NCBI RefSeq assembly: GCF_022201045.2 | Contig: NC_068562.1 | Location: 3,534,001 to 3,598,000 of the forward strand | DNA from: Citrus sinensis | Taxonomy: Eukaryota; Streptophyta; Magnoliopsida; Sapindales; Rutaceae | Direction of reading: 5' to 3' | Length of the DNA: 64,000 bases | Shown here: piece after piece, positions 1 through 64,000 of the stretch | How the letters are laid out: every line of letters begins with the position of its first letter | Position numbering within the stretch: position 1 is the first letter of the stretch | The notes under the pieces: model-generated | What the model was told of the DNA's origin: nothing | Databases searched by the model: none | Seen by the model: only the letters and a program-made list of their open reading frames with translations | Translations under genes and position numbers: made by a program

Positions 1-834
1 CACGTACACCTCCATGGTTTTCCCGATCAAGGGCTTAAAGACTTTATTCACCAGCCTTTGATAGGTGGCCCCAGCATTCTTGAGACCGAATGGCATCACC
101 CTGTAACAGAACAGACCTTGGTTAGTGATGAAAGCCGTGCTCTCCTCATCCGGCTCGTACATGGGGATCTGGTTGTATCCCGAGAATGCGTCCATGAAGC
201 TAAGCAGACCATGTCCAGCCGTTGAATCTACTAGCTGATCGATCTTTGGTAAAGGGAAGCTGTCTTTTGGGCACGCCTTATTGAGGTCTGTGAAATCCAC
301 ACACATCCTCCAACCAGGGGCTCTGTTCCTCCCTTGCATGTCATCAATTATTTGCGCTAGCCTTCGCACTTCCTCCTCCAGCTGTCCTGCGCGACCAGGG
401 TCGCGCGCTGCAGCTTGATCCCGCTCTCGCTCTGCATCATGTAAGTGTTGCCTCAGTTCTGTTTCCTCTGCGTTCACCACCCCGTCGCCCCCGTCACAAG
501 TCTGTCTTACCGGGGACTGCTCTCTTTCTCTATGAAATTCTCCCCGCAGAGGTACGTTACCTCTCTCACCGCCAAATCTCCCAGCGGTTCGACTTCTCTC
601 CGCACTATCGGTACCTGGTGCCGCTCCACCGCCTCTCACCCTTCCCTCTTGGGTTACCCTTCGCTCGTTCCGCAGCTCATGCAGGATGGTTGTCAAGGTT
701 TCCATCTGCTTTTCCATTCGCTCCATCCGGTCGAACATGACTTTTTCCCGTGCTTCGCTGATCACCTCCCTCAGCGTCACGGAATCGTTAAGCCTTATGT
801 CACCCCCTTGTGCGCTACTTCCTCCTATCTCCAT
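1..834 (-). CDS. Ty3/gypsy gag-reverse transcriptase fusion ORF, partial, internally deleted
   Basis: An open frame runs 278 codons from the ATG at 834 to the window edge. Residues 1 to about 170 look like the amino-terminal coiled-coil/charged part of a plant Ty3 gag (repeated Met-Glu-Arg, Arg/Glu-rich). Around residues 171-180 the frame passes straight into a reverse transcriptase that reads WRMCVDFTDLNKACPKDSFP, then FMDAFSGYNQI and MPFGLKNAGATYQRLV. The rest of gag (capsid, zinc knuckle), protease and the start of RT are missing, yet no stop or frameshift is seen. The YVDD box lies just beyond the window edge. An intact parent would encode a roughly 1500-residue polyprotein, so this is a deletion derivative. 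The neighbouring LTR and primer-binding site have matching orientation. Whether it is transcribed cannot be told from here. Confidence 0.85.
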   Translation of the reverse strand, partial: MEIGGSSAQGGDIRLNDSVTLREVISEAREKVMFDRMERMEKQMETLTTILHELRNERRVTQEGRVRGGGAAPGTDSAERSRTAGRFGGERGNVPLRGEFHREREQSPVRQTCDGGDGVVNAEETELRQHLHDAERERDQAAARDPGRAGQLEEEVRRLAQIIDDMQGRNRAPGWRMCVDFTDLNKACPKDSFPLPKIDQLVDSTAGHGLLSFMDAFSGYNQIPMYEPDEESTAFITNQGLFCYRVMPFGLKNAGATYQRLVNKVFKPLIGKTMEVYV

Positions 835-891
835 TGACTTTCGCTTACTCCACCCCTCTTCTTGCTACCGACAGAAGCTTTTTGCTCTGGA

Positions 892-909
892 TCCCCACAG
901 ACGGCGCCA
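892..909 (-). other. Primer-binding site of the Ty3/gypsy element
   Basis: Reading the minus strand, the LTR ends at 913, three T residues follow, and then comes TGGCGCCGTCTGTGGGGA, the tRNA-primer site typical of many plant Ty3/gypsy elements. It is correctly placed between the LTR and the gag start codon. Confidence 0.85.
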
Positions 910-912
910 AAA

Positions 913-1707
913 TGTTGATGCGAGATTCCGGTTCTCCTCGTTCTACGACCAGGATCCCTGCTCGATCAACTCTACCACGACCAGGAGGTCTCCTAGTAAT
1001 GCTTCTTCTCCGGATGTCCCTGCACACACAGACAAGTCAGAGTACGCCGGTTGTTCTCCCGGCGCAAACCCTCCGACGCTCAAGTCAGATATGAAGGTTC
1101 GGGGAACGCTTGCCACAGGTCTTATGGCTTTTTTGTGGTTTTCTCTTTTATCTTAAAAATGCTAACCCTTTTACCTTCGTTGGCTACCTTTTTATAGGCT
1201 TCCTCTGAATCTCAGTCTTCCGCTCTTTTCGAGACGGTATGGGACTCCAACTGCTGCGTTATGGGCAAAACATGGGATCTAGCGTGTTACGCCACGGTTC
1301 AGGGGAAAGCGTGGCTGCCACGGCTCTGTGAGACCTTGCGTGTTACGCCACGGTTCTGGGGAAAGTGTGGCTGTCATGGCTCCGTGAGATCTTGCGTGTT
1401 ACGTCGCGGTTCTGGGGAAAGCGTGGCTGTTGTGCCTAGGTTCTCGTGCTGGAGAGCGCGTCTTGCCAACTGCCGTCGACCGGGTCTCCTCGCCTCTCGG
1501 TCTCTAGCCGGAATGGCCTCATGCCTTTTATAGGAATTGGCCTCGCGGACGACAACATCGTGGACGAGCAGGATGTTTCTGCTCCTGTTCTTCCACGCGC
1601 CAGGCTTTAACGGAAAACACCGGTGCGCAGAACTCCGCCATCAGATGTCTGCTCGTCATTCCTGGTCCCTTCGACGCATTTGTCCCAAACAGTATCCCTC
1701 CCAAACA
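913..1707 (-). mobile_element. 5' LTR of a Ty3/gypsy retrotransposon
   Basis: On the minus strand the LTR starts at 1707 with TGTTTGGGAGGGATACTG and ends at 913 with CGCATCAACA, so it has standard TG...CA ends and is 795 bp long. It is directly followed by the primer-binding site and gag ORF. The 5 bases outside it (1708-1712, CCTGA) should be the target-site duplication, but the other copy lies outside the window. A GC-rich tandem repeat sits inside. Confidence 0.88.
1279..1432. repeat. 56-bp tandem repeat inside the LTR (about 2.7 copies)
   Basis: Units start at 1279, 1335 and 1391. Each carries GCGTGTTACG, then CGGTTC and GGGGAAAG. It is GC-rich compared with flanking DNA. Repeats of this sort in plant LTRs often lie in the U3 promoter/enhancer part, but that role is inferred. 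Confidence 0.85.
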
Positions 1708-1712
1708 CCTGA

Positions 1713-2239
1713 TGGTTCCCCAAATGTATGATAACAAAATCAAATAATCGAATAAAACTGGGATAGGGAGAGAGAGATGATGAGATAACGTAGTGAGTGG
1801 TAAACATGGTTGGGTCCCAAGGCTGAAAATATGGTGCCAGCAACACAACAGATAATTAAATAAATAAATAAATAAATTATACGATCTCTCTGACTCTAGT
1901 GGAAAACGTGCAAGAGGCTGGGGGCAGCAGAGCCAGAAAAATTATGTACTTATCTTTGATTCGTATGTACAGAGTGATTGCTGGTGGATTGATGACCGCA
2001 ATTTTGCAAGTTGAGGTACTCTGATTACTGAATGAATTATAGAAAGTTGCAAAGCCATGCTGAATAAAATTTGCAGCAGAGGATGAACTGAACCAACTCC
2101 CACCACGCCCACTTTATTTGCTCACGACAGTTACAAGCATTAACACCAGTTCAATGATTCTGCTTCCTGCATGTGCTGCCGTCTTTTTGCTTTATCCACC
2201 CACATATATATATATATATATATTTTTTTTTTAATTTTT
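1713..2239. other. Intergenic, simple repeats only
   Basis: No coding or RNA gene seen. It contains an (AAAT)n run near 1855-1878 and a (TA)n run followed by poly-T at about 2203-2232. Confidence 0.6.
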
Positions 2240-2512
2240 GATCCTGTTCAGTATTAAAGTTCTGTAATTTAAAAAAAGTTATAACTGTTTAAAAAATATA
2301 TAATTATTAAATAAAAATTAATAATTTGTAATATATATAAATTTTAAATAATAATTTTGATAATATTATTAAAGTATAATAAATTTTACATGATATAAGT
2401 AAAAAAATTATATAAATATAATTTTTAAATTATAACAATTAATGTTTACCAAATATTTTACAGTTATAATTTTTAAGTTATAACTATCCCAATATAAATT
2501 TCAAACACACCC
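2240..2512 (+). mobile_element. MITE family A, copy 1 (degenerate)
   Basis: The inner part (about 2330-2460) matches the better preserved copy at 4965-5236: both share AAATTTTAAATAATAATTTT, a TATAATAAATTTTA block and AATGTTTACCAAA. The right end TTTCAAACACACCC is a decayed form of the terminal repeat. The left end is poorly preserved, so its boundary is approximate. Confidence 0.7.
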
Positions 2513-3599
2513 TCCTTATACACGATAAACAATTATTATCAAACAAAATTCTTTATTCTTTTCCCATTCATTAAGTTTTAGGTTCTGACCTGCAAAGCCT
2601 ATTGACGGGGGGATTCTTCTTTCTTTAACGTAACAAACCGAAAAAAAAAAAAACAAACGGCCTGCATAAAGAAAAGAAAGAAAGAAAGAAGGGAAAAGAT
2701 TTTTTATGCATAGCCACATTGGTCACTGTTTGCTAAAAGTTTGGGGGCATGTAATTTTCCTAGCCGATAAAACGTAAGATCGATTTCGATTTACATGCAC
2801 ACCACTAAACGTAAATTCGGATTTCTGTGGGATATGCATATCTTTTCAGCCCTTTTTTTTTTTTTGCCTCTCTATATTCTTCCACGATAGGGCCGGCAAT
2901 GTTATACAGATAGATTAATTATTTGAATATTATATATATATAATTCACATAATCTGCCTAATACGTGGTAAAGGAGATTGTCTAATCATATATATTTAAA
3001 CGAAAATAAAATCTAAGAGGGCCGTTTCAAAAAAACAAAAAAAATCTAAGAGGCAGAACTTTCGAAGTGATGGGTCACTGTAATGCGCACATGAGACACG
3101 ATTGCAGGGATTTGGTGTCTAAAGACAGCTGCATGGATTTGCGTTTATTGAAAGAAACAAAAGCATAAGAAAAAGAGAATCATATGCTAAAAGTTTCCAC
3201 GGACACGGCCTCTGATGTTGTTATTCTAAAGAGTTGGCGAAGAAATATTTACTGGATCTCTTTTTCTTCAAGTGACAATCAAAAAGGTGTCAAACTCGTT
3301 GGAAAATGATAAAAGATTAAAGAAAGAGAGAGAGGGAGGTGGCCATGTAATTAAAAAGGTGTACATATTATTGCACATATTTTTGTTCACATATCAATTA
3401 TCGTGCAAAATGCAAGATTTTGGGGTGTCGGTGGGCATTTTGTGAATTCACTTGCAAATATGTGTGTCTGATTTTTTTATGTCTCGAGTAGAAGTTAATG
3501 TGAATTTACCATTTTTTTCTTTTGCCTTTTTTTTTTTCCCTTGCAGCACTAAGTGGAAAAAGATATTACAGAGTTATAGATTGAAAGCTATAAAACTAA
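2513..3599. other. Intergenic, no gene seen
   Basis: AT-rich DNA with A/G-rich microsatellite runs (GAAA repeats near 2675-2695). No supported ORF or RNA gene on either strand. Confidence 0.55.
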
Positions 3600-3834
3600 G
3601 GGTCTATTTGAAATTAAGCTTAGGTAGCTGTAATTTAAAAATTACAACACTAAACTAATTATTATAGTTTGAAAGTTATGTTAATATGATTTTTTATTTA
3701 TATAATAAATAATCTATTACTTTTTTAATAATTTTATCAAAATTATTATTTAAAATTTATATTTACTACATACTATTAACTTTTTATTTCATGGTTACAA
3801 TTTTTGTTTTACAACACTTTAATCCCAAACAAGA
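3600..3834 (-). mobile_element. MITE family A, copy 2 (inverted)
   Basis: The block at about 3715-3790 is the reverse complement of the core of the copy at 4965-5236 (AAAATTATTATTTAAAATTT, then TATTTACTACATA). Ends read GGGTCTATTTG on the left and CCCAAACAAGAT on the right, a degenerate terminal inverted repeat. A further weaker relic of similar sequence seems to continue over 3840-3990. Confidence 0.7.
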
Positions 3835-4558
3835 TATAAAGTGTTTAGTAAACATTTATTTATGCGATTTATAAATTAGGTTGATTTTATACTATACTGA
3901 TATAACAAAAAATCTATGACATATTTATTATTTTTTTTCAAAATTATTTTTATAATAGCTACAACTTTTTCCATAGCAACTGCAATTAAGCAGCCACTAC
4001 ACCATAATACGAACTAGGCCTATAATTATTTACTATAATTTCATGAATTCATTTAGACTTTTGTAGGGTATGTTTGGCAACTTTTAAAGATTTAATTAAA
4101 ATACAGTTTTAAAAGATTAGAAAAATGAGAAACTGAATAATAATTTTTTTTAAAAAAAAAAACTTTGTCGCTACTAGGTACAGTCAATTGTGGAAAACCG
4201 CTCCTTCAAGCTAATTTGTGAAAAAGTAATTCTAAAAGCAAATCAATTGAAAATATATGTACACCATAATGCTAGCATTTTTCAAAACGACATAGAGGAG
4301 GTTCACCGTTCATGTATGGTGTCGGTCTTATTTTTTAAAATGGGGAAATAATAAGAAGTATCTTCGTCATCTATGAAACATTTTCTTTAACGTGAATTTA
4401 TATGAGTAAGTATTAAATAAAATTTCATGTTATCTCTTGAGAGTTAGCGAGTAATTTTTAAGTAGGTTTATTTAACTAGTTACAAGTAATATTTTAGTAG
4501 ATGCAAGGTAGAAAATAAAAATATATAAATTTATATTATTTAAAGTTTATCATAGTTT

Positions 4559-4810
4559 AGTGAGTTTGGTATTTTTAGTGCGAATAAAAAAGGTCTTCAC
4601 CCAATGATGAAAGAGAAATTTCTTTAATTTGTGATTGTTATGAAGTGCAGGATGAATAAACTGTGCAATAAATAAATAAAATTAGTGAGTTTAGTATTTT
4701 TCGTAAGAACAAAAAAGTGTTGACCCAATGTTGAAAGGGAAATTTCTTTATTTTGTGCTTGTTCATGAAGTGCAGGCTGAATAAAGTGTGTGCAATAAAT
4801 AAATAAATAA
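4559..4810. repeat. Tandem duplication, unit about 125 bp
   Basis: Two diverged head-to-tail copies, 4559-4683 and 4684-4810. Each starts AGTGAGTTT, contains GACCCAATG or CACCCAATG, then GAAATTTCTTTA and GAAGTGCAGG, and ends in a short AAAT run. No function is evident. Confidence 0.8.
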
Positions 4811-4964
4811 ATAACGATGAGTTTTTTCATGTGACATATTACCTATAACCAATTAAAGAATAAAATTAAGTTTAAAGGCTGAACTAGTCAATTTAGTTCA
4901 ACTAATTTTAGATGAACCTTTCCACGAAAAATGAAATTCGCAACAATCATCGAATGTTGACAAA

Positions 4965-5236
4965 GGGTGCGTTTGGGATTGAGGTGCTGTAGCTTTTAAA
5001 CTACAGCTGTTGTGAAAAAAAACTGTAATTATGAAACAAAAGTTAATAATATATAGTAAATATAAATTTTAAATAATAATTTTGATAAAATTATTAAAGA
5101 TATAATAAATTTTATATTATACAAGTGAAAAATCATATCAACATAACTTAAAAGCTACAACAGTTAGTGTTTACCAAACACTTTAGTGCTGTAGCTTTTA
5201 AACTACAGCTGCTCAACCTCAATCTCAAACGCACCC
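4965..5236 (+). mobile_element. MITE family A, copy 3 (best preserved)
   Basis: 272 bp with near-perfect terminal inverted repeats: GGGTGCGTTTGGGATTGAGG at the left, and its complement with one change at the right (CCTCAATCTCAAACGCACCC). A second inverted block with TAGCTTTTAAACTACAGCTG lies just inside both ends. The interior is AT-rich and non-coding. AAA flanks both ends and may be a 3-bp target duplication. The GGG...TTTGG type of end resembles PIF/Harbinger MITEs, but superfamily assignment is inference. Confidence 0.85.
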
Positions 5237-5291
5237 AAAGGAACACAAATCAAATTATTTCTCCTCGTTATAAGATTAAGAGGAAATGTAA

Positions 5292-5622
5292 GCCACTTCG
5301 GCCTTGGCCGAAGTGGTGGGCTGCTGCCCTCACAAGCATTGTGAGGGCAGCGGTTCTAGCCCCCACAAAAGCATTGTGGGGGCTAAATGTTCTTTATATC
5401 CTTCTCCCTTGCGAAATGCAAGTGGAGTATGGACATCCTCTCCTGTGAGGGGTTATTTGTATTGGACATGTACTTCATAGAATTCATTGTAATAATGTAA
5501 GTCTCAATCATGTATATCCGATTGTAAATATCAGTGTAATACCTCTGCTACAATAAGCAGTTGTTGTAAATATCTGTGTAATGCAGTAATCTGATGATTA
5601 ATCAGTCTCAAAAAAAAAAAAA
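5292..5622 (+). mobile_element. Poly(A)-tailed retroposon with three strong hairpins
   Basis: A 331-bp insert is bounded by a 14-bp direct repeat AAGAGGAAATGTAA (5278-5291 and 5623-5636) and ends in a poly(A) run (from 5610), the signature of LINE-driven retroposition. Its first 95 bp fold into three consecutive, nearly perfect hairpins: 5293-5316 (11-bp stem, TT loop), 5323-5351 (13-bp stem, GCA loop) and 5357-5385 (12-bp stem, AAGCA loop). The second and third share the apical CACAA..GCATTGTG. GGTTCTAGCCC at 5352-5362 resembles a Pol III B box, and a weak A-box-like sequence lies about 38 bp upstream. The 3' part has two copies of TTGTAAATATC.GTGTAAT. It does not look like a standard tRNA-headed plant SINE. 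The source RNA is unknown to me. Confidence 0.8.
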
Positions 5623-5636
5623 AAGAGGAAATGTAA

Positions 5637-6483
5637 TTTTTTTAAAAATTCTTATTTCATGCTCATTTCTAATTTTATTATGCAATGTATATTTAAATGT
5701 ATAATTATTTATTAATACTTACACACAAGAGGAATATTATTAAAAGAGTAAAAGAAATCTTAGACACCTTAGAAGACCGAGTAATAGAAGTTTGAAACAA
5801 CTACAACTGCAACGACCTTATCCATATAAATACGAAATGTCAGCCTGTGCCAAGAGAAAATGACCAAAACACGTCAAATTTTGCAATTTGACCACAAATT
5901 GCATTAGCCGTAAAGACAAATATAATTATCTTTTACCCCCACATCGGAGAAAAAATTAGCTTCATTTAATAATAATAATCTCATTTTACCCCATATCGGA
6001 GAAAAATTAGCTTCCTCAATTTTAACGACCTTCATTAAAAAAAGAAGAAGAAGAGAAAATATCGTAATACAATCTTAGCATCATAATAATAATAATAATA
6101 ATAATCTCATTTTACTCATATCCGAATATTCTCAAAATAATAAACAAAAGGCATGGTTTATTTAAAAAAAAGAAAAAAAAAATATCTGCAGGGATCCACT
6201 CCACCTAACAATATCAAAGGAAGGAAGGAAGGAAGGAATGAACCACGTTTCATGTAACTGGGATCCCCCCAGTTTCCGTCCAAAGTCTGAAAACGAGTCC
6301 TAAGCAGGAAAATACCCTCGCCTTTCACGTGCATTAACTGTAGAGAGCTAGCAAATATTGAATCAAATACCAAAATTAAAAAAACTACTAATAAGTAGTA
6401 ACTTTATTAAAAAAATATTAAATATTTTTTAATATATTAAATAAAATAAAAAACAAGGAATCTCGTTTAGTAATAACAGTTAG
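5637..6483. other. Intergenic upstream of the kinase gene
   Basis: AT-rich. It holds (TAA)n runs (about 6084-6104) and an (AAGG)n run near 6219-6238. CATATCGGAGAAAAATTAGCTTC recurs in part at 5942 and 5994. No gene seen. Confidence 0.55.
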
Positions 6484-6491
6484 TATAAATA
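6484..6491 (+). promoter_or_regulatory. Probable TATA box of the MAPKKK-like gene
   Basis: TATAAATA lies 166 bp before the kinase ATG and is followed by a pyrimidine-rich leader (about 6540-6595), as expected for a plant Pol II core promoter. Confidence 0.5.
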
Positions 6492-6649
6492 CTTAAGAAG
6501 ACTTGTTATTGTTGCCAACAGTTTTTGTGTTGCGTACGTTCTTTCGCTCGCTGGTGTCCTCTGTTTTCTTTCTTCTTTTTAATCCCTCAAACTCAGGCTC
6601 GAGATAAAAAATTAGCTTTACAAAAATAAAAAAACCCTCCCTGACGGCA

Positions 6650-7750
6650 ATGGAGTGGCTTCGAGGAGACGTAATTGGTCATGGAAGTTTTGGGAGTGTG
6701 AATCTTGCAAAGGCCTCAAAGGTTTCTTCTGAGTTTCCATCTTTAATGGCAGTGAAATCTTGTTCTGATTGTCCGTCCAGTAGTGTTACTTTGAAGAACG
6801 AAAAGGAGGCGCTTGATCAGATTGGTATTTGCCCGCAAATCGTGAGATGCTTTGGCGATGATTACAGTTTTGAGAAGGGCGAAAGATTTTATAATCTGTT
6901 GTTAGAGTACGCTTCCAGAGGGAGTTTGGCTGATCGCGTGAAGAAGCAAAATAACGGTCGTTTACAAGAATCAGATGTCAAGAGATACACAAGGTCGATG
7001 CTCAAAGGCCTGCGACATATTCATTCAAAAGGGTTTGTTCACTGCGATATCAAGCTTCAAAACGTGTTGGTTTTTGACAACGACGAGGCCAAGATTGCTG
7101 ATTTTGGGCTGGCCAAGAAATCTTCGTGTGATGGAGAACGGTCAGAGAGTTTTGAGTGCAGGGGCACGCCTCTGTACATGTCACCGGAGTCAGTGAACGA
7201 GAATGAGTATGAGGCTCCTTGTGACATATGGGCTCTTGGTTGCGCTGTTGTCGAGATGGCTTCCGGGAAACCCGCCTGGAATCACAAGCAAGATTCCAAT
7301 GTCTTTTCTTTATTGATTAGAATTGGGGTTGGTGATGAATTGCCCAACATTCCTGGGGATTTGTCCGAGCAAGGTAAAGACTTTTTGATCAAGTGTTTTC
7401 TTAAGGATCCCAAGAGGAGATGGACGGCGGAGATGCTCCTGAATCATCCATTCGTTTGCGCTGATGATCAGACCGGTGATGATGGCGGTATTCATATTCA
7501 TTCATCATCGTCACCATCATTAAAGGGCATCAAAGATGAAAAGTTTTCGCAATCGCCGAGGAGTCCTTTTGGGTTTCCAGAATGGGTTTCAGTTCAATCA
7601 TCATCATCAGTAACAAGTTCGCTCAATTCTCCCTCGTTTGATTCATTTTTATCTTCTCGAGATTGCTTGCTGGATCGGATTAGAGTTCTGGCGGGTGATG
7701 ACGAGAGGCCCAATTGGTCAGATTCAGAGTGTTGGGTCACAGTGAGATGA
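6650..7750 (+). CDS. MEKK-type MAPKKK, plant MAPKKK17-21-like, intronless
   Basis: 366-residue serine/threonine kinase that should act at the top of a MAP kinase cascade. The kinase domain starts almost at residue 1 (MEWLRGDVIGHGSFGSV). It has the glycine loop at 10-17, the ATP-binding Lys36 in AVKSC, catalytic Asp133 in HCDIKLQN, DFG at 151-153 and GTPLYMSPE at 172-180. Cys replaces Arg in the HRD motif, which is usual for this plant subgroup, so it is a non-RD kinase. The kinase domain ends near residue 270 (HPF). A Ser-rich tail without a known domain follows. The single exon, short length and MEW..G start fit the MAPKKK17/18/20 clade, which in Arabidopsis includes ABA and stress signalling members. 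The exact orthologue and role here are inferred. Confidence 0.93.
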   Translation: MEWLRGDVIGHGSFGSVNLAKASKVSSEFPSLMAVKSCSDCPSSSVTLKNEKEALDQIGICPQIVRCFGDDYSFEKGERFYNLLLEYASRGSLADRVKKQNNGRLQESDVKRYTRSMLKGLRHIHSKGFVHCDIKLQNVLVFDNDEAKIADFGLAKKSSCDGERSESFECRGTPLYMSPESVNENEYEAPCDIWALGCAVVEMASGKPAWNHKQDSNVFSLLIRIGVGDELPNIPGDLSEQGKDFLIKCFLKDPKRRWTAEMLLNHPFVCADDQTGDDGGIHIHSSSSPSLKGIKDEKFSQSPRSPFGFPEWVSVQSSSSVTSSLNSPSFDSFLSSRDCLLDRIRVLAGDDERPNWSDSECWVTVR

Positions 7751-10584
7751 ATTGAATTCCCACTTAAAAGCGGCACGATTCAAGCAACTTGGAGATTCTT
7801 TTTTAGTGACATCAAGGGTTTCTTGTAATTGTTGCTCAATTTGTTCATTTATTTGTAACCGTAAATGAGTAGGAGAAACAGAGAGATGGTTAGTTTAACC
7901 AGCGACTGACGTTAGAGTTTATAGAGTGGTTCTGACTGGGCAATCAAGTGGCTGAGTGTACAGTGAAGATTTTTTTTTTTATTGAATTATATATATCATT
8001 TGAATTTACAGGACATAATTATACCAGATTTTTTTTTTCCTTTGATCTGCTTACAATGTGTTATCAGTTATGATAGCAGTCCTGTCCCACGAGTGCATTC
8101 AAATTTGATTCAAAATCTCAAGCTATCATATCATATAATCTGATCATGAATAAAAAATGAGAAATACAGTAACATACCGGAAGATTTCAATCTTTAGAAG
8201 GGTTCGATTATATTAAAACCGCTCTAAAATAGAATACGCGTTTATAACCACACGATCAAAATTATAATGAATTTTTACTACTTATTACTTTACATGTGTA
8301 ATTGAAATTCGTGCTCTATCATAAATTAATTTCAACATAGCCATAGCCTCTTTCAAATTATGCTTTCTGGTGTTATATTCTCAAATTGTATGATCTAATT
8401 GCAGGAATCAGTAGCATCCCACTTGTATCTATTTCCAATTTTATTAGTACCAGTTAGTACCAGCCGGCAGCAGTAGCAGATAATATAACAGACGAAACAG
8501 TCCCATCAAATACAGCTCAGTGCATATTTATTAAATTTTTTTTTTTCAAGAAATTAGTTTCTGGTATCTGTTACTTTGAGTCTTTAAAGAAGTGATTGAA
8601 TATAAATGGCGTGAGGCATGTTATATACGTGCTATCAAATAATTGATACAATAGTTAAATCTTAAAAGCAGCCAAAGATAGACCGTACCTTTCACTCGAA
8701 AACCAGTCGGGAATTGGCGAGCCATTTTTCGATTTTTTTAATGTACATAATTATTAATAATCAGTTTGAGACACGAATAACCAATGGATTAAACTGCGTC
8801 CCATGCGGTGCACATTTGTTGATTACCCTTCAAAAATTGTGAAACATGAGATTCTCGTAGTCTTACTTCTTAAATTATGTTAATGTTGCTAATTGACAAA
8901 GGCGTGCGATTAGATTAACAATTAAGATTAGTGGTAGGGTATGAAGAGAGAGAAGCACACACGTAAGAAAGAGAGACGAGAGAAAGAACATTCAATCTGG
9001 GTTGTTGAAAGTTTTATATTTATATTAGTTAGAGAAATTTAACTTCTATAAGTTGTCCAAACATAATTCTTTTAGAAAAATATGTTTCAATATGATAGTT
9101 CATTCCCATTAGTGATTATTAGGCTTTTGTTAAAGTTTCAAATAAAATGGTGATATTTGACTTCTTAATATATCTCTTCGGTACTCATTTCTCAATTCAT
9201 ATTTTTTATTTCCATAATTGCCGTTATTAAAGAATAGATATTTTTCTTCTCTCACAAGCTCTCAATTGATTAACTTCTCATCTCTCTCATTTTTTAAAAT
9301 TGATTTACCATTTGAATTAAACTGTAACTTTAAATAACATCTTAAATTGAAATTAAACAAAATTTCATGTTATCACAAAAAATCAAAACCAATATCATCA
9401 ACAACAATAAACCCGCCGCTTGTTCATCAAATTTAATAAAATTCAATATTAAAATTTACTATATATTGGTGGAGATGACCCATCAATGGATTGATGGTGA
9501 AAAAGATAAGTAGTGGCGGTGAAAAACTTGTTATTGATAGAAATAGGCAGTGGGATAATAGTCATGCTAGAGAGAAGGGAGGCGGGGGGGGGGGGGGGAA
9601 GGACAGAGAATGAAATAAAATAATATTTTTTAATGTTAAATAAGTACAATTTTAAAAGGTAATAAGATAAATTAAAAGGTGAGAGTTGATGAGATAATTT
9701 GAGGTGTGAAATATCATTATCCTTTGAAATATGTTTGGTTGCTTTTTGACTGTGAACATATTCTCTCTCTCGTAAAATAATGCTTCCGGACATTCTTCTT
9801 TAAAATTTTCTTCTAATAAAAATGGCTTCAATATTAAAATCAATCGCTTACCTTTGTAAATGAAAATTTGGTAGTTCGAACGCCAAGTGCTCTAAGCTTT
9901 CAGTTAAACCAAAGTTCATTTCAAGGAATCAAATTTAAGATTATGGACCCAACACCACCAGTCTAGGCTTATTTTAGCTGATCCAATAGGCCCAAGTTAG
10001 TCCAAAATGCAAGACCAATAGTCTATCTACTCTACAACAAAACTAGGCTTATGTTAGCTGATCCAATTGGGGTCTGCATGACATGAAGTTTGATACATAT
10101 CAAAATCGAGATGCCATATTGCTTGCTAGTAATTCTCAACATAGGGTGTATCATAAAATCTCTTAAAACTCAAATAAGCACAAAGCCCAAGTAAAAATAG
10201 TATCCAAACTATTAGTATAGAAGAAATAGAACGCGTCTAACTTCACTTCTCACCGGGTAGAGAAATTCACAAACCATTGCCAAATGCCAATCATCAACTT
10301 TTAGCCTTATGTTTCGTGTAAATCACATGAAAATAAAATCGATATTATTTAATTTTAAGTGTCAGAAACACATTAAAATAACTATATATAAAATATACAA
10401 TATTATTATTATAACCACCGACTGCTCCTAGATTTCAACCCCTGTCCAGTGCCTGCAATTTCTACTGGCCCAACAAAATCCTGAATCCTCGATTCCCCAT
10501 GGTTGGGTCAGCTCTGGCACAGTTAGCCCAAACTCTGCAATTGCCATTCACTAGCTCTTGCAGTGTATCAACTTCTTCTGATTT
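7751..10584. other. Intergenic, 2.8 kb
   Basis: Probable 3' UTR of the kinase at 7751-7900. The rest is AT-rich with no supported gene. The GCTTAT.TTAGCTGATCCAAT segment occurs twice (about 9967 and 10048). A 15-G run lies at 9584-9598. Open frames here are low-complexity and lack codon structure. Confidence 0.55.
9584..9598. repeat. Poly(dG) tract of 15
   Basis: Fifteen consecutive G on the plus strand in strongly AT-rich DNA. It could form a G-quadruplex or be length-variable, and the assembled length may be unreliable. Confidence 0.9.
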
Positions 10585-11775
10585 TCAGTGGTAAGTGCAC
10601 TTGTTTTTCAATGAAATGCCCACGTTCATCTTCTTGGGGTCCATAATGACCGAGCATTCAATTCTCTTATAGAACTTGGGCTTGACTAATCTGCCCAAAA
10701 CATAAGCTCTTGCACGAACCATGAAGTTCAGTGTCAGTGCCACTGGCTCAACCAGTGCACCATTTAAACTGCTCAGGCTAGCTCCCCCTCCATACAAAGG
10801 AATGTGACTTCCCTTCATCATGACTGTAACTGATCTCTGGCTCTTCCTTGATTGATAAAATTTAGGTATCTGTAAGCACCAATTAGATAAATCATATGAA
10901 CATAAAGTTAATAATAATAATAAAATAAAATAAGTTCTAGTATAGAGGTAACTAAGCGTAGTAATTGCATCTATACCGTCCCAGTGGCTACAGTGAGCTG
11001 AGAATAGTATAGATCTAGAGGCGTTGACGTAACATGGACACCAAAAAATGTAGCAGTGTTGCGAAATGTGAATTTGACAGTGCAATTCACCGTCACCATT
11101 TGAGTTGCTACTCCAGAGAAATCCGCACCAGCTTGGACGACGAATTGATTAAATGAAATGCTCTGCAACCAAAATAACAGATATGATGTTCCCTTTTCAC
11201 TCAAATTAATGAAAGAAAAAAAAAGGGGAATTAGGTTAATATAAGACGTGAATTATTAATGAATGCAAGAAATATATATAAATGAATCTGACCTTCATTC
11301 TGATGGTGGGCTTTTGAGGCTTACTGGCACCCCACAAGATCAAAGAAAACATAGAGAAAAGTACTATGAATCCCACAACAAAAGTGAGAAGATAGCAACG
11401 TCGAGAAAGGGCTCTGTGTATGGTTTCTCCGTCGAGAAGCCCCTCCTCTTCAATGGCGTCAAATTCCTTCCAGGGCTTCCGGGACTTGCGTTCATTCTTG
11501 CGTTGGTGTTGGGGCTTGAGGGAAGCAGAGAGGCGAGTGGAGGATGACTCGCGGGATGAGTGAGGACCAAGCGAAGAGTTGGAGTGAGAGTGAGGGGGTG
11601 ACCCCATGGGGCTGAGCACTGGAGTTGAATGGAAAGAGTTCGTGGTTTTCTCGCCATCGTGGGAATCTCTTGACGGGCTCTGCACGTAGTAGACTGGTCG
11701 ACGAGGGGATCTTATGGGTGAGGATTGACTCAGGCTGCTCGCCTCCGAGTCTGTTTTTGAGAGCTGAGCTGACAT
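10585..11775 (-). CDS. LEA_2 / NDR1-HIN1-like single-pass membrane protein
   Basis: Three exons on the minus strand, 11775-11293, 11162-10977 and 10869-10585, all phase 0, encode 317 residues. The amino-terminal 125 residues are Ser/Pro/Arg-rich and hydrophilic, with the motif RRPVYYVQSPSRDSHDGEK, and are presumably cytosolic. A single membrane helix spans about 127-149 (CYLLTFVVGFIVLFSMFSL). The carboxy-terminal part, about 160-317, is the LEA_2-type beta domain with VNCTVKFTFRNTATFFGVHV and the conserved end MVRARAYVLGRLVKPKFY. This is the Arabidopsis At1g45688/At5g42860-like family of unknown biochemical function, related to NDR1/HIN1-like proteins. A TATA-like TATTTATATAC lies on the minus strand near 11977-11987. 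Splice sites are all GT-AG. Confidence 0.9.
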
Positions 11776-14479
11776 TATTGACGTTGTTCGATCTATCAGT
11801 ATTGGTGTTACTGCAACTGCAGGCGCCGCTTACGGTTTTGCAGAAAATGAACAAGCTTGTTCTAGAGAAGAGTACTTCTGAAGATTGTGTTACTAATATT
11901 GAAAAGCGATCTGTATATTATTGTATTATATTTACTGGTTACTGTGTAAGATCTCAGATTCTCAAATAATAAATAACGTATATAAATACGTATATGCTTC
12001 AGTGGCGCACGTTGTGGTGTGTATTATTTAATGTTATCAAAGTCTTGTTTCTTAAGTTTGTAATGAATGATAGAAGGTGGACTTTTACAGAGAGTGACGG
12101 CACCTGCCTGGTTGATGCTCTTTGTATTGATTTAGTGTCAACTTTCATCATTTTTTTTCTCCATGGAATGGTGAATATTGAAGAAGCTAGCTACCTAGTG
12201 GCCATCTTCATTTATTGCCCCAACGTGATTTGCATACTTTCTTCCGGGTTCGATGAGATTTGGGGTTTTGTTTTGCTCAGTAAATTGTCTAATTTTTAAT
12301 AACTCCACCGAAACGGAAAAAACGTTAACCAGATCACGTGCCTTACTCGCAACAATTAGGTTGACCTATTGGCTTATGATAAATGGCATATTATCTGCAT
12401 AAGTTGATAACCTCAAAGGTTAAGATCTAACAACATTGCTTCTAGGTCGAAGATCTACCTTCAATTTTTTGGCCAAGCTAGATGGCTTTGCCTTGTACGA
12501 GACTGAGGCCATGCTACATTACTCATGGGTTTGCGGGTCTTAGGCCGTGGGATCATGGTGAGAGCCAACCACCCAATTTTGATTACAGCAGCTACAAAAT
12601 CCCCGGATGAAACGTGTAAAAACACATTTTATTAGTTTTGAGAGTCAAACGGAGATGTGGATGAAGAGGACTATTTGGTCACGTCTTGTAAAGCTGAACT
12701 TATTGTAGGACACGACTGCATGAATAGTTTCATGAGCATACAATTTTAATCCTAATTATGCACAAGAATCTTTATCCCAACAAATAACCCTTATTCATAG
12801 AGAAAATCTCAAACATATTGTTTAAATTTTTACTAAATGGTCGAGCACATTGAGAAAACTTGATTGATCTTTCTTTGGGTTAGGAATTTCACCAGACCAC
12901 GTGTAGTAAGGATTGACTCCTTCTCAGTTGAAATAAGGTCAGACCTAATTGAAAATTCAAATTTAGTAGTTCACAATCTGCCTAATTCTATTGTGTGATA
13001 TGAAGAGTAAGGTTTAAAAAGCATTCAGGCGTTAAAAAGCACTCAGGCGTTAGTATGGCCTAAATATTACAACTTTAACTATGGTTATTATTTAGTTGAG
13101 CAGACGATTTAGACCAAAACAATAATAGCATCTGTTGCGAATAGTAGTGTGGTAGTAGAGTTTAAGAGTGAATAATAGAGAACCAATAATTTAATATTAA
13201 TGTTCTGTGATTGTTGTAACATGGAAATTGTGATTAAGAAAAATGTTAGAAAATAATGTTTTTGGAAAATCAATATAGAAAATGTGTTCGGAAACTGTAT
13301 TCAGAAATACTTCTTTAAACGAATTTGAAATTTTTTATTTTTTATTTAGAAGAATTCTAAAAATATTTTCTTGAAAATTGATTGTTTGAAAATGCCCACT
13401 GAAATGATGGCTTCAATTTCAACCATCTTCATTGACCAAAAAACTAAGTGAAGAAGCAATTCATTACATGCATGTTTGAATTTAATTTTATACGTGATTT
13501 GTTAATGCATTAAATTTACAAATTCATTATGTGCATTTAGTTTGGTGCATGCTTGCATTTAAATTTATGCATGCTTTGCCTATGTATTAAATTCTCTGGT
13601 GAACATACTTTCCACATTGTCAACAATATGCATTCAATTACTAACAAGCGGGTAGATCAGCTGGCATTGAGTTGTTCTATCTTAACCAATGTCCTCGGCT
13701 CGAGGGTTGGGAATGTAGCTCTGTTAAAATACTTGTTGGGAGAGCTTTGCCGCCCTAGTAGTTTTACCTGGCTCGAATTTGAATTATTCGGGACTTAATG
13801 TGGTCTTCAGATACCAGATGGTTTAATGCGCCGAAAACAATATACATTCAGTTGTGATGCATGTTCCTCGTAGTGAAACTCTTGGGCTATTAACTATTTA
13901 CTTTTAGCTCTTAACTCATTGAATTTTAATTCGAAATAAAAATAAATAAATAAATAATTGACACATGTGAATAACCAATGTACGTATGTAATTTAGGATT
14001 TAGTTTTTTTTTAACTATATCTATTTTTTAGAATGATTAGCTTTCTACTAGCTTGTTTCACAAGGTAGCATCTTATGAGTGAAGGTTGCCTAATGGGCTT
14101 AATTAAGATTTCAATGCGAATTAAACCTCCCTCTAGTATATCGGTATCTTCCAAATCACAATTCACAATGGTCACACTAGCACAATAACTTGGGTCCATC
14201 ATAAAATACGTATTTTATAAGTCAAACTAAGTCTTTGGGCGATTTTTAGCGATCTTCAGCAATCATACATGTGTAATACTTAGATTATTAATTGTCACTA
14301 TATTAACAGTTAGTGACAGAATATTCTGAGATTGCTACATTATAATAATTGCTTTAGCTGAATCCACAGTTTATTGGAGATTATTTGTGTTTTAGACTGT
14401 AGTTACAAATGGACTTCTGACTTCATGCTTGCCTTCAGCATCTACCCAATTAACTCAGAGAACCAAGAACTACTAATTT
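11776..14479. other. Intergenic, 2.7 kb
   Basis: 11776-11990 is the 5' leader/promoter side of the LEA_2 gene. No gene was recognised further right. A short tandem repeat AAAAAGCA.TCAGGCGTT occurs twice at about 13016-13052. A TAAA microsatellite lies near 13936-13957. The 101-codon frame at 11994-12299 shows no family resemblance and I do not call it. Confidence 0.5.
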
Positions 14480-15018
14480 TTCATCACTTTTGGGCGCTGT
14501 AAAATCAACTTTAGCTTCTCTTCTCACACTTGTGTTTGAAAATCAACTTCGCCGGCAGAACCTTCTACTTAAAGCCTCTCATTGGCATCACCTTAACTGA
14601 ATAATCTGCATCTGCATCTCCGAAAATTTTCAATGTTCTCTGAAAAGGTTGCACAAGTTTTCTGCCGCGAGATGTACTATTTCTATTGGAAAAGCCAATA
14701 AAAGATGGGTAATTCAAGTCTAAAGATGAGTTTGAACAGTTGTAGTAGGTAGATGATTTAGTAATCATCTGAATTTGTTTCGCAGTGTAGTTCATCCCAC
14801 TTAGAAGCTTTACACAATCCTTTGCCGTTCCATCATAAATGAGGACAGGGTACAATGCCTTGTTAGGATGGATGTATGACCAGCACCCACTGCAAAAGGA
14901 CTTGTTGGTTCATTATACTCCCCACGATCTTTTATTGTGCCAATTGCATTATCAAATGGATCAGCTGTGGTGATCATGGCAGATCGATCGGATGGCTCTG
15001 TACGAGTTGCTTTGCCAT
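14480..15018 (-). pseudogene. Subtilase (SBT1-like) 3'-end pseudogene
   Basis: The minus strand encodes the carboxy-terminal third of a plant subtilase: RSAMITTADPFDNAIGTIKD, then FAVGAGH, a frameshift near 14880, NKALYPVLIYDGTAKD, LLSGMNYTAKQIQMITKSS and SSLDLNYPSFIGF. After GFK a stop at 14565 interrupts what would be the Fn3-like tail. Decayed homology to KLVFK..YEK.SYKL continues to about 14480. The catalytic Asp, His, Asn and Ser regions are absent. Upstream the similarity stops at a Copia-derived insertion (15019-15635), and I see no further subtilase sequence beyond it. It is closest in wording to the intact gene at 16862-19138 on the same strand, so a decayed tandem copy is likely. 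Confidence 0.88.
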
Positions 15019-15635
15019 TGTTGAGATAAATATGATATAATTAATCATCAGCTAGCTCAGCAGCATTTGATCCTTTCCCTTCCAGGTAGTGAACGCTGGA
15101 TTTTCTTGTGTAACTTCAGCAGCAGAGTTGTTTGCGTCATCAGAAAGAAATTGATCTGGACACTGCTTGGAGCTATCAAGAAGATCTTCAAGTCCATTGA
15201 TCGATCGAGATTGACTGGTGAGGTAAAAGTAAATGAAGAAACAGAGGATACTGTGCTTGGATTAGAGCTTGAAGCAGCCATAATAGCTTGTAGATCGAGC
15301 TCTGATACCAAGTTAAAGTTCGAGAGCTTGTTTGATCAATGAGAAAATGAAAGAAAAATTCAGAGAGTTGAGAATCATTTCAATATGGTTTATTAACTGA
15401 ATTTGTTTAGCTGCATGAGTATATAATATATACAGCAGTCTCTAATCTTCTACAGTCCCAAATGTATGCTGCTATTGTTAAAATGGCTTGCAACTAACTC
15501 TAGCCAGGTCAGCTTCCACGTCATTATTGATAACAAACTCAACTTAACTAACTAAACCAAAGATAACGAACTTAGCTTAGCTATTTAAGCTGGCTGGATG
15601 AGCTGATGATTAATTATATCATATTTATCTTAACA
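15019..15635 (-). mobile_element. Copia-derived mini-element with inverted LTR ends and a 5-bp target duplication
   Basis: 617 bp flanked by GCCAT at 15014-15018 and 15636-15640. The left end starts TGTTGAGATAAATATGATAT and the right end is its near-complement, finishing ATATCATATTTATCTTAACA, so about 36 bp form terminal inverted repeats. On the minus strand the right part is an LTR (about 15635-15311), then the Copia initiator-tRNA primer site TGGTATCAGAGC at 15310-15299, then a gag start (MAASSSNPSTVSS from about 15276) for about 220 bp. At 15058 it meets an inverted 40-bp piece of the LTR start. TG...CA ends and the 5-bp duplication show integrase-mediated insertion of this rearranged copy. 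It separates the subtilase pseudogene from any upstream part. Confidence 0.85.
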
Positions 15636-16126
15636 GCCATTAAGATGTTTGTGTAATCACAATTCCTGCTCATGACACGTGGTTGCATTTCTTTAACTTT
15701 CCTAAAGAATATATCTGTGGCAACTAGGAAGCCCATTTATCTGAGATTCCAAGCTGTTGACAGCAGATTTACTCTGTTTTTTTAATGGATTTCAAGCTGA
15801 TTCTAAGTAACTGTCAAGAAACGGATTAATGGGAGAATTCCTAATTTATTTACCAACTTCAAATTCATATACCCTACATTTTTCATCCTAAATAAATTGA
15901 ACCCTTAAATATTTTCATGGTTCTGATATCATCTCTCCATATTATGAATGTTCATATTTTTATTATTAGCCTTAAACTAATTACCGACTATACTTACTCT
16001 TAGTTTATAGTTTTTAGGTGTCTAAGGGCGAAGAAAGCGCAACTTGAGCTCTTTCAGGCGTTCTTCCCTAGCGAAGATAGTTCAAGCCACAGGCACAAAA
16101 CCTTGATAGATCTATTTTCAATATCC

Positions 16127-16137
16127 CGGCCACATCG
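16127..16137 (+). promoter_or_regulatory. Upstream sequence element (USE) of the U2 snRNA-like gene
   Basis: CGGCCACATCG matches 8 of 11 positions of the plant snRNA USE (RTCCCACATCG), with the CCACATCG core intact. It ends 34 bp before the TATA box, the spacing known for Pol II-transcribed plant snRNA genes. Confidence 0.65.
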
Positions 16138-16171
16138 ACTACGATAAGGAAAAAGGCAACGAGTAATTTAG

Positions 16172-16179
16172 TATAAAAA
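16172..16179 (+). promoter_or_regulatory. TATA box of the U2 snRNA-like gene
   Basis: TATAAAAA starts 31 bp upstream of the RNA start and 34 bp downstream of the USE-like element. Confidence 0.65.
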
Positions 16180-16202
16180 ACGTAGCTTTCCCATTGCAAC
16201 TT

Positions 16203-16381
16203 ATGCCTCTCTCGGCCTTATGGCTTAAGATCAAGTGTAATATTTGTTCTTATCAGTATGATTTCCCACATAATATTAAATTGATTTTTGTAGGAAGGGC
16301 CGGCCATTGTAGCTTGCTTATTGGGTCTGACGAGCGTTGCCCGCGCGCTGCACTACTGCAAGGGCCCGGTGCACCCCGGCC
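16203..16381 (+). ncRNA. U2 snRNA-like gene, probably a pseudogene or divergent variant
   Basis: The 5' end ATGCCTCTCTCGGCCTTA, then AAGATCAAGTGTAATATTTG, TTCTTATCAGT, ATATTAAATTGATTTTTG, TAGCTTGCT, CACTACTGCAAGGGCC and GGTGCACCCCGGCC follow U2 snRNA from end to end. The Sm-binding site ATTTTTG is intact (16284-16290). Two features are abnormal. The branch-point-recognition GTAGTA reads GTAATA (16237-16242). About 25 nt of stem-loop II are missing, so the length is about 179 rather than about 196 nt. A plant snRNA promoter (USE, TATA) precedes it, and a weak 3'-box-like CAAATGTCAAA follows at 16385-16395. A retroposed pseudogene would lack the promoter, so this looks like a DNA-level duplicate that has begun to decay. 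Whether it is expressed is unknown. Confidence 0.85.
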
Positions 16382-16861
16382 AAAACAAATGTCAAACGTT
16401 TTTAAAGATGATTTATTTTAAAACCTGAACTATAACATGAATGCAAATTGTAGAACAATACAGTAGATTCTAGAGTATTTTTATTATATTGTGTGTATTT
16501 ATCTAAAAAAGTATGAGATATGTATATTTATTTTATAATTTATAATTATATGAATGTAGTATAATACTGGTACTCTAAAATCTCTCCTAATGCAGAATGG
16601 GTAAGGAACAGTACATAATCCGGGTTCCCTGGAGATGCAGCAACCATAAGTCCATAATGACATTATTGAAGTAATAAACAAGTGATGAATAAAGCGAGAG
16701 AAAGGAAAAATTAGGAAAAAAAAAAAAGTGGATTCTCAGGAGAATGAGAAAGTAGAGAAATTTTTAAACATATCAACTTACTCTATGCATTACAACCATG
16801 AGAGGACAAGGAATTTTCTTTTTTTTAGAAAGAAGACAAGGAATACTTCAAGCTATGCCTT

Positions 16862-19138
16862 TCAAGGAGACTGTGGCACGAGGTTTGTAGCCACTATTGG
16901 GCTTCTCACCTCATACCTACCGTCATCATCCACCCAACTTATAGAACCATAAACAACGTCCTTTTCCAACAATTTGGGCCCCTCCAAAGTAAGTTTATAG
17001 CTTTGTTTCTCATACTTTTGCTTGAATACCAGTCTCCGTGGCTCCACGTACACCTTTAAACCATCGATTCCTGTTAACTTTGCAGTGTAAGCTGTCCCTA
17101 CTTCTTCAGCATTAGTAACTGTTCTCCAAAATTCTTTCACAACTTTTTCATCTGAACTGGAATCGTAATCATTAAAGAAAGTAATGAAAGAAGGGTAATT
17201 AAGATCCAAAGAACGGTTATTGCATTTCTGAGACGACTTTGTAAAGATTCGGATTTGTTCTGGTTTGTAATTCATTGCACATAGTAGTTTTATGTAATCC
17301 TCAGCTGTTGCATCATAGACAAGGCCAGGATCCAGAGCTTTGTTGGGATTAATATGACCAGCTCCCATGTCTAGTGGACTTGCTGGAAAGTTATTGTTTG
17401 AAGCATCTTTTATATGACTTAATGTGTTGTCTAATGGACTGGCTGTGGTCACAAGTGCTGACCGAATGGCTGCAGGGCTCCAATCAGGGTGCGCTGCCTT
17501 TAACAGCCCGGCCACACCTGCTACATGCGGCGTAGCCATTGATGTGCCTGACATGAGATTGAAATTGCTATACAAGAGACCTGACTGATCCTCGGCAACT
17601 GAACTGATTGGAGACCAAGATGCTAAGACCAATGAACCAGGGGCCAAAATATCTGGCTTCAGGATATTTGGACAGCTGAGAAATGGACCTCTGGAGCTAT
17701 AGCTATCTACCATTGGTGCTGGCTTTGAACCAATAACTGTCTTTCGGAATTGAAGGCTTCCTGTTGGGTTATCACATTTCTTTATGTAGTCTATTATGGT
17801 TTGGCCATCATTCACATTAATAAATGCTGCTGGAAATGAGCTTCTAATGTAGACTTCCAATAAAGCAGAGTTAGAAATGAAAACAGCTCCCAAAACTCCT
17901 GCAGCCACTGCATTGTCAATTTGACTGCTTATACTTGAATCTTCCCTACACACAACAATGCTGTTTATCACTTTCTTCAGTTCTGTCACACTATCACACG
18001 CATCCATGAACGCGAGGGACACCTGACTTGGGGAAGAATTCCCAGGATACAAGGACTTGAAATTGATTTGAACGCCATTACCCAGAGTTAAACTTCCCTC
18101 AAATTCGCGATCTATAGTGCCTGCACCAACTGTCAGCAGCCACGGCGCACCATTGATTAAGGTCCAATACGACGGGCCATCATTTCCGGCAGATGCTACT
18201 ACAAGCACTCCCTTTTCCATGGCCGCAAAAGTGGCTACTGCAATTGCATCATCTTCCAAGAAAATACCATTCAAGCTTAGGCCCAACGACAGAGACAAAA
18301 CATCAACCCCATCTTGCAATGCTTGGTCTATTGCAGCAACAACATCAGATGAATAGACCCCGTGCCTCCAGATTGCTTTGTACATTGCCACGCAAGCCCG
18401 CGGTGCTATGCCTCTAGCTATGCCAGTAGCATAACCAAAATAAGATGAGCCTTTCACATAATTACCAGCAGCTATAGATGAAGTATGTGTTCCATGTCCA
18501 CTACCATCCCGCGGAGAATTCATCCGAACTTTCAACTTGGGATTGTTAGCAATCAGACCCTTGTTAAAAAACCGAGCCCCAATGAGTTTCTTGTTACATA
18601 AAGAAGAGTTGAATTGGACGCCGGACATGCATTCTCCTTTCCATCTAGGTGGAACTTTTGCCATCCCTTCATCACTAAAGCTCTGACTCTCCGGCCAAAT
18701 TCCCGTATCTACTAAACCGATAATAACACCTTTACCATAATTTGAAGCCGGCCATGCGCCGGATAAGGAACTCAAGCCAAGAAACTGAGAAGTGTGAGTT
18801 GTGTGAACTGTAAGAGGACGATCTGGAGTTGAAGAAATATAGCCTGGAAGTTTTTTCAGGGTTTCAAGCTCAGAAACAGTAAGAGTTGCACTAAATCCAT
18901 GGATGGAATTGGCATACGTATAAATAAGTTTAGAAGAAATGGTGGTGCTAGTTGCAGTTGCTTTAGAAGATTCTGATACTGAACAAAGCATGAACAAATA
19001 CCAAGTGTAGAGGCTAGAATAGGCTTTGGGCATAGCTGATGTGTCCATATGAATGATATATGTGTCAGATTTTGCCAAAGTGGAGCTAAGATGGAAGGCT
19101 GTTAACAGAAGAAACTTAAGAGTAATTAGAGTAGCCAT
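16862..19138 (-). CDS. Subtilisin-like serine protease (plant SBT1 type), single exon
   Basis: 758 residues from the ATG at 19138. The frame stays open to 19225, but the Met at 19138 is directly followed by a good signal peptide (ATLITLKFLLLTAFHLSSTL), so I start there. It is a secreted prepro-protease of the cell wall/apoplast. The I9 propeptide lies at about 25-112 (TYIIHMD...), followed by the peptidase S8 domain with Asp144 (LVDTGIWPES), His215 (GHGTH), oxyanion Asn319 (SAGNDGP) and Ser533 (SGTSMATPHVAG). A PA insert lies at about 335-460, and the Fn3-like tail at about 640-750 with KYEKQSYKLTLEGP. All catalytic residues are present. The lack of introns and the MDTSAMPKAYSS start are typical of SBT1 proteins, perhaps SBT1.9-like. 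Its substrate is unknown. A truncated relative lies 1.8 kb downstream on the same strand. Confidence 0.95.
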   Translation of the reverse strand: MATLITLKFLLLTAFHLSSTLAKSDTYIIHMDTSAMPKAYSSLYTWYLFMLCSVSESSKATATSTTISSKLIYTYANSIHGFSATLTVSELETLKKLPGYISSTPDRPLTVHTTHTSQFLGLSSLSGAWPASNYGKGVIIGLVDTGIWPESQSFSDEGMAKVPPRWKGECMSGVQFNSSLCNKKLIGARFFNKGLIANNPKLKVRMNSPRDGSGHGTHTSSIAAGNYVKGSSYFGYATGIARGIAPRACVAMYKAIWRHGVYSSDVVAAIDQALQDGVDVLSLSLGLSLNGIFLEDDAIAVATFAAMEKGVLVVASAGNDGPSYWTLINGAPWLLTVGAGTIDREFEGSLTLGNGVQINFKSLYPGNSSPSQVSLAFMDACDSVTELKKVINSIVVCREDSSISSQIDNAVAAGVLGAVFISNSALLEVYIRSSFPAAFINVNDGQTIIDYIKKCDNPTGSLQFRKTVIGSKPAPMVDSYSSRGPFLSCPNILKPDILAPGSLVLASWSPISSVAEDQSGLLYSNFNLMSGTSMATPHVAGVAGLLKAAHPDWSPAAIRSALVTTASPLDNTLSHIKDASNNNFPASPLDMGAGHINPNKALDPGLVYDATAEDYIKLLCAMNYKPEQIRIFTKSSQKCNNRSLDLNYPSFITFFNDYDSSSDEKVVKEFWRTVTNAEEVGTAYTAKLTGIDGLKVYVEPRRLVFKQKYEKQSYKLTLEGPKLLEKDVVYGSISWVDDDGRYEVRSPIVATNLVPQSP

Positions 19139-20544
19139 GGATAAACAATATCTCCCTTTGTTTGACACTAAATTGGATGATACACAGGTTTGATTTCTTC
19201 TATCTATATTGCTATCGATCATCAATGTGCACTTTTTTTTTCCCCGATTGCGCCGTGTTTCTTGGCCATAATTTCCCGTTTCACTTTTACCGTCTTTCTA
19301 AAAAGGCAGCAGCCCCCATCATCTTTTGCCCCGAAGGAATCATCTCTTCTCGGTTTTTCTGTGTGGGTTGCGAGTTGAAAATTAAAATTGACTACTAAAA
19401 GCACAAGTATGTATTATGTCAAGTGCTTTGATCCGTGGTGAATCATACACGTAAACTCTGTATCACTATTAATTCAGAAAGTGAAAATGTTTATTGCTTA
19501 ATGAAGGCCCAGAGAGTCCCATTTCTCTCGAGAAGTAAAGGAAACAAAACCATACAAGCAGATTCTGGATACGAGTCTAATGGTTTTGTACAATAAGTGA
19601 TTAATGTGTAAATTATTGACCTCTGTTGAGGCAGGGTTTAATTATAGGCATATTCTGGTATGAAAAATAATTAGCGACCTAAAGAAATTGTATGGTGATT
19701 AGCAGAGGTGAACCAGATTTTAGAGAAATCAATAATTTTCTTCTAGATGATTAAAAGATACGAATTACAATAATATTCATTGAAGCACCCACTTTCGCAG
19801 AAGTCAAATTAAGAACTTTCACGATATGAAATGAAAATAGCCTAACCCTTTTTCATATTGAACTTCAAAGTATAAAGATAATTCTTAAAAAGAGGTTTTC
19901 TTTTTTCTTTTTTTTTTTAATTTCCCTTTGTTTGGTCACTGACCATATCCAAACACCGATCTTGACATTCTAATATTACACGACAGCTGAATAAAAGCAT
20001 GACATCTGGCTTTCATGCTGAAATTACCATGAATAAATTAATGGATTGCGTTAATTTCAATATTTTAATAACTGAGTAGTTGAGTAATTAAAATTTCCAT
20101 GCAATGCTATAATAATATATTTCTATCAGTTCAATCTGGGCAGAGTATACCATAATGGACGGTGGATGACGTCATCATCGGACTCCCAAACCCAGACGTG
20201 CACTTTAAAAAAAATAAAAATGAACAGAAAAAGAAAGGAAAAAAAATGAAGCATTCAAAGTTACGATGCAAAAAATTTATATAATTAAACTCAGACAACT
20301 TAGTCATAGAAGCCTGCAGAAACAAGCAATTTTAAAAGTCTATTCATTTGCACCAACTGTCATCTAGAATAAAAGAATTTGATTCAATTTTTTTTTTAGG
20401 GAGTTGTTGAATGATTAAAAATCTCATTAAGTGGAGTTGGCTTTTGCCAAGCGAATTTTTAAAGGATTATTCTTCTATTTTTTTCATTAAAAAGAGTTAA
20501 AGATTAATTTAAGCTTAAAAATGAAAAAAGTAGTTTCACTATAC
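19139..20544. other. Intergenic, 1.4 kb
   Basis: The promoter side of the subtilase is at 19139-19400. The rest is AT-rich and I recognise no gene or repeat in it. Confidence 0.5.
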
Positions 20545-20558
20545 AAAATCATATTTAA

Positions 20559-20911
20559 TATAAACTAAAGTTGGTTGGTGTGAGTGATTCGACACTCTCA
20601 CTTCTTAAGAGCGATCAAGGGTTCAAGTTCCGCTCTCGTATAAAGTCACCACTTTGACCAGTACTTTACCTTTTATGGGCAGACCCGATGCGAGCGAAAA
20701 TTAGTCTGAATTGTGGTACGAACTTAAAAGCGTCTCACATAGTTAGGGTCCACTCAGGACCACCTCGTGGTTAAAAAAAATCATATTTAACATGCACTTT
20801 ACTTCTTATGGGCTGACCCGGTGCGAGCAAAAATTAGTCTGAATTGTGGTACGGACTTAAAAACGTCTCACATAATTATGATCCACTCAGGACCACTTCG
20901 TGATTAAAAAC
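20559..20911 (+). mobile_element. tRNA-derived SINE with a tandem 5'-truncated second copy
   Basis: The head at about 20570-20640 has a tRNA-like start (TTGGTTGGTGTGAGTG) and a Pol III B-box-like GGTTCAAGTTC at 20620-20630. The body continues with ATGGGCAGACCCGATGCGAG to a short A-run. AAAATCATATTTAA flanks it at 20545-20558 and 20777-20790 as target duplication. A second body (about 20791-20911) lacks the first 90 bp including the promoter boxes and is followed by a third copy of the flank (20912-20924). Confidence 0.8.
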
Positions 20912-20924
20912 AAATCATATTTAA

Positions 20925-21552
20925 CATGACAGAAAAATATGTATATTTTTTTCAAGATACGACCAATGTCAAATAGTGGGTTTTCTAATTTTTTTTTCTC
21001 TCTCTTTCTCTCTTCTCTAATGCATACACGTCAAAATTGAGTATTAAAATATTTGTTAACCCATCACATTATAAGTTGTTATTTTCCTTTCATTCACTCG
21101 AAATTCGAAAATAACTTTTTAAACCAAATCACGAACGACCCACCATCTCAATGCCATATGTATAACTTATATTTTGTTATTTAGGGAAAAGCGCCGTCTC
21201 AAGTCTCAACAAATGTGTTCGCTTGCTTCCTTAATCCTTATTAATTATTATTCTCTCTTCCTTTTTTTAATAATATAATATTAGGCTTTTTTGTTGTCGG
21301 ACACAAATCATTAAAAAAAAATATACAATTTACGAGATTTCTAAAACCAGAAAGAAAATAAAATAAAAATAAAAAGGTAATTTTGTAAATGGACAAAACC
21401 AAAAAACGACAAAAGAAAAAACAATGCAAGCGAAACTCATAATTTATCGATCTCTCTTCAGTTCTCTTCAACAGAACTCAAGTTAGTGTTCGAACTTCAA
21501 GTTCCAAACTTCTCTTCTTAAGTTCTGTCTCGCTCTCTTCGTCGATCCTGAC
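20925..21552. other. Promoter-side intergenic of the PLC gene
   Basis: AT-rich DNA, with a CT-rich stretch at 20997-21016. The likely transcription start and leader lie around 21450-21552 (CT-rich leader). No clear TATA box picked. Confidence 0.4.
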
Positions 21553-24500
21553 ATGAAGGCATGCAATTGCAAATCCGTTTTACAACTTTTTGTTAATTTT
21601 AGTTTTATGTGCAAACAGTTTTGACTGTTTCTGTTTGTGTGTTGCAGGGAACAACAAAATGCCCCATAAATCTCCAAATCCAACTTCTCCTAATCACAGT
21701 ATCTCTTTTTGCATGTTCCTCCAGTCTCAAGGTTCGTGTGTTTTGTTTATTTTTAGAAAAAGAAAAACCATCCTCGGATGATTCGATACAGCATACATTT
21801 GACATAACCGTAATTACTGTTTCTCCTTACTGATACAGATCGGAGAGACATGTTCCGGTTCTTCTAACAGTGCATGCGACGCCGGATTGACGTGTCAGAC
21901 TTGTCCTGTTAGTGGCAACACCAGACCCAGATGTGCCAGGATCCAACCCCTTAATCCCACTTCCAAGGTAGTTTTTGTTTTTTTTTGTTTTTTAATTATA
22001 ATTTTGCAAATTAAAATTTTCTTTTTTCGCTATAAAGTAAATATTGACATTGAGTTCTTGTTGTGTTCGTGCATGTGGGTTTGGTTTTGGTTAGGTGAAA
22101 GGATTGCCATTTAGCAAGTACTCATGGTTAACAACACACAATTCTTATTCTCTTCTGGGAGCCAGGCCTGCGATTGGACCGATTCTTGTATCTCCCAGGA
22201 ACCAGGAAGATACCGTCACCAATCAACTTAATGTAAGTAATACACTTGTTTTAGAAACAGGCATTTTGAAGTCACGCGTTGCGGGTTCCAGTGATAATTG
22301 TTTCATCTTGTCCTTTAATTGAAAATTAAGCATCCTTCTGACTTGATTCATTACATATTTCTCAATGCAGTCTGCTTCTGATATTGGTGTGCACTTTGCT
22401 TTTGAAATTTCATTTTAAGTTTTTCATGTTCAATGATTTTGTTCAAATCTATGCCTGATGGGTGTGAATTTCTATGTTTCTTGCTATGACCAATACGTAT
22501 GGATTTCTCTGTTTCTTAGTACACCATTTCCTTTCTAGAGAGATATTTTATCTAAGCTAGTGCATTTTAAATTACATTTAAGTAGAATGCAGGCTTGAGT
22601 GAGTTTTAGTTAATTTCTCTGATTTAGATTAAACTCAACTCGTCAGAAATCTTCTGCTTAGACACGTATTTTTTATGTAGAATGGAGTTAGAGGATTTAT
22701 GCTGGATATGTATGATTTCAACAATGACATTTGGCTATGTCACTCCACTGGTGGCCGATGTTTCAACTTCACAGCATTTGTAAGTACTTTACTTATGTTC
22801 CCTCAGTTCAATTGTGATTGATTGTACCTTCATTCGTATATACTTCAAAGTCGACTTCCTCATTTTAATATAATGATGAAACATTTTTAATTTCTCCCAG
22901 CAACCTGCAATTAACGTGCTGAGAGAGATCCAAACGTTTCTGCAAGCAAACCCATCTGAGATTGTCACCATATTTATCGAGGATTATGTGACATCCTCAC
23001 AAGGCCTCACAAAGGTTTTTAAAGCATCTGGTTTAAGCAATTACATGTTTCCTGTGTCAAAGATGCCCAAGAATGGCGGAGATTGGCCAATTGTGGATGA
23101 TATGGTTAAGCAGAATCAGCGTTTGGTGGTTTTCACCTCTAAATCTAGCAAGGAAGCGTCTGAGGGGATTGCCTACCAGTGGAGATATGTGGTAGAAAAT
23201 CAGTGTGAGTTTTATTTTCATAAACTATCAAATATCTGTTGACATATATGCACAGGAGGTAGCAAATGTAACCACTGATTTCCCATTGCAATCACTGATT
23301 TTTGACATTTTTGAGGCATTACAAAATGACTAAGCAGTACTAGAGCAGGCCTAAATGTTAGATGCATCTCTTACTTTACATCGTCTCATAATTATCATTT
23401 TGTTAATCTTTATCTGGCATATCCACGAGATTGAAGATTGTACTGACATCTGTACAGCTTTTTTTTCTTTAAAAAAAAAAAGGAAAAAAGGTAAATTTAC
23501 GAGAATTAATGAATTGCAGATGGAAATGAGGGGATGAATGATGGTTCATGCCAAAACAGGGCTGAATCTTCTCCTCTGAACACAAAAACAAGGTCACTGG
23601 TTCTCCAGAACTACTTTCCTACTAATCCCAATGCAACAGAAGCATGCTTGGACAATTCAGCTCCACTAACTAAGATGATGAACACTTGCTATGATGCGGC
23701 TGGTAAACGGTGGCCAAACTTCATTGCTGTTGATTTTTATCAGGTTCTCAGGCTGTTCTGAATTTTGTAGACCTTATTATTAGAATTTCTCTAGCCTAGA
23801 AAAAGAAAATAAAACATGAGAAAAAAAATGGATCAAAGATCTTTTAGTAAGTTATTTGAATTGTCATTGCAGAGGAGTGACGGCGGAGGAACACCAGAAG
23901 CCATTGATGAGGCGAATGGTCGTCTTACTTGTGGATGTGTCAATATAGCTTATTGCAAGGTTTGTTATTAAAACTATCTATTGAATTGTTATCATCTAAT
24001 CGACCTTGTTATGAATCATCACACCACCCTCCTAATTGCACAAGTCTGCAAATTTTGAGACCTGTTTAAAGAGTTTTTACATGCTGGTTGGCTGGTTACT
24101 ATTGTATCAAGCTGTCAACAAGATAGAGCTTCCAATTCCTAGTCAGGGATAGCCATTTACTTGTTATTGCATGCAATCTTCTCACATTGCTTTGGCATTA
24201 CATTAATATTGCCTTAACAAGATTAGTTTATTCTGTAGATAAATACAACAATCAATTGCTGGTATTGTTGGTGCATGAAAAAAAAAAAAAAAGAATTACA
24301 AATATTAATAACAACAGTTCAAAGTTCTCCTGTAGTTTTGACCAGGCTTCTCAAATATGTGCAGGCAAATGCCACCTTTGGTACATGTGACATTCCCCCA
24401 ATAGCCCCCCCTCCTCCTGCTGCTGCAGGAACGACAGAAGATTCCCCGCAAAATCCCTCACAAGATAATACCAACAGTGCTCATAGGAATGACAGACCTC

Positions 24501-24553
24501 TTTTATTATGGTTCGTTGGGACAATTTTGCCCATAGCTCTGGTATTATGGTGA
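21553..24553 (+). CDS. PI-PLC X-domain-containing protein, probably GPI-anchored
   Basis: Exons from the second on: 21648-21731, 21839-21967, 22095-22232, 22681-22779, 22901-23204, 23520-23743, 23873-23959 and 24365-24553, in frame. Exon 1 probably starts at the ATG at 21553 and ends at 21576 or 21591, since no in-frame ATG exists in exon 2. The total is about 425-430 residues. A hydrophobic signal segment ([16 protein letters not shown]) is followed by a Cys-rich stretch ([18 protein letters not shown]). The PI-PLC X domain has His of TTHNSYSL (about residue 94) and His of DIWLCHS (about 146). The end is [17 protein letters not shown] after a hydrophilic Pro/Ser spacer, which fits a GPI-attachment signal. 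It resembles Arabidopsis At5g67130-like proteins. This bacterial-type X-domain family lacks the Y and C2 domains of classical plant PLCs, so hydrolysis of phosphoinositides is not assured. Confidence 0.9.
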
Positions 24554-26652
24554 AATTCTTGAGAATTGCTTGGTTCTCTTTAGTTTTGATTTATGAACCA
24601 CACGTGTATATTGTTTTGGACTAAGTCAACGGTTCATTTGTATCTTCTTTTATATCATTGAGGCATGAGAGCCCTTTCACGGCCGTATAGATAACATTTT
24701 CAATCTTGAGCTAGCCTACTTATCAGAAATCTCCTGCTTTTCAGCCGAAAAAGTTCTTTTGTGACTCTAGTTACATCTTCATATGCTAGCATTCAACCTG
24801 AAAGTCATTGTTGATTAATCATGGATGAGATTGAAGAAGATGAACATCTGAATCTAGTAAAATAACAATAAGTTCACCTAGGCATAATGCCGGTCCATGA
24901 CTCTCCAAATATATTTAGCTGTGAGTGTGTAATCAAAGTATGAAAATAGCACATATTGAAAATGATTCCTGCTCCTTGAAGCCCCCCCTCAGAGATAGTG
25001 ATCCGCCCGTATAGTTAGATAGACCAGACGCTGGGAAAAGAAAGGCTCTCCTTCAAAAATAGCACATATTGAAAATAGCAATTTGGTCAATGCCACTCCA
25101 TGACTCTCCAAATATATGTAATCAATGTATGAAAATAGATAGCACACATTGAAAATGATTCCCGCTCCTTGAAGCCCCCCTCAGAGACAGTGATCGGCCC
25201 GTATGGTTAGATAGACCAGACGCTGGGAAAAGAAAGGCTCTCCTTCTGTCCATGCACATTCTCAGAAAAGACACTGGATCTTTTAAGGGAAACATTGGGG
25301 CCTCCTATTGTCACAGAGGTTAAGGGCCTCAGTTTCAATTAAGATCATATGCATGTGGTCTTAATTCAGAGGAATTCGGAGTTATAAGCATGAAGGCTGT
25401 CTGAATATCCCCCGTTTACTTTTCTATCCGCTTTTGCTATTGCCCTTGACCTTGAGCTGCCAGAAAAAATACAGTTGCTGAATAAACTTTTTTGAGGCAG
25501 CCCGTGTTCTAAAGCATAAAGGCTTGGACCATTTTTTTCTGTCGGGGGGCACTTTCAAATTTTACCAGAGAATGATAAATGGAGAAGATGAGCCCTGGCT
25601 TACACGGGATCGTGGCTTCGATGATTGAAGTAGGGTAGAATGTCACATCTTTCAACGTCAATGAGTGAAGTTTATGTCCTTGTGGCTTGTGACTACATCT
25701 TTAGTTGCTGGGTCCTCACTGTGAGTCTCTGATGCAGGACCCATCACCTGTTCATTACTATTATTTATTTGCATGTTGTTTTACTAATTGCACTTCTTAG
25801 GTTCTAACTTTGACATCAAGAGGGGTTATGAAATTTGTTTACAATTGCCAATCAGACTGAATTTTAAATGATTGCAAGTATAATGCATCTAAGAATCTGC
25901 ATGGCAAGGCTGACCGCTTTCTATAATTAATCAACTTCTAGTGGGGAACATCCAAACGTATCAATAGGGTAATTGTCTTGTAGCAAATGATAGAACCGAA
26001 ATGGTCCACTTAAACTTAGCAATAGGCTTAACCAGCTAACCATCATCAATGGAGAGGACCAAAGTTTTGGAGCAAGGAAACATCCCCAGTTATTTTATGT
26101 TTGGAGATTGGACTGCCGACTGATAAGCCATGTTGCGAAAGCAAGAAAGTTTTCGAAATGATCGACTCCCGCCAACTAAGCTTAAGCAGCACTTCTTACA
26201 AAACTGAATGAGTTTGACATGAAGTTTCATTAAACATGTTGGTTGCCTGTTGAATGTGATCAAATTGTAGTACTTCCACCTATATATCTTTATAGTAATA
26301 AATTGGCATTCTTAAAACACCAGGTGAAATATTCTGCTCGAAAGCAATTTAACACTGCAGAATAGGTCAATCTAACAAACACATTCAAAAACCTTTTATT
26401 TTGCAAACGATGGGACTCTGAATACACAGGATACCCAGCTTGTCTAAGAAAATACATTGATTGAGACCTCTGTATTGAATTGTTTGAGAAGATATATCAG
26501 GGGAGGCCATGGATGCCACAAATAATATAGAGCAGCAGATGTGAAAACCAGAGACATATATCATGTAATTGGCCTGTGTATTTACCAGCTTCTAAGTGGA
26601 GGGGCAGGCAATGCATAATGTTGGATCCACTTCAAAGGATGTTGGTAAGTTC
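24554..26652. other. Intergenic between convergent PLC and receptor-kinase genes
   Basis: Apart from the duplicated segment at 24894-25246 and the probable 3' UTRs on both sides, nothing recognisable. GGCCTC...AATTAAGA.C with its complement TCTTAATT nearby (25325-25372) makes a modest inverted repeat. Confidence 0.5.
24894..25246 (+). repeat. Direct repeat, two copies of about 155 bp
   Basis: Copies at 24894-25054 and 25097-25246 share TCCATGACTCTCCAAATATA, GAAAATGATTCC.GCTCCTTG and AGACCAGACGCTGGGAAAAG. They differ by small indels and substitutions and are separated by 42 bp. The 3' end (AGAAAGGCTCTCCTTC) is identical in both. Origin unknown. Confidence 0.88.
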
Positions 26653-29390
26653 TCAATGCTTTTCCTTTTGGAATTCTTGATGCTGCCATCTTGTCTCATT
26701 GGTGTGTACCCCAGTTTCATTTGTACTGTTATCACCTGACTCTGTCACCTGCTTTTCTATCAATTCATTCTTTGGACTGGCGCGATAACGATCCTGGAAG
26801 GAGTTGCTTGGCTAGAGCATCAAAGGGTGAAAAAGTTTATCAGTATAATTTGTAGCTATCAAGAAAAGATTTAATTGATGTTCCGTTTCATCTACTGTGG
26901 GGATTGTGATTCCAACCAATCGCATTAAGAAATCAGGAAAAAGAGAGAGGAAAAGGCCTGGAATTTCTTGAATTCAAACAACATAAATGCATTGGATACA
27001 GAAAGAAATGATAAAACTACCTATAGCATCCATCGTATTTAGCAACAAAATTGGGTTATTAGTAATGATCTCAATTCCTCTAAACAGCTAATTAATTATC
27101 TTTAAAAAATACACCACCCGTTTGGATGCTTCAAAATTTTGCAAAGGCTTTTAAAATAATTCTATATGATCTTGTAGATTGAAAGAAAGAAACATTGTGA
27201 TGCTACATATCATAACCTATTGATATGTCAAGTTCTACACAGGCTGAGGTTATTTTAAGTATGCTTTGCACATTCCTTACGTGAAGAAAATGCAGGAACA
27301 GACTTGAATCTAGCTTCTAAGAAGAATTAGGTTATATACCTCTTTGGATGGAGACTCTTGAGCTTCAAGCATATGGACAACATGACCCATTTTTGGCCTC
27401 TTCTGTGCATTTGGGTCCACACAACGTAAAGCTACAAGAAGAATCCGCTTCAACAACCTTGATGTAGGCTTTTCAGGTAACTTCGGATCGAGCACTCCCT
27501 CAGGATTCCTGTTAGTAACCATCTTTTTAAGCCACTCAATTAAGTTTACCTGCAAAATTCTCAACTATCATGGAAGAGCCAAAAACGAAGGAAGCAAACC
27601 TTGAGGATAATTCAAAAATGTCATCCTGAAAAAGGATGTATATATTAGTAATTAGTGCGAACCTCTTCAGGAGGCCTGCTATAATCAACTGGGATCCTTC
27701 CAGAAATTACTTCCATTATAAGAATTCCAAAACTATACACATCACTTCTTTCATTTAACATACCCGTACTTGCATATTCAGGAGCTACATAGCTGTAAGA
27801 GCAGATAGTTACCAGTTACCATCCCTTACTGCAGACACAAAACGAAACAATGACACGCACGAGAAAATGAAAAATAAAGACAGATATCCTACAGACCCAA
27901 ATGTTCCCATCACACGGGTTGTAATGTAGCTGCTCTCTGATCCAAGGAGCTTGGCAAGGCCAAAGTCTGAAACCTTGGGGTTCCAATGCTTATCAATTAA
28001 AATGTTGCTTGATTTTATATCACGGTGAACAACTTTGGGTTCAAGTCCCTCATGCAAATAACTCAATCTGCACGAACAGTTCAGTTAGGACCATAGAACA
28101 ATGACATAGATGAAAAGCGGGGGAAAGAAAATGAAATTTGAACTAAATTTAACTTTATTTTTCATAATACCCCTTTGCTGTCCCTAAGATAATATTCATT
28201 CGAATCTCCCATGTAAGAGGACTGCAAGGCCCTACATCCCCATGAAGCCATTGTTCCAAGTTTCCATTATTCACATACTCATATACAAGCATCCTGCGTC
28301 ATAAGAAATAAGTAATCATCAGAACATTCTTACATGTGTACAACTCTTGGAACAAAGCTTATCCACCTGAAATTTTTCTCAGCAGAGCCTTTAGTAACCA
28401 TAATCTGCAGAAACGTAAGACCAATATAGAGAGGTAAATAAGGTAAAAGTAGAGTACCTATGAGCTCCCTCAGCACAATAGCCAAGCAATCTCACTAAAT
28501 TCTTGTGTCGAACACGCCCAATTGCTTCCACTTCAACCTTAAACTCCCTTTCAGCTTGTCCCCTGTTACTTGGAAAACATTTTATTAAGCACTTAATCGA
28601 TAGAGCAAGTAAATCACACTCAAAATGACACACCACAAAATGAAAAAGATGATGACTTTTCAAAATAACACACTCCATTACCTACAAATCACTGCTCTTG
28701 CAAGAACAGTGATGATGATGATGATAAAGGTAGCAATAAACAAATGAAGTTGCAATGAAAGTACCTGTTATTGAGCAAGTTTTTGACAGCAACCTTAGAG
28801 TTATCCTCCAAAAGACCATAATAAACAATCCCATACCCGCCTTCACCAATCACCTTGTCATCAGAAAACCCATTTGTTGAAACTTCAAGCTCTCTCAAAG
28901 TATACCAATGACCCCACCCCAAATGGGACACTTCAGGAACCACAGCAGCCACCTGATCACCACTGCCGCCGCCGCTCCCATTCCCAGGATAACATATTCT
29001 ATTATCTTTACCAATATGAACGTGAATCTTGTTATACCCAGTTGGGCTCTCTTCTTCTAAAGGCAAAAGCAGCGCTTGCCTTTCTATCACAGACCCAGTG
29101 ACGGCCATGGGATCCGCCGGCTCTGGGTTCGAGGCTGGATGAATTCTGACTTCTGGAATGTCTTTAGAGATTACTGGTATTATTGCATGATGATTATTAT
29201 TATCATCATTAATTGCCGCGTCGTTTAAAGATGGTTTTTTGTGTTTGGTTTTGGAACGTTTTGTTTTTGAAGTGAACCAGAGTGAGATGATGAAGAGAAG
29301 CAGCACAAAGGCTGCCCCTACACAGACACCAACAACTACCCACAAACGTAGACCAAAGATTGAGGTTGGCTTTGAGAGTCGGTCACTCAT
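26653..29390 (-). CDS. Receptor-like serine/threonine kinase, At4g34500-like
   Basis: Seven exons on the minus strand (29390-28765, 28562-28458, 28293-28171, 28067-27897, 27792-27663, 27549-27340, 26793-26653) give 501 residues with consistent phase. There is a short extracellular end without a signal peptide or ectodomain, a membrane helix at about 15-39 ([20 protein letters not shown]), a basic stop-transfer, and a variable juxtamembrane region. [20 protein letters not shown] is the classic motif before the kinase. The kinase has [11 protein letters not shown] (182-192), Lys203 (AVKNLL), Asp301 in HRDIKSSNI and DFGLAKLLG. The terminal exon ([14 protein letters not shown]...) is short and polar. 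Intact HRD Arg marks an RD kinase. The family (TMK/PERK-like soluble-ectodomain RLKs) has largely unknown ligands. The distance between exons 6 and 7 is 546 bp. Confidence 0.92.
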
Positions 29391-32300
29391 CGATGCCTGG
29401 TGTTTTTGTGAATTGAATTGTGATGATCAAATTAAATAATTAATTAACAGAGACTGAGCAAAGAAGTAATTGTGACGGCATTTCTCTTTCTTTTCTTTTT
29501 CCCCTTTTTGAAAGAATCAACGTGGAATTGATATAGGCATGTTGCTGGGAGATAGAGTAAAGGATGCGAGAGAATGGCGAAGAGAATAGCAGCTGGCACT
29601 GGCACTGGCAATGGCATGATGAGACTCTATTTATTTAAGATCTTTCTTTGCCAATGTAATCGTTCCATTTAATAAAAAATTAAAACTAAAAATAAAATTG
29701 CGCGGGTAGCAGTTGAGTTTACTTTTGAGTCGGTGAACTTGGGAAACAACATCTCACTCACCCCCTTTTTTTGGACAAAATTACAGTTAAAGATAATAAT
29801 TTTCGTAGTCTATCAATGAGTCCGTTCTCTTTTTCATTTTTGTTCGATAAGAATCAATGGACCAAATATAAATTTTTTGCCTTGGATTTTTAACCTGAAT
29901 TTTCATTCTTGTTTTGATTTGGTTCTTTTAGCAACTATCATGATAATGGGAATCATTTAATGCCTTCTTAGTAAATATAAGACCTATTTCAATATAGAGA
30001 AAACGTAGGAGGTCCTAATTTTTTTAATTATAAATACTAAAATAATAATCTTCATCCCAAAAATACTTAACTAGTAATTTTAAAAAAATTAACTACCTTC
30101 ATATTATGATAATTAGAAAGGTACATGATTTGATCTACATCTATTAATAATTTAATATGACATTAAGATTATATAGAAGAGATTCACATTAAAAAAAAAA
30201 AAGTCTAAACCATATTCTTCAAAAATTTATAGTAATGAAGATTCACATCGTATTATCTCAAGTTATTGTCATCGTTAGTATTTTTAATTTTTTAATAAAA
30301 AAGTAACTAATACAAAATAATTGAAAACATGACTTAATAACCAAACTTATCATTTGAAGTCATTAACTCAAATTATTAAAAATAAAATTTATGCCATTCA
30401 ATGCATTTTTGTTAACATTAAATTTGTCTTGTATGAAAATGATTTATGTCGGTCATTACATATTTCTTAGCATTAATTTTATCTTTATAGAAAAGTGTTA
30501 CATAGCCTCAATCTAATGATTGCGAGTCAATCTTTTTGTTAAGTATATTTGCAAGTTGCATTGTGTAATTTGGTGTATTATATTATAAAATCCGACATTT
30601 AATAAATTTTCAGTTAAAGGACATAGTTTGTCCATTATCATAGAAGATGACCTTGACCTCTATAAAATGACCAAAGTACCCCATTATAACCCAAAAGTTT
30701 CCCTTGAGTGTATATGGATTTGAGAGGGAACTTAATTATTAGATTTCCTATAGTTTCCCAAGAAAGGAACAAGATTAGGTTAAAGACATAAAGAGAATAT
30801 CTTTGGAAATTTTTCTTCAACCTTGGATTCCACCAACCAGTGAGGGCCGACATAAGTATTGATAATTAAAAATTTTAATAAATAAATAATGAAAATAATA
30901 TAAACAAGTAGATAATAGAACATATTGTAATTAGAAGTGTTGGTACTTGGGATTCCATTTCCATATTTCCATTATCATATGATTAGGCGATGATACAAAT
31001 CCCATGAGTCCAAAATCTAACCACCCCACCGCTATTTTAAATACCACTTGCTTGACAACAACCCCAAGTACCATTAATGCTTGAAAGTTTCAACAACTGC
31101 CTTCAAATGTTGAAGAATCAATTTTGAATCCCAAAATAAGGAGAATATGTTAAAGGTTCTATAGCCAACTAATGCATATACGTCATATGTGATTAAATTT
31201 AATATAATCATAACTTATATAATAGTTTTTTTTTTTATAATAAATGTATATTTATATAACATCATTTTTTTATTATATAACTGATATAATATTTTATATG
31301 TATTTTAGAATGTTGCCAAAAGAAGATCCGCTGACATCACATGTACATATGAACAATCTCTATTTTTTAATTAAATATCGAAGTAATATATTGGCACCTG
31401 AAAAGAAAAAGAAAAAAAAATAAAGTAAGCGTCGAAGATAATGCTTAAATATTTATTCTTCAAGTGGTCCAATTTAGTTGTTGTCAATTAAATAGGTAGT
31501 TAGAGTGTTTTTTGACTTGAGAATTAATAATTTTCTCAATACTTAGTCTGCTATAACGTTAGTTGATTTATGAAGTTTTTGATTCAATTCTATCCAATTG
31601 AAATTGGCACCAAACTTGAAATAACAATAATTTTTAATTAATTACTGAATCTAAATTTGGGAGATAAAATGCAGGGCATCTATTCAAATTTGGCTTATTT
31701 GAAGGAGGATTTTTAAAATATGTCAAAGGTAATACAATTAATTAATCCATATATGACATGTGTAATTGAATTTAATATAATTACCACTTATATGATGATT
31801 TTTCAAAATAAGTGTATATATATTATAACATCATTTTCTTTGTGTACGATTGACGTAATATCTCTGATGTATTATAGAGTTTTTCTATATAGAGACATTG
31901 TTCACTTATATAATAAACCATTAATCTTTAATCTTTATCGACATCTTAGTCAAATTCTTATTATGGAATCTTTAATTTGGCTGTCTATAGAACAAAATAA
32001 ACTTGATAATTAATTACATAGAATTCTACATTGTGAAACCAATATATTGATTAATGAGTGAGTTTAAACTGTAAATTAATATAATAAATTCAACAAAATA
32101 AGAATAGGTAGAAATATTTTGAACTTTAGATAATTTATTTTCATATGCAATATTCTTAAATATATTTTCATACTTTGAAGATGTTTGTGTTGAATCCTTA
32201 ATTCAATGTCGGGCTTACATATGAATAATTACGTGTTACAAACTATCATATAAAGTTAAACCCACTTAAAAGTGATCTATTAATGTTTTCGATAATTTGT

Positions 32301-33127
32301 GTTTTAATATATCTAATATGATGTGAGCTTTTAATATGTATAGACTTAAGGGTAATTTTTATTCTTATAATAGACTAAAATAGGAATACTGAAAGATGAC
32401 ATAGAAGTTATCTGTATGCAGTGGTTATAGTCGATATATTGCACGTAACATTTTATTCTTTTTTGACATCCCATAATTAAAGAGAGTGCACGAAAGTTAT
32501 AGATTCGGTGTCTTGATTTGGAAAGTAAACCCCATGGTTCTATAGAATAATTAAGAATTATGGATTTGGTGTGTTTTCGCATATTTGTCTATTGATTTTT
32601 AATAATACAACACGAATATTCCTAAAATTTAGGTGACAGTTTTCACTAACGGTTAATTATTTTCTAACATTTTGAATAATTTTGTTATTACTTTTGTTTG
32701 ATAAATTATAATTAAATTATCATTCAATTGTTAATAGATGGGATAAATCCAACAACAACGTTTTTTAGTAGAGAAGTTGTTATATATCTGTTTTGTGCAA
32801 ATAAAACACATAAATTATGTATAATTGTAAGTTGAAAAGAACATTCACCACTTTTAGAGGCTTTGATAAAGAGTAATAAAAAAAATGAGAAAAGAAACTT
32901 GAATGAAAACTAGTTATACCATTGTTGAACGAAAGATAAATCAATTTTACCATTTTATTTGAACGCCTCATTTTATTTTACTATCTCAATTTTACCATTT
33001 ATTTTTTAATATTAATAAAGCCATAAACAATATTGTATAAGTTAACGTGTACAAACTAATATGACATGAAGATATTAATCAAAAGGGGATAACAATTATT
33101 TATAGTATCATTATTCTTTATTTTTTG
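29391..33127. other. Intergenic, 3.7 kb, very AT-rich
   Basis: The left 250 bp carry the receptor-kinase leader and promoter (a TATA-like TTAAATAAATAG on the minus strand at about 29627-29638). The rest has no supported gene. Relics of a dispersed AT-rich family lie at about 31190-31320 and 31725-31890. Low-complexity open frames were not called. Confidence 0.5.
31190..31890 (+). repeat. Two relics of a dispersed AT-rich repeat (family B)
   Basis: Segments at about 31190-31320 and 31725-31890 share ATTTAATATAAT, ATAACATCATTTT, an ATAACTGATATAAT or ATTGACGTAAT block, and then GTATT.TAGA. The same series recurs at about 61950-62150. These are diverged, non-coding copies without clear ends. Confidence 0.6.
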
Positions 33128-33908
33128 GATTACCCCTCCTTTTAGAATAAGAGTTAATTTGAACTTGAACCTATAAAAAAAAGGATATTCATCAAATTGA
33201 ACCATGAATTCCAACCTTAATCAGATTCAACCTATTCCATTAAAATTGAATTGCTGATGAAGTTAACTTGGTCATTATAAAAGCCTTGTTTCACAACTTT
33301 TGATTGTTCACAAACACCTTTGAATCTCTTCACTTTGATCTTGCCTTTTGGCTTCCCAAACTCATGCATGTCAGTCAACGCAATCGGCACCGTAGCTTCA
33401 CAAAATCAAATCACGAGGCTCGCTGCAACATATCCAAAAAAACAAAGCAAAAATTATCACTTTAAAGCAACAAGCCAAAAATAAAATTTAGAGAGAAAAC
33501 AAAACGAGGGCGCAGTAGTCGTTTTACGATACCGATCTACTTTCAAAAACAAAAAATGCTACTGTCTACAGGCTACAGCTCATGCGGGTCTCGCCTTCTT
33601 GGAAAATTCGCCATCAATGGTCCTTTTGAAGCTCCGCAATTTTTAAACTTCATTGTTATCTAATAAACGTATATTATTTAATTTGATTCTATGTATTATC
33701 TTCTTTAAATATTCATATATTAGTTGGTGGGGCCAAAATCATCATTTCACATGCTAATGAGGTGTTAACGGAATGGAAAGGTTGAAATTCATGGGTTGAT
33801 TTTGATGAACCTCATTTTTTATGAGGTACGAGATGAAAATACCCCTATATTTTTTAAAGAAACGTAATTCTAAAATTTGTTATAATTCATTGAGAAGTAG
33901 GGGTAATC
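33128..33908. mobile_element. Foldback (long inverted-repeat) element upstream of POLA1
   Basis: GATTACCCCT at 33128-33137 pairs with AGGGGTAATC at 33899-33908. Further in, about 33185-33245 (TTCATCAAATTGAACCATGA, CAACCTT) is the complement of about 33765-33820 (CAT...GGGTTGATTTTGATGAA), with indels. The total is 781 bp. No transposase is seen. The inner 500 bp are unrelated DNA. No clear target duplication was found, so class assignment (Mutator-like MITE or other foldback) is open. Confidence 0.65.
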
Positions 33909-34035
33909 AAATCAGTTGGGGTCACTGCTTACAAACATATTCCTCATGTACGGTAACGACAGTTTCTTTTCAAGATTATTGCTCAATTGAAAACCATTAA
34001 AAAAAAAAAAAAAATTGCCGCCTAAATTAATACAA

Positions 34036-34045
34036 TTTTCCCGCC
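34036..34045 (+). promoter_or_regulatory. E2F binding site in the POLA1 promoter
   Basis: TTTTCCCGCC contains the plant E2F consensus TTTCCCGC exactly and lies 134 bp before the chosen ATG. E2F control at the G1/S boundary is established for plant replication genes. Its use here is inferred from position and match. Confidence 0.75.
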
Positions 34046-34178
34046 ATTTACAACACCCAGCATCATTTTGCCCTCTTGTCTTTCTTATCAAAACCCTAGA
34101 GAGAGAAAAGCAGGAAGCAAGAGACGAAAATCAGCAGCGAGCAATAGACAAAAAACTAAATCTCGGGAGAACAGTCTG

Positions 34179-37100
34179 ATGAAGGACGAGCAGCCAGTAG
34201 TAGCTGGCCGGCGCCGTAGCCGAGGAGCGGAGGCGTCCGCGCGAGCCGAAGCCTTGGAAAGGCTCAAAGCGCTGCGCCGCGGCGGACGGAGATCCGGAGA
34301 TTCCGTAGGATACAATATCAAATTAGAGAATCCGATATACGACACCGTAGCGGAGGACGAGTATGACGCCCTGGTGGCGCGTCGGCGTGAAGAGGCGCGT
34401 GGATTCATCGTGGACGATGATGGTCTCGGATACGGCGACGAGGGACAAGAAGAAGATTGGTCGGTGGCTGGCCTCCCTTCGTCGTCCGATGACGAATCAT
34501 TGGATGGCCAAAGATCGATTAAGAAGCAGAGAATTGAAAAAAGGGGAAAGAAAGAAAATAATCAAAACGTCAGGAAGCCGAATCCATCGCTGACTGCTGC
34601 GGCGGCCATGATGGGGAAACAGAGATTGTCGGCTATGTTAACATCGACAGCGATGTTTAAAAAATCCAAAGATGAGAAAGTTAAAGAAAGTGAGAGTGTT
34701 ATTGATGAAGTTTTAGCAGAATTTGCGCCGGATGAAGCAGATCGAGAGCGGCGTAGAAGGTCCGTTTCAAGTAATATTAAGAGTTTCGTTTCTGTTAATT
34801 CTGTAAAGACCAACAGTCAATTAGTTACAAACTCAACGAATTCAGTAAAAGAAAATTCTGATTTGATAAATAATTTTGTACAAATTCAGAATTGTGATGT
34901 GGTTGAGGAATCAAAAGAATTGAAATGGGAATCTGATAATAGTACTGAACTGACTAAGAGAGATAACATTGTTGAAGTGAAAGATGAAGTAAATGAGGAC
35001 GTGAAGGAATGTAAAAAACTAAATGCTAAGATTAGTACTGAGAAGGATCCATTGTTGAGTGCAACTGCAGGGTGGAAGGAGGTTAGCGGAGGTAATATGG
35101 TATTGGATGAGGGGAAAAGTGGTTTGAGTTGTCAGGAGTCGGAATTTGAGGTGGATGACGATGGATCATTGCCTTTTTACATTCTTGATGCTCATGAACA
35201 GCTTTCTGGGGCTAATATGGGAACCCTCTACCTCTTTGGGAAGGTAATGTGACAAATTCATTTCATTTTGTGATCAATTTACATGATTTTGCAGAATCTG
35301 AATTAGGAAATTTGAAGCACACCTCTGATTTATGGATTGGATTTTTTGGCTGAGTTTGGTATTGTTAATGTTTGGAAAGTGATATTATATAGCCAGTCAA
35401 ATGGGTAGTTTGGCTGGAGAGTCCATGCATTTTCATTCTCTAATTTTTGCTACTTGTCAATATCTTAAACCGAGTTATATCTTTGACCATATCAGCGAGC
35501 TAGTGACATATAAAGATGAGACTAAACCAATCTAGAGCTTGAGTTGGCTTGGTTTCATTAAAAATCTTTAGATAGATAACCTGGAAACTTTATATTCTTC
35601 CGCTCTGCTCAGGCTATAATCTATTCAATTTCGCTTAGATTTTTAGGTTGTCAGTTTGTGCTGTTACAACTCACAACCATCTGATAATAAGGTACTTTCA
35701 TTACTCTTGTTGTGCATTCTTTCGCATTTCTTTAATGTTAAATCATTTCTTTAATGCTGAAATCTGACCTCAGTAGCTGCATATTTATATCCATTAATGG
35801 AAATGGTCTTTTGTTTGCCTTAACATTCCTATTTTACTGCTTGGCTTCTATTAGTGGCATCTTTTCCCCAATGATTTGGATGGTAATTATGAATGACACA
35901 GATACTCTACTGAGCACCAACTCTCTCTTAATTCCTTTCAATAGTTTCTACTCTCTAGAGATATTTTGTCCAAGACTCTAGAAAATTATTGCTTTTGGGG
36001 CATCTTATATAATTTTTATCCCTTTCTTTTTTCTAGATAAGTTCTGTTAATTTTCGCTATGAATTTTCTATTGTGATGTGTCTTTGCATGTGTATAATTG
36101 TTTTATTGCTTGTTTTACATCTATATACAAATAACAACCTTAACAACTGTTATCTGTCATTGCTGTTAAGGTCAAAGCAGGAAGCACACATCATAGTTGC
36201 TGTGTTGTTGTTAAGAACATGCAGAGATGTGTATATGCTATTCCAAATGGTCCTCTGTTTCAGACTGATGAGATTATGAAGCTTGAGAAAGATGCCGAAG
36301 AGTCTCGTATTTCTCCCATGGCTTTCCGGAAAAAGTTGCAAGTATGAGTATTTACATATTCATGCAGCAATGCAGTATGAGTATTTACATATTCATGCAG
36401 CAATGCAGTCAAATATATTCACTCTTTCCCCCTCCTCCCTGTTCTGCTGTATATGTTATTGATGCATTTTTGTTGTTTTATTTTGTAGGATGTGGCTTTA
36501 GGATTAAAAACTGAAATCGCAAATCAGTTGCTAAATCTCAATGTTTCAAATTATATTGTGTCACCGGTTAAGGTTTGCAGACTCAATCTTTATGCTTCAA
36601 AGAAATGCATTGATAAATTTGCATACTACTCGATGCTGTTGTAACTTAGTTAATAATTCTTCATTTTGTTCCTTTGATTCACTTTGGTGCTCGTTCCTGG
36701 CTTATACAGAGGAGATATGCATTTGGGCAAGCTGAAATACCTGCTGGGGAGAATTATGTTCTCAAGATCAATTATCCATTCAAGGTATATCCCTAAACCT
36801 AAATGTGTGAATCAGATCAGGAAAGCAGTTTAAGCCATCACATTATTTGTTCAATCTTTTTATTGCCAACCATTCACCTGTTTGTTTTCCTGCTACTGTA
36901 ATTTGAATAAGGTTAAATTCTGAAAAGTTAATTGTGAACCTTGACTCACATACTGCTGTTTTCATGATTGTCAAGATATGACTCTTCCATTAGGGATGAA
37001 TGCTTGCATTTTGTTATTGCAGGACCCACCACTTCCAGCAGATCTAAAAGGAGAAAACTTCTGCTCTCTTCTTGGAACTCATAGCAGGTAAAAGTAGTTA

Positions 37101-40100
37101 GCATGGGTTTTTAACTTTGTTTGTCTTCTCTGTCTTCTGATTAGGGGAATTAGTGAGTTGACATGCTTTAGGAATTGAATGGATTGCTTGATACAAACTG
37201 GGTGGATCAACTAGTTATAATCTCTTGTGTTCTTCCATATGACTTGTTGATATATTATAAATTCTTGAAGCTCACTAGTTGATAGGATGAAAGTCCATGA
37301 GATTCATTGGACTATTTCTTATGCCATGCCTTCCGCAAATGCTAATAATCAATGCATTTTTGTTTTTGGATGAAAGAAAGGAACACTGACTGGTGTAGTC
37401 ACATGCAGTGCCTTGGAACTTTTTCTTGTTAAAAGGAAGGTAAAAGGACCATCTTGGCTATCAATTTCAAAGTTTTCTAGCTGTCCTGCTCCTCAAAGGG
37501 TGAGTCTCCGAAATATGGGCATCTTATATTGCTTAATTATGAATGCTTGTAGTTTCAACTGCAACTGCTTGGTGTACTCTTTGACAGGTGAGCTGGTGCA
37601 AATATGAGATCACTGTGGACTCTCCAAAAGATATACGAGTTTCATCATCCTCAAAGCATGTAGCAGAGGTTCCTCCAGTGACTGTCACTGCTATAAACTT
37701 GAAAACTGTTTTCAACAAAAGGCAGGATGTGAATGAAATTGTATCTGCATCGGTTGTCTGCTGTCACAAGGCAAAGGTTAGTTTTGCAGTCTTTGTTAGC
37801 TATCCTACTTTGACATTAGTACATGGATTCTTCCTTCTTGGTGATTGTGAGAAATGGGTTTGCTATTATTCGTTTTGGTTGGAATATTGTAAATTGAGTT
37901 ACACTTCAATTTGCAAAATATGTCTCATAGCAATTTTGCTAGTGATGTAACCTGGGAAGATGGCATTAAACTTGATTTTGCAACTAGTTGGATTTCTGTT
38001 TTTAATGGTGTTGTACCTAAACTTGTTAGAACTAGTACAATTTCAAGCTGGTCTACGCTGTGTGATTAGTTTTTATAGGTTATATGATTTATTATTGGCT
38101 CATGTACTCCAATTGCTGTTATTCTGGCTTAGAAAATTGTTATTTCTACTAAAATAAGTACTGCTTTTGTTGTATTTTTCTTTAAGATTGACACTCCCAT
38201 GTTGGCATCGGAATGGAAGAAACCGGGAATGCTGAGTCATTTTACTGTAGTTCGCAAGCTTGATGGAGGCATATTTCCAATGGGTTTTAACAAAGAGGCA
38301 ACAGATAGAAATTCAAAAGCTGGATCAAATGTTTTATGCTCTGAAAGCAGGTACATTGTAATTATAAATCTTGCTGTCTTTCAAAATTCCTGTTTCTTCT
38401 GATTGGCTGCCAACTTTCCATGATTGTGTTTTTGGTTGCTTCTGTTGAGTATTTTTTGACATTATGTTGCAGTGAGAGAGCCTTGTTAAACCGTTTGATG
38501 ATTGAATTATACAAGTTGGACAGTGATGTTCTTGTTGGACACAATATATCTGGGTTTGACCTTGATGTTCTCCTTCACAGAGCCCAGGTGAGAATATCTT
38601 TCTTTTGCTTTCCATATGGTAGTTTGTAAATGCTCTATCATAGATAGTAAATTGTTGGCTCATTGGTGTTCCTTTCTTATATGCATGAATGCAGTCTAAT
38701 AGGTAACTGTGGGTTAATATCAAACCAAATGCAAATTTATACATTTTCATTGCTTTTATATAGACATTCAACCTTTAGAATTGGCATTTCCATAACATTA
38801 AAGTGGGATAGGAATGAACACATGTAATTATTTTCTCAGTCTCTTCCCTTGTATTGTTTAAAATGCTTGTTTTTCTGCTGCGCTCATCTGATGTAGTTGT
38901 ATTGAATTTCCATCTCGCCTGTAATGTGCTTGTACTATTCTCATGCAGGTTTGTAGAGTGCCTAGCAGCATGTGGTCAAAGATTGGCCGTCTCAAGCGTT
39001 CTGAAATGCCAAAGCTTAGAAAAGGAAGAACCATTTTTGGATCTGGAGCAAGTCCAGGGATCATGTCTTGCATTGCTGGTCGGCTCTTATGTGACACATT
39101 TTTGTGTTCACGTGACCTATTAAGAGAGGTATATCATTTGGCTGGTTTATTACACCCTGAATGCACTTATTATTTGTTTTATTCAATTTCGTTTGCTTCT
39201 TGTCTTCTTACAGGTCAGTTATTCTTTGACACAACTTGCAAAAACTCAGTTGAACAAAGACCGGAAGGAGGTTGGCCCACATGATGTTCTGAAAATGTTC
39301 CAAACGTTGGAATCTCTTATGGAACTTGTAAGTTCTGATGCTTGCTTTGACCAGTTCTGCGCACCATGTTTGATATTGAGATAAGGAACTGCAGTTTGAA
39401 TATCAAAGAATTATTTTAACTCCCCAAGGGAACAACCTAATAGGTTTCATTGCTTGTGATAAAAGCAAGAGCTCGAGGTTTTAAATCTCCTTTCACCAAA
39501 ATAGCATGTCCGAATTCCAATATAAAGTTAATTTTCATTCCATTACCATTGATTCTTACAATGTTTTCATTATATATATATATATTTGAGTAAATACAAT
39601 GTTTGTCCATTATCATAAATCAAAGCATTCTTTTCACTTTTTAATGTTATCCTGTGCTTTGGTTCCTATTTTCTGTAACTAAGCATTAAGTTATTTTAAG
39701 TTCTGAACTGAGGATTATTTTAAAACCCTGAAATTCATAGGGTGAGTTACTGCTGAATGTTTAAGGCCCATTTTATGATGCCGACTTCAAAATTGGGTGC
39801 TCAATGTTATTGCATATTATGTGTGGACGAAAAGCCCATTTTGCATGATGGTCGGTCAATGTGTTCTCCAATGGATACAATTCACAGTTGTTGAAAACTT
39901 GAAATGAATGGATAACTTTATGTCAGCTAATATCTAAAGCCTTTGAGACACCATTGATCATTATGATGGTTGTTCGAAAATGATATTATTTTCATGTTCT
40001 CTTCTCCAGTTGAATACAGTGGTTCAGTTGATATTACCTATGTGATGTAGTACATAATAAAGGTGCTCAATAGCTTGAGCACTTGTTAGTAGAGGTGATT

Positions 40101-43100
40101 TTTGAGCCTACTTTGACAAGTTTGGTTTTTTCTAAAACATGGATAGCGGTTCAATGGGTGTATTTTGTTATTCAAGACTGGAAAACTAGATGCTACTGTG
40201 TGCCAGGAGAGTATGATTCTCATCGTGTTTGTAATGGTTTCAGATTGAATATGGTGAAACAGATGCATGGTTATCTATGGAGCTCATGTTCCATTTGAGT
40301 GTTCTTCCCCTCACTCGACAACTGACAAACATCAGTGGTAATCTTTGGGGGAAAACCCTTCAAGTAAGTTATTGCTGTAATTTTCCTTTTCTGCTTTTGT
40401 TTTCTGATAAAACCTGTTCACCAACTTGACATGGAAAATCCTTCAGGGTGCTAGGGCACAGAGAGTGGAGTATCTTCTATTACATGCATTCCGTGCAAAG
40501 AAATATATTGTCCCAGACAAGTTTACATATGTTAAGGAAACAAAAATGGCAAAGCAGAGAAGCAATCATGGCGTTGAGGATAGAAATGTTGAAGAGTTAA
40601 CTAATGAAGATGCAAACTTTGACAATGATACTTCACACAATGACCACAGAAAAGGAAAAAGAGGTCCTGCCTATGCAGGAGGATTGGTTTTGGAGCCAAA
40701 AAAGGGTTTATATGATAAATATATATTGCTTCTCGACTTCAATAGTCTTTACCCTTCTATTATTCAGGTAAAATAACATTTTAATCCCCATCCTCACTCT
40801 CCCTATGCATGTGTGTGCACACTTACACTTACATGTCCTTATGTTGCTACGCTGGTTTCTGTTGTTTAATAAGCTTAAATAGGTAATATATTTTACAGGA
40901 ATACAATATCTGCTTCACGACAGTTGAAAGATCTCCAGATGGATTAGTTCCTCACTTACCGTCTAGTAAAACAACTGGAGTTCTACCGGAGGTATTCTTT
41001 ATTGCATTTGAATCATATTGCGATATTTTTTAGAATACTAGAATCTGAAAACTTGTTTTAAAATTGTAATTTTATGTTCTGATAATTTAGCTCTAAAAGG
41101 ATAGCTTTTGAACTGTGAACAAAATCACAGAAACTCAAGAAAAGTAGGAAAAAGTTGCTTAATCTGTTCTTGTTCTAATTTTGCAACTTCTTAAGCTCTT
41201 TCATGTTTTGAATTTGAGATTCTTAGGATACTGGTTGGACAAGACACGTTTGGTGTTATTATTTGAATAAAATTAAATATAATCCAAGATTGTTAAGTGA
41301 AACTTCTACATGTTTTGTGTGCTTACTGATTGCGGCGATGTTCTGCTTCTAAGACTGTCCTATGCATTAATCATGGATTTCCAGTTACAAACTCATAATC
41401 TTTCTCTACTTCAATTTCCAAAGCGTGATTGTGCGCTTTAAATTTATGTGTTCTTTCTCTCCGTTTGTAGTTGCTTAAAAATTTGGTTCAGAGAAGAAGA
41501 ATGGTTAAGACATGGATGAAGACTGCATCTGGTCTCAAGATCCAGCAGCTTGACATTCAGCAGCAAGCATTAAAGCTTACTGCAAATAGGTTTGTTCTTA
41601 GATTTGTTTTCTGTGGGTTATGAATGTGCACTTTAACTTCTGTGATTGCTGTTTCATTCCAACTTAATTTTATTCCATCTCACTTTACATGGCTGATATG
41701 TTCAATGTTGCAGTATGTATGGATGCCTTGGGTTTTCCAATTCAAGATTTTATGCAAAGCCTCTTGCAGAGCTTATAACGCAACAAGTAAGAGAAACATA
41801 TATACTTAGCAAGGCAATGCCATTTATAATGAGATGTTCTAATCATTGAGCAAGTCACATGATTATGCAGGGAAGGGAGATTCTACGGAGCACTGTTGAT
41901 CTTGTTCAGAATAATTTGAACCTAGAGGTCATTTCTTGTACATTCATATCCATAACTTGTGAATGTTTTCTTAGTGACCATGTCAGAATTATCTCATTTG
42001 TGTAGATATATGTAGTTGTTGAAGGATGCATTTACCTTGTCTCTTGCAGGTAATCTATGGTGATACAGATTCAATTATGATACATAGCGGAATAGATGAT
42101 ATTGCAAAAGCAAAAGCTATTGCTGGGAAAGTCATCCAGGAGGTGAGATTATAACTGTCTTCCTGTACTTGATGAATGTTGACATAAATATTGTATTGCA
42201 AAAGATTCAATTTGTGCCTTCTTGATGTATTTCTAAAGAGATTAAATCTATCTGGTGCTTCAAATTAGATTGGGGTGAGAGATCCATAGATTTATTCATT
42301 TTCTGGGAATTTGCACTTTGTTAAATTTTGACTTGAATGAACAAAAATTATAATTAAGCTCGTGTATCCTAGACAGTTTGAGAATAAGATAGCAAATTAT
42401 TAACTCCAAAAAAAGAAAAAAATAAATAACAATGTGGAGCTATATGAGTGACTTCTATGTTATCTTGATTTTAGGTTAACAAGAAGTACAAGTGTCTAGA
42501 AATTGATCTTGATGGATTGTACAAGAGAATGCTGCTGCTTAAGAAGAAGAAATATGCAGCTGTCAAGGTGCAGTTCAAGGATGGAATGCCGTATGAGGTA
42601 CATTTATTTTTTATTACTCTTGGACATTTCTAACTATTGGACAAGTAACGTCACTTGTCAATACAAGTGTTTGACACTCTTATGGTCAATTGTAGAAGAA
42701 TGCACTTTGTTACCATGGTTGTAATATAACTTCACATGGTTGCAAGCTTGATAAGTGTTGGATTCTCTATGGTACTGTATGGAAATGCAAAACAGTTTTT
42801 TGTTTTTACATGCACAAACGTACACAGTTTATTGTCTGTCTAGATTGTCCAGAATTCTAGTGGTAGATTCTTTAACTTGCCCAGCTTTTGAATCAATATG
42901 ATAACTTTGTGAATGCAGGTTATTGAACGTAAAGGTCTTGATATGGTTCGTCGTGATTGGAGCTTGCTTTCAAAGGAAGTGGGGGATTTCTGTCTAAGTC
43001 AAATACTGTCAGAAAGGTACGTGATGTCATTCCTACCCCAAGAACAATGATGGCACATTTGTTTGTGCTAAGTTGGAAATTTGAGTAGAATGATTGAATT

Positions 43101-46100
43101 ACTGATCTGTTTAAAATGTTTGGCTCTTGGGCTCTCAGGTCATGTGAGGATGTTGTTGAATCAATTCACAACTCTCTTATGAAGGTGAAGTTATACTAAC
43201 TTTGTAATTCATACTTATTCAGTTTTGCTGACTAACGTGTTCATGCTTCAAACCCCATAGATATATCACTGAGAAATTTAACTGACTGTCAGTCATGTAT
43301 GCATATCTAACAGGTCCAGGAGGACATGAGAAGTGGACAAGTGGCACTTGAGAAATATGTCATTACAAAGACACTGACTAAACCACCTGAAGCGTACCCT
43401 GATGCCAAAAACCAACCACATGTTCAAGTGAGCTTGATAATTCTTCATTTCCTTAATTAGAAGTATCTATAATCCCAAGTAATTTCTTCCTCCATTTATT
43501 TAATCCAATGCATGAGGTTTACATTTGCCTGCCACGTTCCAGGTGGCACTGAGATTGAAGCAAAGTGGTTATTCTACCGGTTGCTCTGCTGGTGATACTG
43601 TACCATATATAATTTGTTGTGAGCAGGTTTGAGATGTAGTGATTTGTTTTCATCAAGTTAGTAGCCTTTGAGCATAGATTTCTTTGATGCTAAGATGTTA
43701 TATTAATTGTAGATTTCTCCTTCCTTTTCTGGGCAGGGTACAAGTTCAGGTAGTTCAGTAGGGATTGCTCAGCGTGCTAGACATCCTGATGAATTGAAAA
43801 AAGGTGATGGGAAATGGATGATTGACATTGATTACTATGCGTCTCAGCAGATTCATCCCGTAGTATCACGTCTATGTGCTTCAATTGAGGGTACGAGCCC
43901 AGAGCGCTTAGCTGATTGTTTAGGGCTTGATCCATCCAAGGTAAGAGCATCTCTCTAGGCCAGACCGATTTTCAGTGAATTAATGCTTCCTTCTTTATTC
44001 ATGCCTAAGTATTGATTTATGGTTTTTTCAGTTCCAAAGTAAACCAAGTGAAACTATGAGCAGTGATCCTTCCAGCTCTCTGTTGTTTGCTGTAGGAGAT
44101 GAGGAGAGGTAATGATTACATTTTTTTAATCTTTTTTAATAAAAAAGAAAGATTATCAAAAAGATAAAAAGAGTATATATGAGTGATAAATGTTACATAA
44201 AATGAATTAAGAACACCACCCCAAGAATTTAGGAGAAGTTTCTGAATGATTACTTGTTTTCACCGTTCATGTGCATATTTGGTCACACTTTTAGCTATAT
44301 TTTTGTGTCGTGCAGTATTTAGAGAATAACGTACACGCTATTTACATGTGCCAAAATTATGTAATTATATGTTGAATCACTTATTACACTCTATGATATC
44401 CAAGCACATGTATTCTTTTTCATCACTGTGGTTCATTTCCTTGTAAAAGTTTTTCTAAATTTTAACTGTCCCCCTATGATCTTGTAGATATATACATATC
44501 AGCAACACTTTCTTTGTTAATTAGGATAATGAAATTAGTATATTGGACGTTCTGGGTAGCTTTCACAACAAATAAAAGTAATGCATTAATGCAAGTTATA
44601 AATTGGATTGCAGATATCGGGGTTGTGAGCCATTGATCTTGTCATGTCCCAGCTGTTCTAGTACTTTTGATTGTCCAGCTGTCTGCAGTTCCATTTGCAT
44701 GTCAGTCAGTGAGAAGCCAAGTAAGCCAGAAACAGAGTATAACTTTTGGCGTACATTGCGTTGTCCTAAATGCCCCGAGGAAGTTGAAGCGGGTAGAATA
44801 TCCCCTGGAATGATAGCCAACCAGGTAATTATACTGAAAATTGTGCTCCACGAAAATATTGTTGAATTCGAGACGTTAGACCTTTCACTAAACTTGTCTA
44901 TTGCACTCGTACTGTGTCACTCAATAAAGCCCTTGCAGTCCAAATTGTCATCTAGAATTAAGTTGTTAGCTAGGTGGTGTAGGAACATTAGTTTGAAAGA
45001 TGCTTTTCCATCTTCAACCTTCAATGTCCAGCAGAATTTGGATAAATTAATATTTGATGAATTAGTAATCCTAATTAAATAATAATTTTTATTATTTTTA
45101 ACTTGGGACCAATATGGTAAATTAAAAGTTCAAAAAATTTATAAGATAATAAATTTTTTAAATTTCTATTTTCTTATTGGACCCATCCCCCTGTACAAAT
45201 TAGTAATCACCTATTTTGAAATTAAATCCGTATGTTATGTCTAAGTAACTTTTGTTTCTCGATGTTGTTTGTTTCTTCTTGAAATTATTTTTGACTTAGA
45301 TCTCATCTCTAATTTTTTGTAATGAGAAAAGAGATCCTAATTAGTATTGTTGTTTTGCAATAAGAAATTAATCAATATCAGCATAAAATTATCATTTTTA
45401 AAATGTAAAAATAAAATTTGTACCACAATCTTATTACTACCAATGTGATGCAACTAACTATTATTTAAGTAAAGCATAATAAATGCAAAATCTAGGTAAA
45501 TCAATACTATAAACGTGATCAAATTTTTTTAAAATAAAAAATATCTTCATAAATTTATAATTTATTGATTAATTGATATTTGTTAAATTAATAGAGTTCT
45601 AAAACCGTGCTTTGTCTGTCAGGTCAAGAGGCAAGCGGATGGGTTTGTCTCGATGTATTACAAGGGCTTAATGATGGTAATCTACCTCTTGTAGAATATA
45701 GTATTCGGTTACAAATAAATAACTTGTCTACCTATTATTTGATTTTAATCATCAGTGATTATTGAATTTTATCATTGATTTATTTTGCTCTCAGTGTGAC
45801 GATGAAACTTGCAAATACACCACCTGTAGTTTGAACCTTCGGCTGATTGGTGATGCTGAGAGAGGGACGGTTTGTCCAAACTATCCTCGCTGCAATGGGC
45901 GTCTTGTACGAAAGGTTTTCACCCCAATTTCATATAATTAATAATTTCTCAAGATATATTTATCATATAACTAAAGAATTTATGGGTGTAATTTGTGCCT
46001 TCTTTCACCAGTACACAGAAGCAGATTTGTATAAGCAGCTTACTTATTTTTGCCATCTGTTGGACACTCAACGCGGCATAGAAAAGGTTAATTTCATTTT

Positions 46101-46343
46101 TCTTAAATGTTTTGCCATTTTTTGTTTGTTCAGCATACTATTTAATACAATGGCATTGTGTATTGATCTTTTTTCTTTTGTTATTGGGAGGAGCAGATGG
46201 AGATTAGTGCTAAAATACCACTAGAAAAAGAGTTGAACAAGATTCGACCTGTGGTTGCTTTGGCGGCATCAACAGTTCAAAGGATTCGCGAGCGCTGTGC
46301 CTACGGCTGGGTAAAGCTGAACGACATTGCCATCTCGGTATGA
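34179..46343 (+). CDS. POLA1: DNA polymerase alpha catalytic subunit
   Basis: Replicative polymerase that extends the RNA primers made by its primase partners; the Arabidopsis orthologue is ICU2. Thirty exons join in frame (first 34179-35243, last 46197-46343) to 1513 residues, close to the 1524 of ICU2. I start at Met 34179 ([20 protein letters not shown]). The frame is open to 34068, but that part is leader-like. The amino-terminal domain has [15 protein letters not shown] and acidic runs. An inactive exonuclease-like region includes [18 protein letters not shown] (near 655). Polymerase motif A is [18 protein letters not shown] (about 904-923), motif B is [19 protein letters not shown] (about 985-1003) and motif C is YGDTDS (about 1035). 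Carboxy-terminal zinc modules carry CPSC...CPKC and [11 protein letters not shown]...CNGRL (about 1300-1440), the B-subunit/primase contact. No stop or frameshift. An E2F site precedes the gene. Confidence 0.97.
36341..36406 (+). repeat. 33-bp tandem duplication that copies the intron 2 splice donor
   Basis: Two identical 33-bp units (36341-36373 and 36374-36406), each starting AGTATGAGTATTTACATATT. The first holds the exon 2/intron 2 donor (A|GTATGAG), so a second donor-like GTATGAG sits 33 bp downstream. Confidence 0.9.
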
Positions 46344-47328
46344 ATTAACCAACAAATTCAATTCAATCTGTATTTTTAAAATCTCTGTTGTAAATATTAG
46401 CGCGCGCGCTTGTATTCGCTAGTAAAGTTTTGTTTTGCTGACTGATTCAACATTTATCTCAGAAATGCTTCATAATTTCATTTGATTTGCTCTAGTCCTA
46501 TTGCAAATTTTCGAAGCCAAAAGAGATCCAGACTGAAGATGACATTCATTGAACTGTTGAAATGATTGTTTATGCTAATTTTTTTTTTAAAAATATTATA
46601 GTGATAATGACTACAAATTGGACATCTCAATAGTCAATAGCACGATAATTTTTTAGATGGCGTCAACACAACCTGTCAACCTCATTATCACACGTTCAAG
46701 CCCCCCAAAATTGCCACCACAATCCAACGCCGCATTTGGTCAACTTTGATATATTTAGGTCATGGGACCTTCCTATCTGGAAAAGAAAAAGGAGGAAGCG
46801 TGCTGGGATTTCCGCCTGGTTTGGCCTCAATTTGTAAAGTTTCGGGTTTATATCGCAAGCTAGGCTCAGCACTTGTGTTAAGGCAAACGCTTTACTCCCC
46901 AACTCTCAATTGAAAAAAAATATTCTTTTTCTCTCTCAAGTTTTTGTTTCTAACTTGTAAAATATTATGATAGAAAATTTTAGTGTGTAACGAAAAACTT
47001 GGGTCGCTGATCAGTAAAGCGGAAAAGTAAAACGTTGTACCATACAGTGTAGATACTCTTACAACCGTTGAATATCCAAACAGCATTAAAAATCAATAAT
47101 AGTTGTCAGGACAAGGACAAGAAATGGAGCGGATGGGGGAAAAAAACAATTGAATTATAATAGTAAAGAAATCAAAATCATGGTTCCTGTAACTTTCAAA
47201 TTACATTATTATTATATGAAGTGAACTTATGTATGCCTTTGACTATTTGAAGAAGCTCCTCCAATTCTGATGGAATCATTACTTGCAAATTTGTACATCA
47301 TTCAATGCAATTTATCTTCATTCCTACC
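46344..47328. other. Intergenic between convergent POLA1 and NAPRT
   Basis: Must contain both 3' UTRs. No gene is seen. The GC-richer piece at about 46660-46910 is unlike its flanks and may be a transposon relic (CCCCCCAAAATTGCC; CGCATTTGGTCAA), but I could not identify it. Confidence 0.5.
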
Positions 47329-50095
47329 TTATTGCAACTCCCCAACAGGTGCCTCGTTGAGCCAGAGGAAATGAATGAAGTCATACAATTTGGCACTTAC
47401 ACTAACCTGCATAACATAAAGTAACCTTTTTCTCATTTCCAAGTAATGCATTGGATGGAGCATATTAAGCAAGATATATTTAGAGTACCTTGTAAGGTGT
47501 TGGGTTCAGTCTCCTCATGTGATCAGGCCGCATTTGCTCTAACTGTTTGATACAGCGCTCTCTTGTGTCCTTGAGAGTTGGTAAATCTTCTCTTCTCTTA
47601 TCTGCAAGGAACAGAAACCGGTTTAGACATGGGTCTGACTAGAAACAAACTGCTTATAAAAGGACCATTCAAAGTACTTAAAAATTGTACGTCTCCGAAG
47701 ACCATCGGATAGTCCCCACCTGAGCTCCCTGGCCAGTAACACTTCAGGAGCTCTTCGACTTTCTGTGGCACCACATATGCTCTCTTTGATTCATTGAAAG
47801 GGTGACGACACAAAATTCGTTCTCCCACCTGCAAATTTACAATGTGATGAAAATGAGGTCTTTCTCCGTACATCATTACAATCATCATATAAATGATAAT
47901 GCATGTAGACATGGAATATATTGACAACGGCTAATTACCACAAAGCAAGACTAGCCTATCTAGTGGTCAATTAGTGACTCACACTCTTTCCTATTTCTGG
48001 ATTCAAAGCAGTGAGCATCGAAGGAAAGCAGAACTGAACGCCACATGCAGTACAATTATAGTGAATAACACAAGTTGACTTTTACCTTTGGAGGTGGTTC
48101 ATTTTCTCCAGTCATTATGTCCACAAGGGGGTAACCTTCTTTGCCATACAATCTGTAAGACCGTTTCTTACATGGTATAGAGACCTAGTCACCAGAAAAG
48201 GAATAATAATTACAGAACGATCAGAGATGCTGCTATAAGTTTATAGGAAGCATGTTCAAACCTTTGAAACATCTTCAGAGAGTTTGATGCGAGGCTGCTT
48301 ATTTATCTCCACAAGCTTGAAAACACAGCCTAAAGCAGCCTGAGCATAGCAAGTGACCAGATAGGTTCCTATTCCAAATGCATCTACCTCATGACCCTTC
48401 ATTTCAAAAAAAGAAAAGGCTGAAACATTTAAAACATCCAAGTGTAATATGATGTTTCTAACATCATAAAAATGCACAAATTGACGTATATCATCCTGCA
48501 TCCATATTATATAAAAGGGTGAAAGAATAATGTATAGTAGTGCCAATCCTTGGTCAGCTTGATATCAATGAAACACAACATACTCATCAGAGAAGATGCT
48601 TCGAGGTGTATCTTATATCCATGGGAGCCTATGAATATTAATTGCAGTGTATGTCAAGGAAAACCTTTTTTAGAATCTTTTTAACACATTCGTGAAGTTC
48701 TGAAGCAATGTGGAAATATGCTTATTTGAAGCACCTTTGAATTTAGAGTTTACCTGTTTGTTTAAAGCATCTAAAGTTTCCTCATTTAAATCATTACTAG
48801 CAGTAATGCTCATCTTCTCAAAATCAGGCACTCCAAATTCTTTTTCAATGGTGCGAAAGAACTTGCGGGCCTCACAAGACAGATACGCTAAATCACCAGA
48901 GTCCAATCTAATGCCTACAGCTTTATACCTGCACAGCACCTCAACTAAACTCAGCCCAGAAATTATGTGATTAAATAATTAATTGGAATATAAGCAACAT
49001 GGTGAATCTTAAAGATATTAAAATGAAAGGAGAATGATAAAATCACAAAATATGTTGATGGCACAGAAAGAGAAAACACAAGGACCAACAAAACAAAACA
49101 TATGATCATGGATGATTCTCAATATGAGGAAAAATGATAAAGGGAGCAACAATATCACATTTTCACCTGTCTAATATAAGAGGGAATGAATAGATTTTAT
49201 AAGTTTAAATGTCAGAACAATATTTGAATTCTAAAGTTCCAACAGATATATCTAAAGATATGTGCACGACTGCAGCCAGAGCACAAAGTAGTAGGATGTT
49301 TACAATTTAACTGAGAATACTTCGTGTCTACCCATCAAATAAAGTGGTGTCATCATCACCATCATTTCCATAATCAGCAACTCTTACTTTTTTGCTTGAC
49401 AAATTAAATTCATGCTGTACAAAACTTAAAACATGAGGCAGAAACCGTACCACTCAAGGCTCAGGTGGAAAGGCATACCAGAAAAGGAAAATGGGAACTG
49501 TTTGTGTGCATGTTCGCATAAAAAGTAGCTCTCTTATTCGAGTAAAGAGGATAAAGGTATAAAGCTTTCAGACATACCCCAAATCATTGAGTGCTAGAGC
49601 AACCGCACAAAAGTTGGGAACCCCACTCCTCATAACCTAGTATTGAACCCCATTATTAACAAGTATGTATGATTAATGCAAAATGAAGATATTAGACTTA
49701 AATAAGTTAAAAAATGGCAACATATTTATTAAAAGTAGAAAATAGAACCATATAAAACAGCACATTGCCCATGTTTGCCAACTAAAATCTACTTCTGACA
49801 AATACCTACATGTCTTGCATGCTTATGTAAAATACATCACAAGATTTAGATGACATTCATAAATAGTTTTAGAAAAGAAAATCTGGTTAGTACACTAACT
49901 ATTAAGTAGCAAGAGTGAGATAGATGACATTCATAAATAGTTTTAGCCAACTAAAAAGGGGAACAAAAATTCATTTTTTGCTTGTTTTTGAGAATTTGCA
50001 AATAAACCATATCAGATGTTTAATCAGGCAAATGACTCAAGCAACTACGCCACTTAAACCATCGGCAATTTAATGCTGAATATACATGCAGATGA

Positions 50096-50138
<43 letters not shown>

Positions 50139-53100
50139 CGGGAATTAAGCTAGAAGATGAAAATAAATTTCGTACAGTACTTAAAACTAAAGAGATCTGA
50201 GATCAAATGGTTAATGAAAAGCCCACTTGAAAATGTTCGCTTACATCATATGTGTCCACGAGAGCTAGGAAGTTATTGGGGAACGCTAAGGCATAGGAGA
50301 TGAAAGCTGCTAACTCGCTTTGATTTGTCTCACCAAAAATGCCATGTAATGACTTTGACCACTGTAAAGAAAGGAGAAAAATTAGTAAATCATTAGATAA
50401 AGGGATAGGTAATGACTAGTAAAAGAAAAACAGACCATAAATAAAACAGGAAAACTACTTTCCAGAAGAAGTGATGGTTTCTACAATGTATCTGCAAAGG
50501 TACAAGTAAAATACAGATACAACAACGAGCATTTGCTGTATAGAAGTAAGTTGAAATTGAAGCCATTGGAAACAAGAACAAATTGAACTAATTGATCTCA
50601 TCAAAATGCAATTTAACAGATGTGACAACTGCAAAGCAACCAGATCAACCAGTTGCAAACTAGGGAAGAGGGGAAAAGGAAATATTAGACACAATTAGCT
50701 GCAGTCGTACAGATAACAGGAACAGACAACATTTTCTATTTGTAAGGTATGGTTGAAATTCTCCTGCGGAGTCCACACTTCTGTTTCACTGCCACATGTG
50801 TTCTAGTGTGCCAAGATGTTTTTCTCAAAAGAATAGAACATTTGAATCTTGCAAAAGTTGCATGGAACACAATCTTTGTCAGTTTCATGGTAACTGCTGT
50901 TTCGAAAGTCAAACAAACAACCTTCCCGGATCATAAGTGTACAGTTACTAACATAAAATCAATGGATACTGATGAATCATGTAATTACAATGTAAAGAAA
51001 ACAAAGGCACAAACTAAGTTGAAAAAAAAAAAAGGGAAAAAAAACCTGAATTTTGCTCAACCATGTCTGAACCAAACTGACAAAATCCTCACTAGTATGA
51101 GACCCATCCGAGCTTTTAAGTGATTTCTCTATAATCTCATCAGGGCTCTGCAAAGTCATAGTGGATCAATTAGATCAACAGAATAAAGGATGTTTTGGAG
51201 ATTTTTTATCTGGAAACAAACAAACAGAGTCCCAAACACATCCTAAACTACTATCTTGGATCATGATATGTTTCCTTGGCTTGAATCCAGTCGCAATTGA
51301 GGATTTGTAGTGAAACTCAACCTATAACAGATTTTCTAAAACCAAAAACGTGGATTCCCTATTCAGATTCAGACAAACATCCCTCAGGCTCTTGCATAGG
51401 ATCTCATTTCTCATCTTAAAAAATACGAAGTAACATTTCAAGGAAATAGCCTCACTCAATGGAAATGGTGAGTTTAAACTAAGAAAAAGCAAATATTATA
51501 AAGCCATCATCAATCATGATGGTACGGTTGAAACTAAATGGCATTATACAAATTCTTTTGCATTGTAAGGCACATCTACAACTACTAGTAATATAGGTAT
51601 TAAATCTCTCTATCAAAATTACTAACCATAAATGAGCTAACAAAGGCATGTGAATGCGTTCCACGAAGAGGTATCCCAAATAACTTCCCAGCAGCAACAT
51701 TGCTGTTAACAAAAAACCAAAAAGCAAACAAGAGATAAACCAAATATCAGCCAAGGTAAATAACCAAGTAGCTGAAGATAACTGAGGAGAATTCAAGCTT
51801 TAAGTGATCTGAAGGTCAATCAAAGTGGAGGACACTTGAGTCTTTGCCTTTTCTTCAATTCTCTGTGGAAATCTACACATGTTGAATCTATAAAAATAAA
51901 ATGTCTCCTACTAACTAACTAGTATCTAACCAATGGATAGCTACAGCACAAGCCAATACAAGAAACACCATGCAATTGCTTACAAACAGCCAGAATTGAT
52001 GTCTCCTTCAATGAATTCTGGTATCCTTCATATCAGCATGGGCAAGGAAACACAAAAAGCAAAACTTCGGGATATAGGGTCATTATCATTCCCTTTGAAT
52101 CTCAGAAGTATATAAAATAATCTATCCTTTACTTTGTGGAGATTCAAACATAACTGAACCAAATTGATAAAAATGTATTTTATTTCATTCAAAGTGAACT
52201 TAGAACTTAACATGAATAACTTGAATAATACTACAAAAGATCACAGATGCTTAGAAATTAGAAGCTATATAGGATATGAACAAATGGATATGAGAAATGA
52301 CTGTGGAGAATAAAATATTTTCACCTTGTGGCATCAAATCCTCCAATGTAGCAGTATTTTGATGCTCCTATTCCTCCATCAGGGCCCTAAATGTAGGATA
52401 AAGTAAGCTATTCTTATGAACAAACAAAAATCAGCAGTTCAAATAAAAGGTTAAAAATAATGTGAGCAACCTGAGCCCGTCGAAGGCCAAACTCGAGTAA
52501 CATTTTTGACTTGCTAGCAACAAATCGATGTCTTGCAGCATTTGTAGTCACTAATGAGGCATAATTAATAAGATTCACAAATGGAGTTTCCAGCAATTGA
52601 ACCACCTAAAGCAATAGAAGATAAGCATTAAGAAGAATTTAACGGTAAATATAAATAATTACATGCAAGAAAGACTCAATAAACACAAAATACATTTGGA
52701 AATAATATGTGGAGAAAAGCTAGTTTAATGGTACTCACAGCAACTGGCCCTTCAACTCGCAGCAGGGGTACCTTTGGGAAAACAACTGATCCCTCTGTAA
52801 TAGCATGCACTTCAACATCAGAACAGTTGATTCCTCTAAGATAATCGAAGAAGCCATCCTATAGTTTTTAGGGGAAAAAAATTGATTAACTTATCAGTTA
52901 ACAATCCAAATTGCAGGCAATATTAACAAATCACGTATTATATGGAAAGCAGCACCATATACCACAAATAAATTTTGCGGCAGAGCTAGAAAGAACATGA
53001 AACCTAAACTTTATTTTTAGAAGGTCGTTCATATCAGTACAGCCATTCAGGTGATTATCTATCAGAAAATGGAATTTATTTATGAGATGCAAAGATGATA

Positions 53101-54609
53101 GATAATAACAGCTAAACAATTAAGTAGGTAAACAAAAGCAACTAAGACAAAAAAATAAAAATTGCCAACATTGTATAAATCCGTGCATCTGTTGCTAACT
53201 TTCCCCCTGTCCCACATCAATAATGCCTGCAGCAGGTGTTTACATGCCTCAATACACCTACTAAGATAATTCACCAACAATTGGTGAGAACAAACTGTCT
53301 GCAACAGTCCTACAAGCTCATCAAAAACTGCACAAGCATGGTAGCAAAACCAAATTAAAGAAGCTTTTCCAACAGCCAAGTTTCAATTCTCATGTAATAA
53401 GACACATTTGCAACAAAATCCATGATCGTAGGAAACACATTGATTAACATTCAGGTCATTACGCACAAAAAGATTCAAATTCCAAGAAGAAAAAATTTCA
53501 TGTATATCGACTGATGTGTAGAATTGTTAAAATATCAACCAAGCATCCAGAACAGGAAAGTGATAATCACATCACCCATTGCCGTCAAAAGCTTTAAAGC
53601 TAAAGACATGTATGAGAGCTAAGATTTAAATGTTAAAGGCCATCATAATCGATGTGAATGAAAGAAAAAGAGGATATCAGATCACTCCTATCAACGAAGC
53701 GCTCATGACCAAATCATGCAAATTGTTCACCTCGCAAGTTAAGGACGTAAATAAAAAAATACGGGCAAGCACATCACAGCAGTGCTGTGATATTTCAAAC
53801 TGAACTTCATTAAATGATCTTATTCTAAAGAGAAAAAAGAAAGCAAAAGCAGCTTCTCATTACTACTATGACGGGTAAAGTGGTTTGCAATACCTCACAT
53901 GAACCAGGCAGGCTATCACGGACAAAAGTGATCTCCTCCTCTGTCAATTTGAAGTTAGCAATGAACCTTATGCATTCTTCCAAACCAGCAAAGATAGTAT
54001 ATTCACCACCAAACGGATTCTTTCGAAAATATAAATCAAACCTGAAGCACACATAATCAAAGACACAATATCTCTTAGAAAGCCACTTACTAGTCAGTAG
54101 TCGCTACATCTCAACCTCTAAAAGGTATTGCTTTGCAGCACGAAAACAACGAGTAAGGCGGTCAGCTACAGGGTGCTAAAAATGCCAGCAGGACTTAATA
54201 GAATCGATGAATCCAAATCCCTAGATTTTTTTTCCTATCTTATTAACTTTCATTTTTATTTATTCATTTTTTTTTTATAACTTTGAAATAATTAGCGCTA
54301 AATCCAATTGCTAGCAAACTCGCATAATTCAGCAAAATTTTCCTTTAACGAAAACAAAACAAGTTCAGTTACACAGGAAACTAACTAATGACAAAATATC
54401 ACAAAAGGCTTTGTTTGATATCGAGAAAAATGAATGACGAGTAACAGTACTTACACAGCACGTTCATCATGCTTGCCAGCTTTCCAATAAGCATAAGCCA
54501 TGGTGAACTGATAAAGATCGTTTAACAGAGGCGTAACCATCGGGTTAGTCGGGCCAGAAACGGACCGACCCGCTTGGTTTTCACTCGGTCCATTCGCTTT
54601 GCCCTCCAT
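47329..54609 (-). CDS. NAPRT: Nicotinate phosphoribosyltransferase
   Basis: Entry enzyme of the Preiss-Handler NAD salvage route: nicotinate plus PRPP (ATP-coupled) to nicotinate mononucleotide. Fifteen minus-strand exons join in frame to 560 residues: 54609-54455, 54041-53894, 52858-52739, 52605-52471, 52386-52325, 51702-51627, 51147-51046, 50361-50245, 49636-49578, 48928-48754, 48396-48262, 48184-48086, 47828-47720, 47601-47489, 47406-47329. Key stretches are [20 protein letters not shown] (about 28-47), [61 protein letters not shown] and [15 protein letters not shown], all as in plant NAPRT1/2 (about 557-560 residues). No transit peptide is evident, so it is probably cytosolic. Intron 2 is about 1 kb and intron 8 contains an AG microsatellite. 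A TATA box lies 80 bp upstream of the ATG. Confidence 0.96.
50099..50134. repeat. (AG)18 microsatellite in a NAPRT intron
   Basis: Eighteen uninterrupted AG units in the intron between NAPRT exons 8 and 9. Likely length-polymorphic. Confidence 0.95.
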
Positions 54610-54689
54610 TTTTCTTTCACAAATTTATTGTTTCTTTTTCAGTAAGTTTTTTGAATTGTATGTATGCTAGCGTTTGGGAGTACCCGTCT

Positions 54690-54701
54690 ATCTATTTATA
54701 A
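54690..54701 (-). promoter_or_regulatory. TATA box of NAPRT
   Basis: On the minus strand TTTATAAATAGA lies about 81-92 bp upstream of the ATG at 54609, with a pyrimidine/A-rich leader between. Confidence 0.6.
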
Positions 54702-55131
54702 AGAGTTGGTGGAAGGGAAAGGAGTCATGTAATTTACGGCTTTTCAATAACAGAAAGGGGGTCTGTTTGTTGAATTGAAGAAGACCGTTAAAAGCGCAGC
54801 AGTCCTTTTTAGAAAATTTGTTTGCAAATAAGAATAAAGAAATGCCAATGGCAGAGGTGAACCTCTCACAGTTAAGAAAGGTCGTGAGGGTAGGGATTTA
54901 AATTTTTATAAATTTAAAATTTTTTTAATTAAATATTATGTATGATTATTTTAATATAATAATATAAGTTGTAATTATATATATCGTAATAATAATTATA
55001 AATATTTATATAATATAATAATTTAATGTGTAATTAATATTGAAAAAATAAATAAATTCAAGGCAGGCGTGACCATATAAAATTTAATTTGTACGATTGC
55101 AGAATAGCACTATGAATTCAATGAATTTACA
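54702..55131. other. Promoter-side intergenic of NAPRT
   Basis: Upstream NAPRT sequence followed by a strongly AT-rich block (54898-55060). No gene seen. Confidence 0.5.
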
Positions 55132-55656
55132 AGTATTACACATGGTCAGCACGCCATCTTGTTGTTGATTTCTTATTTTTCTCTGTGGTCAAAGAAAAAT
55201 ATTGTGTATTTTGTTTTATATGTTCATAAATTCATTTATGAATTTATGACCAGGAGAGTGTTGGCCAGGGATGGTAATAGATGAGGGTGCGAATGTTGCG
55301 GGTAAAGGAGCTAGGTCGTTTGTACAACTGAGAAGGGCTAATAAGAGAGTAGGAAGACTCACTGATTTGGGCTGAATCAGAGATATAGGAATATTCTACA
55401 AGGTTTTCAATTTTATTGGTGGTATGAGAAGTGCAAGATCTGGGCAAAGAAAGAGTAACAGGAGGTGAAGATGAAGTGGAAGCCGTGAATAAGAAGTTCT
55501 CTCTGCGCCTGAAATTCTAGAGAGCAAAATAGAAAAAGCCTTAAAGTATTACACATGGTCAACATGCCATGTTGTTGTTGATTTCTTCTTTTTCTGTGTG
55601 GTCAAAGAAAAATATTGTGTATTTTGTTTTATATGTTCAGAAATTCATTTATGATT
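55132..55656. repeat. Pair of 113-bp direct repeats enclosing 299 bp
   Basis: AAGTATTACACATGGTCA starts both copies (about 55131-55244 and 55544-55656). They share TGTGGTCAAAGAAAAATATT and GTGTATTTTGTTTTATATGT, with about 90 percent identity by eye. The enclosed part is less AT-rich, and its minus strand is open for about 90 codons without an ATG (ends YYHPWPTLSWS). It looks like a TRIM in size, but I found no TG...CA ends, primer site or target duplication. Confidence 0.7.
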
Positions 55657-55664
55657 AGGATCAG

Positions 55665-55803
55665 GCTACAGTGTAATTGTGGTACCGTACTACAGTTGTA
55701 CTAGCCGCTGGATTTACTTAAATGAGTAGGATCCACTTGAATAGGTAGAAATCTAACGATTGGGTGTAACTGTGATATGGTACCACAGTTGCACCACAGT
55801 TTT
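55665..55803. mobile_element. Small foldback element, about 139 bp
   Basis: The left arm (55671-55716: GTGTAATTGTGGTACCGTAC, TACAGTTGTACT) pairs with the right arm (about 55748-55803: GTGTAACTGTGATATGGTAC, CACAGTTGCACC). Each arm is about 45 nt, allowing mismatches, with a short centre. A MITE-like relic. Ends and target duplication are uncertain. Confidence 0.65.
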
Positions 55804-55819
55804 ATCGTTATGATTATGC

Positions 55820-57007
55820 CCATTTTAACGCTTATTTTTAACATTTTTAATTTTTTTATACTTTAGAAAAGTTATGGACCAGTTTGATTTGCTATTCATA
55901 AAACAATTTTTAGAATCTAAAATATAATTTAGAAATTGTAGTTCGATTCTGATCATTTTTAACATTAAACAATTTGTTTGATATAAAATCCAAATAAATA
56001 AATAAAAGCATCTTCATTAACAAAGAAATAAGGGTTGGGTTAAGGGAAAATTGAAATTACGGCATAATTTTTTTTTTCAAATTACAAATTTAATAATGTC
56101 CTAAAATGCAATATAAGATTAATCTTTTCATATCCCGCAAGGTAAATGTTTTTCTTTAGCGTTTGGCAATTTTTTTTAATTGATAAAATAAAACAACGTT
56201 ATTTAATTCATATATTAAACATTTTGCAAATCAGGTGAAAGGACGCGAAAAAATAGTGAAATGATTAAGGTAACCAGATAAGGATGAGAAAAAAGGACCA
56301 CGCATAAAATCCAACTCAAGTCAAACACAAGGCAAGTCAATTAAATTAATAGATCTGCCAATCTTCTTTTTCTCTTTTTTCTATTTATGAAATTATTTGT
56401 CGATTTTCAAGAATAATAAAGTTATTTGAACTCATTAGCCTACTCCATATACTTATTTATTAAATAAATTCATTCTTATATTTTGAAATTTTAAATTTAA
56501 CTCAATAAATTCACTTAAGTACCCAATATACACTTACTAAACCCAATTTGTCTAATAATAGTTTGTTTACTCATTAAACCCATTAAATTCATTATAAATC
56601 CTTCCTAAATGTTTCATTGAATTTCTTATATAGTTACTCAAAATCCAAAAAATATATACAGCAACTCATCAGCCACCGAACATAAAACTCATGTTGGCGA
56701 CATTGCCAGGTAAAAAGACAATCAAAATATCAGCTCTCAAGTAAGCCAAATGATTGACGTTAAAGAAAAAAGATCATCCACACAACAAAGAAAAGAGCAA
56801 TGACTTTCAGCTTCAGCTAAGTAAAAAACGAAAAGAGTTGAAGGCAAAAGGCACTTAGACAACAATAAATGAGATTTTCTCTACTGTATAGTATAAGTGG
56901 TTTAGAGGACGAATCACGTTTTTAGTCGATTAGATTTAACAAAAATACGTTGAATGTAAAGATGGATTTAAAAGAGTAAATTTTGCTTTTTCTGTATTTT
57001 ATTGTAA
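55820..57007. other. Intergenic, AT-rich
   Basis: No gene, RNA or repeat with clear ends recognised. Confidence 0.5.
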
Positions 57008-57021
57008 CTTAATTTAAAAGT

Positions 57022-57207
57022 TTTTTTTTTGTCTTAATCATCCCGTATTCGGCGACTACATTGGGTACTGACTACTCCGAATTCGGGTCGGGTGCTAATA
57101 AAGCCCTCTCAACGAGTGCGACTTCCAAGAAATTCGAACTAGGGAGCAAACTCAGTCAAGCCATCTAAGGGGTTCAACCGGTGCCAATTGAACCAACACC
57201 TCGTTGG
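57022..57207 (-). mobile_element. tRNA-derived SINE with a 12-bp target-site duplication
   Basis: On the minus strand the element starts at 57207 with CCAACGAGGTG. It has an A box TGGTTCAATTGG at about 57195-57184 and a B-box-like AGTTCGAATTTC at about 57143-57132. The tail ends as GATTAAGAC plus an A-run (T-run at 57021-57030 on plus). TAATTTAAAAGT flanks it at 57010-57021 and 57208-57219. A full-length, 186-bp copy. Confidence 0.88.
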
Positions 57208-57219
57208 TAATTTAAAAGT

Positions 57220-58622
57220 ATTTTAATTATTAAAAATTAATTTCAAAGATAATTTTAATGAATAGTTTATTACGTTAAAATAACTTCACCCATTCAAGAA
57301 TTGTTCATTGCATTACAAGAAATGCACCTCAGAGTCATATGCTGAGAAACGCATAACAAAGTAAAGAAGGAATTCCACGAAAATTGAATGGGATATTCGG
57401 TTATAAAGTAACATAATGGTATAATTTAGAATTTGGGGAGAAATTTTGAAAATTAGCGGCAACAACAATGAGAATATGCGCAGCACATGCAATAGTTTTG
57501 AGCTTCAAATGGATGAAACGGCGGCGGCATAACGATTAAAATTTAAAGCAGCAAATATATTAAACATTAGAATGGCATTTTGTATTAGGACAGGACATGT
57601 ATTGACACAAAACCATGCTGTTGTCAAAATATGTCATAGTTAATATTTTTCGTTATATTCCTTTTCTTGTGTTAGCATATCTTCTTATTCTATGAAATTT
57701 GTAAGCAAAAGAAAATTTAATCCTAGTCATAGTTGGACTGACGTAAATGGAAGGCGTATAAACGTAATTGGGAAAATTGTTGTTTGTTTTGCTTTAGTTC
57801 CACGCGATCAAAAAGACTGGAAGTCTGGAATGATGGCCAAACTCATGCGATGCAAGGACTTCAATATGAACACCAAATTGTTCCCATTAACCCATTTGAA
57901 GGGCCACAGGAGACCGGACTTTGGAATATTATGACATTTCCTAAGAAATTAAATTCAAAACCGACAAACACTTTTGTCTTTCTGAAGTCTTGTGTTGAAC
58001 TGAATTTAGACGTGAACCTCTCATAGGGCAAACAAGGGGTACCATGGAAAGCACCAGTAAAGAAAGTCTGTTCAAGACCGCTTACCCAAACAATCAAGAC
58101 AAAGCTTTCCAGATAAATGGTGAGATCGTAGTAATAAGTAATTTTCATATAAACCACATACACAGGAGGGCAAGAACATTAGCATATCATAAATAGTTAC
58201 TAGATATGAGTCGTAAGATAACGTCAGTCCTGACCCAAAGAAAATGGAATTTACAAGAGCAATCCCTACTTTTGACCACAACCATTGCCTACAAGCTAAT
58301 CTTGCAAATTCGGTTGGTAAAACATGGTTAGAGGCATGTCCAAAATAAGCTAATTTAATTTTTGAGGATTCCCTAAGCAACATTTAGTGATGTTAAAGCT
58401 GGCAGTTAACCGCAGCGCCCCTAAATCCAAATGCATTATAATTGAGTAGCATGAGTCCAATAAACTCAAAAATAACTCAAAAATCTTTTCTTTCTGGCTT
58501 CATATCATCACTGCAGACACTTTTACCTGTCTGCATGCTGGTAAAAAACATACACCACGTGAAATTAAGGCATGCATGTAGAAGTGAGACACAAAAATAT
58601 TATCTGATTCACCAAAGTATTT
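57220..58622. other. Intergenic beyond the SPATULA-like gene
   Basis: No gene recognised. An open stretch at 57784-57940 in one plus frame (THAMQGLQYEHQIVPINPFE) is less AT-rich than its flanks and could be a gene fragment, but I cannot assign it. Confidence 0.45.
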
Positions 58623-61330
58623 TTACCCTTTTAAGTGTGGGGAAAGTACAAGATTGTGATCAATAGCCTTTAGGTGCACACCTTCTGCACGGTCTCTTCC
58701 TATCATGCATGCTTCCAAAGAGCTTCTGTCTTTTAGATCGGAACCTTGTGAATTAAAGGTATGCACAGCTGGAGCTGTGATTCCAGTTTCAAATTCAATA
58801 CAGAAGCCCATGTCAGATAAAGGGTTTAAAATGCTTTGTTCCTTCTCGACAGACAAAATGACAGTAAAAAATACTACTTCAAGCGGACTGATGGATCCAA
58901 ACACTTGAATTTTTAGAACATATAATTTAAATAGTTGAGGAATGTAAACTTCATGGACGCACCTGATGGATTTGTTACAGAATGACCGACATTTAAATGT
59001 TGATGTGGCAACATGTCCTCCCTGCTAGTTTCCTTCACATTGCAAAACTATATTATATTGGCTAATGTCATTCCTCAACTTTGCACGCATGGTTACTCAT
59101 AAAAGTGGTTCTTTTAGGCTTACCCCAGAAGCTGTGCCATGCTGGAAGGGTCCAAAGTTTGCCTGGATTGATGCATCCAACCCAAACTCAGTTTCTGAAT
59201 TTATTATATTTGATGTAGAGGGTAGTTGTAGCTGGTTTGAGGAAATGTGTTGATTTGGTAGATTAAACACATTCAGCGTCGATGTTTCTTGACTTACAAG
59301 TGTGCCTGTTGAGTTCATATGCAGAGACCCATTTCCCACACCAAAGCCCATTCTCATATGAGGTAATTGAATTGGTGGCAGTATGCCGGGCAAGCACATA
59401 GGATGTAAACTCATTCCATTTCTCATTGTTAACACCTAAAATCAGAATCATAATATAACAAGTCAGGGCCAAGCTAATTAACCTTAACACTACCATTTTT
59501 TCTCACACAAACGGCTACACTGAATCACTTTCTTTGTTCAAGCTATTCCATATATGTTGTTCAACTTAAGACCACAAGATAAAACATCAATATATACAGC
59601 ATTATTGGGGGCTAACAACTATATTCAAATCACTTTCTTTGTTCATATGTATTACATTGTGGCCCCATCATCTTCCTTAAATTTATTTTTGCTTTTTATA
59701 GGCAAAGAGCATGAGGAGATTGACCTGCAATCAGTAGTAAATTTATGTGGACTTAAACAAATGCATCTCTATCAGCAATTGCTAATCCAATGGAAAGTGC
59801 AAGGCATAACTATGCAAAAGACTTGACAACAAATTGCACCTGATCTCAGATCTGGGCTATCTTCCAGGCCCTTCCTCCAACACACACAGCCCTCGTAGCA
59901 ATACAGTTCTCTCAACATTCTCAGCAGCATCTGAATACATTATTCTTTAAGGATAATCTTTCTAGTGGTTAAATTTCAAGGTTTACAAATCTTACAAACC
60001 TATAATCAGTTCAACTAATTGACTACATTGCAGCGAACAGCAAGCTTGGAGACTCACTCCGATTTTCAAGACTAAAGGCATCAAAACTGAATGACATTTT
60101 TCAAAGTAGCACTACCAGGAAAGAAGTCTAGAAATTGGAGAATCGACAAACCTGTACTTGGAGCTGAAGGTGCTTGAGGTACTCAATCGCTTCATCAAGC
60201 ATTGATGCTTTGTCGGTCTGCCATGGATAGTTAATGCAATAAATCATCCAATAATTAAATCGACTATTTCTATTAAACAAAAGCAAACCAAGCATGAAGG
60301 CAACCAAAATTTAAATTTGTACGACCTTATTAGAATTTGGTATTAAGCTTTGCAATGCTTTCATTTTCTCATTAATCCTGCTCCTCCTCCTCTGCCCTCA
60401 CACACACACAAAGCGTTACTACCAAATTCAAAATTACCCCATTGTTACTGAATTAGAACAAAGCCATATTGATAAACACGCCAACCTTTTCAGACAAATT
60501 ATGAACCTCTGCAGCTCGGCTTCTTTTTGATGAACTTCGAGGACGCACTGGCTTGGCTGTAACCTCATCTACTGACGCTTGAATACCCTCCTGGTTGAAT
60601 AATTTGAACTTTTAATAAAGCCGCAATTGAAAACAAAAATAAAGCTTAAAAAGATAAACCGAAATTAAATCTCCTTTAAGCTAATGAAGTAGTAAAGGAA
60701 TTGTCGAAAGATTCAAGCTGTTACTTTCTTTGCTCTTCCACTCAGATTTTCTCGGCTGGAAAAAAAATGAATTAAAAATTGAAACAAAAGAAAACTGAAT
60801 TAAAAATTGCAATCTTTAACAACTAACCACCCTTGCCACCCAAAGGAATTCTCCTTTATATAACATTTTCTCTGTATTTTTCATTACTATCTCGGCAGAA
60901 GGAACAGTGCATTTGCAGGCTAAAGTACCTCGCTTTGACAATCATGTTCATCAGTGTTTTCGTTCTCGCTAAGTCCAACTGAAGAAGAGGACACGTTGGC
61001 TCCACTCACCATCACATTCCCCGACAAAGAACCACCAACACCGACAGACGTGTTCACTAAATCAACGGCTGAGATCCCAGATGATTTGCTCAAACGGTGA
61101 GCACTGATCTCCACTGGGTGTGGGACCACGTGGGTCACGTTCGGAGACGACGTTGTCGCTGTTATTGTTGTTGACGATGATGATGATGAACGGTAAAGAA
61201 TCTGATGAAGAAACATAGAGATATCGTCCGAAGAAGACGGAGGAACGTGAGTGTTATGAACTGAAGATGATGAAGCTGTAGAATATATATTAACGTTGTT
61301 GTTATACTGATATACATGATCTTGCTCCAT
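58623..61330 (-). CDS. SPT: SPATULA-type bHLH transcription factor
   Basis: Minus-strand exons 61330-60929, 60590-60486, 60391-60326, 60217-60152 and 59435-59124 give 317 residues in frame. The amino-terminal part has PSSSDDISMFLHQILYRS (about 31-48), the SPT-type amphipathic segment, then Ser/Gly-rich sequence and ENTDEHDCQSE. The bHLH spans about 156-212, with KRSRAAEVHNLSEKRRRSRI and TDKASMLDEAIEYLKHLQLQ. His164, Glu168 and Arg172 are the G-box-contact triad. VLTMRNGMSLHPMCLPG follows, as in SPATULA. One or two 3' exons are less sure. DMLPHQHLNVGHSVTNPS (about 59017-58963) matches the family, and a last exon with DRSSLEACMIGRDRAEG may end at 58623, but the obvious acceptors do not all keep frame. 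SPATULA acts in carpel margin development, germination and growth restraint. PIF-type phytochrome-binding motifs are not seen. Confidence 0.9.
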
Positions 61331-61949
61331 TTAGTTTCGGTACAGCTGCTACTTCGTTTCCTTGGTTTCTTTTCGTTGGGTTTGTAATTTGTTGTTGGCT
61401 GCTCATCAATATATATAAATATCATTAACAGTGCCGAAACTTTGACACGCACTGCTGCGAACTGCAGGCGGGGGTTTAAATTAACCTTAAAACAATATAC
61501 GTAAACATTTGACCGTTCTTCCACGCTCTGTTCACGCGAGTGGGCGCAACAATTTTAAACAATGTGTTTCGCGGTCTAAGCAAGTTTTGTGCCGTCAAAT
61601 GATTGGACAATTCAGTGCTTAAACTGACGGTTGAAAGTCTGATAACAAAGTTTGGTTCTGTTGTGTCAGGTGAATTCCACTCACTCTACCGATGCATGTG
61701 AGCCACACTTCAACAGTAATAGAAGCAATACATGTGTTATGTGTATAACAGGGTAACACCGTTATTAAATTAACAATTTTTTTTTTAATTCTCTGCTCCG
61801 GAATCCGTACCACCCATCCGCAGATCGAGAAATTCTATAATATCTGTAGTTTAACATCTATTCGGTCTGAGTTGGAGTACGAATTAAAAAATATATCTTA
61901 TAATTAGAGTCTTTTTTAAAATATTTTGTGGTTAAAATAAAAAAATTAT
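61331..61949. other. Promoter-side intergenic of the bHLH gene
   Basis: A TATA-like run (minus-strand ATATTTATATATAT, about 61408-61421) lies about 80-90 bp before the ATG. Further right no gene is seen. Confidence 0.55.
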
Positions 61950-62150
61950 TCAGTATATATAATTAAATTTAATATAATTATTATTTACATAGTAATTTTA
62001 TAAATTAAATACACATATCTCATAATATTATTTATTTATTTATTATATAATTAACGTAGTATTTTTTATATATTTTATAATTTCTCTCGCAACTCAACAT
62101 CATTTATTTATGTATAACTAACGTAGTATCTATGATATATTCTATAATTT
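61950..62150 (+). repeat. Dispersed AT-rich repeat, family B, third copy
   Basis: Contains ATTAAATTTAATATAATTAT, ATAATTAACGTAGTAT and ATAACTAACGTAGTAT in the same order as the relics at 31190-31890. An internal partial duplication (AACGTAGTAT...TATAATTTCTC) is present. Confidence 0.55.
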
Positions 62151-62644
62151 CTCCCACGGCTCCACGTCACCTGCGCTTGCAATTTTATTCAACCCCGAAT
62201 AATTAATTTTGAGGTTATGCATTTGGTCCATTAAAAAAAAATATTATCTTTATCTTCATTTAGAATGAGCTGATCATAAAATCCGTATTACACAAAAAGG
62301 CTAAAATAAAATGACAAGTGGGGGCGGGCATATATTCAACCATGTACGTCATCATATAAAGACGTGAGATAGTGATATAAAACGTGTCGTGTTACATATT
62401 TTCATATGATACACAAATAGTTGCATATGATTCATGGATCACAGAATATCGATCATCTGGAAAAGTATAAACTTACTGGATTTTTTTTTTTTTGGAGAAG
62501 ACAAAAGAGGTTATTGATTATTTCTATTCTTTATTTTGAAAATTAATTGATATTTTTTATTTTTAGAATAAATTTGAAATTGAGAATTTGACTAAAGTTA
62601 TTTATAAGAAATAAAAATCATAACAATCAATAACATCTTAGAGT

Positions 62645-63391
62645 TAGAGCTGGCAAAATGGGTCATCGAGTTGTGTTCGTGTCGTGTCAGCTTCGTATCG
62701 TGTCAAATTTAGGTCGACCTAAACCTGATCCATTTAATAATCGTGTCAAAATATTGAGACTCAAACCCGACACGAAAAAATAATTAAGTTACCCAATAAC
62801 CCGCTTAATATCTATATATTAAACAAAAATTACATCAAATATTTACACTTTGTCATACATATGTATGCACATACATACATACATCCATACATAATTTATC
62901 AATATTATAAAATATACATATCTACTAAAATATTACATACACTATTGAGGTTTTAATTATATATATGTAAATAATATTATATATCAATATTATAAAATAT
63001 ACATGTCTACCAATATTTTATACATTTACACTATTAAAGCTCTAAATGTATTTAAAATTTTATAAATAAAATATTGTGTCTATATTCATCCTTTTAAAGA
63101 ATAAAAAAAATCCTAATATTTGAGTTTTGATAACAAGAATCTGTAAATTATTTTAAAATAAAAAATATAATCGGGTCCATTGATCGGGTAAATAGGTCAA
63201 GAATTTTAACCCTAACCCGATACGGAAAAAAATCGTGTTGACCCGGACCCAACCCATTTAATAATCGTGTTAAATTCGACGACCCATACCCAATCTATTT
63301 AATAATCGTGTTAAATTCGACGACCTATATCTATTTATTGGTGTCATATTGGTATCAAATAATCAGATCATGTCAAATTTTGTCAGCTCTA
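62645..63391. mobile_element. hAT-type non-autonomous element with an 8-bp target duplication
   Basis: 747 bp flanked by CTTAGAGT at 62637-62644 and 63392-63399. Ends are TAGAGCTGGCAAAATGGGTC on the left and, as complement of the right end, TAGAGCTGACAAAATTTGAC, so about 15 bp of inverted repeat. Subterminal regions are rich in CGTGTC/GACACG and GGGT.. / ACCC words, as in hAT elements. No transposase ORF. An inner tandem repeat of AATAATCGTGTTAAATTCGA occurs at 63261-63326. Confidence 0.9.
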
Positions 63392-63399
63392 CTTAGAGT

Positions 63400-64000
63400 A
63401 CGTGATATCTGACCTCATATAAATCAGGCCGTCAATATAACTCGGGCTTGAGATATCAAATATATATAATAAAGTCTTGTAACGGTCTTAGATGAAATTA
63501 TGCAGCTGCAATGCAAGGTTACATGCAGATTACAGAAACTCGGCTGACGCCATTGATTGGATCGTTGAAATAATACTCTCTCGAAAAATCATTACGTCCT
63601 TGCGTGTGTCGCAGTGAGCCATCAAACCTCATTTGTGAAAACTGACCATACAGTAAAAGAGAATCAGATCATTCATTTTTTTCCATTTTTTTACATCGAG
63701 GTCAAAGCATTTTTCCAATTTGTTTTACATAACACTCCTCTAAAATGACGTCATGTTTCAGCTGGTTATTGCCACCAGCTGTATGAGCTGCTATGATTGC
63801 AGTATCAGAACAAAAAATGGAAAGTATGTTTCCTCTATTCCATTTTTTTTAAAATTCTTTTTTGAAGATAAATTAAGACGTTCCATCTAATTTCTGACTT
63901 TCTTGGGAGGAGAAGCCGGGAGCGTTTCTTGCCGGAGCCTTTATAGGGTAATAATTAATAAAGTTGAAAACGAAATAAATCACCGTTAAAGGAACTAAGC
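63400..64000. other. Intergenic at the right edge
   Basis: No gene, RNA or repeat recognised. Confidence 0.5.

Follow-up and report, generated by a model that had tools for sequence, protein, structure and literature searches.

A Citrus sinensis SINE family with a three-hairpin head and recurrently inverted hairpin loops

The SB1 SINE of rapeseed, a tRNA-derived element, offers the closest described counterpart to the element reported here, since probing of its RNA showed three stem-loops and no cloverleaf, as recounted in a passage of PMC2408557 citing Sun et al. 2007. From a different field, template switching in replication has been described as creating and repairing RNA hairpins in rRNA and microRNA genes (Monttinen and Loytynoja 2022, PMC8794818), and excerpts of that study regard loop inversion as the most telling mark of template switching, though one met very seldom in the RNA genes examined. 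Poly(A)-tailed, tRNA-derived plant SINEs are treated in the AnnoSINE paper (PMC8825457), which contains no occurrence of the word Citrus, and our own literature search turned up nothing that could be recognised as a description of a Citrus SINE family.

The insert and its family

The window (i.e., the whole 64,000-nucleotide stretch of Citrus sinensis DNA that was analysed) carries a 331-bp insert (5292-5622, with poly(A) from 5610), which is a full-length copy of a large LINE-copied plant SINE family, hereafter family C. Its features are as follows, hairpins being those of the predicted RNA fold.

5278..5291, plus strand: 5' copy of the target-site duplication (TSD; AAGAGGAAATGTAA); TT precedes this copy and AA opens it, as in most copies, and the same 14 bp stand at 5623-5636
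5292..5622, plus strand: full-length SINE copy of family C; genomic places are 94-100% identical to 5278-5636, with the common 5' end at 5292
5292..5317, plus strand: hairpin 1 (GCCACTTCGGCC TT GGCCGAAGTGGT); the altered box A region forms its 3' arm, and the loop is AA in flipped copies
5305..5316, plus strand: putative box A remnant TGGCCGAAGTGG, with one A more than TGGCCCAGTGG of family B; alone no better than chance
5318..5356, plus strand: hairpin 2, 18 bp including G-U pairs, with a 3-nt loop GCA; it runs from just past box A to box B
5352..5362, plus strand: box B-like GGTTCTAGCCC, 10/11 to GGTTCRANNCC; the sister families have GGTTCGAGTCC and GGTTCGAGTCT
5357..5385, plus strand: hairpin 3, 12 bp around an AAGCA loop; the hairpin-2 core recurs in it
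5386..5609, plus strand: 3' body common to sister families A and B, containing two occurrences of TTGTAAATATCWGTGTAAT (5522-5540 and 5564-5582)
5610..5622, plus strand: poly(A) tail; up to two further A overlap the TSD
5623..5636, plus strand: 3' copy of the TSD, matching the 5' copy

The first-pass annotation had reported the 14-bp target duplication, the 331-bp poly(A)-tailed insert and three strong hairpins with stems of 11, 13 and 12 bp, and all of these were borne out. Indeed, 5278-5291 is identical to 5623-5636, and the predicted RNA fold of 5278-5636 reached -131.5 kcal/mol (z -8.25), which none of 100 dinucleotide shuffles equalled. Two details changed: hairpin 1, described as a 24-nt palindrome, is an inverted repeat with 11-bp arms within 5293-5316, but its 2-nt TT loop keeps it from being a perfect palindrome, and hairpin 2 has the perfect 13-bp arms (5323-5335 and 5339-5351, 100% complementary) but extends to 18 bp when G-U pairs are included. 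The 12-bp arms of hairpin 3 (5357-5368 and 5374-5385) are likewise 100% complementary, and hairpins 2 and 3 have a direct repeat of 22 nt (86%) in common.

Two other features of the window deserve mention. Just upstream of the SINE, 4965-5236 has inverted ends (GGGTGCGTTTGGGATTGAGG... and ...CCTCAATCTCAAACGCACCC) with AAA on both flanks, and has the look of a MITE, a non-autonomous DNA transposon. Rfam, run on the whole window, gave no match on the SINE element at gathering score; its one match lies at 16203-16379 and is to the U2 spliceosomal RNA (81.1 bits over the full model), marking a U2-like gene.

The whole-genome search covered 11 contigs (299.7 Mb, including nine large sequences of 24.8-52.3 Mb). 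With the element as query, at least 40 scored places with 94-100% identity and 715 first-look candidates were found, while the motif TTGTAAATATCNGTGTAATNC, of which there are two per element, had 1386 genomic matches at no more than 3 mismatches vs 210 for the reversed pattern; we estimate that the family comprises several hundred elements. Of 179 loci fetched, 162 were kept and directly viewed. TSDs were counted in the 118 copies whose hairpin 1 could be parsed, leaving out the 44 rows in which it could not and 17 loci situated in a larger element, and 101 of these 118 displayed an exact TSD of at least 9 bp (range 9-19 bp) within 2 bp of the common 5' end. The first TSD base was A in 89 of the 101 and the second in 85, with AA at the start of 78; T or C preceded the TSD in 85, and the A fraction ahead of the second TSD was 0.92 over the 101 copies. 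Insertion sites of family C are of the form T/C^AA, and such sites with such TSDs are what an L1-type endonuclease characteristically leaves. Dispersed copies starting at one 5' position, TSDs with an A-rich tail and an L1-type endonuclease site were all found, and the earlier suggestion of a SINE-like family copied by a LINE stands, since the genome search recovered many copies with a common 5' end, T/C^AA sites and different target duplications of their own. The SINE RNA would be made by RNA polymerase III from internal boxes and then copied by an L1-type LINE through target-primed reverse transcription.

Note that hits restricted to the tail were considered as a second family and rejected, their flanks being near-identical on both sides, which indicates that a single older SINE copy was amplified as part of a larger element. 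This group consists of 17 loci kept out of all counts (L072, L074, L075, L092, L093, L095, L097, L100, L103, L105-L107, L121, L122, L124, L127 and L128) and of L070, which has no parsable hairpin and hence entered no count. L094 has only its 3' part in common with this group in the larger element.

Sister families and the descent of the head

Copies matching only the 3' body of the window element revealed two sister families, A and B. Their copies are much older than those of family C, and their consensus heads were built from 30 heads (TGCCAATGGGCCTTTGGCCCAGCGGTGAACC...) and 16 heads (GCCACTTGGGCTTTGGCCCAGTGGTGAACC...), respectively. Both consensus sequences contain a box A, TGGCCCAGYGG, that agrees with TRGYNNARYGG at 11/11 positions (reached by 16 and 11 of 2000 shuffles) and, at matching places, a box B, GGTTCGAGTCY (GGTTCGAGTCC or GGTTCGAGTCT), scoring 11/11 or 10/11; the 11/11 of family A was reached by none of 2000 shuffles. 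The own box A of family C scores 9/10, a chance level reached by 1108 of 2000 shuffles, and its box B 10/11 (46 of 2000). Aligned to the sister heads (GCCACTTCGGCCTTGGCCGAAGTGGT vs GCCACTTGGGCTTTGGCCCAGTGGT), the family C box A displays an extra A opposite the T that is bulged in family B, and one G-C pair turned into C-G. ARAGORN detected no tRNA in 21 loci of families A, B and C, and Rfam, with E values up to 5 allowed, matched none of 16 family B loci to a tRNA. Since neither recovers a recognisable tRNA sequence or cloverleaf, the promoter boxes are the one line of evidence for tRNA ancestry, and they suggest that the family C head probably descends from an older SINE with tRNA-type promoter boxes. 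The first-pass view that the insert does not look tRNA-headed is accurate for the window copy itself, in which box A is spoiled and no tRNA is recognised, but not for its relatives A and B, whose consensus carries both boxes. An old, broken family A copy is also present in the window at 54844-55022 (73-77% identity to L180 and L191).

The consensus heads of A, B and C are all predicted to fold into three consecutive hairpins at matching places, namely one about box A, one running on from there to box B and one beyond box B, so that three 5' stem-loops would replace the cloverleaf in the manner of SB1. A total of 33 pairs could be placed in each family. Standard pairing is retained throughout at 30 of them, and six of these 30 (H1.8, H2.6, H2.9, H3.1, H3.4 and H3.6) changed on both sides between families. 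Pooled pairing amounted to 94.7%, compared with a mean of 89.9% and a maximum of 90.5% in 300 re-dealings of the partners, a control that is driven by between-family differences and ignores relatedness. Within families, in contrast, pairing was no better than with re-dealt partners in 8 of 9 tests, the sole signal coming from hairpin 3 of family C (2 of 300 re-dealings), and single family C copies displayed 4 double compensatory changes vs about 1.2 expected. Compensatory stem changes, named in the first-pass annotation as part of the proof of a family, are found between the sister families (six pairs) but not within a family, a pattern to be expected where inserted copies are free to decay and the fold is kept only by the active source lines. 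From the between-family covariation, we infer that the three hairpins may be the working fold of the head, and that they would have replaced the tRNA cloverleaf long before family C. The stems of family C have been perfected, the hairpin-1 T bulge seen in B being closed by the extra A of box A, hairpin 2 having lost loop length and hairpin 3 having grown. That a three-hairpin head would have persisted beyond the tRNA fold, even as its own sequence altered, bears on what SINE RNA needs for copying.

Among individual copies, L068 (167-537) and L048 (540-938) have an extra hairpin unit, and part of the 3' body is repeated in L086, which hints at a tendency of the head and tail repeats to expand.

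Other readings of the element have to be weighed against a SINE with a functionally kept fold. The insert could be an ordinary processed pseudogene or the retrocopy of a structured Pol II non-coding RNA, as poly(A) and a TSD are present and box A of family C is poor, but one and the same 5' end at hundreds of candidate places, the Pol III boxes of the sister families and the lack of any Rfam family on the element at gathering score make this highly improbable. A single-copy processed pseudogene with an mRNA parent, in particular, is excluded or unneeded given the multi-copy family and the boxed sister families. The three hairpins might also be a mere by-product of mutation, because template switching builds perfect inverted repeats, and the perfect stems, the flipped loops described below, the absence of within-family covariation, the added hairpin unit in L068 and L048 and the intra-hairpin deletions in L032, L033, L059 and L098 would all agree with such an origin. 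However, the same layout recurs with other stem sequences in the much older families A and B, and a comparable three-stem-loop SINE RNA was probed experimentally for SB1, according to the passage of PMC2408557 cited above. We consider the by-product origin doubtful, while granting it a real chance, and retain the fold kept by active source lines as the preferred reading.

Inverted loops: recurrence and timing

In all three hairpins of family C, the loop is also found exactly reverse-complemented. For hairpins 1 and 2, the genome-wide census required intact stems and an asymmetric flank, hairpin 2 being counted by hand. Hairpin 1 had 74 intact-stem places, with the loops TT (65), AA (7, the exact flip), AC (1) and TA (1), while the 93 places of hairpin 2 had GCA (59), TGC (17, the exact flip), GGC (8), GTA (3), ACA (2) and, once each, GCC, GCT, CCA and TAC. 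Independent point changes would be expected to yield at most 0.003 flips in hairpin 1 and at most 0.002 in hairpin 2. One-base loop changes compared with flips numbered 1 vs 7 in hairpin 1 and 8 vs 17 in hairpin 2, and since single-base changes are no commoner than multi-base flips, independent substitutions cannot explain the latter. In hairpin 3, TGCTT stood for AAGCA in 2 of 133 parsed copies (L058 and L162); further loops (TACTT, TATTT, AACTT, TACTA and ATACTT) are the reverse complements of loops of other copies, and AGCTT was also seen. The genome census of hairpin 3 was kept out of the counts, as its stem also matches in reverse and 100 of 109 places were among the matches listed. The hairpin-2 loops GGC and GCC, which are mutual reverse complements, were also kept out of the flip counts because the direction of change is open; they are possibly a second flipping pair. 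An older sub-lineage (L101, L104, L109, L136, L152-L158 and others) has GGC or GCC as its hairpin-2 loop.

On a tree made from the SINE body of 140 copies, in which 106 of 136 inner branches have less than 80% support, the 11 AA copies among 113 correspond to 11 changes in hairpin 1, and the 16 TGC copies among 85 to 15 changes in hairpin 2. As this tree is poorly resolved, flip counts above the conservative minimum are soft; that minimum, obtained by collapsing all branches below 95% so as to favour common descent as far as possible, still amounts to 2 events for hairpin 1 and 3 each for hairpins 2 and 3, which shows that flips recur independently. With dozens of flips, three hairpins and unflipped copies as internal controls, the rate, the timing and the dependence on stem and loop become measurable.

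Regarding timing, the 104 tree copies from L001-L139 form a sample not chosen for flips, of which 18 are flipped (hairpin 1 in 8/87, hairpin 2 in 9/73 and hairpin 3 in 1/95). By thirds of rising end-branch length, the flipped share was 6/34, 5/35 and 7/35, and a constant flip chance beat an age-proportional one (logL -47.9 vs -54.7). Because the flipped share does not grow with copy age, we infer that flips arise at or just before insertion. The flip-enriched set of all 140 copies, which includes about 28 fetched with flips in mind, is evidence the other way, flipped copies standing there on longer end branches (p 0.03 for hairpin 1 and 0.007 for hairpin 3), and we take this as an effect of locus choice.

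Two other histories of the flips are conceivable. The flipped loops might have been inherited from a few flipped source elements instead of being made anew, in favour of which it can be said that most inner tree branches are weak and that the hairpin-2 GGC loop resembles one older sub-lineage. We find this quite unlikely, as flips occur in several supported clades and next to unflipped closest relatives, at least 2, 3 and 3 events persist after the collapsing described above and, on the present, weakly supported tree, diagnostic body substitutions are not common to the flipped copies. Flips might instead follow insertion, through template switching or cruciform recombination in ordinary DNA replication unrelated to reverse transcription. 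Replication-linked template switching with loop inversion is indeed known for RNA genes, as excerpts of PMC8794818 report, and the position of flipped copies on longer terminal branches (hairpins 1 and 3) in the flip-enriched sample points the same way. Against this, the flipped share stays flat with end-branch length in the 104 unselected copies, the age model is worse by 6.8 log units, and L021 and L036 are flipped at an end branch of 0. L001-L064 were chosen by likeness to an unflipped copy, which biases against flips in young copies. An origin after insertion is rather unlikely in our judgement, and flipping at or just before insertion remains the preferred reading.

Proposed template switching and comparison with known systems

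Altogether, we have good confidence in the overall explanation that family C is a LINE-mobilised SINE whose three-hairpin head came from a tRNA-box SINE lineage and whose loops were turned by template switching. Since the stems are perfect inverted repeats, the machinery that copies them would occasionally change template within a hairpin and then come back. The growing strand would make one arm and jump across to the opposite arm on the complementary template; loop and second arm would then be copied from the switched template before the strand returns, leaving the loop reversed. Reverse transcription, second-strand synthesis at insertion and DNA replication could all provide usable templates. 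By the same switching, one arm may have been rewritten in such a way that the hairpin-1 bulge was filled and the stems perfected, along the lines that Monttinen and Loytynoja put forward for replication (PMC8794818). This further step is weak because the double compensatory changes are few (4 vs about 1.2 expected). The extra hairpin units and the hairpin deletions listed above fit the switching picture.

More tentatively, it is possible that the LINE reverse transcriptase, on the first or the second strand, flips a loop in about 1/6 of new insertions, and that the same fold-back switching rewrites one arm from the other, a proposal that may well turn out otherwise. If true, perfect RNA hairpins would be both built and kept up by the very enzyme that does the copying, and the family would amount to a natural record in which each dispersed copy is one experiment.

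Compared with the poly(A)-tailed, tRNA-derived SINEs of plants, as characterised in part of the AnnoSINE paper (PMC8825457), our element is alike in length, tail, TSD and, in its sister families, internal promoter boxes. With SB1/S1 of Brassicaceae, as far as the passage of PMC2408557 describes them, it has in common tRNA-type boxes (here in the sister families), a three-stem-loop head and plant LINE-type retroposition, a likeness of layout as described for SB1. SB1 stems, on the same account, have bulges and mismatches and bind HYL1, whereas the family C stems pair perfectly or almost perfectly. The template switches of Monttinen and Loytynoja, as excerpted from PMC8794818, resemble our observations in their perfect stems, bulge-filling insertion and complete in-place loop inversion; they differ in that they were deduced for replicating rRNA and microRNA genes and that inversions are called very rare there, whereas in family C 18/104 unselected copies are flipped and the timing points to retroposition. 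The three-hairpin layout of a tRNA-derived SINE RNA is a known kind, and it is the recurrent loop inversion that is the surprise for a specialist.
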